64,000 nt of DNA from Azoarcus sp. (GCA_031268195.1 JAIRXQ010000025.1:1-64000); one strand, 5' to 3'. Counted from the first letter of the stretch, positions 1 to 64,000 are shown. Numbers and translations: made by a program. Notes: generated from the letters alone by a model not told the origin.

Positions 1-189
1 ATCTGAACTGTTTACAACATGCCAGCATAAATGCATGAAAATTAAAGATTTTTAAAAGTAAAACTTATAATCACAACAGCTTCAGAACATTTATGTTAAA
101 TAAATGCATTCGCCCTGGGCGCGGGGCGCACAAAACGAGCCCTGCACAAGCACTACTCGGCCGTTGACGCGCCCGCCAACGCCGGATGA

Positions 190-867
190 CTACGCCCCGG
201 CGGGCGCAACGATTCGCGCCACGAATTTCCGTATCGGCCCCAGCCGGCCATGAAAAAAGTGATCCGCCCCCGGCAGTACGACCACCGGCAATTCCTGCGG
301 ACGCGCCCAATCGAGCACGTTGGCGAGCGGCACCACATCGTCGATCTCACCATGAATGAGCAGAGCGGGAACGCCCTTGGGAACGGTGGGCGTTTCGTAC
401 TCGCGCATGCTGCCGTCCCCCGTCATGCCCCCCCCCGCCATACCCGCCGCCGTACCAACGAGCACGAGATAACGCGGCGGTGCGGCGGCGGCAAGGCAGT
501 TTGCAAGCCGCATCTGCACGTAAGCGCCGAACGAAAAACCGCCGAGCACCACCGGCAAATCGCCCCATCGCCTCTGCGCCCACGCGAGCACGGCTTGCAT
601 GTCCTGCGTCTCGCCATCGCCGTGGTCGTGCGCGCCCTCGCTGCGGCCCACGCTGCGAAAATTGGGGCGCAGGGACACATAACCCAGATCGCGGAACGCC
701 CGCGCCAGCGTGTAGACCACCTTGTTGCCGTTCGTGCCGCCAAACAGCGGATGCGGATGGCACACCAGGGCAATACCCCGCACCGCATCGGGCGTATCGA
801 TCAGCACCTCGATCTGCCCCGCCGCGCCGGGCACCAACACCGTTTCATTGCAAAAAGGACGATTCAT
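190..867 (-). CDS. alpha/beta hydrolase family protein
   Basis: MNRPFCNETVLVPGAAGQIEVLID...ALVCHPHPLFGGTNGNKVV...GGFSFGAY...LLIHGEIDDVVPL; GxSxG-like nucleophile elbow and HPHP motif. Start trimmed to the ATG at 867. Confidence 0.85.
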   Translation of the reverse strand: MNRPFCNETVLVPGAAGQIEVLIDTPDAVRGIALVCHPHPLFGGTNGNKVVYTLARAFRDLGYVSLRPNFRSVGRSEGAHDHGDGETQDMQAVLAWAQRRWGDLPVVLGGFSFGAYVQMRLANCLAAAAPPRYLVLVGTAAGMAGGGMTGDGSMREYETPTVPKGVPALLIHGEIDDVVPLANVLDWARPQELPVVVLPGADHFFHGRLGPIRKFVARIVAPAGA

Positions 868-892
868 GCGCGCCTCCGCACTTGCGCCGCAT

Positions 893-1987
893 TCAGGGGG
901 GACGCCCCGCGCCGCTCCCGTCTTCGAGGCGTTCGCCCCGCCACAGACCGACAGCGGAAAGATAGGCCAGCGCGGCAAATGGCCACCCCGCGGCCACCAG
1001 ACGGCACAGGCCGTGGAAATTCGCGTAATTGCCGTTGCTGATGAAGCCGGGGCCGCCGCCTTGAAGATAAGGGCTCTCCGGCATCATGTTGATGAGTACG
1101 CAGGCCATCAACAACCCCATGCCAGCCAGGGCATGCTGCGCGACACGCGACAGACGCAGAATGACAAAAAGTAGCGCGCCGCCGAGAACCACGCCGTATT
1201 CGGTGCCCGCCGACAGCCACACCCACGGGCTGGAAGGCGTAAAAAAGAACGCCGATGCCGCTGTGCGCGCACCGATGCCGAGCACGAGCAGGGCCGCCAC
1301 CAGCGTCCGGCCCCGCAACCGCAGCGTGCAGCGCGCGAACAGACCGACGGCGACCATCATGCTCGCGGTCTGCGCCGTCTCGAAAGCGATCAGGCGGCCC
1401 GCCTCGAACGGCAGCGGCGGCGTAATGCCGAGCAACGCGCGCACACCACCGCCCGCGAACAGCAGATAGCTGGGCATCAGCTGCACGAGCAACCAGAGCA
1501 AGATGAGGATCAAGCCGGCATCGCCGGTGCGTCCATCGGTAATGTACTGTTCGCGCCAACGCGCCAGACCGTGTCCGGGCGCGAACAATGCCTGTCCCCA
1601 ACGCGCGCCGAGCAAGGCGCCCAGCAGCGTGCCCAAGACGTTGGCGCTGATATCCGTATTGCTTGCCGCGCGCGCGGGCAAAAACACTTGCAGCGTTTCC
1701 ACGCTGAAACTGAGCAGCAGCCCGAACAGGGTCACGGCCACGACACGCCCGCGCCATGACCAGCTTCGCGGCAGGGATGGCGTCAGGGTCAGTCCCAGCG
1801 GCACGAAGCCGAGGATGTTGAGAATGAAATCCGAGAAGATGAAATATTTCGGCCAGGGCGCGAACAGGTAGCCGAACACCGGCAAGCCTTTGGATTGCCA
1901 GCCGCCCAGCGGGTGCAGGCATGCATAGACCAGCAAGAAGATGTAAGCGATGGCGAGGTGCCGGGACAGCGATCGGGAGGAAGACAC
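893..1987 (-). CDS. VanZ-like family multi-TM membrane protein
   Basis: 364 aa, many TM segments; FSDFILNILGFVPLGLTL...SFSVETLQVFLPAR..NTDISANVLGTLLGALLG is VanZ-like. Confidence 0.75.
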   Translation of the reverse strand: MSSSRSLSRHLAIAYIFLLVYACLHPLGGWQSKGLPVFGYLFAPWPKYFIFSDFILNILGFVPLGLTLTPSLPRSWSWRGRVVAVTLFGLLLSFSVETLQVFLPARAASNTDISANVLGTLLGALLGARWGQALFAPGHGLARWREQYITDGRTGDAGLILILLWLLVQLMPSYLLFAGGGVRALLGITPPLPFEAGRLIAFETAQTASMMVAVGLFARCTLRLRGRTLVAALLVLGIGARTAASAFFFTPSSPWVWLSAGTEYGVVLGGALLFVILRLSRVAQHALAGMGLLMACVLINMMPESPYLQGGGPGFISNGNYANFHGLCRLVAAGWPFAALAYLSAVGLWRGERLEDGSGAGRPP

Positions 1988-2250
1988 TTTGAACGGATTG
2001 CGAATGCTGCGATGCGGGGAATCGGAACGAAGCGAGTCTAACGGAGATTCCCCGCATCCGTCGAACGGTTTGACTGCGCGCTTTTCTCAGGGCAATCGGG
2101 TGATCGCTGCTTGACGAGTCCGTGGCTGATGAAGAGACGAGGCTGGCGAGGATCGGGCAAGGCGTTGAAGTGGGCTGCAAGCATAACGGGGATGACGCTA
2201 AAACGACAGGTTGGAAAAATTTGTTCGCCCGATTGCCCTGCTGACAATGC

Positions 2251-2278
2251 CCGGCGGCGCCCTGGTGCGCGCCGCCGG
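2251..2278. repeat. 10-bp perfect inverted repeat (hairpin) in intergenic region
   Basis: CCGGCGGCGC-cctggtgc-GCGCCGCCGG. Confidence 0.6.
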
Positions 2279-2382
2279 ATGCCGCCGCGTTCGGCCCCGC
2301 ACCATGACAATAGCTTTGCAAGCGGTCCGCGCGGGAATAGACTGATGTTATTCACTGTCCATACACATCGCCGGAGACGACC

Positions 2383-3222
2383 ATGAACCAACCCGCCATC
2401 AACCCATCGCTGACGCTCAATGACGGCAGCACGATACCTCAACTCGGGCTCGGCACCTGGCAAGCGCCGGAAGAGGAGGCAGCGGCTGCCGTTGCCGCTG
2501 CACTGAAGGCCGGGTATCGCCTCATCGACACCGCCGCCATCTATGGCAACGAGGCTGCCGTCGGTCAAGGACTGCGGCAGGCGGAAGTCGCCCGCGAACA
2601 GATTTTCGTCACCACTAAATTATGGAACGATGCGCAAGGCTACGACGAAGCCCTGCGCGCCTTCGACGACAGTCTCAAGCGCCTGCAACTCGACACGGTG
2701 GATCTCTACCTCATTCATTGGCCCGCGCCGCATAAAGATCGCTATGTCGATAGCTGGCGCGCCCTCGTGCGCCTGAAAGAAGAAAAACGCGTCCGCGCCA
2801 TCGGTGTCTCCAATTTCCAGATCCCGCATCTGGAGCGGATCATCGAGGAGACTGGCGTCACGCCCGCCGTCAACCAGATCGAACTCCACCCCGATTTCCA
2901 GCAAAAGGCGCTCCAGGCGTTCCACGCCGCGCACGGCATCCTGACCCAGTCGTGGAGTCCCCTCGGTCAAGGCGCCCTGCTCCACAACGAAACGATCCTC
3001 CGGATCGCTGCCAGGCACGGCAAATCCGCGGCACAAACGATCATCCGCTGGCACCTCGACAACGGTCTCCTGGTCATCCCGAAGTCCGTCCACGCCAGAC
3101 GCATCGTCGAGAACTTCTCCGTGTTCGATTTCATTCTCGACCCCGACGAGCTCGCCCACCTTGCCGCGCTGGACGACGCGAAGCACCGCATCGGGCCACA
3201 TCCGGATACGGCGAAGTTCTGA
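2383..3222 (+). CDS. aldo/keto reductase (2,5-diketo-D-gluconate reductase-like)
   Basis: 279 aa; LGLGTWQAPEEEAAAAVAAALKAGYRLIDTAAIYGNEAAVGQGL, DLYLIHWPAP, IGVSNF motifs. Confidence 0.9.
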   Translation: MNQPAINPSLTLNDGSTIPQLGLGTWQAPEEEAAAAVAAALKAGYRLIDTAAIYGNEAAVGQGLRQAEVAREQIFVTTKLWNDAQGYDEALRAFDDSLKRLQLDTVDLYLIHWPAPHKDRYVDSWRALVRLKEEKRVRAIGVSNFQIPHLERIIEETGVTPAVNQIELHPDFQQKALQAFHAAHGILTQSWSPLGQGALLHNETILRIAARHGKSAAQTIIRWHLDNGLLVIPKSVHARRIVENFSVFDFILDPDELAHLAALDDAKHRIGPHPDTAKF

Positions 3223-3347
3223 ACACGTCGCCAACCGCGTCAAATGCCCGCTCGCGTACTTGCGGAAATTCTTTCGGTATGCGTACATCGGGAGCAGGGG
3301 AATCTTTCACAAAAAACGATGCCTGATGCCGGAGAGGAGACAACATC

Positions 3348-6029
3348 ATGGCGCAATTACCCATCATTCCACACTTGACGGACATCGATCCTGCCGAAAC
3401 CCAGGAATGGGTAGACGCGCTGGCGGCGGTGATCGAGAAGGAAGGCGCGGACCGCGCGCACTATCTGCTCGAATCGCTGATCGCCGCCGCGCGAGAGAGA
3501 GGGGCGGAGATTCCTTACAGCGCCACGACGGAATACATCAACACGATTCCGCCAGAGCGGCAGCCGCGCTATCCGGGCGACCCGGACATGGAAATCAAAA
3601 TCCATTCCCACATCCGCTGGAATGCGATGGCGATGGTGGTACGCGCCAACAAACACACCAACGTAGGCGGGCACATCGCTTCCTTCGCGTCCGCTGCCGC
3701 GCTCTATGACGTGGGATTCGCGCATTTCTGGAGAGCGCCCACGGAAAAATCGGCGGGCGATCTCATCTTTTTCCAAGGCCATTCGGTGCCAGGCGTCTAT
3801 GCGCGTGCCTTCCTGCTCGGGCGGCTCACCGAGGAACAACTGGACAACTTCCGGCAGGAAACCAGCGGCAAGGGCATTTCCAGCTATCCACATCCGTGGC
3901 TGATGCCGGATTTCTGGCAGTTTCCCACGGTGTCGATGGGGCTGGGGCCGCTACAGGCAATCTATCAGGCGCGCTTCATGAAGTACCTCGCCAGCCGGGG
4001 CCTGCTCGACGCGAAAGAGGTGGAAGCGCGCAAGGTGTGGGCTTTCCTCGGCGACGGCGAAACCGACGAGGTGGAGGCGCTCGGCGCCATCGACATGGCC
4101 GGGCGCGAGAAGCTCGACAATCTGATCTTCGTCATCAACTGCAACCTGCAACGGCTCGATGGCCCGGTGCGTGGCAACGGCAAGATCATTCAGGAACTCG
4201 AAGCCCTGTTCCGGGGCGCAAGCTGGAACGTCATCAAGGTGATCTGGGGGACGCATTGGGATACCCTGTTTCGCCGCGACACGAAAGGCATCCTCAAGAA
4301 ACGCATGATGGAAGCCTGCGACGGTGAGTATCAAACCTTCAAGGCGGAAAACGGCGCTTATGTGCGCGAGGCGTTCTTCAACACGCCGGAGCTAAAGGAG
4401 TTGGTGGCGGACTGGACGGACGACGACATCTGGCAGCTGAATCGCGGCGGCCACGACATTTTCAAGGTTTTCGCCGCCTACACCGCCGCCGCCGCGCACA
4501 AAGGACAGCCGAGCGTCGTGCTGGCGAAAACCATCAAGGGTTTCGGCATGGGCACAGCGGGCGAGGCGATGAACATCTCGCACCAACAAAAGAAAATGGA
4601 TCGGGGCGCACTTGCCCGTTTCCGCGACCGTTTCCACTTGCCGGTACCCGACGACGATCTGGAAGCCCTGCCCTATCTCACCTTCGCCAAAGATTCGCCC
4701 GAATACGCCTACATGCAAAAGTGCCGCGCCGATCTGGGCGGCTATCTCCCGCAGCGGCGCCAGAAGGCCGCGCCGCTGGCGATTCCGCCGCTCTCGGCGT
4801 TCGACGCCTTGTTGAAAGGCTCCGGGAAGGGGCGCGAACTCTCCACCACGATGGCGCTGGTGCGCATCATGAACATGCTCTTGCGCGACAAGGTGCTCGG
4901 CAAGCATATCGTCCCCATCGTGCCGGACGAATCGCGCACTTTCGGCATGGAAGGCATGTTCCGTCAGTACGGCATCTGGAGCCAGGAAGGCCAGAAATAT
5001 ATGCCGGAAGATCACGACCAGTTGATGTTCTACAAGGAATCGAAAACCGGCCAGATCCTTCAGGAAGGCATCAACGAGGCGGGCGCGATGGCCGACTGGA
5101 TCGCGGCGGCCACCGCTTATTCCGTGCATGGCGTGCAAATGATCCCGTTCTACGTCTGCTATTCGATGTTCGGCATTCAGCGCACGATGGACTTGTGCTG
5201 GGCGGCGGGCGACCAGCGCTCGCGCGGTTTTCTCATCGGCGGCACGGCTGGACGCACGACGTTGAACGGCGAGGGCTTGCAGCACGAGGACGGTCACAGC
5301 CTCGTGCTGGCGAACCTGCTGCCCAACTGCGTGAGCTACGACCCCGCTTTCCAGTACGAAGTCGCGGTGATCGTGCGCGACGGCCTGCGCCGGATGCACG
5401 AGAATCAGGAGGACGTGTTCTATTACCTGACCGTACAGAACGAGAACTACGAGCACCCCGACATGCCGCAGGGCAAGGAAGCCGACATCGTCAAAGGCAT
5501 GTACCTGTTCCGAAAAGGCAGCGCATCCAGCGGCTCGAGGGTGCAACTGCTCGGCTCCGGCACCATCTTCCGCGAAGTGATCGCCGCCGCCGATCTGCTC
5601 AAGTCCGACTGGGGCATCGAAGCCGACCTCTGGGGCTGCCCCGGCTTCAATGTGCTCACGCGCGAGGGGCAGGACATCGCGCGCTGGAACATGCTGCATC
5701 CGCTGGAAAAACCCCGGGTGCCGCACGTCGCACAGTGCCTTGCCGACACACGCGGCCCGGTCGTCGCCGCCACTGACTACGTGCGCCTGTACGCCGAGCA
5801 AATCCGCCCCTTCGTGCCGCGCCGCTACGTCACCCTCGGCACCGACGGTTTCGGTCGCTCCGACACCCGCGCGGCGCTGCGCGCTTTCTTCGAGGTCGAC
5901 CGCCATTGGGTGACGATCGCGGCCCTCAAGGCGCTTGCCGACGACGGCGAAATCAGCCCGGGCAAAGTGGCCAAAGCCATCAAAAAATACAGCGTGGACA
6001 CGGCCAAGCCGAATCCGCTGACGGTGTAA
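3348..6029 (+). CDS. aceE: pyruvate dehydrogenase E1 component (homodimeric)
   Basis: 893 aa; PRYPGDPDMEIKIHSHIRWNAMAMVVRANK, GDGETDEVEALGAIDMAGREKLDNLIFVINCNLQRLDGPVRGN. Confidence 0.97.
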   Translation: MAQLPIIPHLTDIDPAETQEWVDALAAVIEKEGADRAHYLLESLIAAARERGAEIPYSATTEYINTIPPERQPRYPGDPDMEIKIHSHIRWNAMAMVVRANKHTNVGGHIASFASAAALYDVGFAHFWRAPTEKSAGDLIFFQGHSVPGVYARAFLLGRLTEEQLDNFRQETSGKGISSYPHPWLMPDFWQFPTVSMGLGPLQAIYQARFMKYLASRGLLDAKEVEARKVWAFLGDGETDEVEALGAIDMAGREKLDNLIFVINCNLQRLDGPVRGNGKIIQELEALFRGASWNVIKVIWGTHWDTLFRRDTKGILKKRMMEACDGEYQTFKAENGAYVREAFFNTPELKELVADWTDDDIWQLNRGGHDIFKVFAAYTAAAAHKGQPSVVLAKTIKGFGMGTAGEAMNISHQQKKMDRGALARFRDRFHLPVPDDDLEALPYLTFAKDSPEYAYMQKCRADLGGYLPQRRQKAAPLAIPPLSAFDALLKGSGKGRELSTTMALVRIMNMLLRDKVLGKHIVPIVPDESRTFGMEGMFRQYGIWSQEGQKYMPEDHDQLMFYKESKTGQILQEGINEAGAMADWIAAATAYSVHGVQMIPFYVCYSMFGIQRTMDLCWAAGDQRSRGFLIGGTAGRTTLNGEGLQHEDGHSLVLANLLPNCVSYDPAFQYEVAVIVRDGLRRMHENQEDVFYYLTVQNENYEHPDMPQGKEADIVKGMYLFRKGSASSGSRVQLLGSGTIFREVIAAADLLKSDWGIEADLWGCPGFNVLTREGQDIARWNMLHPLEKPRVPHVAQCLADTRGPVVAATDYVRLYAEQIRPFVPRRYVTLGTDGFGRSDTRAALRAFFEVDRHWVTIAALKALADDGEISPGKVAKAIKKYSVDTAKPNPLTV

Positions 6030-6044
6030 GGAAAGGAAGACACC

Positions 6045-7346
6045 ATGAGCACGCTCACAGAAATCAAGGTGCCCGACATTGGCGGCTTCTCCAACGTGCC
6101 GATCATCGACTTGTTCGTGAAACCGGGCGACGCCATCGCGGTAGACGACGCCATCTGCACGCTGGAATCGGACAAGGCGACGATGGAGGTGCCCGCGACC
6201 GCGGCGGGGGTCGTCAAGGAGGTGGCGGTGAAGCTTGGAGACAAGGTTTCGGAAGGAACGTTGTTGATTCGGCTCGAAGCCACCGGGACGGCTGAAACGC
6301 CCCGCCCTGACAAGAAGGAGGCCGGGAGCGGGTTGGCGGCCCCACAAACCGCCCACACCGCCACCGCCTCCACCCCTCCACGGGAGGGAACCCCGCCACG
6401 GGAAGTCTCCCCTCTTTCACCCGTCCCGCCGCTCGGCGCCACGATCCACGCCTCCCCCGCCGTGCGCGCCTACGCCCGCGAACTTGGGGCCGATCTCGCA
6501 CACATCACGCCCAGCGGCCCCAACGGACGCATCCTCAAAGAAGATGTCACCGCCTGGATCAAGGGCGCGCTCACTTCCGGCGCCACGGGCGCTTTGTCCG
6601 GCGGCGGCGGGCTAGATCTGCTACCGTGGCCGAAGATCGACTTCTCCAGGTTCGGCGAGTTCGACACCGTGCCACTGTCGCACATCCAGAAAATCTCCGG
6701 CCAGAACCTCGCCCGCAACTGGGTCATGATTCCGGCCGTCACCTATTTCGAGGACGCCGACATCACCGAACTCGAAGCCTTCCGCCTCCAGACCAACAAG
6801 GAAAACGAAAAAGGCGGCGGCACGAAACTGACGCTGCTCTCCTTCATCATCAAGGCGTGCGTCAGGGCGCTGCGCGAATTCCCGGCATTCAACAGCTCAC
6901 TCGAGGGCGACAAACTCATCGTCAAGAAATACTTTCACATCGGCTTCGCCGCCGATACGCCCAACGGCCTCGTGGTGCCGGTCATCAAGGATGCCGAGCG
7001 CAAAGGCATCTTCGAGATTGCAGCACAGACGAGCGAACTCGCCCGTCAGGCACGCGAAGGCAAGCTCAAGCCCGCCGACATGCAAGGCGCAAGCTTTACC
7101 ATCTCCAGCGTCGGCGGCATCGGCGGCACCAGTTTTTCGCCCATCATCAACGCGCCGGAAGTGGCCATCCTCGGCGTCAGCAAATCCGCGCTAAAGCCCG
7201 TCTGGGACGGCAAGGTCTTCCAGCCCCGCCTCATCGTCCCGCTCTCACTCACGGCGGACCACCGCGTCATTGACGGCGCGCTGGCGACACGCTTCAATGC
7301 TTATCTCGCGCGCCTGCTGGAGGATTTTCGGCGAGTGACGTTGTGA
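6045..7346 (+). CDS. aceF: dihydrolipoamide acetyltransferase (PDH E2)
   Basis: N-terminal lipoyl domain (LESDKATMEVP), peripheral subunit-binding domain, C-terminal catalytic domain ending SLTADHRVIDGALATRF. Confidence 0.96.
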   Translation: MSTLTEIKVPDIGGFSNVPIIDLFVKPGDAIAVDDAICTLESDKATMEVPATAAGVVKEVAVKLGDKVSEGTLLIRLEATGTAETPRPDKKEAGSGLAAPQTAHTATASTPPREGTPPREVSPLSPVPPLGATIHASPAVRAYARELGADLAHITPSGPNGRILKEDVTAWIKGALTSGATGALSGGGGLDLLPWPKIDFSRFGEFDTVPLSHIQKISGQNLARNWVMIPAVTYFEDADITELEAFRLQTNKENEKGGGTKLTLLSFIIKACVRALREFPAFNSSLEGDKLIVKKYFHIGFAADTPNGLVVPVIKDAERKGIFEIAAQTSELARQAREGKLKPADMQGASFTISSVGGIGGTSFSPIINAPEVAILGVSKSALKPVWDGKVFQPRLIVPLSLTADHRVIDGALATRFNAYLARLLEDFRRVTL

Positions 7347-7356
7347 CAGGAACAGC

Positions 7357-8121
7357 ATGAACAATAACGTAACCAATGGCGCCGAGCTGCGCACGGCAGT
7401 GCTGGTCGATTGCGACAACGTCTCGCCGGAGATACTGGAATACGCCCTGCTGATGGCCGCCCAATTCGGGCGCATCGTGCTGCGGCGCGGCTATGGCAAC
7501 CAAGGCACCCTGTCGAATAAATGGCAACAGGCATTGGTTCAGCAAGCATTCACGCCTTGTCTGCAATATCAATACGCTTCAGGAAAAAACACTGCCGATA
7601 TCGCTCTAGCGCTCGACGCGCAGGAAGCCTTGTTCGATGGGCGGGTCGATTCTTTCTGTCTGGTGACGAGCGATTCAGACTTCACCTACCTTTGCCGGAA
7701 ACTGCGCGAACGTGGCGCGACGGTTTGCATCATCGGCGAGACCAAAACGCCTCTCCCCTTGCGCAATGCATGCGATCAGTTTTTTGAATGGAAGCCGGAA
7801 GCCGATCCACAGGAAAAACCTGCGAAGAAATCCGCCGCCGCACCCGGATCCCCCAAAAAACAAGACACGAAAGGCAGACCGCTGTTCGTCGTCAAAGCCG
7901 TCTCGCAGCTGGTCAGCGATACGTCGGATGGCAAAATACCTTTGACGACGCTTGGGCAATATCTCAAGCGCACGAATCCGGCGTTCTCTCCCAAAAATTA
8001 CAGCCACTCGACTTTGCTGAAAATGATCAAAACCTACGATCTACTCATCGTCGAGGAGAATAGCTCTGGCGCTCATTGGGTCAGTCTGGCGGCGAGCGCC
8101 GACGCATCTTCCAACGACTAA
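7357..8121 (+). CDS. NYN domain (LabA/PIN-like) protein with C-terminal OST-HTH/LOTUS-like domain
   Basis: 254 aa; AVLVDCDNVSPEILEYAL, CLVTSDSDFTYLCRKLRERGATVCIIG (NYN acidic motifs); C-terminal VVKAVSQLVSDTSDGKIPLTTLGQYLKRTNPAFSPKNYSHSTLLKMIKTY (LOTUS-like). Confidence 0.88.
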   Translation: MNNNVTNGAELRTAVLVDCDNVSPEILEYALLMAAQFGRIVLRRGYGNQGTLSNKWQQALVQQAFTPCLQYQYASGKNTADIALALDAQEALFDGRVDSFCLVTSDSDFTYLCRKLRERGATVCIIGETKTPLPLRNACDQFFEWKPEADPQEKPAKKSAAAPGSPKKQDTKGRPLFVVKAVSQLVSDTSDGKIPLTTLGQYLKRTNPAFSPKNYSHSTLLKMIKTYDLLIVEENSSGAHWVSLAASADASSND

Positions 8122-8132
8122 GGATTCAGAAC

Positions 8133-9872
8133 ATGGCGCAATTCATCGACATCGAGGTCCCCGACATCGGCGACTTCTCCAACGTGCCGGTCATCGACCT
8201 GTTCGTGAAACCGGGCGATGCCATCGCGGTAGACGACGCCATCTGCATGCTGGAATCGGACAAGGCGACGATGGAGGTGCCCGCGACGGCGGCAGGCGTG
8301 GTCAAGGAGGTGCTGGTAAAGCTCGGAGACAAGGTTTCGGCGGGCAGCCTGCTGCTCCGCATCGAAGCCACGGACACTGTGGATTTGGCGCGCCGCGAAG
8401 CAGCGCATTCCAATCATCCCTCCAAGCAGAGCGAAGCCCCGCCCCCCCCCACCCCACCAAGCCCGCCCTCTGGCTACGACTGCGAACTCCTCGTCCTTGG
8501 CGGCGGGCCGGGCGGCTATTCCGCCGCGTTTCGCGCGGCCGATCTCGGGTTGAAGACGATCATCGTCGAACGCTATGCGACGCTCGGCGGTGTTTGCCTC
8601 AATGTAGGCTGCATTCCCTCCAAGGCGTTGCTCCACGTCGCCTCGGTCATCGAACAGGCCGAACACGTCACGGAGGCGGGTGTCTCTTTCGCCGCGCCCA
8701 CGGTCGACCTCGACAAACTGCGCGCCCACGAAAACGGCGTGGTCAAAAAGCTCACCACCGGGCTCGCGGAGATGGCGAAGGGACGCAAGGTGAAGCACCT
8801 GCGAGGCGTCGGCCAGTTTCTCGATGCGCATCGCCTCGAAATCGTCCTGCCCGATGGCGCGAAACAAGTGGTGAGCTTCGCGCAGGCCATCGTCGCGGCG
8901 GGCTCACGCGCCGTACGGCTGCCCTTCATGCCTGATGACACGCGCATCATCGACTCCACCGGCGCACTGGCGCTGGCGTCTGTGCCGAAGAAAATGCTGG
9001 TGATCGGCGGCGGCATCATCGGACTGGAAATGGCGACCGTCTACAGCACGCTCGGCGCACGCATCACCGTGGTCGAACGGGGCGACGGACTCATGCCCGG
9101 TGCCGATCGCGATCTCGTAAAGGTGTGGGAAAAAAAGAATGCTGCACGCTTCGAGCGCATCCTGTTCAAGACCGGCATCATCGCCGCCACCGCGACGGCG
9201 GCCGGTATCGAAGTCACCTACTCCACAAATGAAAAGGAAACCTTCGACCGCGTTCTCGTCGCTGCCGGCCGCACGCCCAATGGCCCGCTGATCGCCGCCG
9301 AAAAGGCGGGAATCGCTGTCAGCGAGCACGGTTTCATCGAGGTCGACTGCCAGCAGCGCACAAATGTGCCGCACATCTTCGCCATCGGGGACATCGTGGG
9401 CAATCCGATGCTCGCGCACAAAGCCGTGCACGAAGGCCATGTCGCGGCGGAAGTCGCCGCCGGACGCAAATCCGCATTCGATGCGCTGCAAATTCCGTCG
9501 GTGGCCTACACCCATCCCGAAATCGCGTGGGCGGGCAAGACGGAAGCACAGTTGAAAGCCGAAGGCGCGCGGTTCGAGAAAGCCGTGTTCCCGTGGGCCG
9601 CGAGCGGCCGCGCCATCGCCAACGGCGCGGCCGAAGGCTTCACCAAGCTCCTGTTCGATGCCCAAACCCACCGCATCGTCGGCGGCGCGCTCGTCGGCAT
9701 GAATGCGGGCGACCTGATCGGGGAGATTTGCCTCGCCATCGAAATGGGCGCGGAAGCCGCCGACATCGGCAAAACCATCCATCCGCACCCAACGCTGTGC
9801 GAATCCATCGGCATGGCGGCGGAAGTGGCCGAAGGCAGTTGCACGGATTTGCCAACGGCGCGGAAACGGTGA
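8133..9872 (+). CDS. lpdA: dihydrolipoyl dehydrogenase with N-terminal lipoyl domain (PDH E3)
   Basis: Lipoyl domain, then ELLVLGGGPGGYSAAFRAADLG, GGVCLNVGCIPSKALLH redox disulfide, IGDIVGNPMLAHKA, HPHPTLCES. Start at ATG 8133. Confidence 0.96.
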   Translation: MAQFIDIEVPDIGDFSNVPVIDLFVKPGDAIAVDDAICMLESDKATMEVPATAAGVVKEVLVKLGDKVSAGSLLLRIEATDTVDLARREAAHSNHPSKQSEAPPPPTPPSPPSGYDCELLVLGGGPGGYSAAFRAADLGLKTIIVERYATLGGVCLNVGCIPSKALLHVASVIEQAEHVTEAGVSFAAPTVDLDKLRAHENGVVKKLTTGLAEMAKGRKVKHLRGVGQFLDAHRLEIVLPDGAKQVVSFAQAIVAAGSRAVRLPFMPDDTRIIDSTGALALASVPKKMLVIGGGIIGLEMATVYSTLGARITVVERGDGLMPGADRDLVKVWEKKNAARFERILFKTGIIAATATAAGIEVTYSTNEKETFDRVLVAAGRTPNGPLIAAEKAGIAVSEHGFIEVDCQQRTNVPHIFAIGDIVGNPMLAHKAVHEGHVAAEVAAGRKSAFDALQIPSVAYTHPEIAWAGKTEAQLKAEGARFEKAVFPWAASGRAIANGAAEGFTKLLFDAQTHRIVGGALVGMNAGDLIGEICLAIEMGAEAADIGKTIHPHPTLCESIGMAAEVAEGSCTDLPTARKR

Positions 9873-9903
9873 GCAGGCAGACGAATCAGCCGGAAATTTC
9901 CGC

Positions 9904-11304
9904 TTACCTTTTCTGCCCGCACACCCCGACCCATTCCAGATACTCCGCTTTCCGAAGCCGATAGCGCGCCAGACGGCCTTCGTCGAGGTTCTGGATGCTG
10001 TCTTCGAGCAGGCGCGTGAATGCCTTGCGGTCGCGGCCGGAGACGATCCGGGCTGCGACGCGCTTGATGTTGGCAGGTGTCGGCGCCAATCCGCCCCTGA
10101 CCAGCGTCTGCACGGCGTCGATCAGTTCTTGCTGATAACGGATTTTCAGGGGATCGGGCGCAGCGGGTTCGGGCGTGGCGGCGAGGTAACGCTGACAGGA
10201 GCGTTCATAGGCCCAAATGAACACGTCGCGCAGCAGTTCGACGCGGCGCAGCTCATAGATGCCGATGGTGCCTTCGACGTAAGCGAGTTCGGGCACATCG
10301 ATGAAAGTGAGCGGGCACAGGTTGTGGCGGATGAGCGGAATGTTGGCAGCCAGCCGCGAAACGCGTTTATTGACGCTCACGAACGGTTGCAGATAAGGAA
10401 TTTGCACCATCAGAAAAAACGCCTGCTCGAAGGGATCGACGATCGCGGCGGTTTTGTCGAGGAGCATGTGAAACCGCTCCTCGATGAATTGCGGCATCGC
10501 CGCCGGGGCGAACGAAGTGCCGGGGATTTCCACCGGCTGGCGGCGCAGCTTGCCGGAAGCGTCGTCGCGCAGCAGGTTTTGCGACAACACGGCATGCAGA
10601 TTGCGGAAAGAGAGGACATCGAAACCGACCTCGATGGCGTCGTCGACCAACATGTCGACGGCAGCGCGATGGTTGAGGATCATCTGCGTCTCGACGATGC
10701 TCCGGCTCTCCGGCGTACGGCCGGATTCGAGCAGATTTTGGGTTTCGGGCCGAGTATAGGTGTTGCCCTCGAGCCGCGAGGACTCACAAGACAGATCAAC
10801 GCACAGGCGATCGAGGTTGGCGCGGGCATGGACGCCAGCAGGCAGCCCCGCCGCCGGGGTGCGGCCGATCTCGTGCAACTGGCGGCGGATCGGATCGGGC
10901 AGATATTGACTCACGCCCGGCACGTAGCGCTCCAGCAGGCGGCTGTCGTAGCCGATGGCGCCTGGCCGCGCGGAGGGCTGGCGCACGAGATCGCGCACTT
11001 CCGCACCTGCGGCGGACAGCGGCACGTAGATTTCATAGGCCGAACCCGGTTCAGCGGTGTGCCAGGCCGAAAGCAGCGCATCGAAAGTCACGGGCCGGTA
11101 GAGCCGGGCGACGCTCCTGCCCTCGCCCACGATGCGCCCGTCGCTCACCAACCGCGCCAGCCGACGCTGCAATGTGCGCCGATTGATGCCCTCCAGCGGC
11201 GCCACCAGCGCTTCATGCAAAGCGGAAATCCCGATACCGCCGGGGAAATTCGCCACCGCCGCCGCAATCACGTCCAGTTGCCGCACATCTTCAGCCTGTT
11301 TCAT
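9904..11304 (-). CDS. Fic family protein with non-canonical catalytic motif and N-terminal winged-helix-like region
   Basis: SSRLEGN (Fic inhibitory-motif-like) and YLQPFVSVNKRVSRLAANIPLIRHNLCPLTF at the position of HPFxDGNGR. ATG at 11304; the longer tracked ORF uses TTG. Confidence 0.8.
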   Translation of the reverse strand: MKQAEDVRQLDVIAAAVANFPGGIGISALHEALVAPLEGINRRTLQRRLARLVSDGRIVGEGRSVARLYRPVTFDALLSAWHTAEPGSAYEIYVPLSAAGAEVRDLVRQPSARPGAIGYDSRLLERYVPGVSQYLPDPIRRQLHEIGRTPAAGLPAGVHARANLDRLCVDLSCESSRLEGNTYTRPETQNLLESGRTPESRSIVETQMILNHRAAVDMLVDDAIEVGFDVLSFRNLHAVLSQNLLRDDASGKLRRQPVEIPGTSFAPAAMPQFIEERFHMLLDKTAAIVDPFEQAFFLMVQIPYLQPFVSVNKRVSRLAANIPLIRHNLCPLTFIDVPELAYVEGTIGIYELRRVELLRDVFIWAYERSCQRYLAATPEPAAPDPLKIRYQQELIDAVQTLVRGGLAPTPANIKRVAARIVSGRDRKAFTRLLEDSIQNLDEGRLARYRLRKAEYLEWVGVCGQKR

Positions 11305-11321
11305 GCTACCCCTGTCATGCG

Positions 11322-11346
11322 TTGCGCGACATTTTTTGTCGCACAA
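11322..11346. promoter_or_regulatory. operator-like inverted repeat upstream of the fic-like gene
   Basis: TTGCGCGACA-ttttt-TGTCGCACAA, 9/10 symmetric per half-site, 18 bp upstream of the ATG. Confidence 0.5.
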
Positions 11347-11471
11347 TCTGTCGTGATCATGGCGCGCATTATGTCACACAAACGGAGGTGGGTGAGCTCG
11401 ATCGACCAGAATGCGAATGAGCAAGCTCCAATGAGCAAACTTCACTTTGCCGCAGCTCGACCCGCAGGCAT

Positions 11472-12236
11472 TCAATCGACTATTTTCGAGAGCTCATCCG
11501 GGTCGAAATCGTCCCGTTTTTCCTCCACCGCCGGATCGAGCTCGATGCCCGCGGCAGCAAGGCGTTCGACGAGGAGATGGAAACGCCGGTCGGTGTCGGC
11601 GGCGTGATCCAGCAGGCCATGCAGGGCACGGGCGAGCGGATCGCTCATGTCGCTGGTGACGGCGTAGGCGGAAAATGAGAAGCCGCCGTGCTCGGCGGGG
11701 TGTTCGGGCTTGGCGGTGTGGCCGGGTTCGAGGATGCGCGCCGGATTGCCGACGGCGGTGGCCCCAGCGGGCACGGGTTTGGTGACGACGGCATTGGAGC
11801 CGATCTTGGCACCGTCGCCGACCTCGAAACCGCCGAGCACCTTGGCGCCCGCGCCGACCACCACGCCGCGCCCAAGCGTCGGGTGGCGCTTGGTGTTGCG
11901 GTAAAGCGTGGTGCCGCCGAGCGTGACGCCCTGATAAATCGTGCAATCGTCCCCGACTTCCGCCGTCTCCCCGATCACCACACCCATGCCGTGATCGATG
12001 AACACGCGCCGCCCGATTTTCGCCGCTGGATGAATTTCGATGCCGGTCAGCCAGCGCCCGACATGACTGATGGCGCGCCCCAACCAGTGCAGCCCCCTGC
12101 CCCACGCCGCGTGCGCGAGGCGGTGCCAGATGAGCGCATGCACGCCTGGATAACAGGTAAACACCTCCCATGTCGATCGGGCCGCCGGGTCACGCTCGCG
12201 CACGCTGGCAAGGTCTTCGCGCAATTGGTCGAACAT
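11472..12236 (-). CDS. cysE: serine O-acetyltransferase
   Basis: [41 protein letters not shown] hexapeptide repeats, [12 protein letters not shown]. Confidence 0.95.
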
Positions 12237-12318
12237 GGGGACATTTCCTGTGCCGGGTCGTTGGGGTCAGGGGACAGTCTTTGCCGCCGCCCGAAGCCCG
12301 CATTCTACGTGCAGTTCT

Positions 12319-13059
12319 TTACTTATTCCTACCGGCGCTGAAACTGGCGAGGATGCCGCGCAAGATGGCGACTTCCTCTTTTTCCAGCCGCGTGCGCCCG
12401 AACAGGCGGCGCAGGCGCAACATGAGGCGGCGCGGCCTGGCGGAATCGAGAAAGCCGCTGGAGACGATGCTCGTCTCCAGATGCGTGAAGAAGCCTTCGA
12501 TTTCCGCGTGTGTGGCAGGCTCGGGCAGCGGCTCGGCGGGCAGCGCCGCGCCCTCGCCCAATGCGGCCAACCGCAGTTCATAGCACATCAGCTGCACTGC
12601 CGCGCCGAGGTTGAGCGAGGCGTAATCCGCGCTCGTGGGAATCGTCACCGGCCGCGCGCACAGGCTCAGTTCGTCGTTGGAAAGCCCCGCCGATTCGCTG
12701 CCAAAGACCAGCGCCGCGTCGCCGCGCCCGCTCCAGGCGAGCAATTCGGCGGCAGCCTCGCGTGGCGCGCGGCGCGGCAGGGACAAATCCCGCCGTCGCG
12801 CGGTGAGCGCCGCCGCGAACACCGTCCCGGCGAGCGCATCGGGCAAGGTTTCGACGACACGGGCGCGCTCCAGCACATCCACCGCGCCGGAAGCCCGCGC
12901 CACGGCAGCGGGATCGAGCCGGGCTGCGGTGGGTCGAACCAGCCACAACTCCCGCAATCCCATGACTTTCATCGCCCGCGCCGCCGCGCCGACGTTGCCC
13001 GGATGGGTCGGACGGATCAGTACGACACGAACTCGGTCAAGCGCGGAGAGTGCATTCAT
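12319..13059 (-). CDS. trmJ: tRNA (cytidine/uridine-2'-O-)-methyltransferase TrmJ
   Basis: VRVVLIRPTHPGNVGAAARAMKVMGLRELWLV, LVFGSESAGLSNDEL, IPTSADYASLNLGAAVQLMCYE (SpoU/TrmH superfamily). ATG at 13059. Confidence 0.93.
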   Translation of the reverse strand: MNALSALDRVRVVLIRPTHPGNVGAAARAMKVMGLRELWLVRPTAARLDPAAVARASGAVDVLERARVVETLPDALAGTVFAAALTARRRDLSLPRRAPREAAAELLAWSGRGDAALVFGSESAGLSNDELSLCARPVTIPTSADYASLNLGAAVQLMCYELRLAALGEGAALPAEPLPEPATHAEIEGFFTHLETSIVSSGFLDSARPRRLMLRLRRLFGRTRLEKEEVAILRGILASFSAGRNK

Positions 13060-13104
13060 ATTAAAATTGTGGGTTTTTCGCCCTGCCCCATCGGAGCGCC
13101 AGCC

Positions 13105-13920
13105 ATGAATCCCAACCTCGACCCCGCCATCAATATCGCTGTCAAGGCCGCGCGCCGCGCCGCTTCGATCATCAATCAGGCTGCCAATCAGATCGATCTT
13201 CTGAGCGTCGAGGCAAAAGCGCCCAATGATTTCGTCACCGAGGTCGACCGCGCCGCCGAGGAGGCTATCGTCGGCATCCTGCGCGAAGCCTGTCCGGAGC
13301 ACGGAATTCTAGCAGAGGAGTCCGGGCGCACCGGCCCGCAGGACGGGCGCGGCGCGGAGTTCGTGTGGGTGGTCGACCCGCTCGACGGCACCACCAATTT
13401 CATCCACGGCTTTCCGCAGTACGCGGTGTCCATCGCGCTGACGAAAAAAGGCGTGCCCGAACATGCCGTCATTTTCGACCCCACCGCCAACGAACTTTTC
13501 ACCGCCTCGCGCGGCCGCGGCGCGTTCCTGAATGAGCGCCGCATCCGTGTCTCGAAGCGGCAGAAACTCGCTGACGCGCTGCTCGGCACCGGCTTTCCGT
13601 TCCGCCAGTTCGAGCACATCGACGCCTATATCGCCATGTTCCGCGAACTGACGAAGAAAAGCGCCGGCCTGCGCCGCCCCGGCGCGGCAGCACTGGATTT
13701 GGCGTGGGTCGCCTGCGGGCGGCTCGATGGCTTTTTCGAAATCGGACTCAAGCCGTGGGACATGGCCGCCGGGCTCTTGCTGATTCAGGAAGCAGGCGGC
13801 TTCACCGCCGATTTCGAGGACGAAGGCGACTGCCTGCAAACCGGCAATGTCGTCGCAGGCACGCCGAAGGTGTTTACAGAGCTGCTGCGGGTTGTGAGGA
13901 CGTGCTGGAGTGAACGCTGA
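13105..13920 (+). CDS. suhB: inositol monophosphatase family protein
   Basis: ILAEESG, VWVVDPLDGTTNFIHGFPQYAVSIAL, WDMAAGLLLIQEAGG motifs. ATG at 13105. Confidence 0.95.
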   Translation: MNPNLDPAINIAVKAARRAASIINQAANQIDLLSVEAKAPNDFVTEVDRAAEEAIVGILREACPEHGILAEESGRTGPQDGRGAEFVWVVDPLDGTTNFIHGFPQYAVSIALTKKGVPEHAVIFDPTANELFTASRGRGAFLNERRIRVSKRQKLADALLGTGFPFRQFEHIDAYIAMFRELTKKSAGLRRPGAAALDLAWVACGRLDGFFEIGLKPWDMAAGLLLIQEAGGFTADFEDEGDCLQTGNVVAGTPKVFTELLRVVRTCWSER

Positions 13921-13940
13921 CCGAGAGCGCTGACCGAGAG
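13915..13940. repeat. 13-bp perfect tandem duplication spanning the suhB stop codon
   Basis: CGCTGACCGAGAG x2. Confidence 0.8.
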
Positions 13941-14187
13941 CAGATTTTCAGGCCGCCGCGCGGGGGGCGGACCGTGATGGCAGTCACAGTGCTCCCCCGT
14001 TGCCCACAGCGATAGCATTGCAGGCATGGCGCGCGCATCACGGAACAGCCGCGCACCGCGGGGACGTGTTGAAGCACTCGAAATCACGCATTCATCGAGC
14101 GTGCTTTTTTCCACGTCGCGTGCCATCGAATTCACGCACGGCGATGACGATCGCGGATAATTTGATCGCTCTTCGCCGCAATCCATC

Positions 14188-15039
14188 ATGCATTCCGCAC
14201 AGGAACTTGTCGCCAATATCGAGTCGCTCGCCGCGCTGCCCACGGTGTATTACCGCGTCCGCGAGCAGCTCGAATCGCCCGATGGCACGATCGCCGAGGT
14301 CGCACGGCTGGTGGAATCCGACCCCGCGATCACCACCGGCGTGCTGCGGCTGGTCAATAGCGCCTTCTACGGCTTTAGCCGCAAGATCGAGAGCGTCGAG
14401 CGCGCCATTCCCATTCTCGGCATGCGCCAGACGCACGATCTGGTGCTGGCGATGTCGGTCAGCGCCGTATTCGACGGCATCCGCCCGCAAAAGCTGGACA
14501 TGAAGCACTACTGGCAAAGCTGCATGCTGACCGCGCTTGCGGCCCGCGAGCTGGCCTACCTCGCCTGCGGCCTTGCGTCGGAGCGCATGTTCGTGGTCGG
14601 GCTGCTGGCGGACATCGGACATCCGGTGATGTATCAGACTGTGCCGGAGCTGGCGCTGGAAGCCCGCACCGTGGCCGACGCGAGCGGCGAGCCGCTCTTC
14701 GAGGCCGAACGCCGCATCGTCGGCTGCGATTACGCCGAAGTGGGCGCGACGCTGGTGGATACGTGGCAACTGCCCACACGCTTTGCGGAAGTCATCGGCG
14801 CGCAAATCTCGCCGCGCCTGGGCGGCGAGCGCATGCAGGAAGCGGAAGTGCTGCATGTGGCACAGATCATCAGCAACGCCGACCGTCGGGGCGAAGCAAG
14901 CGATCAGGCGCTGGCGCGTGTCGATCCGCGCATCTGGGACGACCTCGGCATCGGCGCCGCCCATTTCATCAGCGTGCGCGAAGCCGCTGAAATGAACCTG
15001 AGCTCCTGCACGGCGATGTTCTTTCCCGGCGCCGCGTAA
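14188..15039 (+). CDS. HDOD domain-containing protein
   Basis: LPTVYYRVREQLESPDGTIAEVARLVESDPAITTGVLRLVNSAFYGFSRKIESVERAIPILGMRQ typical of HDOD. Confidence 0.9.
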   Translation: MHSAQELVANIESLAALPTVYYRVREQLESPDGTIAEVARLVESDPAITTGVLRLVNSAFYGFSRKIESVERAIPILGMRQTHDLVLAMSVSAVFDGIRPQKLDMKHYWQSCMLTALAARELAYLACGLASERMFVVGLLADIGHPVMYQTVPELALEARTVADASGEPLFEAERRIVGCDYAEVGATLVDTWQLPTRFAEVIGAQISPRLGGERMQEAEVLHVAQIISNADRRGEASDQALARVDPRIWDDLGIGAAHFISVREAAEMNLSSCTAMFFPGAA

Positions 15040-15060
15040 CGGGCGCACCAGGAACACGCC

Positions 15061-16386
15061 TCAAGGCGCGAGCACGATGCGCGTCTGCGGCGTGACGAAG
15101 CCGAGCAGAAACCGCATCGCCGCCTCCGGCACCGCAACACAGCCCGCCGTGGGGCGGCCGGAGGCGACATGCAGGAAGATCGCGGAACCCTTGCCGGAGA
15201 CGACCGGCGCGCTGTTGTAGTCGAGCACGAGCGCATATTTGTAGGCAACGCCGTAGTTGATCAGATGCTCGGCGGTTTTCCAGTCCGCATCGGGGAAATC
15301 CGTGCGCGCCCACTGGTTGTAATACTTTGAGGCCGGATCGTCGACCCACACATCGGCGGCGGAAACTTTTGTGTATGGCAGCGTCGAGCCGGGATCGTTG
15401 GCCACGCCGAACGCCCGCGTGAAGCCGAACACGCCGCGCGGCGTACCGCCGTCGCCTTCGCGCTTGTCGGCGCGGAAACCGCTGCGGCCAAGCCAGGCAG
15501 AAGTCACGAAGCGTAACGTCCAGGCGCCGTTCTCTCTGGCGTATGCCCGCACGGTCGCACGGCTGGCGGGCGCTCCCGGTGACACGACGAGCGCGCGCGG
15601 CGCGGCGCCCGCCCTGGCGGTCAGCATGAGCGCCGTCGCCTCATCGGCCGCGCGCGGCGCGGCGACCGGAAAATCGAAAACGTCGCTGGAAAATGGCTCG
15701 TTTTTCAGGGCGTAATGCCACCACTCTTCCTTCAAACGTTTGAAGCCATGCGCTTCCATCGCATCGCGCAAAATGGCGCGATTGGCCGCCTGCGGGGGCG
15801 TAATTCCCGCCGCGCCGTGGTGCGAGATGACATCGAAGCGATCGAACGACGACCCCATGTCGATCTCCTGCCCCGTTTTCAGGTCGACGAGCGTCAAATC
15901 GACGGTGCTGCCGCGCGAATGCCCCGAACGGCGGGCGATGTAGCCAAGTTCAAACAGTTTTGCTTTATCGACGCCGGGATAGAACGCGGCCTTGTTGCGC
16001 GTATCGCCCACATCCTCGGCCCAACGCACGAAATGGCGCACCGCGGCGGCCGGGCGGTAGGCATCGAAAATCTTGAGCGCGTAGCCCTTGCCGCGCAGCG
16101 TGCGGGCCGCGTCCCGGAGCGCGGCGGCGGCTTCGGCGGAGAGCACCGCTTCAGAGGCTTCGTAGCCATCGATCCTCGTCCCCACGAAATTGTGGGTGCC
16201 GGCATAACGAATATCCAGCACCGCCTCCGGCACCGCGTCGCGCACAAAGACGAATCCCGCTGGCGGATAAGTCGCGGACGCAACCGAAGGCGTCGCATCG
16301 AGCGCCCGCGCCGCGCCGCACAGCAGGAACAACAGGGCGAAGCCCGCCCGGACGACCGAATGGATTTGCCACTGCGCCAATTTCAT
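15061..16386 (-). CDS. fusion: D-Ala-D-Ala dipeptidase (VanX/DdpX family) + L,D-transpeptidase-like (YkuD) domain, secreted
   Basis: Signal peptide; VanX-type FDAYRP, SGHSRGSTVDL, EEWWHY; C-terminal FLHVASGRPTAGCVAVPE (YkuD-like His/Cys motif). Confidence 0.88.
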   Translation of the reverse strand: MKLAQWQIHSVVRAGFALLFLLCGAARALDATPSVASATYPPAGFVFVRDAVPEAVLDIRYAGTHNFVGTRIDGYEASEAVLSAEAAAALRDAARTLRGKGYALKIFDAYRPAAAVRHFVRWAEDVGDTRNKAAFYPGVDKAKLFELGYIARRSGHSRGSTVDLTLVDLKTGQEIDMGSSFDRFDVISHHGAAGITPPQAANRAILRDAMEAHGFKRLKEEWWHYALKNEPFSSDVFDFPVAAPRAADEATALMLTARAGAAPRALVVSPGAPASRATVRAYARENGAWTLRFVTSAWLGRSGFRADKREGDGGTPRGVFGFTRAFGVANDPGSTLPYTKVSAADVWVDDPASKYYNQWARTDFPDADWKTAEHLINYGVAYKYALVLDYNSAPVVSGKGSAIFLHVASGRPTAGCVAVPEAAMRFLLGFVTPQTRIVLAP

Positions 16387-16554
16387 GCCACACCCTGCTT
16401 CGTTTTCGTTTCGCAAGACGCGCATTGTAGGACATCGGCCTGGGCGATGGCGGCCCACAGCACGACCCATAGCACAACCCATAGCGCGGCCCACGGCGCG
16501 GCGGACGGCAATACTTTTTCGTTGTCGAAGACATTTACAATACAAGCATTGACA

Positions 16555-16575
16555 TTAAATAAACCTGTTATTTAA
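16555..16575. promoter_or_regulatory. AT-rich inverted repeat upstream of the PEP-CTERM gene
   Basis: TTAAATAA-acctg-TTATTTAA, perfect 8-bp arms. Confidence 0.4.
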
Positions 16576-16591
16576 CAAAAAGTTACAAAAG

Positions 16592-16608
16592 TGGCCCACT
16601 TTTTGCTT
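16592..16608 (+). promoter_or_regulatory. candidate sigma-54 (-24/-12) promoter
   Basis: TGGCCCACTTTTTGCTT: GG-N10-GC spacing with TTGC -12 element, 54 bp upstream of the ATG at 16663. Confidence 0.55.
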
Positions 16609-16662
16609 AAGGGATGTTACCGATTCACTTGATACAGAATTATTTTTTGGAGTTGAAATAAC

Positions 16663-17397
16663 ATGAAAAGCAAGATTCTCAGCACATTGACGCTCACCGG
16701 TTTCATGCTTGTCACGCCCGCCGCGCAGGCCGCGCCCGTCAGTTTTACGCTGAATTGGGATGTGCCCAATACCGTTTGGAGCGATGGTTCCTCCGGCAAT
16801 CAGTACACTCAGAAGATCCCCGCTGGCAGAGACCATGCGGGCTCCATCAAATGGGCCGGAAATGTGACGGACGAACTCGCCAAACTGGAGCTCAGTTGGG
16901 GCGATCCGAGCTGGCTGAGACTCACCAACAATGATCGCGGCGGCACCACGCTCACCCACTACAACTCGACCGATCCGGAGAACCGTCCCTGGCTGCCGTC
17001 ACTGGCCGGAACCAATCTGCTGCTGAGCTACGTGTTCGGCGGGCAGACTTACACGGATTCCTTCGCGGTGCGCTTCACCGAAACGCCCAACGCGGGCAGG
17101 AACGTCAACGACATTTTCTACATCGAGCCGTTCGAATTTCTGGTGCAACTGACCGGCGACGACGGCTACCTCTACGATGTCCATTTCTTCAGCGACACCC
17201 CGGCCTCGACGTACGAAAACTTTCTGGTCGAGGGCAACCTCATGGGGTTCGATACGCCCGAGGGGCAATACAGCTACCTGCATTTCGCGATGACCGCGGA
17301 GCGTGCTGCTACCGCCGCCGTTCCCGAGCCGAGCATGCTGGCGCTGCTTGGCATCGGTCTGGCCGGTTTCGGTGCGATGCGCCGCCGGCGCGCCTGA
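16663..17397 (+). CDS. PEP-CTERM sorting domain-containing secreted protein
   Basis: Signal peptide MKSKILSTLTLTGFMLVTPAAQAAP; C-terminus VPEPSMLALLGIGLAGFGAMRRRRA. Confidence 0.93.
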   Translation: MKSKILSTLTLTGFMLVTPAAQAAPVSFTLNWDVPNTVWSDGSSGNQYTQKIPAGRDHAGSIKWAGNVTDELAKLELSWGDPSWLRLTNNDRGGTTLTHYNSTDPENRPWLPSLAGTNLLLSYVFGGQTYTDSFAVRFTETPNAGRNVNDIFYIEPFEFLVQLTGDDGYLYDVHFFSDTPASTYENFLVEGNLMGFDTPEGQYSYLHFAMTAERAATAAVPEPSMLALLGIGLAGFGAMRRRRA

Positions 17398-17444
17398 TTC
17401 GATACGTACCAATCCAATGCGCATCATCCAGGTACGCATCAGCC

Positions 17445-17475
17445 ATACGGGGAGCTTCGGCTCCCCGTATTTTTT
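17445..17475 (+). terminator. rho-independent terminator after the PEP-CTERM gene
   Basis: ATACGGGGAGC-TTCG-GCTCCCCGTAT then T-run. Confidence 0.9.
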
Positions 17476-17576
17476 CGCCCGCGCCGCCAGCGGACGCACC
17501 AGCATGATTTCCGGCGGCGAACGCCCCAAAAACGTTGACCTGCCGCAAAGAATCGTTAAATAACGACGTTATTGCG

Positions 17577-17592
17577 GCACTATATCTAGTAA
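17577..17592 (+). promoter_or_regulatory. candidate NrdR box upstream of nrdJ
   Basis: gcaCTATATCTAGtaa resembles the NrdR consensus acaCwAtATaTwGtgt. A TTGACA -35-like element lies just downstream (17604-17609). Confidence 0.45.
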
Positions 17593-17725
17593 CAAAATCA
17601 GGCTTGACACACAAATAAAATACGTAACTTATTGTTTTTATTTATTATACTTTTTTTGCAAAAACCGGACTTCGGCGCTATCCTCACAGCCTTGCCGATC
17701 AACGTTCCGGGGAAACGTAATCATC

Positions 17726-20593
17726 ATGCCGAAAACAGCCAGCACCACTGTCAAGCTCACGGCGGAAAACCTCGCCGTGCAGGAAATTTCCGCCGAAGTC
17801 CTGATCGAAAAGTATGCCAAGGATGGCGAAAAAACCGAGCACGAAGTGCGTCAGCGCGTAGCGCGGGCGCTCGCGGCAGTGGAAGTGGAGGGAAAACGCG
17901 CGTATTGGGAGGCGCGCTTCCTCGATGCGCAGGAACGCGGCTTCGTGCCCGCCGGGCGCATCAACAGCGCGGCGGGCACCAAGCTGGCGGCAACGCTCAT
18001 CAACTGCTTCGTGCAGCCGGTGGGCGACTCCGTCACCGAAACCATCGACGGACGGCCCGGCATCTACACGGCGCTGGCGCAGGCGGCGGAAACGATGCGG
18101 CGCGGCGGCGGCGTGGGCTACGACTTTTCCTCCATCCGGCCGCGCGGCGCAATGGTGCGCGGCACGGCCTCCAACGCCTCCGGGCCGGTGTCGTACATGC
18201 GTGTGTTCGACCGCTCGTGCGAAACAGTGGAATCCGCCGGCGCGCGGCGTGGCGCGCAAATGGGCGTGCTGCGCTGCGATCACCCGGACATCGAGGATTT
18301 CATCCACGCCAAGGACAAGGGCGATCTCGCCAACTTCAACATCTCCATCGGCGTCACCGATGCCTTCATGAACGCGGTGGAAGCCGACGCCGAGGTGGAA
18401 CTCGTGCACAAGGCCGAGCCGGGCGAGGACATCAAGGCCGCGGGAGGAGCGTACCCGCTCGACGGGGGCGACTGGGTGTATCGCAAGATCAAGGCGCGCA
18501 GCCTGTGGACGCAGATCATGCGCTCAACCTACGATCACGCCGAACCGGGCATCCTCTTCCTCGACCGCATGAACCAGGACAACAACCTGAATTATTGCGA
18601 AACTATCGAGGCCACCAACCCGTGCGCCGAACAGCCGCTGCCGCCCTACGGCTGCTGCTGCCTTGGCTCGATCAACCTCACGCTGTTCGTGACCGAACCA
18701 TTCTCGACGGCCGCCGCTTTCGATTTCGATGGTTTCGGCAAAGTCGTCGACACCGCCATCCGCATGCTCGACAACGTGCTCGACACGACACACTGGCCGC
18801 TACCGCAACAGCAAGAAGAAGCGCGCTCCAAGCGCCGCGTGGGGCTTGGCTTCACGGGCCTGGGCGATGCGCTCATCATGCTTGGAAAGCGTTACGACAC
18901 GCCCGAGGCGCGCGAAGAAGCGCGCCAAATCGCGGAATACCTGCGCGACCGCGCCTACGCCGCCTCGGTGGAACTGGCGATCGAGCGCGGCGCATTTCCG
19001 CTGTTCAACGCCGATCTCTATCTCACCGGCGGCAATTTCGCCTCGCGCCTGCCCACCTCGCTCAAAGAGCGTATCCGCAAGCACGGCGTGCGCAACTCGC
19101 ACCTGCTGTCCATCGCCCCCACGGGCACGATCAGCCTCGCCTTCGCGGACAACGCCTCCAACGGCATCGAGCCGCCGTTCTCCTACACCTACACACGCCG
19201 TAAACGCATGGCCGACGGCACCTTCCAGGAATACGCGGTCGAGGATTACGCCTGGCGGCTCTATCGCCACCTGGGCGGCGACGTAAACAAACTGCTGCCC
19301 GCCTTCGTCACCGCGCTGGAAATCTCCGCCGCCGCGCACAAAGACATGGTGGCCGCCGTCGCGCCCTACGTCGACACCGCCATCTCCAAGACGGTGAATG
19401 TGCCGGAGGACTACCCCTACGCCGATTTCGAGGATTTATACCTCTCGGCGTGGAAATCCGGCCTGAAAGGGCTGGCGACCTACCGCCCCAACAACGTCAC
19501 CGGCGCGGTGCTGTCGGTCACCCCGGCCAAGCGGCCGCAGGATGTGGAAATCCCCGACGCCAACAAACGCCTGTCGATCAAGAGCCTGCCTGCCCCGGTG
19601 CTCGCCAGCCTGCGCTGGCCGGGCCGCCCACAACTGCCCGGCGGCAATCTGGCGTGGACGTACATGGTCGATTCGCCGCTCGGCGGCTTCGCGCTGTTCG
19701 TCGGCGAGCTCAGCGGCAGCGCCATCGATATGTTTACCCAGACCTCGCCGTTCGAAGTCTGGGTAAACGGGGCCGACCAGCCGCGCGGCCTCGGCGCGGT
19801 CGCCAAGACCCTGTCGATGGACATGCGCACCAACGACCATGCGTGGCTGAAGCTCAAGCTCGACACGCTGGCCGCCACCGTCGGGGAAAAATCCTTTGAA
19901 CTTCCCTTCCCGCCGCACGGCGAAAAAAGGCTCGTCCCCGGCATCGTGTCCGCCTTCGCGCAGATCGTGCGCTACCGCTGCGAACAACTGGGCGCGTTCA
20001 CCCACGCCACACCCACGCCGGTACTGGAAACCCTGTTCAGCCTGGAAGAGCCCAAAACCGGCACCGACGGCACCCTTTCCTGGACAGTCGACATCCACAA
20101 CCCGGCCACCTCCGAAGAGTTCGTGCTCGGCCTGAAAGAGATCACCCTACCCGACGGCGTGACGCGCCCCTACTCGGTCTGGCTCTCCGGCAATTACCCG
20201 CGCGCGCTCGACGGCCTGACGCGCGTGCTCTCGCTCGATATGCGGGTCATGGACCCGGCGTGGATCGGCATGAAGCTGAGAAAGCTCCTCGATTACCCCG
20301 AACCGCTCGGAGACTTCATGGCTTTCGTGCCGGGTTCGCGCAAACAGCAGAATTACCCCTCGACGGTCGCCTACATCGCGTGCCTGATCATCCACCGCTA
20401 CGCCATGCTCGGCGTGCTGGACGAAAAAGGCTATCCGGTGGCCGAAATGGGCATTCTCGAATCGCCGCGCGAGGAGAACGAACCCAAAGTGATGCACGGC
20501 GCGCGCTGCAAGGAGTGCGGCAACCATACGGTCATCAAGAAAGATGGCTGCGATTTCTGCACCGCCTGCGGAGCGGTGGGGGCGTGCGGCTGA
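17726..20593 (+). CDS. nrdJ: adenosylcobalamin-dependent (class II) ribonucleoside-diphosphate reductase
   Basis: 955 aa; [58 protein letters not shown]-terminal zinc ribbon [22 protein letters not shown]. Confidence 0.96.
19732..19768. repeat. 12-bp perfect inverted repeat inside nrdJ
   Basis: GTTTACCCAGAC-N13-GTCTGGGTAAAC. Confidence 0.85.
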
Positions 20594-20673
20594 CGCGGTC
20601 AATCAGGGCGGTTTGTGACTAAAACCGTACGCCATGCCTGTTTCATTGGGCTAGAATGCGCAGTCCGGGGCTA

Positions 20674-20728
20674 CACGGGCCGGGGCGCCAGAAGGCACCC
20701 CGGCCCGTGGCTTTGTCTTTGTTTTTGT
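20674..20728 (+). terminator. rho-independent terminator after nrdJ
   Basis: CACGGGCCGGGG-cgccagaaggca-CCCCGGCCCGTG followed by gctttgtctttgttttt. Confidence 0.8.
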
Positions 20729-20745
20729 GCCACATTGCCGATTCC

Positions 20746-22869
20746 ATGATGATCCGCCATCTAATCTGGTGTCTGTCGTTCCTCGCCGCGAGCCTGTTCG
20801 CGGCGCCCGCCTTCTCCGAACAGACGGGGCCAACCGAGGCTCACGCCGAGGCCGCCATCACCAGTGCTCACCTGTTGTCGCGCTATCACTATCAGGCGCG
20901 GCCACTCGACGATGCGATGTCGGCGCGCATCTTCGAGCGCTACCTGAAGGCGCTCGACCCCGCGCACCTTTTTTTCCTGCAAAGCGACATCGACAGCTTC
21001 GCCCACGCGCGCACGACGCTCGATGACGCCATTCTCAAAGGCCGGCTGGAAGTGCCGTTCATCATGTTCGCCCGTTACAGCGAGCGGGTGAAACAGCAGA
21101 TGAATGTCATCCACGAACTGCTCGCAGGCAATTTCAGTTTCACCGCCGATGAAAGTTACACACCCGACCGCAGCGAAGCGCCCTGGGCGACGAGCGACGC
21201 CGAACTGCGCGAAGTCTGGCGTCAGCGCATCAAGGACGACTGGCTGCGCCTGCGCCTCGCCAACAAAAAGGACGCGGCCATTCGCAAGACGCTGACCAAA
21301 CGCTACGATCATGCGCTGGAGCGTTCGATCAAGTTGAACAGCGACGACGTGTTCCAGCTTTTCATGAACGCCTGGGCGAGCGCGCTCGAACCGCATACCA
21401 ACTATCTCGGCCCGCGCGCCGCCGAGGATTTCGCCATCTCGATGAAGCTCTCGCTGGTCGGTATCGGCGCGGTGCTCCAGGAGCGCAACGATTACGTCAC
21501 CGTGCGCGAACTCATCGCGGGCGGTCCGGCCCTGCGTTCGGGCAAACTCAGCGTCGGAGATCGCATCGTAGGCGTCGCGCAGGGCGAAAAAGCGCAGATG
21601 ATCGACGTCACCGGCTGGCGGGTGGATGAAGTCGTTCCCATGATTCGCGGCAAGCACAATTCCATGGTCGTGCTCGACATTCTGCCCGCCGAGACGTCTT
21701 CCGATGGCGCACACCGCCGCGTGACGCTGGTCCGCGATACCATCCGCCTCGAAAATCAGGCTGCCTCTGGCTCCACCCGTCAGGTCAAGGACGGACAGGG
21801 TGCACGCAAGATCGGCATCATCAAACTGCCCGGCTTTTATCAGGACACCGAGGCGCGCCGCACCACCCCGGCGCAGTTCCGCAGCGCCACGCGCGATGTC
21901 GCCCGCATCATCGAAGATCTCAAGCGCGAGAAGATCGACGCACTCCTGATCGACCTGCGCAACAACGCGGGCGGCTCGCTGGACGAAGCCGTGTCGCTCA
22001 CGGGCCTTTTCATCGACACCGGCCCGGTCGTCATCCAGCATAATTCGCGTGGCCAGACGCGCATCGAACGCGATCTCCTGCCCGGCATGGCGTGGGACGG
22101 CCCGCTCGGTGTACTCATCAATCGCGCCTCCGCCTCGGCTTCCGAAATCTTCGCCGCGGCCATTCAGGATTACGGACGCGGCATCGTGATCGGTGAGGAC
22201 AGTTTCGGCAAAGGCACCGTGCAAACGCTGATCGACCTCGACGAGCTGGAGCACAACACACAGCGCCGCTACGGCGAGCTGAAAATGACCATTGCCCAGT
22301 TCTTCCGCGTCTCAGGCGGCACCACCCAGTTGCGCGGGGTCAATCCCGACATCGCCATGCCCTCGCTCACCGATACCAAAAACTTCGGTGAATCGGCCTA
22401 CGACAACGCGCTGCCCTGGTCGCGCATCGGCCCCGCCGAATACCGCAGCGCAGGCAGCATCGCACCGCTGCTGCCCGCGCTCGCGCTACGCCACGAGCAG
22501 CGCGTCGCCGAAGACACGGATTTCCATCAGCTGGAAGAAGACGTCGCCGAGCTCAAGACACTGCGCGAACGCAAGACGATCTCGCTCAAGGAGAGCGTGC
22601 GCCGCGCCGAACGCGACCGCCTCGAAGCCCGCGCCAAGGCGCGCGCCAAACGGGGTGCCCGGGGCGACGAAGCCGAGGGCGAAGAAGTGGGCGACGATGG
22701 ACTGCTTGCCAACGAGCGCAGCCTCAACAGCGAACTGGCGGCCGAAAAAGCGCGCAAAGCCGCGCGCGACGTCATTCTCGACGAAACCGCGAACATCCTC
22801 GGCGACATGGTCGAACTCATCCAAACCACGCCACAAATCGTGCGACGCGACCACAACTCACGCAAGTGA
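20746..22869 (+). CDS. prc: S41 family peptidase, tail-specific protease (Prc/CtpA type)
   Basis: N-terminal signal, PDZ ([39 protein letters not shown]), S41 [55 protein letters not shown]. Confidence 0.92.
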
Positions 22870-23795
22870 ATCCCCCCAGCCACGTCCAGCGCTTCCTGCT
22901 GGAAAACCTCGATATTCGTGGCGCGTTCGTGCGTCTGACCGATGTCTGGCAAGCCTTGCAGCGCGACCGCGGCTACGCCCCCGCCGTCGCGAAACTGCTC
23001 GGTGAGATGGCGGCGATTTCCACGGTGATTGCGGGCAACCTCAAACAACCGGGCCGACTCACTTTCCAGATACAGGGCCACGGCCCGGTCAGCCTGCTGG
23101 TGATCGATTGCGCCGAAGACCTCAACCTGCGCGGCTACGCCGAAGCCAAAAGCGCGGACGTGGACGGCGTGGACACGGACAAACTCGCCGCCCTGATCGG
23201 CGACGGACGCCTGCAATTGAGTCTGGACGTGGCCGGGCTGGATCAGCCGTATCAGAGCCTCGTACCGCTCGAAGGCGCAAGCATCGCGGAAGTTTTCGCT
23301 CACTACCTGGAGCGCTCGGAACAGCAGCCCGCCGGCGTGTGGCTGGCCTGTGACGAACAGGCCAGCGCCGCGCTTTTCCTTCAGAGACTGCCCGGCGCGG
23401 ACACGAAGGAGGCCGACGGCTGGCGGCGCGCGCTCACGCTGGCGCAGACCGTGCGCGCAGACGAGCTACTCGGGCAGGAGGCCCCCACGCTGCTTCGGCG
23501 CCTCTTTGCCGAAGAGGAGGTGCGCCTCTACCCGTCCCGCGCCGTCATCCACGATTGGCCGCCCGAACCCGAAAAAATCGCCGCCATGCTGCGCACCATC
23601 GGAGAAGCGGAAGTACGCACGATGCTGGCCGAACAGGGGGAAATCGTCATCCGCGACGAACTCTCGAACCACACCTACCGTTACGGCGAGGCGGAAGTCG
23701 CGGCCTTGCTGATTCCGCCCGTTGCTGGTTCCACCCCTTGCGCGCAGTGCGGAAATAGTCCCTCAAGAAAAAGCCCGTGTGGCCGAAATAAGTAA
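22866..23795 (+). CDS. hslO: Hsp33 family molecular chaperone HslO, divergent C-terminal domain without the canonical cysteines
   Basis: [43 protein letters not shown]...[11 protein letters not shown]-type C-terminal region; overlaps the prc stop (ATGA-type). Confidence 0.88.
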
Positions 23796-23805
23796 CCACA
23801 CGGGC
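23773..23805 (+). terminator. hairpin overlapping the hslO 3' end
   Basis: GCCCGTGTGG-N13-CCACACGGGC; the hslO stop codon lies in the loop. No strong T-run. Confidence 0.5.
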
Positions 23806-23837
23806 AAGAGGCAGACGAACCCGGAGACGATGTCCTG

Positions 23838-23947
23838 ATGCGGACGCCTTGATGCGTCTGGGCCAAAAACGCGGCCCGCATGAAAAAAACCTGAAGCCCC
23901 TTGTCACCCTTGCATGCTCGAACCGGGTGCAGAACGGGGGGCTTTTT
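23838..23947. ncRNA. candidate structured intergenic element (branched stem plus long hairpin)
   Basis: ATGCGG(ACGC-cttgat-GCGT)...CCGCAT, then AAGCCCC...CACCC-N15-GGGTG...GGGGCTTTTT; T-runs on both strands. Confidence 0.3.
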
Positions 23948-24208
23948 CATCATGCGCCGGGGAATTGGCGTAACTTTAGCACCGCTCGTCATGCACCGCA
24001 ACATGCATGTGCGTTATCTTTTCTCCTCCCATGACGCGCAAAGACGGATTCCGATCCCTGGCAGCAAGCGGGATCCAGCCGGTAAAGCAGCCAACATGTT
24101 ATATACTTCCGCAACTTCCGAACGCGGCCGCGCAGGTTGGTGCGGTCTTGCCGGAATCTCTCTCCGCCATTAGACTCCCCGGTTCTATTCGCACAGCCAG
24201 CCGCGTTC

Positions 24209-25021
24209 ATGCCCAGTCCAGCCACAGCCCGGTCGATCGAATTCCTCCATACAAACCTGTGCGCAGTCATCGTTTCTCTGGGACGCGCCGATCCTGCGGG
24301 TTTGGCCGACGACATGCACAAAATGTTTGGCGGGCAAGCCGCGCCTTTCAATCAGGAAGCGGCCATTCTCGATTTCGGCGCGCTCGCATTCGCGCAATTG
24401 CCTGATCGCATCGACTGGAACGGGCTGACGTCGCTATTGCGCCGCTATCGCCTGCAACCCGTCGGGGTGCGCAACCTGGTGGGCGGCCCCCAGACCGAGG
24501 CCGCGCATCGCGCGGGGCTGGCCATGCTCGATGACACACAGATCAGCACGGGCGGGCGCAATGCGCCGCAGTCCGCGCCGCGCCGCGCCGCGCGCGAAGT
24601 TGCCGCGCCTGCGGCAGCACCCGCCGCGAAAGGACCGGCCGCGTCGGGGCCAGCCGCATCGGGGCCGGCCGCATCGACGCTCTATGTCGACCGCCCGGTG
24701 CGTTCGGGACAGCAAATTTATGCGCAAGGCGGCGATCTCGTCCTGCTCGCCGGAATCAGCCCCGGTTCGGAAGTCATTGCCGACGGCAACATCCATTGCT
24801 TCGGGCCGCTCGCGGGACGGGCGCTGGCGGGCGCACGCGGCGACGTCAATGCTCGTGTCATTTCAACCTGCTTCGGCCCTGAACTGGTGGCGGTGGCGGG
24901 CGTCTATCGCACTTTCGAAGGCGGCATGCCTTCGATGTATGCAGGCAGAGCCGTCATGGTACGGCTCAAGCCCTCGGCCAAAAATCAATCCATCGTCATC
25001 GAACCGCTACAGATCGACTGA
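24209..25021 (+). CDS. minC: septum site-determining protein MinC
   Basis: Upstream of minD; C-terminal VRSGQQIYAQGGDLVLLAGISPGSEVIADGNIHCFGPLAGRALAGARGD. ATG at 24209. Confidence 0.94.
   Translation: MPSPATARSIEFLHTNLCAVIVSLGRADPAGLADDMHKMFGGQAAPFNQEAAILDFGALAFAQLPDRIDWNGLTSLLRRYRLQPVGVRNLVGGPQTEAAHRAGLAMLDDTQISTGGRNAPQSAPRRAAREVAAPAAAPAAKGPAASGPAASGPAASTLYVDRPVRSGQQIYAQGGDLVLLAGISPGSEVIADGNIHCFGPLAGRALAGARGDVNARVISTCFGPELVAVAGVYRTFEGGMPSMYAGRAVMVRLKPSAKNQSIVIEPLQID
24638..24682 (+). repeat. 15-bp tandem repeats (about 3 copies) in the minC linker
   Basis: GCCGCgTCGGGGCCa GCCGCaTCGGGGCCg GCCGCaTCG..., encoding AASGPAASGPAAS. Confidence 0.75.
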
Positions 25022-25034
25022 GCAAGGGGAAAAA

Positions 25035-25853
25035 GTGAGAGTCATCGTCGTTACTTCAGGCAAGGGCGGGGTCGGCAAGACCACCACCAGCGCTGCATTC
25101 GCATCGGGGCTGGCCCTGCGCGGCTTCAAGACCGCGGTCATCGACTTCGACGTCGGCCTGCGCAACCTCGACCTCATCATGGGCTGCGAACGACGCGTGG
25201 TGTACGACCTCATCAACGTCATTCACGGCGAGGCCAAGCTGCATCAGGCGCTTATCAAGGACAAGCATACCGACAACGACAACCTGTTCATCCTGCCCGC
25301 CTCGCAGACACGCGACAAAGAAGCGTTGACCGAGGAAGGGGTCGAGACTGTCATCAAGGAACTCGATTCGATGGGCTTCGACTACGTGGTGTGCGACTCC
25401 CCCGCCGGGATCGAACACGGCGCGGTGATGGCGCTCACCTTCGCAGACGAGGCCATCGTCACCACCAACCCGGAAGTCTCCTCGGTGCGCGACTCCGACC
25501 GCATCCTCGGCATCCTGCAATCGAAATCGCGCCGCGCCCGCGAAGGCGGCGAGCCGGTCAAGGAACACCTGCTGCTCACCCGCTATGCGCCCAAACGCGT
25601 CGAGAGCGGCGAAATGCTGTCGTACAGGGACGTGCAGGAACTGCTGCGCATCCCGTTGCTTGGGGTCATTCCCGAATCCGAATCGGTGCTTCACGCTTCC
25701 AACCAGGGCATTCCGGCCATCCATCTGAAAGGCTCCAACGTCGCAGAAGCCTACGCTGATGTCGTTGCCCGCTTCCTCGGTGAACAGCGCCCGTTGCGTT
25801 TCGTCAATTTCGAGAAGCCCGGCTTCATCAAGCGCCTGTTCGGAGGCAAGTAA
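25035..25853 (+). CDS. minD: septum site-determining protein MinD
   Basis: GTG start; RVIVVTSGKGGVGKTTTSAAFASGLALRGFKTAVIDFDVGLRNLDLIMGCERRVVYD. Confidence 0.98.
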   Translation: MRVIVVTSGKGGVGKTTTSAAFASGLALRGFKTAVIDFDVGLRNLDLIMGCERRVVYDLINVIHGEAKLHQALIKDKHTDNDNLFILPASQTRDKEALTEEGVETVIKELDSMGFDYVVCDSPAGIEHGAVMALTFADEAIVTTNPEVSSVRDSDRILGILQSKSRRAREGGEPVKEHLLLTRYAPKRVESGEMLSYRDVQELLRIPLLGVIPESESVLHASNQGIPAIHLKGSNVAEAYADVVARFLGEQRPLRFVNFEKPGFIKRLFGGK

Positions 25854-25854
25854 G

Positions 25855-26175
25855 ATGTCATTTCTCGACCGTCTTTTCGGTGAAAGGAAAAAAACGGCGG
25901 CCATCGCCAAGAACAGGCTGGCGATCCTGATTGCGCATGAGCGTTCCCCCAATTCAGGGCGGCCCGATTACATTCCGGCGATGAAGGACGAGCTGCTTCA
26001 GGTCATCTCGAAGTACATCAAGGTAAATCCGGGCGACATCAACATTCAGTTCAGCAAGCAGGACAACTGCGAGATGATGGAGGTCAACGTCGTGCTGCCG
26101 GAGGAACAGGAAATGCGCCGGAACGCGACGCCGCCGCCCCGCACTTTCGCCGCCAAACGCCCGCACAAGAAGTAA
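25855..26175 (+). CDS. minE: cell division topological specificity factor MinE
   Basis: MSFLDRLFGERKKTAAIAKNRLAILIAHERS...; 106 aa with an extra basic/Pro-rich C-terminal tail. Confidence 0.95.
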   Translation: MSFLDRLFGERKKTAAIAKNRLAILIAHERSPNSGRPDYIPAMKDELLQVISKYIKVNPGDINIQFSKQDNCEMMEVNVVLPEEQEMRRNATPPPRTFAAKRPHKK

Positions 26176-26207
26176 CACCGCCCGTAAAACCGTCAAACCG
26201 AAGCCCA

Positions 26208-26237
26208 CGCGCCCCGGATCCGGGGCGCGGGTTTTTT
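26208..26237. terminator. rho-independent terminator between convergent minE and pgsA
   Basis: CGCGCCCCGGATCCGGGGCGCG palindrome followed by ggTTTTTT. Confidence 0.85.
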
Positions 26238-26812
26238 CAGCCCTGCTCCTTGACCAGCAGCCTCGGCAACGCGCGCCGCAAGTAATAGCCCATCGACCAC
26301 AGCGTGAGCGCCGCAGCAACGTGAATCAGAACGCCGCCGACGAGATGGAAATCCACGCCTGAAAACGTGCCGTGCAGCAACAGCATCGGAATGGCCACCA
26401 TCTGCACCGTGGTCTTGAGCTTGCCGATGTAGGCCACGGCCACGCTGGAGGCTTCCCCGACGCGCGCCATCCATTCGCGCAGGGCCGAGATGGTGACCTC
26501 GCGCCCGATGATGATGATGGCGATCAGCGGATGAACCCGGCTGAGATCCACCAGCATGATGAGCGCGGCGGCCACCATCAGCTTGTCCGCCACTGGATCG
26601 AGAAAAGCGCCGAAAGCGGAGGTCTGCCCCAGTTTGCGAGCAAGGTAGCCGTCGAACCAGTCGGTCACGGCGGCGGCGACGAAGAACACAGTGGCGAACA
26701 GGTTTTTCTGCGTCCAGCTCGCCCAGTCGTCGGGCAGGTAGAACACGCCCACGAAAACCGGGATCAGCGCGATCCGGGCCCAGGTCAGCAGGTTAGGAAT
26801 GTTGATCTGCAT
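26237..26812 (-). CDS. pgsA: CDP-diacylglycerol--glycerol-3-phosphate 3-phosphatidyltransferase
   Basis: NIPNLLTWARIALIPVFV; AAVTDWFDGYLARKLGQTSAFGAFLDPVADKL CDP-alcohol phosphatidyltransferase signature. Confidence 0.96.
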   Translation of the reverse strand: MQINIPNLLTWARIALIPVFVGVFYLPDDWASWTQKNLFATVFFVAAAVTDWFDGYLARKLGQTSAFGAFLDPVADKLMVAAALIMLVDLSRVHPLIAIIIIGREVTISALREWMARVGEASSVAVAYIGKLKTTVQMVAIPMLLLHGTFSGVDFHLVGGVLIHVAAALTLWSMGYYLRRALPRLLVKEQG

Positions 26813-26846
26813 ATGCGCGGTGAAAGGGTAAACACGTCATCCAATC

Positions 26847-28661
26847 TCAATGCAACGCGGAGTATATCTGTTCGGCCAGCTTACGGCTGACACCGTCAAC
26901 ACGACACAAATCTTCGACAGGGGCCGCGCGCACGCCATCCAGTCCGCCAAAAGCCGCCAGCAGCGCACGCCGCCGCATCGGGCCGATGCCGGGGACATCT
27001 TCCAGCCGGGAACCGAGCCGCGCCTTGGCGCGGCGGGCGCGGTGGCCGGTGATGGCGAAACGGTGCGCCTCGTCGCGGATTTCGATCACCAGATGCAGCG
27101 CGGGCGACTGGATGCCGAGCGCCATGCCCTCGCGCCCGTCGGGAAAAACCAGCGTCTCCAGCCCCGCTTTGCGCCCCTCGCCCTTGGCCACGCCGACGAC
27201 GTTGATCGACGCCAGCCCCACTTCCGCGAGGATGGCCGCCGCCGCGCCCACCTGCCCGCGCCCGCCATCAATCAGGATGAGCTCGGGCCGTACCCCCTCG
27301 CCCGCCGCTACCTTGCCGTAGCGCCGCTCCAGCACCTGCCGCATCGCGGCGAAGTCGTCCCCCGGCGTAATGCCGTCGATGTTGTAGCGCCGGTATTCGC
27401 CATGTTTCATCGCACCGTCGACGCAGACCACACAGGAGGCGACCGTGGCCTCGCCCGCCGTATGACTGATGTCGAAACATTCGATGCGCGCCGGGGCTTC
27501 CGGCAGATCGAGCGCCCCGCGCAAGGCTTCGAGCCGCTCTCCGATGCGTCCCGCATCGGAGAGCCGCACATCGATGCCGTGGCGCGCGTTTTTTTCCACC
27601 ATCGCCATCCACGCTTTTTCGGCGGCGCCCCGCGGCCTCGCCAACATGGGCGGCTGGGCGGTGATTTCCGCCAGCACATCGAGCACCGGATCGGGCGGAC
27701 AGTCGATCAGGATGCGCGCCGGGCATGGGTGCACGGCATAGTGCTGCTCGACGAAGGCCAGCAGCCCGTCGCCCGCATCGTCCAGCGCCGCGCCGCTCGG
27801 AAACAGGGGGCGGTCACCCAGATGCCGCCCGCCGCGCACCATCGCGATATTGACGCACACCACGCCTTCGAGCGCGACGGCGGCGATGATGTCGACATCC
27901 TCGTCCTTGCCGCTATCGACGAACTGGCGATGCAGCACCGATTGCAACACACGCACCTGATCGCGGCAGGCCGCCGCTTCCTCGAAGGCGAGCCGCGCCG
28001 CGGCTTCACGCATGCGCGCCGTGATCTCGTCGATCACCCCGCCCGAGTGCCCATCGAGAAACCGGCTCGCCAGCCGAACGTCGGCGGCATAATCGCCGGA
28101 GGCGATCCAGTCCACGCACGGCCCGCTGCAACGCTTGATCTGCGCGAGCAGACAGGGACGCGAGCGGTGCTGGAATACACTGTTTTCACAGGTGCGCAAC
28201 TGAAAAGTTTTCTGCAACAAGTTGATGCTCTCGCGCACCGCCCCGGTATTGGGAAACGGGCCGAAATACTTCGCACCCTTCGTAAACGCGCCGCGATGGA
28301 ACGCGAGGCGCGGAAATTCGTCGTCGGTCAGCTTGATGTACGGATAGCTCTTGTCGTCGCGGAACAAGATGTTGTAGCGCGGCGCAAGGCTCTTGATGAG
28401 GTTGTTCTCCAGCAGCAGCGCCTCGGCCTCGGAGCGCGTCGGCGTGATGTCGACGCGGGCGATCTGCGCCACCATCATGGCGATGCGCGGGCTGGAGAGA
28501 CGGCTTCGGAAATAGCTCGACACGCGGCGCTTGAGGTTTTTGGCCTTGCCGACGTAGAGCACACGCTCATCGCCACCGATCATGCGGTAAACGCCGGGGG
28601 CTTCCGGCACGGTGTGCAGGAAGGCGCGCACATCGAACGCGACGGCGGGCGTGCCGCCCAT
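26847..28661 (-). CDS. uvrC: excinuclease ABC subunit C
   Basis: PEAPGVYRMIGGDERVLYVGKAKNLKRRVSSYF (GIY-YIG), RCSGPCV, IDGGRGQVGAA, helix-hairpin-helix at the C-terminus. Confidence 0.97.
   Translation of the reverse strand: MGGTPAVAFDVRAFLHTVPEAPGVYRMIGGDERVLYVGKAKNLKRRVSSYFRSRLSSPRIAMMVAQIARVDITPTRSEAEALLLENNLIKSLAPRYNILFRDDKSYPYIKLTDDEFPRLAFHRGAFTKGAKYFGPFPNTGAVRESINLLQKTFQLRTCENSVFQHRSRPCLLAQIKRCSGPCVDWIASGDYAADVRLASRFLDGHSGGVIDEITARMREAAARLAFEEAAACRDQVRVLQSVLHRQFVDSGKDEDVDIIAAVALEGVVCVNIAMVRGGRHLGDRPLFPSGAALDDAGDGLLAFVEQHYAVHPCPARILIDCPPDPVLDVLAEITAQPPMLARPRGAAEKAWMAMVEKNARHGIDVRLSDAGRIGERLEALRGALDLPEAPARIECFDISHTAGEATVASCVVCVDGAMKHGEYRRYNIDGITPGDDFAAMRQVLERRYGKVAAGEGVRPELILIDGGRGQVGAAAAILAEVGLASINVVGVAKGEGRKAGLETLVFPDGREGMALGIQSPALHLVIEIRDEAHRFAITGHRARRAKARLGSRLEDVPGIGPMRRRALLAAFGGLDGVRAAPVEDLCRVDGVSRKLAEQIYSALH
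27536..27564. repeat. 13-bp perfect inverted repeat with 3-nt loop inside uvrC
   Basis: GCTCTCCGATGCG-tcc-CGCATCGGAGAGC. Confidence 0.9.
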
Positions 28662-28663
28662 GT

Positions 28664-29530
28664 TCAGCGCATGTCCGGCCGGGACGAACGCCGCATCACA
28701 CCCTTGTAGCGACGGGCGTTTTCCACATCCGCCGCCTCGAATGTGACGTAACCGCCGTAGCCGGTCGTCTCGAAAAACCGCTTCCCTTGCGAGCTGCGGG
28801 AAAAGGCATTGAGCGCGGTGCGAATGCGGTCGACCGCCTTTGCGCCCAGGTCCTTGCGCACCAGTGTCGTCATCGAAGGCAGCGGCGGGATGCCGGTATT
28901 GATCGGCACGAGGCGTGAACGCACATTGGATTTGAGCAGCAACCAGGGCGGGAGCGATGTCAGAGCCGCGTCGATCTGCCCGCTATGCACGGCGAGCAGC
29001 GCGCTTGTGTGCGAAGGCTGCTCGCTGAGCGTGTAATCCCTACCCGCCCGCCAGCCGAGCGTGTCCAGCCATTGCTTGCCGACGAAATAAAAGAACGACA
29101 GATAATCGGGCAGGCCGATGATCCGCCCGCGCAAATCCTCGACTTCCCGGATGCCGCTGCTCTTGCGCGTCACGAGCAGCAACTCGAACGGGTTGCGATA
29201 ACGCACGAGCGGCACGTAACCATTGTCGATCAAAACCGGCAGAAAATGCGCCGGTGCAATTACAATGTCATAGTTTCCGCTAAGTGCGTTACTCCGGAAA
29301 CGTTCATGATTGGCGGCGGAAAAAACGGTGACTTCCCGCGCCAGCGCCTGTGCCAGAGCATCGCGCAGCGGCTCGTGCATGCGCAGCAGGACCGGGACGG
29401 AACTAAACGGCGCGATGCCCAGACGCAACGCCCTGCCGTCATGCACGTCGGCGGCCGCTACATGGCGCAACGGCGCGGCCGACACGCACAGGAGCGCGAA
29501 GAGTACAAGAAAGCGTCCGACCCGCCGCAT
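28664..29530 (-). CDS. PhnD-type phosphate/phosphite/phosphonate substrate-binding protein
   Basis: Signal peptide MRRVGRFLVLFALLCVSAAP; LRLGIAPFSSVPVLLRMHEPLRDALAQALAREVTVFSAANHERF..YDIVIAPAHFLPV. Confidence 0.82.
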   Translation of the reverse strand: MRRVGRFLVLFALLCVSAAPLRHVAAADVHDGRALRLGIAPFSSVPVLLRMHEPLRDALAQALAREVTVFSAANHERFRSNALSGNYDIVIAPAHFLPVLIDNGYVPLVRYRNPFELLLVTRKSSGIREVEDLRGRIIGLPDYLSFFYFVGKQWLDTLGWRAGRDYTLSEQPSHTSALLAVHSGQIDAALTSLPPWLLLKSNVRSRLVPINTGIPPLPSMTTLVRKDLGAKAVDRIRTALNAFSRSSQGKRFFETTGYGGYVTFEAADVENARRYKGVMRRSSRPDMR

Positions 29531-29568
29531 GATGACCTCCCTGTGTGACCTCCCTGTACGCCCGTGCC

Positions 29569-30717
29569 TCAGGACTGCGATGGCGCGCCCAGGCTGGACG
29601 GCGCCTGGGAGCCGATTGTCGCCGCCGCCAGCGCGGAATCGTCGGCAGCCTCGCTGGCAGCGAGCGCGGCAACTTTCTCCCGCATCCGCACATACGGCGC
29701 ATGCGCCGCGAGCGCATCCGGGCTGGCGCGCCACGGTTGTGCGCGCGGCACGGAAAGCGTGGCAAGCCGCGTTCGGCTGGCGGCGTCCGGCTCGGGGACG
29801 CCGCGCGCCAGCAGTTCGGTCACGAGATCGGGCCGGTTGCACACCAGCGGCATGTCGCATCCAGCGGCAACGGCAGCAGTCACGCGCGCCACGATGTCCC
29901 CGGCCACCAGCGCGCCCGCCATGTTGAGATCGTCGCTGAACACGATGCCCTCAAACCCCAGGCGTCCGCGCAGCACTTCTTTCAGCCAGAAAGGCGAGAA
30001 CCCCGCTGGCCCCGCTTTGCCCGGCTCGGCGTTCGGATAGATGACATGCGCGGGCATCACCCCGGCCAGCCGATGCAGCAAGGGCTGGCGATACGGCGCG
30101 ATATCGTCGCGCCAGATCGTCTCGAAATCGCGCTCATCCACTGGCACGTCATGGTGGGAATCGGCCTCGACGAAGCCATGCCCCGGAAAATGTTTGCCGA
30201 CCGCGCCCATGCCCGTTTCGGCCATGCCCGCCACCAGCGCCCCGGCAAGCGCGGCCACGATGCCGGGATCGCGGTGAAACGCGCGGCTGCCGATGGCGCG
30301 GCTCAGGCCGTGATCGAGATCGAGCACCGGCGTGAAAGAAAGATCGATGCCGTGCGCGGCGAGTTCAGCCGCAAGCACGAATCCCGTCATACGCGCCGCT
30401 TCCTGCGCCGCAACGCAATCTTTTTCCCATATCGCGCCGAGCGTACGCATCGCGGGCAGGCGCGTAAAACCGTCGCGCTTGAAGCGCTGTACCCGCCCGC
30501 CCTCGTGATCGACGGCGACGACGAGCGCAGGGTCGCGCAAGGCGTGGATGCTGGCGGCCAGCGCCCGCAATTGTTCGGAACCGCGATAATTGCGCGCGAA
30601 AAAAATGACGCCGCCAACACGCGGATCGAGCAGGCGTGCGGCTTCTTCGTCGGTGATTTCGGTTCCGGCAACGTCGATCATCAACGAACCGCGCGGGATT
30701 TGGACGGGTGTTTTCAT
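29569..30717 (-). CDS. nagZ: beta-N-acetylhexosaminidase
   Basis: GVIFFARNY, VDHEGGRVQRF, KHFPGHGFVEADSHHDVP (GH3). Confidence 0.95.
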   Translation of the reverse strand: MKTPVQIPRGSLMIDVAGTEITDEEAARLLDPRVGGVIFFARNYRGSEQLRALAASIHALRDPALVVAVDHEGGRVQRFKRDGFTRLPAMRTLGAIWEKDCVAAQEAARMTGFVLAAELAAHGIDLSFTPVLDLDHGLSRAIGSRAFHRDPGIVAALAGALVAGMAETGMGAVGKHFPGHGFVEADSHHDVPVDERDFETIWRDDIAPYRQPLLHRLAGVMPAHVIYPNAEPGKAGPAGFSPFWLKEVLRGRLGFEGIVFSDDLNMAGALVAGDIVARVTAAVAAGCDMPLVCNRPDLVTELLARGVPEPDAASRTRLATLSVPRAQPWRASPDALAAHAPYVRMREKVAALAASEAADDSALAAATIGSQAPSSLGAPSQS

Positions 30718-31091
30718 GGGCGTTCGATCACGGCAAAGGCGACGGCGTATTCACGCTCATCGGATAGGCTGAGGTGGGCGGACAGCGCGTTTTCCGCCAT
30801 ATGAGCGGCCAGGCGTTCGTCGAACGAGAAAACCGGCTTGCCGAGCGCATCATGCATCACGCTCAGGGCATGCAGGGTCGCGGGCGGCGAGATGCCCGTG
30901 CCAAGCGCCTTGCCGAAGGCTTCCTTGGCCGCGAAATGTTTGGCGAGAAAACGTCCTGGGTCGCGGCTCGCGCGCCAGCCGTCGAGTTCGGTGGGCGCGA
31001 GGATGCGCGCCGCGAACGCCTCGCCGTGGCGAGCAAGCACACGGCGCACGCGCTCGATTTGCACGATGTCGGCACCCACGCCGTGAATCAT
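30714..31091 (-). CDS. acpS: holo-[acyl-carrier-protein] synthase
   Basis: [59 protein letters not shown] at 31091. Confidence 0.95.
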
Positions 31092-31837
31092 GGCGGCGCG
31101 GCCTCGCGCATCAGGCGCTTCATCTCTGTCACCGCCGCGCGCAACCCCGTCAACACGGCGCGGCTGACGATGGAATGCCCGATGTGCAGTTCGCGCACGC
31201 CCGCGAGCGCCGCAATGGGTTGCACGTTGTAGTAGGTCAGTGCGTGTCCGGCGTTGAAGCGCATCCCCAGCGTGCGCACCCTCTCGCCCGCCGCGCGCAC
31301 TTTTTCCAGTTCGGCGCGCACCGCCGGGCTTTCCGCATCGCGCCCGGCATCGTGGAAGACGTGCGCATACGGCCCGGTGTGGATCTCGCAAACGCGCGCG
31401 CCCACCCTTGCCGCTGCTTCGATCTGCCCAGGTTCCGCGTCGATGAACACGCTGGTGACGATGCCCGCATCGGCCAGCCGCGCAATCTGCCCGCGCAGGC
31501 GCGCTTCCTGCCCCGCCACGTCCAGTCCGCCTTCGGTGGTGATCTCCTGCCGGCCTTCGGGTACCAGCATCGCCATTTCCGGTTTGAGCGCGCAGGCGAT
31601 GCCAACCATTTCGTCGGTGGCCGCCATTTCGAGGTTCAACTTGATCTGAACGAGATCGCGCAAGCGGCGCACATCCTCGTCACCGATATGGCGACGGTCC
31701 TCACGCAGATGCACGGTAATCCCGTCCGCGCCGCCGAGATGCGCTTCGATGGCGGCCCAGACAGGATCGGGTTCCCAAGTGCGCCGCGCTTGCCGCAACG
31801 TGGCAACGTGGTCGATGTTGACGCCGAGTTCGATCAC
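31088..31837 (-). CDS. pdxJ: pyridoxine 5'-phosphate synthase
   Basis: [50 protein letters not shown]; probable GTG start at 31837. Confidence 0.95.
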
Positions 31838-31984
31838 CGTTTTCGTCCTCGCTCCGAAAACCAAAGAAGCCCGACTTCAACCGGCAAGCCGGAGCCGGAA
31901 AGAAATCGGAGAGGGGCATCATCCACCTCAGCGTGAGGGGAAAGGGGGATGGTACCCGAACTCAAATACGTTGAGGCTTCACAA

Positions 31985-32710
31985 TCACAGTTCGTGCAAC
32001 GCCCTGAATACCCGGCGGGACTGCAAAGACTTGCCGCCGAGGTGATGGTCGATGGCCGCGCGCAGCAGTCGCCGCGATTCTGCCAGTGTTGCGGCGCGGC
32101 TGAAATCGCCCGCCCCGAGATCGAGCAGCGTTTGGCCGCAGACAGGGATGCCTTCCCGCTCGCGTGCCCCGCCATTGGCCGCGCACGGGCCATGTTCGAT
32201 TACATAGACATAAGGCGCGGCGGGCTGGAGCGGGCGGGCGCCCACATCGCTATCGAGCACGAGTCCCCAACCGAGTTCGCGCAGCAGCGCGACTTCAAAG
32301 CGGCGCAGGAGCGGCGGCAACGCCTCGCCGCTGGCCAGCGCGGACATCACCGCTTCATAGGCCCCGAACAGGCCGGGATGCGCGTCCTCGCGCGCGGCCA
32401 GTTTGAGGATGAGCTCGTTGACGTAATAGGCGCAGAGCAGCGCGCGGCCCGTGATGAGCGCCTGCCCGCCGCGCCATTCGGCGCGGGCAAGCGTCTTGAC
32501 TTCGCCGCCGCCCGACCAGTCGAGCAGCAGCGGTTGAAAGGCCATCAGCACGCCGCGCAAGCTGGAGAGCGGGCGGCGCGCGCCTTTGGCGACCAGCGCC
32601 ACGCGGCCGTAATCGCGTGCGAACGCTTCGACGATGAGGCTCGTCTCGCGCCACGGCAGGGCGTGCAGCACCCACGCCGGCTGCTCGCTGACGCGCTGCT
32701 TCGGGCTCAC
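31985..32710 (-). CDS. recO: DNA repair protein RecO
   Basis: [36 protein letters not shown]; between pdxJ and era. Confidence 0.92.
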
Positions 32711-33606
32711 TCGTACCCCAGACTTTTCAGGGCGCGTTCATCATCGGCCCAACCGCTCCTGAGCTTGACCCACGTCTCCAGAAAGACCTTCGCGCCAAAG
32801 AGCTTTTCCATCTCGGCGCGCGCTTCGCTCGCCACACGCTTCAACTTGCCGCCGTCCTTGCCGATGACCATCGCCTTGTGCGCGGCCCGATCGACGATCA
32901 CGGCGGCGTGGATGCGGCGCAGATCGCCTTCGGCCTCGAATTTTTCGATCTCCACCGCGACGCCGTAAGGCAATTCGTCCCCGAGCAGGCGAAAGAGTTT
33001 TTCGCGCAGGAATTCGGCGGCGAGAAACCGTTCGCTGCGATCCGTGATTTCGTTCTCGCCGTAGAGCGGCTCGCCTTCCGGCAACAACGGGGCGGCCGCG
33101 GCGATCAATTCCTTGCAATTGCGCCCGTGTTCGGCGGACAGCGGCACGATTTCGGCAAACTCGCGCACGGCGCGCAACTCGTCGATAAAGGGCAAGAGCA
33201 GACGTTTGTCGGGCAAGAGGTCGATCTTGTTGATGACCAGCACAATCCTGGCCTCTTCCGGAATTACCGCGAGCGCGGCGCGATCCGCCTCGCCAAAGCG
33301 CCCCACCTCGATCACGAAGAACACGAGGTCGACCCCGGCCAGCGCGGTGGAGACGGCGCGATTCATCGCGCGGTTGAGGGCATTGCGATGGCGGGTCTGG
33401 AAACCGGGCGTGTCGACGAAAACGAATTGCGTCGCATCCGTGCTGAGAATGCCGATGACGCGGTGGCGCGTGGTCTGCGCCTTGCTGGAGACGATGCTGA
33501 TTTTCTGCCCGATCAGACGGTTGAGCAGCGTCGACTTGCCAACGTTGGGGCGGCCCACGATGGCAACGAACCCGGCGCGGCTGACCGCGGAAACGGACTC
33601 GCTCAT
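32707..33606 (-). CDS. era: GTPase Era
   Basis: [42 protein letters not shown] domain at the C-terminus. ATG at 33606. Confidence 0.97.
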
Positions 33607-33610
33607 CGCC

Positions 33611-34294
33611 TCATGTCTGCCGGAGTTGCGCCAGCGCCAGTTCCGCCGATTGCTGCTCGGCGGCGCGGCGGCTCGTACCGCGGCCGACGGCGCGTAGCCC
33701 GAATTTCGGCACTTCGCAGGCCACTTCGAACTCCTGCGCGTGCGCTTCGCCCAGCACGCGCACCATCGTATAGGTGGGCAGCGCCACCTTGCGGCCCTGC
33801 AACCATTCCTGAAGCGCGGTCTTGGGGTCTTTGCCCGGCGCGGTGGGATCGATGCTGGCCAGGAGCGGCTCGAACAGCCGTCCCACCAGCGCCCGCGCCG
33901 CCTCGAACCCGGCATCGAGCGTGACGGCGGCGATGATGGCCTCCACCGCGTCGGCAAGAATCGACGGGCGGCGGAAGCCGCCGGAGCGCAATTCCCCCTC
34001 GCCCAAACGCAGGCAGGCGCCGAGATCGAGTTCGGAGGCCACGCGCGCCAGCGGTTCCTGACACACCAGCGAAGCGCGCAAACGCGAAAGATCGCCTTCG
34101 CGCAGATCGGGGAAACGCCCGAACAGCAGAAGCGACACCGCACAGTTGAGCACGCTGTCGCCCAGGAATTCGAGGCGTTCGTTGTTGGGCTGCCCGAAAC
34201 TGCGATGGGTCAGGGCCTCGGCCAGCAGGCGGGAATCGGCAAACGCATGGCCGAGACGGTTTTGCAGGCGGTCGATAGTTTCTTTTTCCGTCAT
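33611..34294 (-). CDS. rnc: ribonuclease III
   Basis: [42 protein letters not shown], dsRBD at the C-terminus. Confidence 0.96.
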
Positions 34295-34662
34295 TTGCGA
34301 CTGTCTTTGCTGGATGCCTTGAAATCGAAAAACAGACTAATGTTACCCACGAGCGGCACTTTACGCTGATATTCGACTTCGATCACCACACGCGAGCCTT
34401 CACGCCGGAAGCGCAGCATGCTGGGCGGAATCGCTGCATCGAAGCCGTCGATGACGGCCCGGCGCTCGTAGCCCTTGCGCATCTCGCCCTCGGTGGCGCC
34501 GTTGGTGCCTTCGTCGGAAACCACGCCGATCACACGCTGCAACGAGAAGTATTCCTGGTAAGGCCCAACCATCTTGAAGCCGACCAATAAGGCACCCCCG
34601 AGCAGGATCACCACCAGAATCATGCTGATCAGGCTCAAACCGGACTGACGGGATTTCATCAT
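34291..34662 (-). CDS. DUF4845 domain-containing protein
   Basis: [45 protein letters not shown]; between lepB and rnc. Confidence 0.85.
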
Positions 34663-34819
34663 TGCCTTTTCTCCCCCAAAGCGGCCATTGCTGGCACGAA
34701 CGAAAAGCGGAGAAACAAAGATACCGGCACCCGTGCATCGCAATAAGTGCAGTTTTCGCGGAGAGCGGTTTTCTCATGCCGTCACGCACGGATAAAACCC
34801 GGGGCGCGTGTCTCCATCG

Positions 34820-35674
34820 TCAGTGCACACCGCCGATACGGCCCAGCGCGCCGAAGTGGTAGAAGATGAAAAATGCACGCCCGACGATGTTGGCGTCCGG
34901 CACGAATCCCCAAAACCGGCTATCGAGACTGTTGTCACGGTTGTCGCCCATCGCGAAGTAATGACCGGGCGGCACGGTGCAAACGAAGCGGCTCGCCTCA
35001 TAGGCGCAATTTTCACCGTAGGGGAAAGGCGCTACCCGGCCACGCAGATCCGGCGAAGCGTTCTTGTTGATGATGATGTCGTGTTCGACACCACTGATCT
35101 GTTCAACGTATTTCGGCAGAATATCGACCTGTTGCACCTTGACGGTCTGTTGCTCCCTTTCGACCGATTCCTCGTGGACGTAGGTGTAGAGCCCCGCTTC
35201 GGCAAGTGACACCGGCTCGCCATTGATGACGAGTTGCTTCTCGGCATACTTGTATTCGATCCTGTCGCCCGGCGCGCCCACGACACGCTTGATATAGTTC
35301 TGGGACGGGTCTTTCGGATAGCGAAACACCATGATTTCGCCGCGCTTCGGCGCACCGATATCGAAAATCTTCTTGTCGATCACCGGCAGGCGAATGCCAT
35401 AGGTGTATTTGTTGACGAGGATGAAATCGCCTTCCAGCAGCGTCGGAACCATCGAGCCGGTCGGAATCTGGAACGGCTCGACGATGAACGAGCGCAGCAC
35501 GAAAACGATGAGCACCACGGGAAAGAACGCCGCGCCCCACTCCACCCATGCAGGCGAGGGCGCATCCTCGGCGCGGCGCGGGCGGGCATAAAAGCGATCG
35601 AGCACCCACAATACGCCGGTGATGAGCAGCAATACGAACAGAATCAGGGCGAGATTGACACTGGAAAAACCCAC
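34820..35674 (-). CDS. lepB: signal peptidase I
   Basis: EPFQIPTGSMVPTLLEGDFILVNKYTYGIRLPV; GHYFAMGDNRDNSLDSRFWGFVP. Confidence 0.97.
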   Translation of the reverse strand: MGFSSVNLALILFVLLLITGVLWVLDRFYARPRRAEDAPSPAWVEWGAAFFPVVLIVFVLRSFIVEPFQIPTGSMVPTLLEGDFILVNKYTYGIRLPVIDKKIFDIGAPKRGEIMVFRYPKDPSQNYIKRVVGAPGDRIEYKYAEKQLVINGEPVSLAEAGLYTYVHEESVEREQQTVKVQQVDILPKYVEQISGVEHDIIINKNASPDLRGRVAPFPYGENCAYEASRFVCTVPPGHYFAMGDNRDNSLDSRFWGFVPDANIVGRAFFIFYHFGALGRIGGVH

Positions 35675-35707
35675 TTTGACTCCTAATGAACGGTAACAAG
35701 ACGCGGG

Positions 35708-37507
35708 CTACTTGCCCTCGTCGGTTCTCAACACGGCCAGGAAAGCTTCCTGCGGAATTTCGACGTTGCCCACCTGCTTCATGCGCTTTTTGCCTTCCTT
35801 CTGCTTTTCGAGCAACTTCTTCTTGCGGGTGATATCGCCACCATAGCACTTGGCGAGCACATTCTTGCGCAGCGCCTTGATCGTCTCACGGGCGATGATC
35901 TGCGAGCCGATCGCCGCCTGCACCGCCACATCGAACATCTGGCGCGGAATGAGGCCGCGCAGCTTGGCGGCGAGCTCGCGGCCACGATACTGGGCGTTGG
36001 CGCGATGCACGATCACCGAGAGCGCATCGACCTTCTCGCCGCCCACCATCATGTCGAGCTTGACCAGATCAGCGCAGCGGTATTCCTTGAATTCATAGTC
36101 GAGCGAAGCATAGCCGCGCGACACCGATTTCAGCTTGTCGAAGAAATCCATCACCACTTCGTTCATCGGCAACTCATAAACGAGTTGCACTTGCCGCCCG
36201 TGATAGCGCATGTCGACCTGCGCGCCGCGTTTCTGGTTGCAAAGTGTGAGCACCGCGCCAACGTAGTCCTGCGGCATGAAAATGGTGGCGGTGATGATGG
36301 GCTCGCGAATGTCCTGATACTTGCCCGGATCGGGAAGCTTGGCGGGGTTTTCGACATGGACGAGCGAGCCGTCGTTGAGCACGACCTCATAGACCACCGT
36401 CGGCGCGGTTGTGATGAGATCCATGTCGAATTCACGCTCCAGCCGCTCCTGCACGATGTCCATGTGCAAAAGGCCGAGGAAACCGCAGCGGAAACCGAAG
36501 CCGAGCGCCTGCGAGACTTCCGGTTCGAAGCGCAGGGAAGCATCGTTCAGGCGCAACTTTTCGAGTGAATCGCGCAACTGGTCGTATTCAGAGGATTCCA
36601 CCGGATACAGTCCGGCGAAAACCTGCGGCTTGATTTCCTTGAAACCCGGCAGGGGCGTCGCGGCCGAACGCGACGCCAGCGTGATCGTATCGCCCACGCG
36701 CGCCGCTTCCAGCTCTTTGATGCCAGCGATGACGAAACCCACCTCGCCCGCCGACAGGCAATCACGCTCCACGGCGCGCGGCGTAAACACGCCCACCTGA
36801 TCGCACGGATATTGCGCCCCGGTCGACATCAACAAAATACGGTCGCGCACGGCAAGCGCGCCGTCGACCACACGCACCAGCATGACCACGCCAACGTAGT
36901 TGTCGAACCACGAATCGATGATGAGCGCCTTCAATGGCCCACCCGGATCGCCGTTGGGCGCGGGGATGCGGGCGACGATGGCTTCCAGCACGTCCTCGAC
37001 GCCGAGGCCCGTCTTGGCCGAGCATTCGAGCGCTTCGGACGCATCGATGCCGATCACGTCCTCGATCTCGAAGCGCGCGTTGTCGGGATTGGCGGCAGGC
37101 AGGTCGATCTTGTTCAGCACCGGCACCACTTCCACGTCCAGATCGAGCGCGGTGTAGCAATTGGCCACGGTCTGCGCTTCCACGCCCTGCGAGGCATCGA
37201 CCACCAGAAGCGCGCCCTCGCAGGCCGACAGCGAGCGGCTCACTTCGTAGGAGAAGTCGACGTGTCCCGGCGTGTCGATCAGGTTGAGGCTGTAGGTTTG
37301 TCCATCACGCGCCCGGTATTGCAACGCCACCGTCTGCGCCTTGATGGTGATGCCGCGCTCGCGCTCGATATCCATCGAATCGAGCACCTGCTCCTCCATC
37401 TCGCGCGCCGAGAGGCCGCCGCAATAGTGGATGATGCGATCGGCCAGCGTCGACTTGCCGTGGTCGATGTGGGCGATGATGGAGAAATTGCGGATGTGTC
37501 GTTGCAT
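35708..37507 (-). CDS. lepA: elongation factor 4
   Basis: [27 protein letters not shown]...[18 protein letters not shown]-terminal [32 protein letters not shown]. Confidence 0.98.
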
Positions 37508-37578
37508 GAGCGCTGGGTTCCGGCCTGCGCCGGAATGACGATGATCCTTCGTGGGGGCGAATAATCATTCGCCCTCGT

Positions 37579-37872
37579 TCAGCCGGGAAAAACGCTCGAT
37601 TCTAGCGGAAAAGCGGCGCAAAAGGCGTGCACAGCGGCGGCATCGAGCCGATGCCGGCAAATCTCCACTTCGCCCGCGAACAGTACCGGCACATGTTCGT
37701 CCCAACACACTTCGAGCGCCGGATCGGCGTCGATGTCGATTTCCTCGACACGCCAGCCGTACTGGGCCGCAACAGGTTCGAGCGCCGTAATCAATTCATG
37801 GCAGAGATGACACCACCGCCGACTCAACACCGTAAACGTGCGCGCACTCACGCACGCTGCCCCACGCGGCAC
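37579..37872 (-). CDS. glutaredoxin family protein
   Basis: FTVLSRRWCHLCHELITALEP..EEIDIDADPALEVCWDEHVPVLFAGEVEICRHRLD. Confidence 0.85.
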   Translation of the reverse strand: MPRGAACVSARTFTVLSRRWCHLCHELITALEPVAAQYGWRVEEIDIDADPALEVCWDEHVPVLFAGEVEICRHRLDAAAVHAFCAAFPLESSVFPG

Positions 37873-38348
37873 CGCGGCGCGGCGATGTCACGATCGTCGC
37901 CACTGTCGCCACTGTCGCCACCGTCACGTTCGACCCGCACGCGCCACGCCTGCGCACCGCGCCGGGCCCGCAGATAAAGCATGCCGCCCATGAGCGCCGC
38001 GCCGAGCACCACACCGAGCGCCGCACCGATGTCGGCCTGCGCCGGCGGCATCAGCCACACGCCGAGCGCCGCGCCGAGCAGCACCAACGCCGTGCCGAGT
38101 CCGTAACTTGCCCACGCCGCCTTGAGAGGCACGCCAGCGTCGACGACGAGCTTGACCCGCTGGCCTTCGGCAAGGCCGATGGGATCATCGACGCTGAACA
38201 CCCGTTCGCCCTTGAACATCTCGGCAAAGCGCGGGCCGTGACAGCCGCCCGGTTCGTCGCAATGCCCACAGCCGCCCGGATTTTCAAGCAGGCGAACCCG
38301 GATTTTGCCTTCGTTCGCGGCAACGACAGTGGCGCTGAGCGCGATCAT
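37848..38348 (-). CDS. rseC: SoxR-reducing system protein RseC/MucC family
   Basis: ENPGGCGHCDEPGGCHGPRFAEMF, two TM segments; rpoE-rse gene order. Confidence 0.88.
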   Translation of the reverse strand: MIALSATVVAANEGKIRVRLLENPGGCGHCDEPGGCHGPRFAEMFKGERVFSVDDPIGLAEGQRVKLVVDAGVPLKAAWASYGLGTALVLLGAALGVWLMPPAQADIGAALGVVLGAALMGGMLYLRARRGAQAWRVRVERDGGDSGDSGDDRDIAAPRCRVGQRA

Positions 38349-39352
38349 TTCACTTCCTCGACGACTTCGGCCACTTGCCGCACCGCCTGCGGCGGCACTT
38401 CACCGAGCGCGGTGATACGGCGACCGTCGACGATGCGCTCGAAGGCGTTGACCGCGCCGCCACCGGGGAAGCTGCCGCGCGCCTCGGCGCCCTCCTCCGC
38501 CTCTTCGATGAAGATCGAAATCGTCGCCAGCCCGTCGCTGAACACCAGATGTACCGCGCCGCCGCTACGCTGGTGCGCTTTCGTCACCAACGCGAACCCT
38601 GGCAGAGGTTCCCGAAGCCGCCAGCGGTCATCCACCGGCTTCACATCGTCGCCCCCGGCATCGACCACGCGCCAGTCGGCAGACGGCACGGCGCGCTCCA
38701 CGAGCTGGTCATCGGGGATGTCGCCATCGAACTTCACGTCGTTGAAGGCGAACTGCTCGATCACTTCGTCGTTGGCGTCGATCACCTGCGATTTGAGCAA
38801 CAGGCCGCGCGAGATTTCGACCCACATCACATGGCCGAAACGCAAACCGTCGCGGGGCGTGAGGATGACCTTTTGCGCTTCGTGCCCGGCAATGCGTCCC
38901 GGCTCACCCAGCCGCACATCGTAGATGCCCGCCAGCGCAGCGTAACTTTGCATCAGACGCCCCGGAAAACCGGGACGCGCGCCCACGCGACCGATAATGA
39001 TCGTGCGTTGCGCGGGCAGCACGCAGCGCACTTCGCCGCCCTTGCGCACGACTTCGCGCGGACTGCCATCGAGCACTTCGAGCCGTTCGCTTTCCTCGCC
39101 GTTCAGGACGCGATGCACGATGCGCGACGTCTCGATGCGCCGCCCGGACTGATAAGTGAACGTGCCAACGTAGTTCAGGTTCTGGCTGGCCGTGGCAATG
39201 CGGTCGAGCCATGCCAGCGGGTCCTGCGCGGCGGGAGGCGCGGATGGTGCGTCGGTTTCCGGTTCGGGTTCTGCAAAAGCGCCAACCGGCAGGGCGCACA
39301 GCAGGATCATCCCCAAAACATGCCGCACTTTCATCGCAATCATCGACCTCAT
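38345..39352 (-). CDS. rseB: MucB/RseB C-terminal domain-containing sigma-E regulatory protein
   Basis: DPLAWLDRIATASQNLNYVGTFTYQSGRRIETSRIVHRVLNGEESERLEVLDGSPREVVRKG. Confidence 0.93.
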   Translation of the reverse strand: MRSMIAMKVRHVLGMILLCALPVGAFAEPEPETDAPSAPPAAQDPLAWLDRIATASQNLNYVGTFTYQSGRRIETSRIVHRVLNGEESERLEVLDGSPREVVRKGGEVRCVLPAQRTIIIGRVGARPGFPGRLMQSYAALAGIYDVRLGEPGRIAGHEAQKVILTPRDGLRFGHVMWVEISRGLLLKSQVIDANDEVIEQFAFNDVKFDGDIPDDQLVERAVPSADWRVVDAGGDDVKPVDDRWRLREPLPGFALVTKAHQRSGGAVHLVFSDGLATISIFIEEAEEGAEARGSFPGGGAVNAFERIVDGRRITALGEVPPQAVRQVAEVVEEVK

Positions 39353-39359
39353 ATCGATT

Positions 39360-39926
39360 TCATTCCTCAGTCGGCCCCGACACGGAGCGCATATATTGCA
39401 TCGCCGCGGGCATCGGGCCGCCCGCCATCGTCTGATGCGCAACGAGGTAATCGGGGCGCGCACCGCTCACGACGCGCCGCATGGCAGACGAGACGGAAGC
39501 GATCTGTGGCGACTTCGCTGCCATTTGCACGGACGCAACAGAGTCGTCGTCGCCGCCGGAGAGCACGGCGAGCGCCCCCACGGCCAGCAGCACGCCCATC
39601 ACCGAGGCCGCAACGGGCAACAGGCGGTGATGAACGGCACGCGGGCGCCGCGCCGCCGCTCGGCCCAGTTCGGCATCGTCGGCCAACTCGTCATGACCGC
39701 TACGATGCGGAGCGAGCACCGTGGGTTCGCGTTCGAGCGCGAGCATCACACGCCCGCTGAGGCTGTCCATTTCCGGCTGCGCCCCCCCCCGGATCACGTC
39801 ACCGACCAGACAATACGTTTCCCAGTCATCGCGAAAGGCCGCGTCGTGCTTGAGGCGGGTAAACAACGCTCGCGCCGTGGCCGCATCGACATTGCCGTCG
39901 AGCATCGCCGATAGTTTCTCTTTCAT
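39360..39926 (-). CDS. rseA: sigma-E anti-sigma factor RseA/MucA
   Basis: MKEKLSAMLDGNVDAATARALFTRLKHDAAFRDDWETYCLVGDVIRGG..., one TM; follows rpoE. Confidence 0.92.
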   Translation of the reverse strand: MKEKLSAMLDGNVDAATARALFTRLKHDAAFRDDWETYCLVGDVIRGGAQPEMDSLSGRVMLALEREPTVLAPHRSGHDELADDAELGRAAARRPRAVHHRLLPVAASVMGVLLAVGALAVLSGGDDDSVASVQMAAKSPQIASVSSAMRRVVSGARPDYLVAHQTMAGGPMPAAMQYMRSVSGPTEE

Positions 39927-39982
39927 GTCAGCCCTCGATTCAATATGACAATCATTCGACAACCCTGTATATCGGAAAGCCC

Positions 39983-40582
39983 TTACCAACGTTCGTCCGC
40001 GCGGGTGCCGAGCAGTGGCCGCAGCCGCGCAGCAATGGCTTCGCGGGCGCGAAATATGCGTGAACGCACCGTGCCGATCGGACAGCCCATGACGTTGGAA
40101 ATATCTTCATAGCTCAGCCCTTCCAGTTCGCGCAGGGTAATGGCCTCGCGCAGTTCGTCGGGCAAGTCGGCCATGGCATCGTCGACCGCACTCGCGATCT
40201 GGCGCGTCATCATCTGCCGCTCCGGGGTATCGTGATCGTGCAGACGCTCGCCGCCCTCGACATTTTCCATGTCGGCCGAATCCAGCCCGGTCGAGGCCGG
40301 AACCCGTCGCCCCTGCGCGGCGAGATGGTTTTTCGCGGTGTTGATACCAATCCGGTACAACCAAGTGTAGAAAGCGCTCTCCCCACGGAAAGATCCCAAG
40401 GCGCGATACGCCTTGATGAAGGTTTCCTGTGCCAGATCCTCGACTTCGGCGGGATCACGCACCAGCCGCGAGAGCAAACGGTAGAGCCTGCGCTGATACT
40501 TGGACACCAGCAGGCCGAAGGCTTGCTTGTCTCCACTCTGGATGCGCTCCACCAACTGCTGGTCGATTTCACGATCGCTCAT
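39983..40582 (-). CDS. rpoE: RNA polymerase sigma factor RpoE (sigma-24)
   Basis: QLVERIQSGDKQAFGLLVSKYQRRLYRLLSRLVRDPAEVEDLAQETFIKAYRAL...; ECF sigma. Confidence 0.96.
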   Translation of the reverse strand: MSDREIDQQLVERIQSGDKQAFGLLVSKYQRRLYRLLSRLVRDPAEVEDLAQETFIKAYRALGSFRGESAFYTWLYRIGINTAKNHLAAQGRRVPASTGLDSADMENVEGGERLHDHDTPERQMMTRQIASAVDDAMADLPDELREAITLRELEGLSYEDISNVMGCPIGTVRSRIFRAREAIAARLRPLLGTRADERW

Positions 40583-40653
40583 CGGATGTCCGTTTTCCTG
40601 CCTGATTCCAAACTACTTCAGTATAAGCGAGCTCCCCGTCCAGCCAAACCAAT

Positions 40654-40681
40654 TCATAGACACACAGTCATAGACACACAG
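40654..40681. repeat. 14-bp perfect tandem repeat in the rpoE/nadB intergenic region
   Basis: TCATAGACACACAG x2. Confidence 0.85.
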
Positions 40682-40791
40682 ACAACATGGTTATTGATTG
40701 GTTCTACAAAGAAGCCACGCTTTACCCAATTTGTTTCGCAGCGGCACGCGAGTGCTATATTTTTAACTTCCCCAACAACCCGCCCAAGAAC

Positions 40792-42396
40792 ATGACCACA
40801 CTCCCCCAATATCAGTACGACGTCCTGATTCTCGGCAGCGGCGCGGCCGGGCAATCACTCGCCCTCTTCCTTGCCGAGCGCCTGAAAGTGGCCATCGTCA
40901 CCAAACGTGAACTGGCCGACAGCGCAAGCTCGCTCGCGCAAGGCGGCATCGCCGCCGTGCTCGCCACCGATGACAGCGTGGAAGCGCACATCCGCGACAC
41001 GTTCACCGCGGGAGCAGGGCTGTGCGATCCGGTTGCCACACGCTTCGTGGTCGAACACAGCCTCGATGCTATCTCATGGCTCATCAAGGAAGGCGTGCCT
41101 TTCACGCGCGAAGACTCCGAATTCGGCTTTCACCTGACGCGCGAGGGCGGCCACTCGCGCCGCCGCATCATCCACGCCGCCGACGCCACCGGCGCGGCGG
41201 TGCAAACCACCCTGCGCAATGCAGTGCGCGCGCATCGCAACATCGACATCTTCGAGCACCACATCGCCGTCGACCTCATCCTTGGCGAGCGCGTCGGCCA
41301 ACCGGAACTGGGCTGCGTCGGCGCCTACGCACTCGATATCAAGGGGGATCGCGTTGTCACCTTCGCCGCGCGCAGCACGGTGCTTGCCACGGGCGGCACG
41401 GGCAAGGTGTACCTCTACACGACCAACCCCGATGTCGCCACCGGCGATGGCGTGGCGATGGCGTGGCGCGCTGGCTGCCGCGTGCGCAACATGGAATTCA
41501 TCCAGTTCCACCCCACCTGCCTCTACCACCCGCAGGAAAAATCTTTCCTGATCTCGGAAGCGGTGCGCGGCGAAGGCGGCCTCTTGAAGCTGCCCGATGG
41601 CCCGCGTTTCATGCCCGCGCACGACGAGCGCGCCGAGCTTGCGCCGCGTGACATCGTGGCGCGCGCCATCGACTTCGAGATGAAAAAGCACGGGCTGGAT
41701 TGCGTTTATCTCGACATCAGCCACAAGCCCGCCGACTGGCTGCGCGAGCACTTTCCCACCATCTACGGACGCTGCCTGGAACTGGGCATCGACATCACGC
41801 GCCAGCCGATTCCGGTGGTGCCCGCCGCGCATTACTCCTGCGGCGGCATCGCCACCGATCTGGCGGCGCGCACCGATGTTCCCAATCTCTACGCTGTGGG
41901 CGAGGCGGCGGGCACCGGCCTGCACGGTGCGAACCGCCTGGCCTCGAATTCGCTGCTCGAATGCCTCGTTTTCGGCAAAGCGGCGGCTTTTGAGATCATG
42001 CAGCAACCCAACACGAAGATTCCGGCCCTGCCCGTCTGGGACGAAAGCCGCGTCTCCGACGCCGACGAAGAAGTAGTCATCGCCCACAACTGGGCGGAAT
42101 TGCGGCAAGCGATGTGGGATTACGTCGGGATCGTGCGCACCAACAAACGCCTGCAACGCGCCCGCCACCGCATTCGCCTTCTGGCGCGCGAAATCGACGA
42201 GTTCTACTCCAACTTCCGCGTCTCCAACGACCTGATCGAGCTGCGCAACCTCGTCGTCACCGCTGGCCTGATCGTCAATTGTGCCCTGAAACGCCACGAA
42301 AGCCGCGGCCTGCATTGCTCGCGCGACTACCCCGCCGTGCTGCCGCGCGCCAGGGACACGGTCCTGACGCCACCGAGGTTCAGACGGCATCCGTAG
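40792..42396 (+). CDS. nadB: L-aspartate oxidase
   Basis: YDVLILGSGAAGQSLALFLAERLKVAIVTKRELADSASSLAQGGIAAV, HYSCGGI, GLHGANRLASNSLLECLVFG. ATG at 40792. Confidence 0.96.
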   Translation: MTTLPQYQYDVLILGSGAAGQSLALFLAERLKVAIVTKRELADSASSLAQGGIAAVLATDDSVEAHIRDTFTAGAGLCDPVATRFVVEHSLDAISWLIKEGVPFTREDSEFGFHLTREGGHSRRRIIHAADATGAAVQTTLRNAVRAHRNIDIFEHHIAVDLILGERVGQPELGCVGAYALDIKGDRVVTFAARSTVLATGGTGKVYLYTTNPDVATGDGVAMAWRAGCRVRNMEFIQFHPTCLYHPQEKSFLISEAVRGEGGLLKLPDGPRFMPAHDERAELAPRDIVARAIDFEMKKHGLDCVYLDISHKPADWLREHFPTIYGRCLELGIDITRQPIPVVPAAHYSCGGIATDLAARTDVPNLYAVGEAAGTGLHGANRLASNSLLECLVFGKAAAFEIMQQPNTKIPALPVWDESRVSDADEEVVIAHNWAELRQAMWDYVGIVRTNKRLQRARHRIRLLAREIDEFYSNFRVSNDLIELRNLVVTAGLIVNCALKRHESRGLHCSRDYPAVLPRARDTVLTPPRFRRHP

Positions 42397-42862
42397 TATC
42401 CAGCCGCGCCCGTTGCAAAGCGCGATGCCGCAGCCAGACCCGTAACCGCCGCCACTGATCGGGTGCTTGAGCCGGTTCTTCCACCCCGGCGGCGGTCAGC
42501 ATGAAGCGGCGTCCGTGCGCGCGGCCATCCGCGTCCGTCCAACCGAGCGCGAACCATACGGCAGTGGGAAATACCACTGCGCCGGGCAACACGCGCGCCC
42601 ATGCGTCGCCCCCCTTTCCGAACATCTGTACCACCGCGCCATCGGCAGCGAGCACGAGCGACATGCCACGCTTGGCCGTTTCTGCCCGCCAGGCCCACAC
42701 GGTGGAGGCAACGACGAGCATCGTGAGCGTGAGGGTCGCCACAGTGGGCAGCGCCATGCAAAAAAGCGTCAATCCCGCCGCGAAGTGCGCGGCCAGAATC
42801 GACGCTTGCAGGACGGGACTGGAACGGAGCCGAATCGTGAGCAGATGCGGTCCGTCCGTCAT
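42380..42862 (-). CDS. YgfX-like small membrane protein (tentative)
   Basis: 160 aa; two adjacent TM segments (ASILAAHFAAGLTLFCMALPTVATLTLTMLVVASTVWAW) plus a cytosolic basic tail. Confidence 0.6.
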   Translation of the reverse strand: MTDGPHLLTIRLRSSPVLQASILAAHFAAGLTLFCMALPTVATLTLTMLVVASTVWAWRAETAKRGMSLVLAADGAVVQMFGKGGDAWARVLPGAVVFPTAVWFALGWTDADGRAHGRRFMLTAAGVEEPAQAPDQWRRLRVWLRHRALQRARLDTTDAV

Positions 42863-42872
42863 GAGGAGGGGG

Positions 42873-44108
42873 TCAGATGCGGCGGAAAACCAGCGTGCCG
42901 TTGGTACCGCCAAAGCCGAAGTTGTTCTTCAGGGCGATTTCGATCTTCATCTCGCGCGCGACATTGGCGCAGTAATCGAGATCGCAGTCGGGATCCTGCT
43001 CGAAGATATTGATCGTCGGCGGCGAGATCTGGTGATGGACGGCGAGCACGGTAAATACCGACTCCAGCCCGCCCGCACCGCCCAAGAGGTGGCCCGTCAT
43101 GGACTTGGTGGAATTGACCACGAGTCTTTTGGCGTTGTCGGCCCCGAAAGCCTGTTTTACGGCCTCGGTTTCATTCTTGTCGCCAAGCGGCGTGGAGGTG
43201 CCGTGCGCGTTGAGGTAATGCACCTCGTCGGGATTGATGCCCGCGTCCTTCAGCGCATAGACCATGCTGCGGCGCGGCCCATCGGTGTTCGGAGCGGTGA
43301 TGTGGTAAGCGTCGCCGCTCATGCCGAAACCGATGAGTTCGGCGTAGATTTTCGCGCCGCGCGCCTTCGCGTGCTCATATTCTTCGAGCATCATCACGCC
43401 GGAACCTTCACCGAGCACGAAGCCATCGCGCCCCTTGTCCCACGGACGGCTGGCCGTCGCCGGATCATCGTTGCGGGTAGACAGGGCTTTCGCGGAGGAA
43501 AAGCCGCCGATGGCCAAGGGCGTCACCGTCGATTCCGCGCCGCCGCAGATCATCGCGTCGGCGTCGCCGTGCCCGATCAGGCGCGCGGAGATGCCGATGG
43601 CGTGCAGACCCGTGGAGCAGGCCGTCACCACAGCGAGGTTCGGCCCTTTCAGGCCGAGGATGATCGACAGGTTTCCCGAAATCATGTTGATGATCGTGCC
43701 GGGAATGAAAAACGGCGAAATCTTGCGCGGGCCGCCATCGAGGTAATCGCTGTGCGTCGATTCGATCTCCGGCAGGCCGCCCATGCCGGAGCCGACGTTG
43801 ATGCCAATGCGCCCGGCATTTTCCTCGGTGACTTCCAGCCCGGAATCGCGGAACGCCTGAACGCCCGCGGCGATGCCGTAATGGACGAAGGTGTCCATAC
43901 GGCGTGCGTCCTTGGGCGGAATCCAGTCGGTAGCGTCGAAGTTTTTGACTTCGCCCGCCACGCGGGATGCGAAAGCGCTGGCGTCGAAACGGGTCACCGG
44001 CCCGATGCCGCTCTTGCCTGCGATCAGATTTTCCCAAGCCTCGGGAACGGTATTGCCAACCGGCGAGATAGCGCCCAAACCGGTTACAACGACTCTGCGA
44101 CGTGACAC
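42873..44108 (-). CDS. fabF: beta-ketoacyl-ACP synthase II
   Basis: RRRVVVTGLGAISPVGN, VVTACSTGLHAIG, NAHGTSTPLGDKNE, FGFGGTNGTLVF. Confidence 0.98.
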   Translation of the reverse strand: MSRRRVVVTGLGAISPVGNTVPEAWENLIAGKSGIGPVTRFDASAFASRVAGEVKNFDATDWIPPKDARRMDTFVHYGIAAGVQAFRDSGLEVTEENAGRIGINVGSGMGGLPEIESTHSDYLDGGPRKISPFFIPGTIINMISGNLSIILGLKGPNLAVVTACSTGLHAIGISARLIGHGDADAMICGGAESTVTPLAIGGFSSAKALSTRNDDPATASRPWDKGRDGFVLGEGSGVMMLEEYEHAKARGAKIYAELIGFGMSGDAYHITAPNTDGPRRSMVYALKDAGINPDEVHYLNAHGTSTPLGDKNETEAVKQAFGADNAKRLVVNSTKSMTGHLLGGAGGLESVFTVLAVHHQISPPTINIFEQDPDCDLDYCANVAREMKIEIALKNNFGFGGTNGTLVFRRI

Positions 44109-44204
44109 GGGCTACTCCGAAGGAATCAGACAAACGGAGAGAAACGCACAAACACTTCCGGCGGCTGCGCGGGCAACCGCCGGAAAGTCATGGGACGGAA
44201 AAGA

Positions 44205-44444
44205 TTACTTCTTCAGATGAGCGGCGACGTAGTCGATCGCTTGCTGGACGGTGGTAATCTTTTCGGCCTCTTCGTCTGGAATTTCACACTCGAACTCTTC
44301 TTCCAGCGCCATGACCAGTTCCACGGTGTCCAACGAATCCGCGCCGAGATCGTCCACGAAAGACGACTCAGTCTTGATTTCCGCTTCGTTTACGCCAAGT
44401 TGCTCAGCCACGATCTTTTTGACGCGCTGTTCGATGTCGCTCAT
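44205..44444 (-). CDS. acpP: acyl carrier protein
   Basis: [73 protein letters not shown]. Confidence 0.98.
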
Positions 44445-44526
44445 CTAGAAACTCCTTCCCATGCAGGGTGTAAGAAAAACTGTCCTATTTTACCAAAAAG
44501 GCGCGCTTGCGCCACCGCACCCGCGG

Positions 44527-45276
44527 CTATGTCGTATACATGCCACCATTGACATGCAACGTCTGCCCGGTGATGTAAGCCGCCGCCGGAGAAGCGAGAA
44601 AAGCCACCGCCTGCGCGACTTCTTCCGCCGTGCCGAGACGTCCGAGCGCGATGTTGGCGCACAGATTCTCCTTGACCGTATCAGGCAGACCCTGCGTCAT
44701 CAAGGTATCGATGAAGCCCGGCGCGACGCAGTTGACGGTAATATTGCGGCTGCCCAGTTCGCGCGCGAGGCAGCGGCTCATCCCGGCGACCCCGGCCTTG
44801 GAAGCAGCATAGTTGACCTGCCCCGGATTGCCGGTGCTGCCAACCACGGAAGTGATGCTGATGATGCGCCCGGCGCGTGCCTTCATCATGCCGCGCATGA
44901 CCAGCCGCGACATGCGAAACGTCGCCTTGAGGTTGACGTCGATCACCGCGTCCCACTCATCGTCCTTCATGCGCATGGCGAGGTTGTCGCGGGTAATGCC
45001 CGCGTTATTGACCAGAATGCCGACGGTGCCGAATTCTTTTTCGACCCAATCCACCAGCGCTTCGCTGGCCGCGGCGTCGGTGACATCGACGGGCTTCGAG
45101 CCGCCCTCGATGCCTTCGGCGGCGAGCGCCTCCGCCAGCTCCCTGGCGGTTTCGTCCGTCGTCGCCGTCCCAACCACCGTGGCGCCCTGCCGTCCGAGTT
45201 CAAACGCGATCGCGCGGCCGATGCCACGCATCGCGCCCGTCACCAGCGCAATTTGTCCTTCGAGCGAATTACTCAT
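44527..45276 (-). CDS. fabG: 3-oxoacyl-ACP reductase
   Basis: ALVTGAMRGIGRAIAFELGRQGA, VNNAGITRDNLAMRM, YAASKAGV. ATG at 45276. Confidence 0.97.
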   Translation of the reverse strand: MSNSLEGQIALVTGAMRGIGRAIAFELGRQGATVVGTATTDETARELAEALAAEGIEGGSKPVDVTDAAASEALVDWVEKEFGTVGILVNNAGITRDNLAMRMKDDEWDAVIDVNLKATFRMSRLVMRGMMKARAGRIISITSVVGSTGNPGQVNYAASKAGVAGMSRCLARELGSRNITVNCVAPGFIDTLMTQGLPDTVKENLCANIALGRLGTAEEVAQAVAFLASPAAAYITGQTLHVNGGMYTT

Positions 45277-46208
45277 GCCGTCCTCACTGCTGCTATCGTT
45301 TGCTCCAGGCTCGGCGCATCGTGCAGCGCCCCGCCTTCGATTTCCTTGCTGATCCGTTTCGTCATCCCGGCCAGCACCTTGCCCGGCCCACATTCGATGA
45401 CATGCGTCATCCCGCGCGCGGCCATCGCCGCCACGATCTCGATCCAGCGCACCGGCGAGAACGCCTGCCGCACGAGCGCATCGCGGATTTTCGCCGGGTC
45501 GTCGTAGACCGCGACATCGACGTTGTTGAGCACGCCGATCTTCGGCGTGGCGATATTGACCGTCGCCAGCCGCTCGCCCAACCGTTGCGCCGCCGGTTTC
45601 ATCAGCGCGCAATGGAAAGGCGCGGACACCGGCAGCAGCACGGCGCGCTTGGCGCCCCTGGCCCTGGCGGCTTCGATGGCGCGTTCGACGGCGCCCCTGG
45701 CCCCAGCGATCACGATCTGCCCCGGTGCGTTGAGATTGGCGGCGTCCACTACTTCGCCCTGCGCGGCTTCGGCACAGGCAGCACGCACCTCGTCGGCTTC
45801 CAGCCCAAGCAGCGCGGCCATCGCGCCCTCGCCCGCCGGAACGGCGTCCTGCATCGCCTGCGCGCGAAAACGCACCAGCGGCACAGCATCCGCAAACGCC
45901 AGAGCTTCCGCCGCCACCAGCGCCGAGTATTCGCCCAGGCTGTGCCCGGCCACCAGCGTCGGCGCGGGGCCGCCCGCCGCCCGCCAAGCGCGATAGACCG
46001 CCACGCCCGCAGTCAGCATCAGCGGTTGAGTGTTGACCGTGAGCGCCAGCCGCTCGGCAGGGCCTTCCTTGGCCATTTGCCACAAATCATCGCCGAGCGC
46101 CTCCGAGGCTTCGGCGAACGTCTCACGGATGAGCGGCGCATCGCCATAGGCATCCATCATGGCGACGAATTGCGAACCCTGTCCAGGAAATACCAGTGCA
46201 AAAGCCAT
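45273..46208 (-). CDS. fabD: malonyl CoA-acyl carrier protein transacylase
   Basis: AFVFPGQGSQFVAMM-type N-terminus (ALVFPGQGSQ), VAGHSLGEYSALVAA (GHSLG), GPGKVLAGM. Confidence 0.97.
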   Translation of the reverse strand: MAFALVFPGQGSQFVAMMDAYGDAPLIRETFAEASEALGDDLWQMAKEGPAERLALTVNTQPLMLTAGVAVYRAWRAAGGPAPTLVAGHSLGEYSALVAAEALAFADAVPLVRFRAQAMQDAVPAGEGAMAALLGLEADEVRAACAEAAQGEVVDAANLNAPGQIVIAGARGAVERAIEAARARGAKRAVLLPVSAPFHCALMKPAAQRLGERLATVNIATPKIGVLNNVDVAVYDDPAKIRDALVRQAFSPVRWIEIVAAMAARGMTHVIECGPGKVLAGMTKRISKEIEGGALHDAPSLEQTIAAVRTA

Positions 46209-46220
46209 TCTTGCTCCGTA

Positions 46221-47186
46221 TCAGAAGTCGATCAGCGCCGCGCCCCAGGTCATGCCGCCGCCGACGGCTTCGATCATCACACGCTGTCCGGGGCGGATTT
46301 GCCCGGAACGCACTGCGCCGTCGAGCGCCAGCGGAATCGAGGCCGCCGAGGTGTTGCCGTGGCGATCGAGCGTGACGATGACCTTTTCCATCGGCAGCCC
46401 GAGCCGCCTGGCGGTGGATTGGATGATGCGCAGATTGGCCTGGTGCGGCACCAGCCAATCGATGCTCTCGCGCGGCACACCGGCGAGATCGACCACTTCC
46501 TGCGCCACATCGCCAAGCACCTTGACGGCGAATTTGTACACTGCCTGCCCGTCCATGCGCACGAAGGGGTCGCCCGTCACCACCCCGTCCGTGACATTGC
46601 TGGCCACGCTGAGAATCGATTGATGGCTGCCATCGGTGTGCAACGCTGTGGCGCGGATGCCGGGCTTGTCGGAAGCTTCGAGTATCACCGCGCCCGCGCC
46701 ATCGCCAAAGAGTACACAGGTGCCGCGATCCTTCCAGTCGACGAAGCGCGAGAGCACTTCCGAGCCGATGATGAGCGCGCGTTTGTGGCTACCCGACTTG
46801 ATGAATTTCTCGGCGATCGCCAGCCCATAAAGAAAGCCGCTGCACACCGCCTGCACATCGAAGGCCGCACAACCGCTCTTGATGCCGAGCGCGTCCTGTA
46901 CCAGCGCCGCAGTGCTCGGAAAAACGTAATCGGGCGTGGTCGTGCCAACGATGATGAGATCGAGATCGGTCGCCTTGCATCCGGCGGCATCCAGCGCGCG
47001 CTTCGCCGCTTCCAGCCCGATCATGCTCGAAGTGACGCCTTTTGCGACGAAATGGCGGGTGCGAATGCCCGTGCGAGTCGTCACCCACTCGTCGGATGTC
47101 TCGACGCCGCGCGCCACCAGATCGTCATTCGTAACCGGATTGCCCGGCAGATAGCTGCCCGTTCCAATGATTCTTGCGTGGATCAT
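46221..47186 (-). CDS. fabH: beta-ketoacyl-ACP synthase III
   Basis: [64 protein letters not shown]. Confidence 0.97.
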
Positions 47187-48238
47187 GCATTGTCTCCGTC
47201 AGCGATCGCGCCCGTATCGGTATTCGTGTCAGTGCCCGCGCGAGCCGACATCTTGTCGGCGATACGCTCGATCAGGCGGTTTTCGGCGGCATCCGCCGCG
47301 CGAGCGATGGCCCGCTCGAAAGCGTAGGCGGCGGCCGAACCGTGGCTCTTGACCACGATACCGCGCAGCCCAAGCAGAACCGCGCCATTGTAGCGGCCCG
47401 GATCGGCCCGGTGCTTGAAGCGTCTGAGCACGGGCAGCGCCAGCAGCGCCGCCAGCTTCGAGAACGGCCCGCGCGTGAATTCCTCGCGCAGGAAGGTCGC
47501 CAGCATCTTCGCCAGCCCTTCGGAAGTCTTCAGCGCCACGTTGCCGACGAAACCGTCGGCCACCACCACGTCGGTCGTGCCCTGGTAGATGCCATCGCCT
47601 TCGACGTAGCCGTAATAGTTGAGCGAACTCGCAGCCAGCAGCTCGGCGGCCTGCTTGGTGAGCCCGTTCCCCTTGATTTCTTCTTCACCGACGTTGAGCA
47701 GCCCCACCGTCGGACGTTCGAGATGATCGACCGCCGAAGCCAGCATCGCGCCCATGATGCCGAACTGCAACAGATGTTGCGCCGTGCAATCGACGTTGGC
47801 GCCGAGATCGAGCGCATAGGTGCGCCCCCTGATCGTGGGTAGCGCGAAACAGATGGCAGGCCGGTCGATGCCCGGCAGCGTCTTGAGCACGAAGCGCGCG
47901 ATGGCCATCAGCGCGCCGGTGTTGCCCGCCGAAACCGCCGCCTGCGCCTCGCCCTCCTTGACGAGGTTGATCGCCACGCGCATCGACGAATCCTTCTTGG
48001 CGCGAATGGCGCTCTTGGGCGGCTCGTCCATGCCCACGACCTGTGAGGCATGGTGGATGCGCAGACGCGATCCGAACTTGCCCGCGCCCTCGCCCACCCG
48101 CGCCTTCAATTCGTCCTCCAGACCGACCAGGATCACGCTGACGCCAGGATGCACGCCCAGAAAGTCGAGCGCGGCGGGCACCGTCACGGCAGGCCCATGA
48201 TCTCCGCCCATGCAATCGATAGCGACGGTAACACTCAT
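47183..48238 (-). CDS. plsX: phosphate acyltransferase
   Basis: [25 protein letters not shown]..., [20 protein letters not shown]. Confidence 0.97.
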
Positions 48239-48321
48239 CGTTTTTTTGCGAATCTCAAGGGAAGGAATAGCGGGGGGGAAGAACAGCGGGAAAGGGTGGC
48301 GAAAAATCGGGAGAAACGGCG

Positions 48322-48354
48322 AAAAAAGCGGCGTGGGCGCAGTGCGCCCACGCC
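48322..48354 (-). terminator. rho-independent terminator on the minus strand between rpmF and plsX
   Basis: Minus strand GGCGTGGGCGC-act-GCGCCCACGCC followed by gcTTTTTT. Confidence 0.75.
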
Positions 48355-48379
48355 GTTCGTTCCGTTACCGGACGCGGAC

Positions 48380-48559
48380 TTACTCGCCCTTGGCCTTGGT
48401 GACTTTCTTGCCGCGATAAAACCCGCTCGGGCTGATGTGATGCCGCAGGTGAACTTCACCCGTGGTCGCCTCGACGGCCAGCGCGGGCGCACTCAGAGCG
48501 TCGTGGGCGCGATGCATACCGCGCTTGGACGGGGACTTCTTGTTCTGCTGAACAGCCAT
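48380..48559 (-). CDS. rpmF: 50S ribosomal protein L32 (missing from the supplied ORF track)
   Basis: Manual translation: [59 protein letters not shown]. Confidence 0.96.
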
Positions 48560-48594
48560 GAAACACTCCTAGATACAAAAACTTGCCGAATCCG

Positions 48595-49131
48595 CTACTT
48601 GCCGTCGCCTTGCAGCCGGACAAGCGCCGCGAATGGCGATTCCCTGCGTGCGCCGCCGTTCTCGCCGGAGGTGCGCGCTTCGCCACAATCTTCGTGCCGA
48701 GGCGCTATCGGCAACGCGAGGATGATTTCATCCTCCACCAGCGAGAGCACATCCAGCCCGCCATCGACTTCGATCGCATCGGCCTCGTCGCTTTCCAGTT
48801 CGTCTTCGGGCAACGCCCGCCCAGCCCGCACCGGCAACAACGCCGAATCGACCACCAAATCCCAGCTCATTTCTCCGAGACACCGCTGGCAACGCAACAC
48901 CAGCCGCCCACGCACCGTCAGTTTCAAGCGGGGCTTGCCTTCGGCATCAACACCGCCGGTGAGCCTGAAACTCACCGCGCCACCGCCAAGCTGATCCGCG
49001 AGGCGCTCAAAAACCGCCACCGGCGCCTCGCCCTGCCTGCATCCAGCTTCAAGCGCGAACCTGAAAACGTCTGCGATAATAAAGGCGCCTGAAGTAAAGG
49101 CGCCGGAAGCCGCGATGTCTTGTTCGGACAT
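48595..49131 (-). CDS. yceD: YceD/DUF177 family protein
   Basis: RLVLRCQRCLGEMSWDLVVDSALLPVR, DVLSLVEDEIILALPIAPRHEDC; upstream of rpmF. Confidence 0.93.
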   Translation of the reverse strand: MSEQDIAASGAFTSGAFIIADVFRFALEAGCRQGEAPVAVFERLADQLGGGAVSFRLTGGVDAEGKPRLKLTVRGRLVLRCQRCLGEMSWDLVVDSALLPVRAGRALPEDELESDEADAIEVDGGLDVLSLVEDEIILALPIAPRHEDCGEARTSGENGGARRESPFAALVRLQGDGK

Positions 49132-49204
49132 AATCGACGGATATTATTATGGCTCTCCCCCCATTGTCAAAACGTTCCTTGTCACTTCGCCAACTCCGTC
49201 ACTC

Positions 49205-49801
49205 ATGCCTTCCGACCACGCCACGCCCACCCTCGTGCTCGCTTCGAGCTCGATCTATCGCCGTCAGTTGCTCGAACGCCTCGGACTCCCCTTTGCGACG
49301 GTCAACCCGCAGGTCGACGAAACCCGCCTGCCTAATGAAACACCGGCCCAGCTCGCCGCGCGTCTTGCGCTCGCCAAGGCGCGCGCCGTCGCACATCAGC
49401 ACCCCGGCGCGCTCATCATCGGCAGCGATCAGGTCGCCGCACTCGACGGCGAGATCTTCGGCAAACCCGGCAATCTCACCAACGCCGTCGCCCAACTCCA
49501 ACGCATGAGCGGACAGGAAGTGCTCTTTCACACCGCTCTCGCGCTCCGCGACGGCCGCGACAGCCGCGAACAGGTCGACGCCGCCATTACCCGCGTGCGA
49601 TTCCGCGCCTTGAGCGAAGCCGAAATCCGCCGCTATCTCGCCCGCGAACCCGCCTTCGAATGCGCGGGCAGCGCCAAATGCGAAGGCTTGGGCATCGCGC
49701 TGCTCGATGCCCTCTCCGGCGAGGACCCCACCGCCCTCATCGGCCTGCCGCTGATCGCGCTCTCCCGCATGCTGCGCGCGGTGGGCGTGGATTTGCCGTG
49801 A
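49205..49801 (+). CDS. maf: Maf family nucleotide pyrophosphatase
   Basis: LVLASSSIYRRQLLERLGLPFATVNPQVDET, LIIGSDQVAALDG, KCEGLGIALLDALSGEDPTALIGLPL. Confidence 0.95.
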   Translation: MPSDHATPTLVLASSSIYRRQLLERLGLPFATVNPQVDETRLPNETPAQLAARLALAKARAVAHQHPGALIIGSDQVAALDGEIFGKPGNLTNAVAQLQRMSGQEVLFHTALALRDGRDSREQVDAAITRVRFRALSEAEIRRYLAREPAFECAGSAKCEGLGIALLDALSGEDPTALIGLPLIALSRMLRAVGVDLP

Positions 49802-50538
49802 GCGCCGCGCCGGAGCGTCGCGCGCCCGCACGTGGCGCGCTCGTCCTCGTTCCCGTCGCGCTGGGCGACGATGCCCAATGGCAGGATTTCCTGCCCGCCG
49901 CCGCACAAGGCCGCACCGCCGCCCTGCGCCATTTCGTCGCCGAAACCGCCCGCGCCGCGCGCGCCCATCTCAAACGGCTCGACTTCCCCGGCCTCCTGCG
50001 CGACACCGACATCAAAGAGCTCCCCGACAACGCCGACGAAGCCGCACTCGACGCCCTCCTCGCCCCCGCACTCGCGGGCGAGGACATCGGCCTGATGTCC
50101 GATGCCGGCTGCCCCGCCGTCGCCGACCCCGGCGCGAAGCTCGTCGCCCGCGCCCACACGCACGGGCTGGCGGTCATGCCGCTGGTCGGCCCCTCCTCCA
50201 TCCTGCTCGGCCTGATGGGCTCCGGGCTCAACGGCCAGCACTTCGCCTTCCACGGCTACCTGCCCGCGGCCGACGAGGCCCGCGACCGTCAACTGCGCAC
50301 CCTCGAACAAGAATCCCGCCGCCTCGAGCGCACACAAATCTTCATCGAAACGCCCTACCGCAACGAAAAAATGTTCGCCGCCCTGCTCCGCGTCTGCCAG
50401 CCACGCACCCGGCTATGCGTTGCGCGCGACCTCGCGACGAAGGACGAATACCTACGCACGTTGTCGATTGCGGAATGGAGAAAAGAAACCGCGCCGCGCC
50501 TCGCCAAGCGACCCGCGCTGTTTTTGTTGCTGGCTTGA
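49798..50538 (+). CDS. SAM-dependent methyltransferase, RsmI-like tetrapyrrole-methylase fold
   Basis: GTG start overlapping the maf stop; DIKELPDNADEAALDALLAPALAGEDIGLMSDAGCPAVADPGAKLVARAHTHGLAVMPLVGPSSILLGLMGSGLNGQ. Confidence 0.85.
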   Translation: MSAAPERRAPARGALVLVPVALGDDAQWQDFLPAAAQGRTAALRHFVAETARAARAHLKRLDFPGLLRDTDIKELPDNADEAALDALLAPALAGEDIGLMSDAGCPAVADPGAKLVARAHTHGLAVMPLVGPSSILLGLMGSGLNGQHFAFHGYLPAADEARDRQLRTLEQESRRLERTQIFIETPYRNEKMFAALLRVCQPRTRLCVARDLATKDEYLRTLSIAEWRKETAPRLAKRPALFLLLA

Positions 50539-50576
50539 GCCCCGAAGTGGGCCGCATAACGGACCACATAAAAGGC

Positions 50577-50600
50577 GAGGGCCCCGCATGCGGGGCCCTC
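50577..50600. terminator. bidirectional hairpin between convergent genes
   Basis: GAGGGCCCCGC-at-GCGGGGCCCTC. Confidence 0.7.
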
Positions 50601-50605
50601 CATTT

Positions 50606-51112
50606 TCAATGCTTCGCCCCGCTCAAGCGGTCCATCAGCGCGTAGAACAGCCCGGAGAAAAGGAAGGTCACGTGGATGCCGACCATCCACAGCAGGTGGC
50701 GGTCGGCCAGTTGGTCGATGTTCATGAACGCCTTGAGCAGCTCGATGCCGGAGATCGCCACCATCGAACCGATGAGCTTGATCTTGAGATCCGAAAAGCC
50801 GATGTGACCCATCCAGTCGGGGCGATCCTCGTGGTCGTGCAGGTCTTCCATCTTGGAGACGAAGTTTTCGTAGCCGCTGAAGACGATGATGATTAGCAGA
50901 TTCATGATGAGCGCCACATCGACGAGCGACAGGACGCCGGTAATCAGATCGCCGCTGCTGGCGCTAGCGAGCGAATTGAAAATGCCGTAGACCTCTTTGC
51001 CGAACTTGACCAGCAAAACCATCATCGCCAGCACGAGGCCGAGATAGACCGGGGCCATCAGCCAGCGGCTGGCGAAAAGGAAGCGTTCAAAACAGATTTC
51101 GATTTTTTTCAT
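50606..51112 (-). CDS. TIGR00645/YqhA family integral membrane protein
   Basis: MKKIEICFERFLFASRWLMAPVYLGLVLAMMVLLVKFGKEVY...LVDVALIMNLLIIIVFSGYENFVSKMED. Confidence 0.92.
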   Translation of the reverse strand: MKKIEICFERFLFASRWLMAPVYLGLVLAMMVLLVKFGKEVYGIFNSLASASSGDLITGVLSLVDVALIMNLLIIIVFSGYENFVSKMEDLHDHEDRPDWMGHIGFSDLKIKLIGSMVAISGIELLKAFMNIDQLADRHLLWMVGIHVTFLFSGLFYALMDRLSGAKH

Positions 51113-51158
51113 TGTGGGATTCCTGCTCTCCTGGCGTAGGGTGAGGCCGCGCGAGCGC

Positions 51159-51929
51159 CTAGGACTGCGCGCACAGGCGGACGAGCACTTTGCGCACGCG
51201 GGCCATGGCGTCCTGTAAAACATTCTCGACGCGCTCGAAATGGACGTTTTCGGCGCTCGCGCCACGCCCGGCGGCGTGATTGGAGACGGCGGAAATCGCG
51301 GCGAAGGGCAATTCCAGCTCACGCACCAGCGCGGCTTCGGGCATGCCGGTCATGCCGATCACGTCGGCGCCGTCGCGCTCGAAGCGGTCGATTTCGGCGG
51401 CGGACTCCAGCCTCGGGCCTTGCGTGGTGGCATACACCGCGCCGTCGATCATGGCTTCCCCTGCCTCGCGCGCGGCATCCAGAATGTGGCGGCGGATAGT
51501 TTCGTCATAGGGATGGGTGAAATCGATGTGGCGCACGGGGGCTTCCACGCCATCGAAGAAGGTGCAGGCGCGGCCCCATGTGTAATCGAGGATTTGATCG
51601 GGCACCACGAGCGCGCCGGGCACACAGTCGGGGCGGATGCCGCCGACCGAGGATACGGAGACGATGGCTTGCGCGCCCGCCTGTTTGAGCGCCCACAGGT
51701 TGGCGCGGTAATTGACCCGGTGCGGCGGAATGGTGTGGCCGTAGCCGTGGCGGGCGAGAAAGATGACTTCGCGCCCGGACAGCCGCCCGAAGGTGAGCGC
51801 GCCGGAGGGCTCGCCGTAGGGCGTGCGCACCACTTCGCGGCGCTGCGCTTCGAGCGACGATAGTTGAGTGAGGCCGGAGCCTCCGATGATGGCGAGCAAG
51901 ACTTGCGCTCCTTCGTCTCTTTTTGGCAA
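51159..51929 (-). CDS. mtnP: S-methyl-5'-thioinosine/thioadenosine phosphorylase
   Basis: LAIIGGSGLTQL, RHGYGHTIPPHRVNYRANLWALKQAG, VGMTGMPEAALVRELELPFA-like motif. Confidence 0.9.
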   Translation of the reverse strand: MPKRDEGAQVLLAIIGGSGLTQLSSLEAQRREVVRTPYGEPSGALTFGRLSGREVIFLARHGYGHTIPPHRVNYRANLWALKQAGAQAIVSVSSVGGIRPDCVPGALVVPDQILDYTWGRACTFFDGVEAPVRHIDFTHPYDETIRRHILDAAREAGEAMIDGAVYATTQGPRLESAAEIDRFERDGADVIGMTGMPEAALVRELELPFAAISAVSNHAAGRGASAENVHFERVENVLQDAMARVRKVLVRLCAQS

Positions 51930-51985
51930 GCGCGCGATTCTAGCATGGTGCTAGAATCCGCCGTTTTTCCTCCGGCCGCCCCGTC

Positions 51986-53803
<1,818 letters not shown>

Positions 53804-53811
53804 GACTGAAA

Positions 53812-53833
53812 AAAACGCCCCGAGGGGCGTTTT
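53812..53833 (+). terminator. rho-independent terminator after typA
   Basis: AAAACGCCCC-ga-GGGGCGTTTT. Confidence 0.85.
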
Positions 53834-53854
53834 CCTTTTGGGGAAAGGCAAGCT

Positions 53855-54088
53855 TCAACCCCATATGTCATGATACGGATCGATCCTGTACTCAGGCTGC
53901 GACCAGTCAAACGCCGGACGCGGAGGCGCCACATATACTGGCGGGCAGTAAACTGGCGGATAGTACACCGGTGGAGGAGGAATGTAAACCGGCGGGTGGT
54001 ATACCGGCGGCGCAGGAACGTACACAGGCGGCAGACAAATCGGCAGAACCTTGATGAGTCCGTAGCCAAAACCAAAACCACAACACAT
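53855..54088 (-). CDS. small Pro/Tyr/Val-rich PPVY-repeat protein
   Basis: 77 aa MCCGFGFGYGLIKVLPICLPPVYVPAPPVYHPPVYIPPPPVYYPPVYCPPVYVAPPRPAFDWSQPEYRIDPYHDIWG; strong SD (AAGGAGGTCATC-ATG). Confidence 0.7.
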   Translation of the reverse strand: MCCGFGFGYGLIKVLPICLPPVYVPAPPVYHPPVYIPPPPVYYPPVYCPPVYVAPPRPAFDWSQPEYRIDPYHDIWG

Positions 54089-54133
54089 GATGACCTCCTT
54101 TTTTTCCTTGGGTGAGTCATGATCCAGCGCGAG

Positions 54134-54163
54134 CTGGAAACGGCTGGAAACGGCTGGAAACGA
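54134..54163. repeat. 10-bp tandem repeat x3 upstream of the PPVY gene
   Basis: CTGGAAACGG CTGGAAACGG CTGGAAACGa. Confidence 0.8.
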
Positions 54164-54318
54164 ACGAATCAAACCGATACAGACCGCCTACGTCGCCTTC
54201 GCTTTTCGCTTTTTTTACAAGCAAAGACAATGATGGAACTCTAGCATTGGCGACTATAAGTGTAAATACCCTTTTCCGTTCGCCATGCGCGGGCGCTACA
54301 CTTCAACTGTGACTTTTG

Positions 54319-54714
54319 TCACACTTTTTCGGGGTGCGGCCCCAAGCCGGGATACGTGCGCCAGATGTCGCGGCGATGAACGTCTACCGGACGAAATGCT
54401 TCCAACAAACGCGCATACGCCATTTCGGCGGCGTCGCGGTTGTCGCGGCTGAAATTGCAGACGTAGAGATCGAGCGTCACCGCACCCTGTTCTGGCCAAG
54501 TGTGAACCGTCAGATGCGATTCAGCCAGAATCACCGCGCCCGTCGCCCCAGCGGGCGCAGCGGGAAGGCCGAAAGCATGGAACAACTGGCCGACGACGGT
54601 CAACCCTGCCTCCCGGCAAGCCGACACGCACAACACCTCCAGCGCGCGGGTCGATGCCATCGCCTCGACGGCAGCGCACTGCCCGAATTCCGCCAGAATG
54701 TGCAGCCCTTCCAT
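54319..54714 (-). CDS. speD: S-adenosylmethionine decarboxylase proenzyme (class 1b-like)
   Basis: GLHILAEFGQCAAVEA, AESHLTVHTWPEQGAVTLDLYVCNF (Glu-Ser processing site). ATG at 54714. Confidence 0.92.
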   Translation of the reverse strand: MEGLHILAEFGQCAAVEAMASTRALEVLCVSACREAGLTVVGQLFHAFGLPAAPAGATGAVILAESHLTVHTWPEQGAVTLDLYVCNFSRDNRDAAEMAYARLLEAFRPVDVHRRDIWRTYPGLGPHPEKV

Positions 54715-54716
54715 TT

Positions 54717-56369
54717 TCAGGTCAACCTCGTACGCAAATGCCCGCTGGCCGCCAGCACGTCCTCGGCGGCGCGCACGCCCCGGTAGTTGGCCTCCTCGAA
54801 CAGGGAAAGGCCGGAGACATCGGCATGGGCGAAACGCACCCGCCCCCATCCGGCCTCCAGCCGCCGCGTTCTGTCCCGAAACCCCGGCAGAGGGCGAGCC
54901 ATGGCATGACCGTGGCGGAACACATCCAGCCGGGTGACGAGATCGTGGATGTCGTGGTGAGCATGCGCCAGTTCCGCGAGCACGGTCCTGGCCCACTCCT
55001 CCCGCGTTCGCTCAAGCAGCAATTGCCGGGCGGCGGCCGGCGCCAGTTCCGGGAAAGCACGGTAATACGTCAGCACCGTCGGCGCCGGCGCCTGACGAAT
55101 GCGCTGATGCGTGGCGACAACGTAGCCCAGCCCCTCGCCATCCTGCAAGACGTTGTCCCAGGCGAGTTCTGCTCCTGCTCCCGGCGCGGGCGGCGCTTTC
55201 AGGCTCAGATTGGCGACGAGCCAGGGCGCATGGCTGACGGCGGCAATGTCTTTGGCAAGGTCGGCGGGCAGAGCGCTTGCCACGTGCGGCAACAGGAAAA
55301 GCGGTGCGGCCCAGATGATGTGCCGGGCGCGATAACGCAGGCTCACGCCCCGCGCCCGATCCCATGCCTCGACCTCGCAGCCGCCACTGCTCTGGCGAAG
55401 CGCGTAGACGGCTTGCCCGCTATGGAAAGAAACCGCGCCCGGCGAGCGCGCGATCTGCCGCTGTAGACCGTCGACGAGCCAGCCGTTGCCTTCGGGCGCG
55501 GTCAACACGGCTTCTCCCGCCTCGCCGCCCCAACCGGCGCGGCAGGCAAAATAATGTACCCCCGCCCATGCCGAAACCTTGTCGTGCCCCGTACCGTAGT
55601 CGTCCCGGCAAGCGTAATCGACGTACCAGTGCAGCGACGGCGCATCGAACCCCTCGCCGAGCATCCAGTCGCGCATGGCGAGGCGATCCAGCGCCGCCCA
55701 TTCCGGCGCATCGCCACAATAGGCCAGCGGCAGGGCGAAGGCGCGCCGACCCGACGCATCGCGGGCATCGCGGAACTGCGCCATGCGCGCGAAAAAACGT
55801 TCCTGCTGTTCCAGCTCTCCCGTGGGGACGCCCAGTCGCGGCAACAACCCTTCCTGCCAGAGGCCGTAGCGATAAAGGCGCTCCTGCGGCGCATGGCACA
55901 GGTAACGCTCGTCGTACTCCGGGCGCGGTGCGTCCGCCGCGCCGCGCAACACGCCGAGCTCGGCCAGCAGGGCGCGCACTGCCCGCGCCTCCTGATTTGG
56001 CAGCGGCAGGTAATGCGCACCGAGCGGATAGCGGCAAATGGCGTTCTCACCGTAGCGGGCATTGCCACCGGGACGGTCTTCCAGTTCCAGAATGGCAAGA
56101 GGGTTCCTGGCGGCGCCGAATTCCGCTTCGTTCCGGCACAGACGCCAGGCAGCGGACAAGCCGCCGATGCCGGCGCCGACGATCAGCACCGGCACGTCGA
56201 TTTCCTCCACCGGCGGCGGGAAACCACCGGCGCGCACGCGATGCCCGGCGTCGAGGCCACCGCGCGCCAATTCGCCGGGCGGCAGCGCGGGGGGCGCGGG
56301 CGCGCATCCCGGCAGCGCCCCCGCCAGTCCCGCCGCGCCGCACCCGGCCAGAAAATCGCGCCGTTTCAC
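54717..56369 (-). CDS. FAD-dependent amine-oxidase-like oxidoreductase with twin-arginine signal
   Basis: VKRRDFLAGCGAAGLAGALPGCAP (Tat-like RR); VPVLIVGAGIGGLSAAWRLCRNE dinucleotide-binding motif; GTG start overlapping the upstream gene stop. Confidence 0.85.
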   Translation of the reverse strand: MKRRDFLAGCGAAGLAGALPGCAPAPPALPPGELARGGLDAGHRVRAGGFPPPVEEIDVPVLIVGAGIGGLSAAWRLCRNEAEFGAARNPLAILELEDRPGGNARYGENAICRYPLGAHYLPLPNQEARAVRALLAELGVLRGAADAPRPEYDERYLCHAPQERLYRYGLWQEGLLPRLGVPTGELEQQERFFARMAQFRDARDASGRRAFALPLAYCGDAPEWAALDRLAMRDWMLGEGFDAPSLHWYVDYACRDDYGTGHDKVSAWAGVHYFACRAGWGGEAGEAVLTAPEGNGWLVDGLQRQIARSPGAVSFHSGQAVYALRQSSGGCEVEAWDRARGVSLRYRARHIIWAAPLFLLPHVASALPADLAKDIAAVSHAPWLVANLSLKAPPAPGAGAELAWDNVLQDGEGLGYVVATHQRIRQAPAPTVLTYYRAFPELAPAAARQLLLERTREEWARTVLAELAHAHHDIHDLVTRLDVFRHGHAMARPLPGFRDRTRRLEAGWGRVRFAHADVSGLSLFEEANYRGVRAAEDVLAASGHLRTRLT

Positions 56370-57919
56370 TGCGGGCCCCCCGCTTCCCGCCATTCGTCCT
56401 CGAAAACGCGCACCAGCCCTTGTTCGTCGAGCCGATTGGGTTCGGCGGGCACGCGGGACATGTCGCCGGGAAAATGGAACAGATCCGCCGTACCCGCCAC
56501 GGTAAGGAAACGCAGTCCTTGCGGATAAGCCGCAGGCAGCGTGGGCGTCTCCTCGCCCGCCAGCACGTAGCCCCATTCGCCGAAACTGGGCACGAGCGCG
56601 TGGTACGGCGCGGTTTTCAGCCCCACGGCATCGAGCGTGGCGACGATCGTCCAAAACGAGCGGCGCGCGTAGTAAGGCGAAGTGGATTGCACGACGAGAC
56701 GCCCGCCCGGCGCGAGGTGCTGTTTTACGAGGCGGTAGAACCCGGTCGAATAGAGTTTGCCGAGCGCGAAGCTGGACGGATCGGGAAAATCCGCGACGAT
56801 GAAATCGAAGGTGTCCACATGTTCTTCGAGCCAGCGCGCCGCATCGTCATTGACGATCCGCACGCGCGCATCGTTCAAAGCGCCGCCGTTCAATTGCACG
56901 AGCAACGGCGCGCTGGAGAACAGCCGCGTCATGGCCGGATCGAGATCGACCAGCACGATTGATTCGATTTGCGGGTAGCGCAGAATCTCCCGCAGTGCGA
57001 AACCGTCGCCGCCGCCCATCACCAGCACTTTGCGCGCACGCGGCAACGTCGCCAGACCCGGATGCACGAGCGCCTCGTGGTAGCGGTATTCGTCGCGCGA
57101 GGAGAATTGCAGGTTCCGGTTCAGGAACAGACGCACCTCGTTACGCCAGCGAGTGACGACGATGCGCTGATACGATGAATCTTCCGCGTGAATCACCACG
57201 TCGCCGTAAATCCAGCCCTCGGCGGCGTCCGCAATTTTCCCGGCGGCAACGAAACCGCCCAGCAGCAGGGCGAAGCAACTCCACGCCAAAATGGACAGCT
57301 TGCGACGGCGGGCGCCAAACAGGCGCAGCGCCCAGAGCGCCACGGCAACATTGAGCAGGCCGAACAGCAGCCCTGAGCGCATGAGCCCCAGCCGCGGCAC
57401 CAGCAGCAGCGGAAAAGCGAGCGAAACCGCAAGCGCGCCGAGGTAATCCACCGCCAGCACGCGGGACACCAGATCGCGGAAACGCACTTCCCGTTTCAGG
57501 ATGCGCATGACGAGCGGAATTTCCAGCCCGACCAGCACCCCCACGGCCAGCACCGACAAATAAAGCAGCCCCCGGAATGGCGCGGAATGCGCGGCGAAGG
57601 CGAGGAACAGCCCCATCGCGGTGAAGCCGCCGAGCATGCCGACGGCGAGTTCGACCTCCACGAAGCGCCGCGCCAGATCGCCGCCGATGTAGCGGGAGAG
57701 CCACGAGCCGATCCCCATCGCGAACAGATAAGCGCCGATCACCGTGGAGAACTGCGTAATGGAGTCCCCGAGCAGATAACTCGCCAGCGCCGCCGCCACC
57801 AGCTCGTAGGCGAGGCCGCAGGAGGCAATGACGAACACCGACGCCAGCAACGCGTGTTGCAGGCGCGCGGGCACGCGGGACTCGAACGCCACCGCGCCGC
57901 CGAAGCCGGAATCGCTCAA
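56366..57919 (-). CDS. multi-TM spermidine-synthase-like (aminopropyltransferase fold) membrane protein
   Basis: About 7 N-terminal TM segments, then SSYQRIVVTRWRNEVRLFLNRNLQFSSRDEYRYHEALVHPGL..VLVMGGGDGFALREILRYPQIESIVLVDLDPAM..VADFPDP. Confidence 0.9.
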   Translation of the reverse strand: MSDSGFGGAVAFESRVPARLQHALLASVFVIASCGLAYELVAAALASYLLGDSITQFSTVIGAYLFAMGIGSWLSRYIGGDLARRFVEVELAVGMLGGFTAMGLFLAFAAHSAPFRGLLYLSVLAVGVLVGLEIPLVMRILKREVRFRDLVSRVLAVDYLGALAVSLAFPLLLVPRLGLMRSGLLFGLLNVAVALWALRLFGARRRKLSILAWSCFALLLGGFVAAGKIADAAEGWIYGDVVIHAEDSSYQRIVVTRWRNEVRLFLNRNLQFSSRDEYRYHEALVHPGLATLPRARKVLVMGGGDGFALREILRYPQIESIVLVDLDPAMTRLFSSAPLLVQLNGGALNDARVRIVNDDAARWLEEHVDTFDFIVADFPDPSSFALGKLYSTGFYRLVKQHLAPGGRLVVQSTSPYYARRSFWTIVATLDAVGLKTAPYHALVPSFGEWGYVLAGEETPTLPAAYPQGLRFLTVAGTADLFHFPGDMSRVPAEPNRLDEQGLVRVFEDEWREAGGPQ

Positions 57920-57929
57920 GACGGCGCCG

Positions 57930-58145
57930 TCAGCCGTGGATCGCGGCGGCGACGATGATGGCCACGCCGAGGCACATCGCCGCGATGACGATGGCCAGCG
58001 GCTGATTTTTGCGTTCGGTGATTTCCAGCCACAACTCCTGCGGCGTCAGCTTGTCCAGAATCAGAAACGCAACCCAGAACACCACGATTCCGAGCACGGA
58101 ATAGATGACGGAGTTGACGAGCATGGACAGATCTAAATTGGGCAT
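57930..58145 (-). CDS. DUF350 domain-containing membrane protein
   Basis: 71 aa; two TM segments; MLVNSVIYSVLGIVVFWVAFLILDKLTPQELWLEITERKNQPLAIVIAAMCLGVAIIVAAAI. Confidence 0.88.
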   Translation of the reverse strand: MPNLDLSMLVNSVIYSVLGIVVFWVAFLILDKLTPQELWLEITERKNQPLAIVIAAMCLGVAIIVAAAIHG

Positions 58146-58158
58146 TGCGCCTCCTTGC

Positions 58159-58332
58159 CTATTTGTGAAAACCGCCGCCGGATGAGCCGGAGTAACCGGA
58201 TTCTAAATCGCTCGCCACGTCGAGGACGCGGAGAGCCACATTCCCCAGGGTTCCCATGAAACTCGAACCATTGATCTGACACATCACGAAAACCGCCAAC
58301 ATTGCGATACCAAAAACAGTGTATGGCTTCAT
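58159..58332 (-). CDS. small single-TM/secreted hypothetical protein with Gly/Ser-rich tail
   Basis: 57 aa MKPYTVFGIAMLAVFVMCQINGSSFMGTLGNVALRVLDVASDLESGYSGSSGGGFHK; tightly packed between DUF4178 and DUF350 genes. Confidence 0.65.
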   Translation of the reverse strand: MKPYTVFGIAMLAVFVMCQINGSSFMGTLGNVALRVLDVASDLESGYSGSSGGGFHK

Positions 58333-58351
58333 GAGCGCGTTTTCCTGTTCG

Positions 58352-60217
58352 CTACCATACCCGCCACCTCGCCAGCACCGCGAGAGGCCACGCGGCAAGC
58401 ACGAACAGGCATGCGAAAAAGTTCGACCACAGCACCCCGCGCCGGCGCACGGCCAGCGACGATGTGCTACGAATATCCGAATACGCCACCTTCAACGATG
58501 CCGCCCCGCCGATGCGCTCCACGACCAGCCGCCAGTGGCCCGCCGGAACACTGTCGAAAACCGCGCGACGCACAAGCCGGCTCACCTCCGCCGCGCCATC
58601 GAGCGTGGCGTAACGGCTCAGCGTCACCTTCTGCCGCGGTGTGCTTCGTCCACTGTCTTCTTCGACCAGCGAGATGCCGAGCTCGATCCAGTCATCGTCG
58701 AGTGCTTCCGCCCGGATATCCACTTCCAGCGAAGCCGAATGATCCAGGGAAAAAGGTTTCGAAAGCGAAGTCGTAAAATCAGCGGAGGGGATCAGCGGCA
58801 TGTCTACACTGGCCAAATCCCGCGCATTGCCGAACGACAACACGAAAATCACTTGCAACAAAGCGAGAATCGCGGCGAGAACCCCGAAATGCAACCACAT
58901 CGGGCGGTATCTGGCGCCGCCCTGCGCGGCGGAGCGCTGGCCCCCGAGCCCAACCTCGATCCGCGCCCGGCTGAACGCAGCCTTCACGTCCCGCGCCGGG
59001 ATGGGTTCGGCGAGACTCCAGGTGATTTCCTTGCCGGTTCGCTCGGCGCTCAGCGTCGACGACAGCGAGACGTAATCGGTAATGAAGACTTCCTCTCCAA
59101 CCCGTACCCGCCAGGTGAATTCGCCGAGCACGTAGTCCACATAACCCGTGTAGCTGGCGGAGCGCTCGAATTTTTGTCCGCGACAAACGACAGCCGCCCC
59201 TGCACGGGCAGGCAGCTCTTCCAGGACATCCACCAGACTCCAGCGGGTGTTGTAGCAGGTCAGCCACCGATATCCCGGTTTTCCGACCCGGGCCAGCAAA
59301 TATTCATGCCAATCTTCGCGTTCGCCCTCCTCAAGCGAGTGGCGAGCCATGAAACCGATTACTTCCAGTTTCTCGCCCCGAAACATACCGATCTCGCCAA
59401 TCGGGATCAGAGGCTCGACCTTCCGGCTCGCCTCGATACGGGAAATCAGTTTTTCCGTTTCCGTATCGGTGATCGCACCGCAATGTGCACAGCCGATGGA
59501 CAACACGCCCTCGTGCTTGAGTTCGAGCGGCGCACCGCACTGGGCACAATTCAGCCCCTTGGCTCGGCCTGTCGCCCCGGTGAATCCGGGAATGTCCTCG
59601 CGCAGATTGCGCCATTGCAGACTGGCAAAATCGACCGCTTCGCCCACGAAAAACAGGGGATTTGCCGCATCGTCGCTGTAATCCAGCGTTGCCAACCGTT
59701 TTCCGGCGCGTAAATCCACGACCGGCGCCGGATAGCCGCCGCCGACCCGGAACGGCAGCTCGCCCTCTCCGGCAACGCATACGGCGCGCTCGACATTGCT
59801 GACCGTCCAGGCGGTTCCGGCCAAAACGAACTCGTTGCCGGGACGCACCGCCGAAAAAGCGGGCGACCCCGTGGGCGAGGCGCACGGAAAAGTAAGCGCG
59901 TAAGCGCCGCCCGCCTCGGACAGCCACCCCGCGCCCGCATCGTCGAAAAGCAAAAACCATTCATTCCACAGTCCCGCCTCGTACTGGAGCTGGATGCGCC
60001 CCACCACGGTGAAGCACCTGCCGCCGTACACGCCCTGCGCATCGACCCGCAGCCGGGAGCGATCCTCGGCCAGTTCCGCCATCTTGCCCAAATTCTCGAT
60101 CTTGCCGTCGAGATCGAGGAGCGTCGCCCGGCAGTATTCGCAAACGGCCAGGACGGAAACAGCGCTCCGCAAGCGCACCGGAGCGCCGCAGGATGGGCAA
60201 TTCGCCATGCGGGCCAT
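58352..60217 (-). CDS. DUF4178 domain-containing protein, two zinc-ribbon/DUF4178 modules plus TM
   Basis: CPSCGAPVRLRSAVSVLAVCEYC and CAQCGAPLELKHEGVLSIGCAHCG ribbons; C-terminal TM segments. Confidence 0.85.
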   Translation of the reverse strand: MARMANCPSCGAPVRLRSAVSVLAVCEYCRATLLDLDGKIENLGKMAELAEDRSRLRVDAQGVYGGRCFTVVGRIQLQYEAGLWNEWFLLFDDAGAGWLSEAGGAYALTFPCASPTGSPAFSAVRPGNEFVLAGTAWTVSNVERAVCVAGEGELPFRVGGGYPAPVVDLRAGKRLATLDYSDDAANPLFFVGEAVDFASLQWRNLREDIPGFTGATGRAKGLNCAQCGAPLELKHEGVLSIGCAHCGAITDTETEKLISRIEASRKVEPLIPIGEIGMFRGEKLEVIGFMARHSLEEGEREDWHEYLLARVGKPGYRWLTCYNTRWSLVDVLEELPARAGAAVVCRGQKFERSASYTGYVDYVLGEFTWRVRVGEEVFITDYVSLSSTLSAERTGKEITWSLAEPIPARDVKAAFSRARIEVGLGGQRSAAQGGARYRPMWLHFGVLAAILALLQVIFVLSFGNARDLASVDMPLIPSADFTTSLSKPFSLDHSASLEVDIRAEALDDDWIELGISLVEEDSGRSTPRQKVTLSRYATLDGAAEVSRLVRRAVFDSVPAGHWRLVVERIGGAASLKVAYSDIRSTSSLAVRRRGVLWSNFFACLFVLAAWPLAVLARWRVW

Positions 60218-60223
60218 AGAAGT

Positions 60224-61246
60224 TCAGACCAGTTTCTTCAACAGTTCCGTTTTTTTCGCCTCGAACTCTTCCTGGCTCAATATGCCCTTGCCCACCAGCG
60301 CATGCAGCTTCTCCAGCGTGGCCGTCAGCTCATCGGCCAGCGATGCCCCGGCGGCCCGCCCCGCCGGGGCGGGATTCGTCTCCTGCGCGGCGCGGGTCAT
60401 GCCCTGTGCCATCGCCTGCCCCATCGCCAGCCCCACGCCGATGCCGACTCCCGCGCCCGCCGCGCCGCCCGGATTTTGCGCCGCCAGCGGAATACTGGCC
60501 GCGGTCTGGTACTGGGTATAACGGTTCAGATCGCCCGCCAGTTCCACGCCGATGCGGGCATCGAGCGCCTTTTGCAGTTCCTCGGGCAGCGAAATGTTCT
60601 GTACTACGAAGTTATCGAGCGCCAGCCCGAAACTCGCAAACAACGGCGCGACCTTTTCCCCGAGCGCCTTGCCGAATTCCTCCTGGTTGGCCGCCATGTC
60701 GAGAAACGGCACGCGGCTCGTCCCGAACAAATCGGCGATATGGCCGATGATGGTGTTGCGCAGCTGGCCTTCCAGTTCGTCCGACGTGTAGCGCCCCACC
60801 GTTCCGGAGACACTCATGTGGAACAGCGCGGGATCGACGAGATGGTACGAATAAATCCCGAACGCCCGCAGGCGCACCGCGCCGAAATCCGCATCCCGCA
60901 CCGTTACCGGGTTGGCCGTGCCCCATTTGCGGTCGAGCCGCTGGCGGGTGCTGAAGAAATAGACATCGGACTTGAAGGGCGACTCGAACAGCTTGTCCCA
61001 GTTCTCCAGGCTGGTGAGTACCGGCAGCGTTTGCGTGGTGAGCTTGAAGGTTCCCGGCCCGAACACATCGGCGAGCCGGCCCTCATTGACGAGGGCCGCC
61101 TTTTGCGACTCGCGCACGACCAGCGTGGCGCCATTCTGGATTTCCATGTCCTGCATGGGAAAGCGCCAGGCCATGACCTCGCCGTCATCCTCCACGCATT
61201 GAATGACGTCGATAAACTGCTTTTTGATGAAATCCATCAGCGACAT
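60224..61246 (-). CDS. SPFH domain protein (YdjI/virion-core-like) with C-terminal SHOCT-like domain
   Basis: MSLMDFIKKQFIDVIQCVEDDGEVMAWRFPMQDMEIQNGATLVVRESQKAALVNEGRLADVFGPGTFKL...; LEKLHALVGKGILSQEEFEAKKTELLKKL. Confidence 0.9.
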   Translation of the reverse strand: MSLMDFIKKQFIDVIQCVEDDGEVMAWRFPMQDMEIQNGATLVVRESQKAALVNEGRLADVFGPGTFKLTTQTLPVLTSLENWDKLFESPFKSDVYFFSTRQRLDRKWGTANPVTVRDADFGAVRLRAFGIYSYHLVDPALFHMSVSGTVGRYTSDELEGQLRNTIIGHIADLFGTSRVPFLDMAANQEEFGKALGEKVAPLFASFGLALDNFVVQNISLPEELQKALDARIGVELAGDLNRYTQYQTAASIPLAAQNPGGAAGAGVGIGVGLAMGQAMAQGMTRAAQETNPAPAGRAAGASLADELTATLEKLHALVGKGILSQEEFEAKKTELLKKLV

Positions 61247-61323
61247 GTCAAAGCCTCCTACTGTGCATGAATCGAAAAAACATCGATGCCCGCTGGACGG
61301 GCGAGCGGCCCACGATGCGCCAT

Positions 61324-62763
61324 TCAATCTCGCGCCGCAATGAAATCCTTGACCGCCGAAGGTTGCGGCGCCATCACTTCGACCCGCTGCGGCATGTTTT
61401 CCAGATCCCTGAGATCGTCGGGAATATCGGGATCGCGGGCCAGCGCCTCACGAATGGTAGCGGCAAATTTTGCGGGCTGCGCAGTCTCCAGCACCACCAG
61501 CGGCACACCGGCGGGCAGGCCATCGGCGTGCTCCAGCGCAACTTTCACGCCATCGGCGGTGTGGGGGTCGATCATCACGCCGTATTGCTCGTGAATCTGT
61601 TTGATCATCGCCAAACGCCCAACGTGCGAACTCGTCCCCGAGATAAAACCGAATTCCGGCACGCGCGCGAAATACGGGGTTTTCGCCAGATCGAAGGGAC
61701 GCCCCGCGTCGATTTCCCGCCATAGCCCGGCGACTTTCTGCGGATCGCGGTCGAGCAGATCGAATATGAAACGTTCGAAGTTCGACGCCTTGGCAATATC
61801 CATCGACGGACTGGTCGTAACGTGCGTCTCGGCGGCGGTGCGCGGGCGGTAGATGCCGGTACGGAAAAACTCGTCGAGCACGTCGTTTTCGTTGGTGGCG
61901 AGGATGAGTCTGGCAATCGGCAGCCCCATGCAGCGCGCGATATGCCCGGCGCAGATATTGCCGAAGTTGCCCGAAGGCACGCAAAAAGCAACCATTTCAT
62001 CGTTCGAGGCGGTCGCGGCGAAATAGCCCTTGAAGTAGTAAACGATCTGTGCCGCCACACGCGCCCAGTTGATCGAATTGACCGCGCCGATGTGGTGTTG
62101 CGCCTTGAAATCGGCATCGTTGAACACCGCCTTTACGATGTCCTGCGCCTCGTCGAACATGCCGGTGACCGCAATGTTGAAGATGTTTTCATCCGCGAGC
62201 GCGTACATCTGCGCCCGCTGGAAGGCGCTCATCTTGCCCGCCGGAGAGAGCATGAACACCTTGACGCGCGCCTTGCCGCGCATCGCATACTCGGCAGCGG
62301 AGCCGGTGTCGCCGGAGGTTGCGCCGAGGATGTTGATCGTCTCGTCGCGCCGCGCCAGCACGTACTCGAACAAATTGCCCAACAACTGCATCGCCATATC
62401 CTTGAAAGCGAGCGTCGGGCCGTTGGAGAGCGCGAGCAGCCCCAGCTTGCCACGTTCCAGCCAGCGCAGCGGCGTGATCTGTGCCGGATCGTCACCGGGA
62501 CGGGCGTAGCGATAGACCTTCGAGTTGTAAGTGCGGGCACACATTTCACGCAGATCGGGCGCGGGAATGTCGCTGACAAAGCGTGTCAGGATCTGAAACG
62601 CCAGCTCCGCATAAGACAGGTGCCGCCAGGCGTCGAGTTCGGCGCGCCCGATGCGGGGATAGGCTTGCGGCAGATACAGCCCGCCGTCCGGGGCGAGTCC
62701 TCCGAGCAGGATGTCGCAAAATTCGGCTTTGGCGGCATGACCACGGGTGGAAATGTACTTCAC
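61324..62763 (-). CDS. thrC: threonine synthase
   Basis: KYISTRGHAAKAEFCDILLGGLAPDGGLYLPQAYP, SNGPTLAFKDMAMQLLGNLFEYVL, GATSGDTGSAAEYAM. GTG start at 62763. Confidence 0.97.
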   Translation of the reverse strand: MKYISTRGHAAKAEFCDILLGGLAPDGGLYLPQAYPRIGRAELDAWRHLSYAELAFQILTRFVSDIPAPDLREMCARTYNSKVYRYARPGDDPAQITPLRWLERGKLGLLALSNGPTLAFKDMAMQLLGNLFEYVLARRDETINILGATSGDTGSAAEYAMRGKARVKVFMLSPAGKMSAFQRAQMYALADENIFNIAVTGMFDEAQDIVKAVFNDADFKAQHHIGAVNSINWARVAAQIVYYFKGYFAATASNDEMVAFCVPSGNFGNICAGHIARCMGLPIARLILATNENDVLDEFFRTGIYRPRTAAETHVTTSPSMDIAKASNFERFIFDLLDRDPQKVAGLWREIDAGRPFDLAKTPYFARVPEFGFISGTSSHVGRLAMIKQIHEQYGVMIDPHTADGVKVALEHADGLPAGVPLVVLETAQPAKFAATIREALARDPDIPDDLRDLENMPQRVEVMAPQPSAVKDFIAARD

Positions 62764-62986
62764 GGCGAATCCTCGCTTTGTCGCATTGGCGTGAAGCGGG
62801 AGTCTACCCAAAGATACGTCGCGCGGAACCGTTTTTTAAGGCCGCGGCGAGACGGGCCCGACGCTGGAATTCCTACCCCACATTACAACATTGGCATTAA
62901 AAATGCCCGGCATGTGAACGTTGTCCCGGAAAACACGGGAACGCGGGAACCTGCCCGCGCGCCTGAAGCGATGCAGGCCGGGAACA

Positions 62987-63820
62987 TCAGAGATGCCGCA
63001 TGGCTTGTACGGAATCATGTTGCCGGGCCGATAATCGCTCGTGCAGATCCACGACGCTGCCAACCACGATGAGCGCGGGCGGTTCGACCTTCTCCGCGCG
63101 CAGCCGCGCCGGAAATTCGGCCAGCGTGGAGAAGATCGCCGTCTGCGTGGCCAACGTGCCCTGCCGCACCACGGCAACGGGCGTGACGGCGGGCAGGCGG
63201 TGCGCGATGAGTTGGCGCGAAATTTCCTCGGCGGCCCCCACGCCCATGTAGAAAACGAGCGTTTGCCGGGCGTGCGCGAGCGCCGCCCAGTCCAGATCGA
63301 GGCCGCCGCGTTTGCGGTGCGCGGTCACCAAGGTGAGCATCTGGGCGTGATCGCGGTGGGTGAGTGGAAAGCCGGCGTAGGCGGCGCAACCGGAGGCGGC
63401 GGTGATGCCAGGCACGACCTCGAAGGGCACGCCCGCCGCCGCCAGTGCTTCGAGTTCTTCGCCGCCGCGCCCGAAGATGAAGGGATCGCCGCCCTTGAGC
63501 CGCAGCACGGCGAGATTTTGCCGCGTCAGCGTGAGCAGGAGCGCGTTGATCTGTTCCTGTGGCAACGTGTGGCGCGAGGACTGTTTGCCCGCATAGATCA
63601 GGCGCGCATCGGGACGCGCCAGAGTGATGATGCCCTCGCCGATCAGGTGATCGTAGACGATGGCATCCGCCGCCGCGATCAGACGCGCGGCCTTGAGCGT
63701 GAGCAGATCGGGATCGCCCGGTCCGGCCCCGACCAGCCAGACCTTGCCCGGCGGCAATCGCGCCGGCGAAGGTTTCACGTCGGGAATGTCGGGTGAATGG
63801 TTTTGCCGATTCATTTGCAT
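62987..63820 (-). CDS. cobA: uroporphyrinogen-III C-methyltransferase
   Basis: GKVWLVGAGPGDPDLLTLKAARLIAAADAIVYDHLI, RLKGGDPFIFGRGGEELEAL, VPGITAASGCAAYAGFPLTHRDHA. Start among closely spaced ATGs at 63820/63814. Confidence 0.95.
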   Translation of the reverse strand: MQMNRQNHSPDIPDVKPSPARLPPGKVWLVGAGPGDPDLLTLKAARLIAAADAIVYDHLIGEGIITLARPDARLIYAGKQSSRHTLPQEQINALLLTLTRQNLAVLRLKGGDPFIFGRGGEELEALAAAGVPFEVVPGITAASGCAAYAGFPLTHRDHAQMLTLVTAHRKRGGLDLDWAALAHARQTLVFYMGVGAAEEISRQLIAHRLPAVTPVAVVRQGTLATQTAIFSTLAEFPARLRAEKVEPPALIVVGSVVDLHERLSARQHDSVQAMRHL

Positions 63821-63945
63821 CTGCCTCAGCGCTCGTTGCAGGATTATTCCGTATTTCCGCATGACGCGCAGGATGACGAAGGGCCGCGCCCACCGCGCAG
63901 CGTCGGACAGCGGCGGACAGTTTCAGCCCGCGCCTGCACGGGGTT

Positions 63946-64000
63946 TCAGCCCGCGCCCGCGAAGCCGTTCTGCCGCCACGCCTCATAGAGCACCAGCGCC
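63946..64000 (-). CDS. possible 3' end of a truncated CDS running off the window
   Basis: Minus-strand reading ...ALVLYEAWRQNGFAGAG*; too short to identify. Confidence 0.25.
   Translation of the reverse strand, partial: ALVLYEAWRQNGFAGAG

Follow-up and report, generated by a model that had tools for sequence, protein, structure and literature searches.

The seven-gene cluster analyzed here is, on balance, probably an extracytoplasmic protein-modification system, in which an outward-facing polyamine aminopropyltransferase (APT) would aminopropylate the C-terminal lysine of a membrane-anchored tail. The computed support comprises the conserved linkage of the genes, the invariant lysine terminus of the tail, a switch of this terminus that depends on the enzyme, the seven transmembrane (TM) helices of the APT and its intact catalytic motifs. 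The initial annotation of the window (the whole stretch of 64,000 nt of Azoarcus sp. DNA that was analyzed, GCA_031268195.1 JAIRXQ010000025.1:1-64000) had read the cluster as a membrane-localised system that makes or attaches an aminopropyl- or polyamine-like group to a lipid or envelope substrate and oxidises it on the outside. As a whole, this reading is partly supported. All seven minus-strand genes were found as open reading frames:

60224-61246, minus strand: SPFH/Band_7_1 protein with C-terminal SHOCT, 340 aa (Pfam: Band_7_1 1.8e-76, SHOCT 3.2e-07).
58352-60217, minus strand: DUF4178 protein, 621 aa, with zinc-ribbon-like segments and C-terminal TM segments (DUF4178 4e-26, two stretches).
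58159-58332, minus strand: small TM peptide, 57 aa, with a Ser/Gly-rich tail ending SGSSGGGFHK; proposed aminopropyl acceptor.
58159-58167, minus strand: terminal His-Lys codons and stop codon of the 57-aa peptide, the conserved feature (from translation and census).
57930-58145, minus strand: DUF350 protein, 71 aa, 2-TM single-repeat form (Pfam DUF350 3.1e-13); possible partner in the membrane or donor carrier.
56366-57919, minus strand: 7-TM polyamine APT, 517 aa (NF002956 1.8e-199); catalytic domain predicted to be extracytoplasmic.
54717-56369, minus strand: FAD amine-oxidase-fold protein, 550 aa, with a Tat-like or lipoprotein signal (Amino_oxidase 4.9e-12).
54319-54714, minus strand: SpeD, class 1b AdoMet decarboxylase proenzyme (AdoMet_dc 2.3e-25, TIGR03330 above cut-off).

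From SPFH to SpeD, the genes are spaced by 6, 19, 13 and 10 nt, followed by a 4-nt overlap (APT/FAD) and a gap of 2 nt. The gaps of 7, 20, 14 and 11 nt given initially were each one too high, a matter of counting convention, whereas the 4-nt overlap and the 2-nt gap were correct. A promoter and terminator scan of the cluster gave results no better than shuffled sequence. The earlier domain calls (SPFH with SHOCT, DUF4178, DUF350, APT, FAD and SpeD) hold in Pfam and NCBI profile matches, and the 57-aa peptide matches no family. The host genome is 2.53 Mb in size and 95% complete.

The order SPFH, DUF4178, small peptide, DUF350, APT, FAD, SpeD is found again in further genomes of Zoogloeaceae/Rhodocyclaceae type, and Novosphingobium plasmids carry it too. 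Since seven genes in a kept order recur in other genomes and plasmids, the cluster is far beyond chance, and the linkage of its genes proposed initially is borne out by recurring operons in Proteobacteria, Bacteroidota and plasmids. With the FAD protein as query, genome contigs yielded 35 loci, mostly from Zoogloeaceae/Rhodocyclaceae-type betaproteobacteria, plus Pontibacter; relatives on plasmid records were from Novosphingobium, Burkholderia and Gemmatirosa. Full-length APT was present in 36 of 299 sampled Pseudomonadota genomes and in 21 of 297 sampled Bacteroidota genomes. Note that the actinobacterial control genome, C. glutamicum, also scores in the APT scan. The constant neighbours of the APT are DUF350 and, usually, DUF4178 and SpeD, with SPFH, FAD and PspA being variable. 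The SPFH gene is missing from most Bacteroidota operons, and we regard its product as an optional scaffold of the system. The FAD gene, suspected earlier to be lineage-specific, does occur in only a subset of operons, but these span Beta- and Alphaproteobacteria, Bacteroidota and Gemmatimonadota. The same suspicion about the 57-aa gene proved wrong: it is among the most constant parts of the operon and under purifying selection. A role in anti-phage defence was rejected; padloc gave a single match, 'mads_2', to the methyltransferase-like core of the APT.

The linkage itself is not new, since the neighbours match operon types described by Ravi et al. 2024 (mSystems, PMC11237479). That paper presents PspA-associated 'spermine synthase' operons with a 7TM-SpdSyn fusion, DUF350 and DUF4178, the link to PspA neighbourhoods that the initial annotation had pointed to, and, as a variant, operons in which band-7/SHOCT occurs with AdoMet decarboxylase and polyamine oxidase. 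Our cluster shares 7TM-SpdSyn, DUF350 and DUF4178 with the second group of PSP operons described there, but not the CesT/Tir-PspA dyad. As noted earlier, none of the seven genes encodes PspA; there are zero PspA_IM30 matches in the whole genome, and a PspA partnership in this genome was ruled out. Compared with the band-7/SHOCT variant of PMC11237479, the Band-7-SHOCT fusion, SpeD and a polyamine-oxidase-like gene are all present here. In contrast, the GspS-like ATP-grasp ligase of the variant has no counterpart, with no match to a glutathionylspermidine-synthetase-type ligase (PF03738) in the Azoarcus genome, and this SPFH protein shows no evident '2TM' between band-7 and SHOCT. We found no mention of the small peptide or of a conserved C-terminal lysine in the accessible text of PMC11237479; the lysine tail in its lipoprotein form may correspond to the 'novel lipoprotein (Ctha_1186)' named there.

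In relatives of the cluster, the slot between DUF4178 and DUF350 is filled by a short peptide (~46-100 aa). It has a single hydrophobic segment at the N-terminus and a tail that varies, except for its constant last residue, lysine. In betaproteobacteria these peptides end in YHK, FHK or SHK; sphingomonads have THK or SHK, and Bacteroidota YHK, QHK or HHK. Rhodobacter-type operons show RVK or RIK, and other alphaproteobacteria GGK or SGK. Pairwise dN/dS of the small ORF in relatives is 0.08-0.44, indicating a real, constrained gene. Altogether, three unrelated anchors carry the tail: a separate TM peptide, a fusion to the C-terminus of DUF4178, or a protein of 240-576 aa that is usually a lipoprotein. 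The fusion of TM segment and tail to DUF4178 was seen in six other loci (L075, L077, L079 and L082 of Burkholderiales, L088, and L143 of Bacteroidota), with the endings GGSHK, GGGHK, GGAHK and SGSHK. The slot protein of PspA-type operons in gammaproteobacteria, and of Bacteroidota operons lacking FAD, is mostly 240-576 aa long, mostly has a clear lipobox, and ends in RGK, GGK, SGK or FGK.

For the final census we used curated tails, each verified against the DNA, because an automated finder that was blind to the last three residues also picked up spurious ORFs and DUF4178 C-termini. All 86 tails end in lysine (54 HK, 26 GK, 4 VK, 2 IK), a count over phylogenetically non-independent loci in which one tail selection step used the terminal lysine as a criterion and the remaining selections did not. 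The tails span alpha-, beta- and gammaproteobacteria, Bacteroidota and one Gemmatimonadota plasmid. Among the SpeD, FAD, APT, SPFH and DUF350 proteins from the same loci, a C-terminal lysine occurs in 4 of 304. When the 95 APT loci were considered, 79 had a tail in the locus and 6 had one beside DUF4178 elsewhere in the genome; the rest were 3 loci cut by contig ends, 3 duplicates, 2 with Gly-Gly and a ligase, and 2 (L103 and L106) without any tail found close to the APT. We had predicted beforehand that a lysine tail would stand beside DUF4178 when DUF4178 lies off the original hit locus. This was true in 7 of 7 genomes, with the tail directly after or fused to DUF4178. The neighbours of the more distant, archaeal Halorussus fused spermidine synthases lack a terminal lysine. 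Note that some tails hold further Lys or Arg residues, so that the terminal lysine could be a recognition signal.

The terminal residue of the tail follows the chemistry of the enzyme, being Lys with the APT and Gly or Ser with a GSP_synth-type ligase. In two Bacteroidota loci that at first looked like exceptions to the lysine ending, L152 and L153, a single-TM protein ending STRSYGG adjoins a GSP_synth ligase (E 3.9e-81 and 9.9e-76, respectively) and SpeD. Partners of GSP_synth-family enzymes end in SMGG (E. coli YgiB), HWGG (E. coli YjfM) and SFGG (a Rhizobium DUF1190 protein). A Pseudomonadota sample of the ligase contained ~20 loci with a readable low-complexity partner, ending in Gly in ~14, Ser in ~6 and Lys in 0. 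E. coli YgiC and YjfC are peptide-spermidine ligases, according to the passage of PMC12568646 that cites Pederick et al. 2023 (10.1021/acs.biochem.2c00592). The E. coli YjfIJKLMC/YgiBC systems likewise combine DUF350 (YjfL) and an exported DUF1190 lipoprotein with a low-complexity tail, adjoining a polyamine-attaching enzyme. However, they pair an ATP-grasp amide ligase with a Gly-Gly tail, whereas here an aminopropyltransferase is paired with a Lys tail. As a tentative generalization, to which we give somewhat less than an even chance, bacteria may widely use an extracytoplasmic modification in which a polyamine-type group is built onto flexible, anchored tails at their C-terminus. In one branch, the terminal Lys would be aminopropylated by an outward-facing APT with exported decarboxylated AdoMet (dcAdoMet), with oxidation being possible; in the other (E. 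coli YgiBC/YjfMC type), the terminal Gly would be amidated with a polyamine.

These terminal residues also bear on the nature of the acceptor. The APT might aminopropylate a lipid or small envelope molecule, with the Lys-ended tail being an accessory or docking subunit. This explanation, which is closest to the initial annotation, suits a membrane-integral APT, and PMC11237479 leaves open 'aminopropylation of other substrates'. It appears unlikely, as it accounts neither for the C-terminal Lys as the sole constant tail residue in unrelated anchors nor for the Gly/Ser terminus when the enzyme is an amide ligase. Of the lipid or envelope target proposed earlier, the envelope side is favoured, with the C-terminal Lys of a protein tail fitting the data better than a lipid.

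The penultimate His of the tail follows the presence of the FAD gene. Both the HK ending and the FAD gene were found in 51 cases, HK only in 3, FAD only in 1 and neither in 31, with absence of FAD checked genome-wide for the three HK-only cases and judged from the locus for the 31 'neither' cases. The link holds inside Bacteroidota (p=0.0015) and Alphaproteobacteria (p=0.0005), in each case across loci that are not independent. The FAD protein scores 46.3 bits against PF01593 (gathering score 19.8) and has a weak match to a Tat signal. Its AlphaFold2 model has an amine-oxidase fold, nearest to the bacterial monoamine oxidase 8p84 (E 4.4e-24), putrescine oxidase and spermidine dehydrogenase. 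The correlation of HK with FAD would also suit an explanation in which the C-terminal Lys mainly serves as substrate or ligand for something else, such as a lysyl-oxidase-like action of the FAD oxidase, while the APT acts elsewhere; a cap protecting against proteases and a signal recruiting PspA or SPFH are further variants of this idea. We consider it quite improbable, given that the Lys is kept in operons without FAD, SPFH or PspA and that the constant partners are the APT, DUF350 and, usually, DUF4178. As far as we found in the openly readable literature, supplementary tables aside, there is no description of the C-terminal Lys, the three anchor types, the Gly/Ser switch or the HK/FAD correlation. 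Already published are the operon class (PMC11237479) and the idea of a non-putrescine substrate.

The APT matches NF002956/PRK03612 over its full length (residues 15-512) with 663.5 bits against a cut-off of 472. Its AlphaFold2 model (mean pLDDT 92.7) contains seven TM helices and, after them, a spermidine-synthase domain that is closest in structure to the Thermus polyamine aminopropyltransferase (PDB 1uir, E 3.4e-15), in agreement with the about seven TM helices on a spermidine-synthase-fold domain annotated initially. Residues D377, P379, D380 and P381 (DxxDP) are invariant in 41 homologues, and the GGGDG motif is conserved at a level of at least 90%. Over 95 homologues, the numbers of Lys plus Arg residues are 2.5, 3.4 and 3.4 in the inner loops and 0.3, 0.7 and 0.8 in the outer loops; these alternating charges suggest that the N-terminus is in and the catalytic domain out. 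Cys is rare in the catalytic domain, at 0.23 per 100 aa against 1.42 in 20 soluble SpeE-type proteins (p=8e-12); 51 of the 95 homologues have no Cys there, whereas each of the 20 has at least one. Judging from loop charges and Cys depletion, the catalytic domain is thus predicted to lie outside the cytoplasm. Together with the amine-oxidase fold, APT topology and Cys depletion favour the envelope-side aminopropylation with an exported amine-oxidase-fold partner that had been envisaged earlier. In its lipoprotein form, the tail would likewise be outside, as would the exported FAD protein.

In the mechanism we propose, cytosolic SpeD would decarboxylate AdoMet to dcAdoMet, which DUF350 and/or the TM half of the APT would bring across the membrane. 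The outward-facing APT domain would move the aminopropyl group onto the C-terminal Lys (most likely its epsilon-amine) of a flexible membrane-anchored tail, the acceptor here being the 57-aa peptide ending GGGFHK. DUF4178 and SPFH would keep the complex at the membrane. Operons of the FAD subtype would add a further step: the exported protein with the amine-oxidase fold would work on the '-HK' tail, whether still unmodified or already modified, possibly generating a reactive aldehyde or trimming the tail. The physiological role may be in envelope stabilisation or stress. Aminoalkyl groups on lysine side chains occur in deoxyhypusine on eIF5A and in the polyamine-modified lysines of silaffins. 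However, these are eukaryotic and involve other enzymes, and they do not concern a C-terminal Lys on a membrane-anchored bacterial tail. We know of no precedent for dcAdoMet outside the cytoplasm. If true, the proposal implies that dcAdoMet is transported across the inner membrane and that a C-terminal lysine is modified in a new way outside the cytoplasm. Genome-context studies left open the substrate of the membrane-fused APT; the Lys tail offers a named residue on a named peptide.

Similar gene sets have been considered before: Li et al. 2019 (Biochem J) reportedly described AdoMetDC with an MFS-SpdSyn fusion and DUF350 and proposed a non-putrescine substrate, none being named; complementation of an E. 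coli speE mutant by such fusions is said to fail, and their hosts are said to be without spermidine. SpeD, a membrane-fused SpdSyn-like protein and DUF350 are also present here, whereas a specific candidate acceptor is available only here. Alternatively, SpeD and a membrane-tethered spermidine synthase may simply make spermidine from putrescine, with the other genes serving as scaffolding. SpeD is single-copy, the APT is the genome's only spermidine-synthase-type domain, and its NCBI family is named polyamine aminopropyltransferase. Moreover, the genome keeps one Orn/Lys/Arg decarboxylase, which makes it probable that the cell has a free diamine as acceptor. In contrast, the APT scores only 128.3 bits against TIGR00417 (SpeE equivalog; cut-off 249.55), and its domain is predicted to be outward-facing and is Cys-poor. 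In addition, several sampled genomes (e.g. G224 and G389) have the full 7TM APT as well as separate spermidine-synthase-type matches. Plain spermidine synthesis is therefore improbable, and an ordinary soluble SpeE was ruled out by TIGR00417 score, topology and Cys content. The caveat of the initial annotation, that these enzymes could be the cell's ordinary spermidine pathway, is weakened by the score below the SpeE cut-off but retains the sole SpeD and spermidine-synthase domain and the decarboxylase on its side.

SpeD scores 76.9 bits against TIGR03330, marginally above the cut-off of 75.65. Its cleavage motif, ESHLTVHTWPE, is intact in an alignment to Thermotoga AdoMetDC, and ESH is present in all 57 SpeD homologues. 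SpeD relatives with ODC/ADC activity are known (PMC10407285); here, the pairing with the APT favours AdoMet as the probable substrate. The genome encodes two further Orn_Arg_deC_N-fold decarboxylases. One looks like a diaminopimelate decarboxylase, and the other adjoins what we read as an acyl-CoA-ligase-like gene.

The partner proteins of glutathionylspermidine-synthetase-type ligases (loci L118, L119, L160, L152, L153 and L206-L226) are exported or transmembrane proteins with low-complexity tails, the last residue of which is Gly (mostly as Gly-Gly) or Ser. E. coli YgiB and YjfM are among them. This tail end is a likely C-terminal target of the peptide-spermidine ligase.

In the alphaproteobacterial SpeD (AdoMet decarboxylase) of loci L104, L107, L109 and L110, the second His of ESHxxxHTWPE is replaced by Ser, the motif reading ESHILISTWPE or ESHILVSTWPE. 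This replacement may affect activity.

One further ORF was noted downstream of SpeD in the window:

53855-54088, minus strand, 77-aa ORF

Its product, possibly a small envelope protein, starts with MCCGFGFGYG and continues in Pro/Tyr/Val repeats (PPVYxPPVY). Beyond the ORF, around 53808-53835, lie a GC-rich hairpin and a T-run.

Propionivibrio/Accumulibacter-type loci (L018, L019, L021, L023, L024, L029, L030 and L033-L035) lack the two-TM DUF350 in its usual slot and carry a longer, divergent DUF350-like ORF upstream of SPFH. A further gene between those for the small TM peptide ending in His-Lys and the aminopropyltransferase (APT) was seen in one Propionivibrio genome:

L018:5518-7386, 622-aa exported protein, possibly of the DUF3857/transglutaminase type

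The system is also present on a plasmid of Alteromonas mediterranea (pAMCP48-600; L114), where a TelA-like 'toxic anion resistance' gene separates SpeD from DUF4178.
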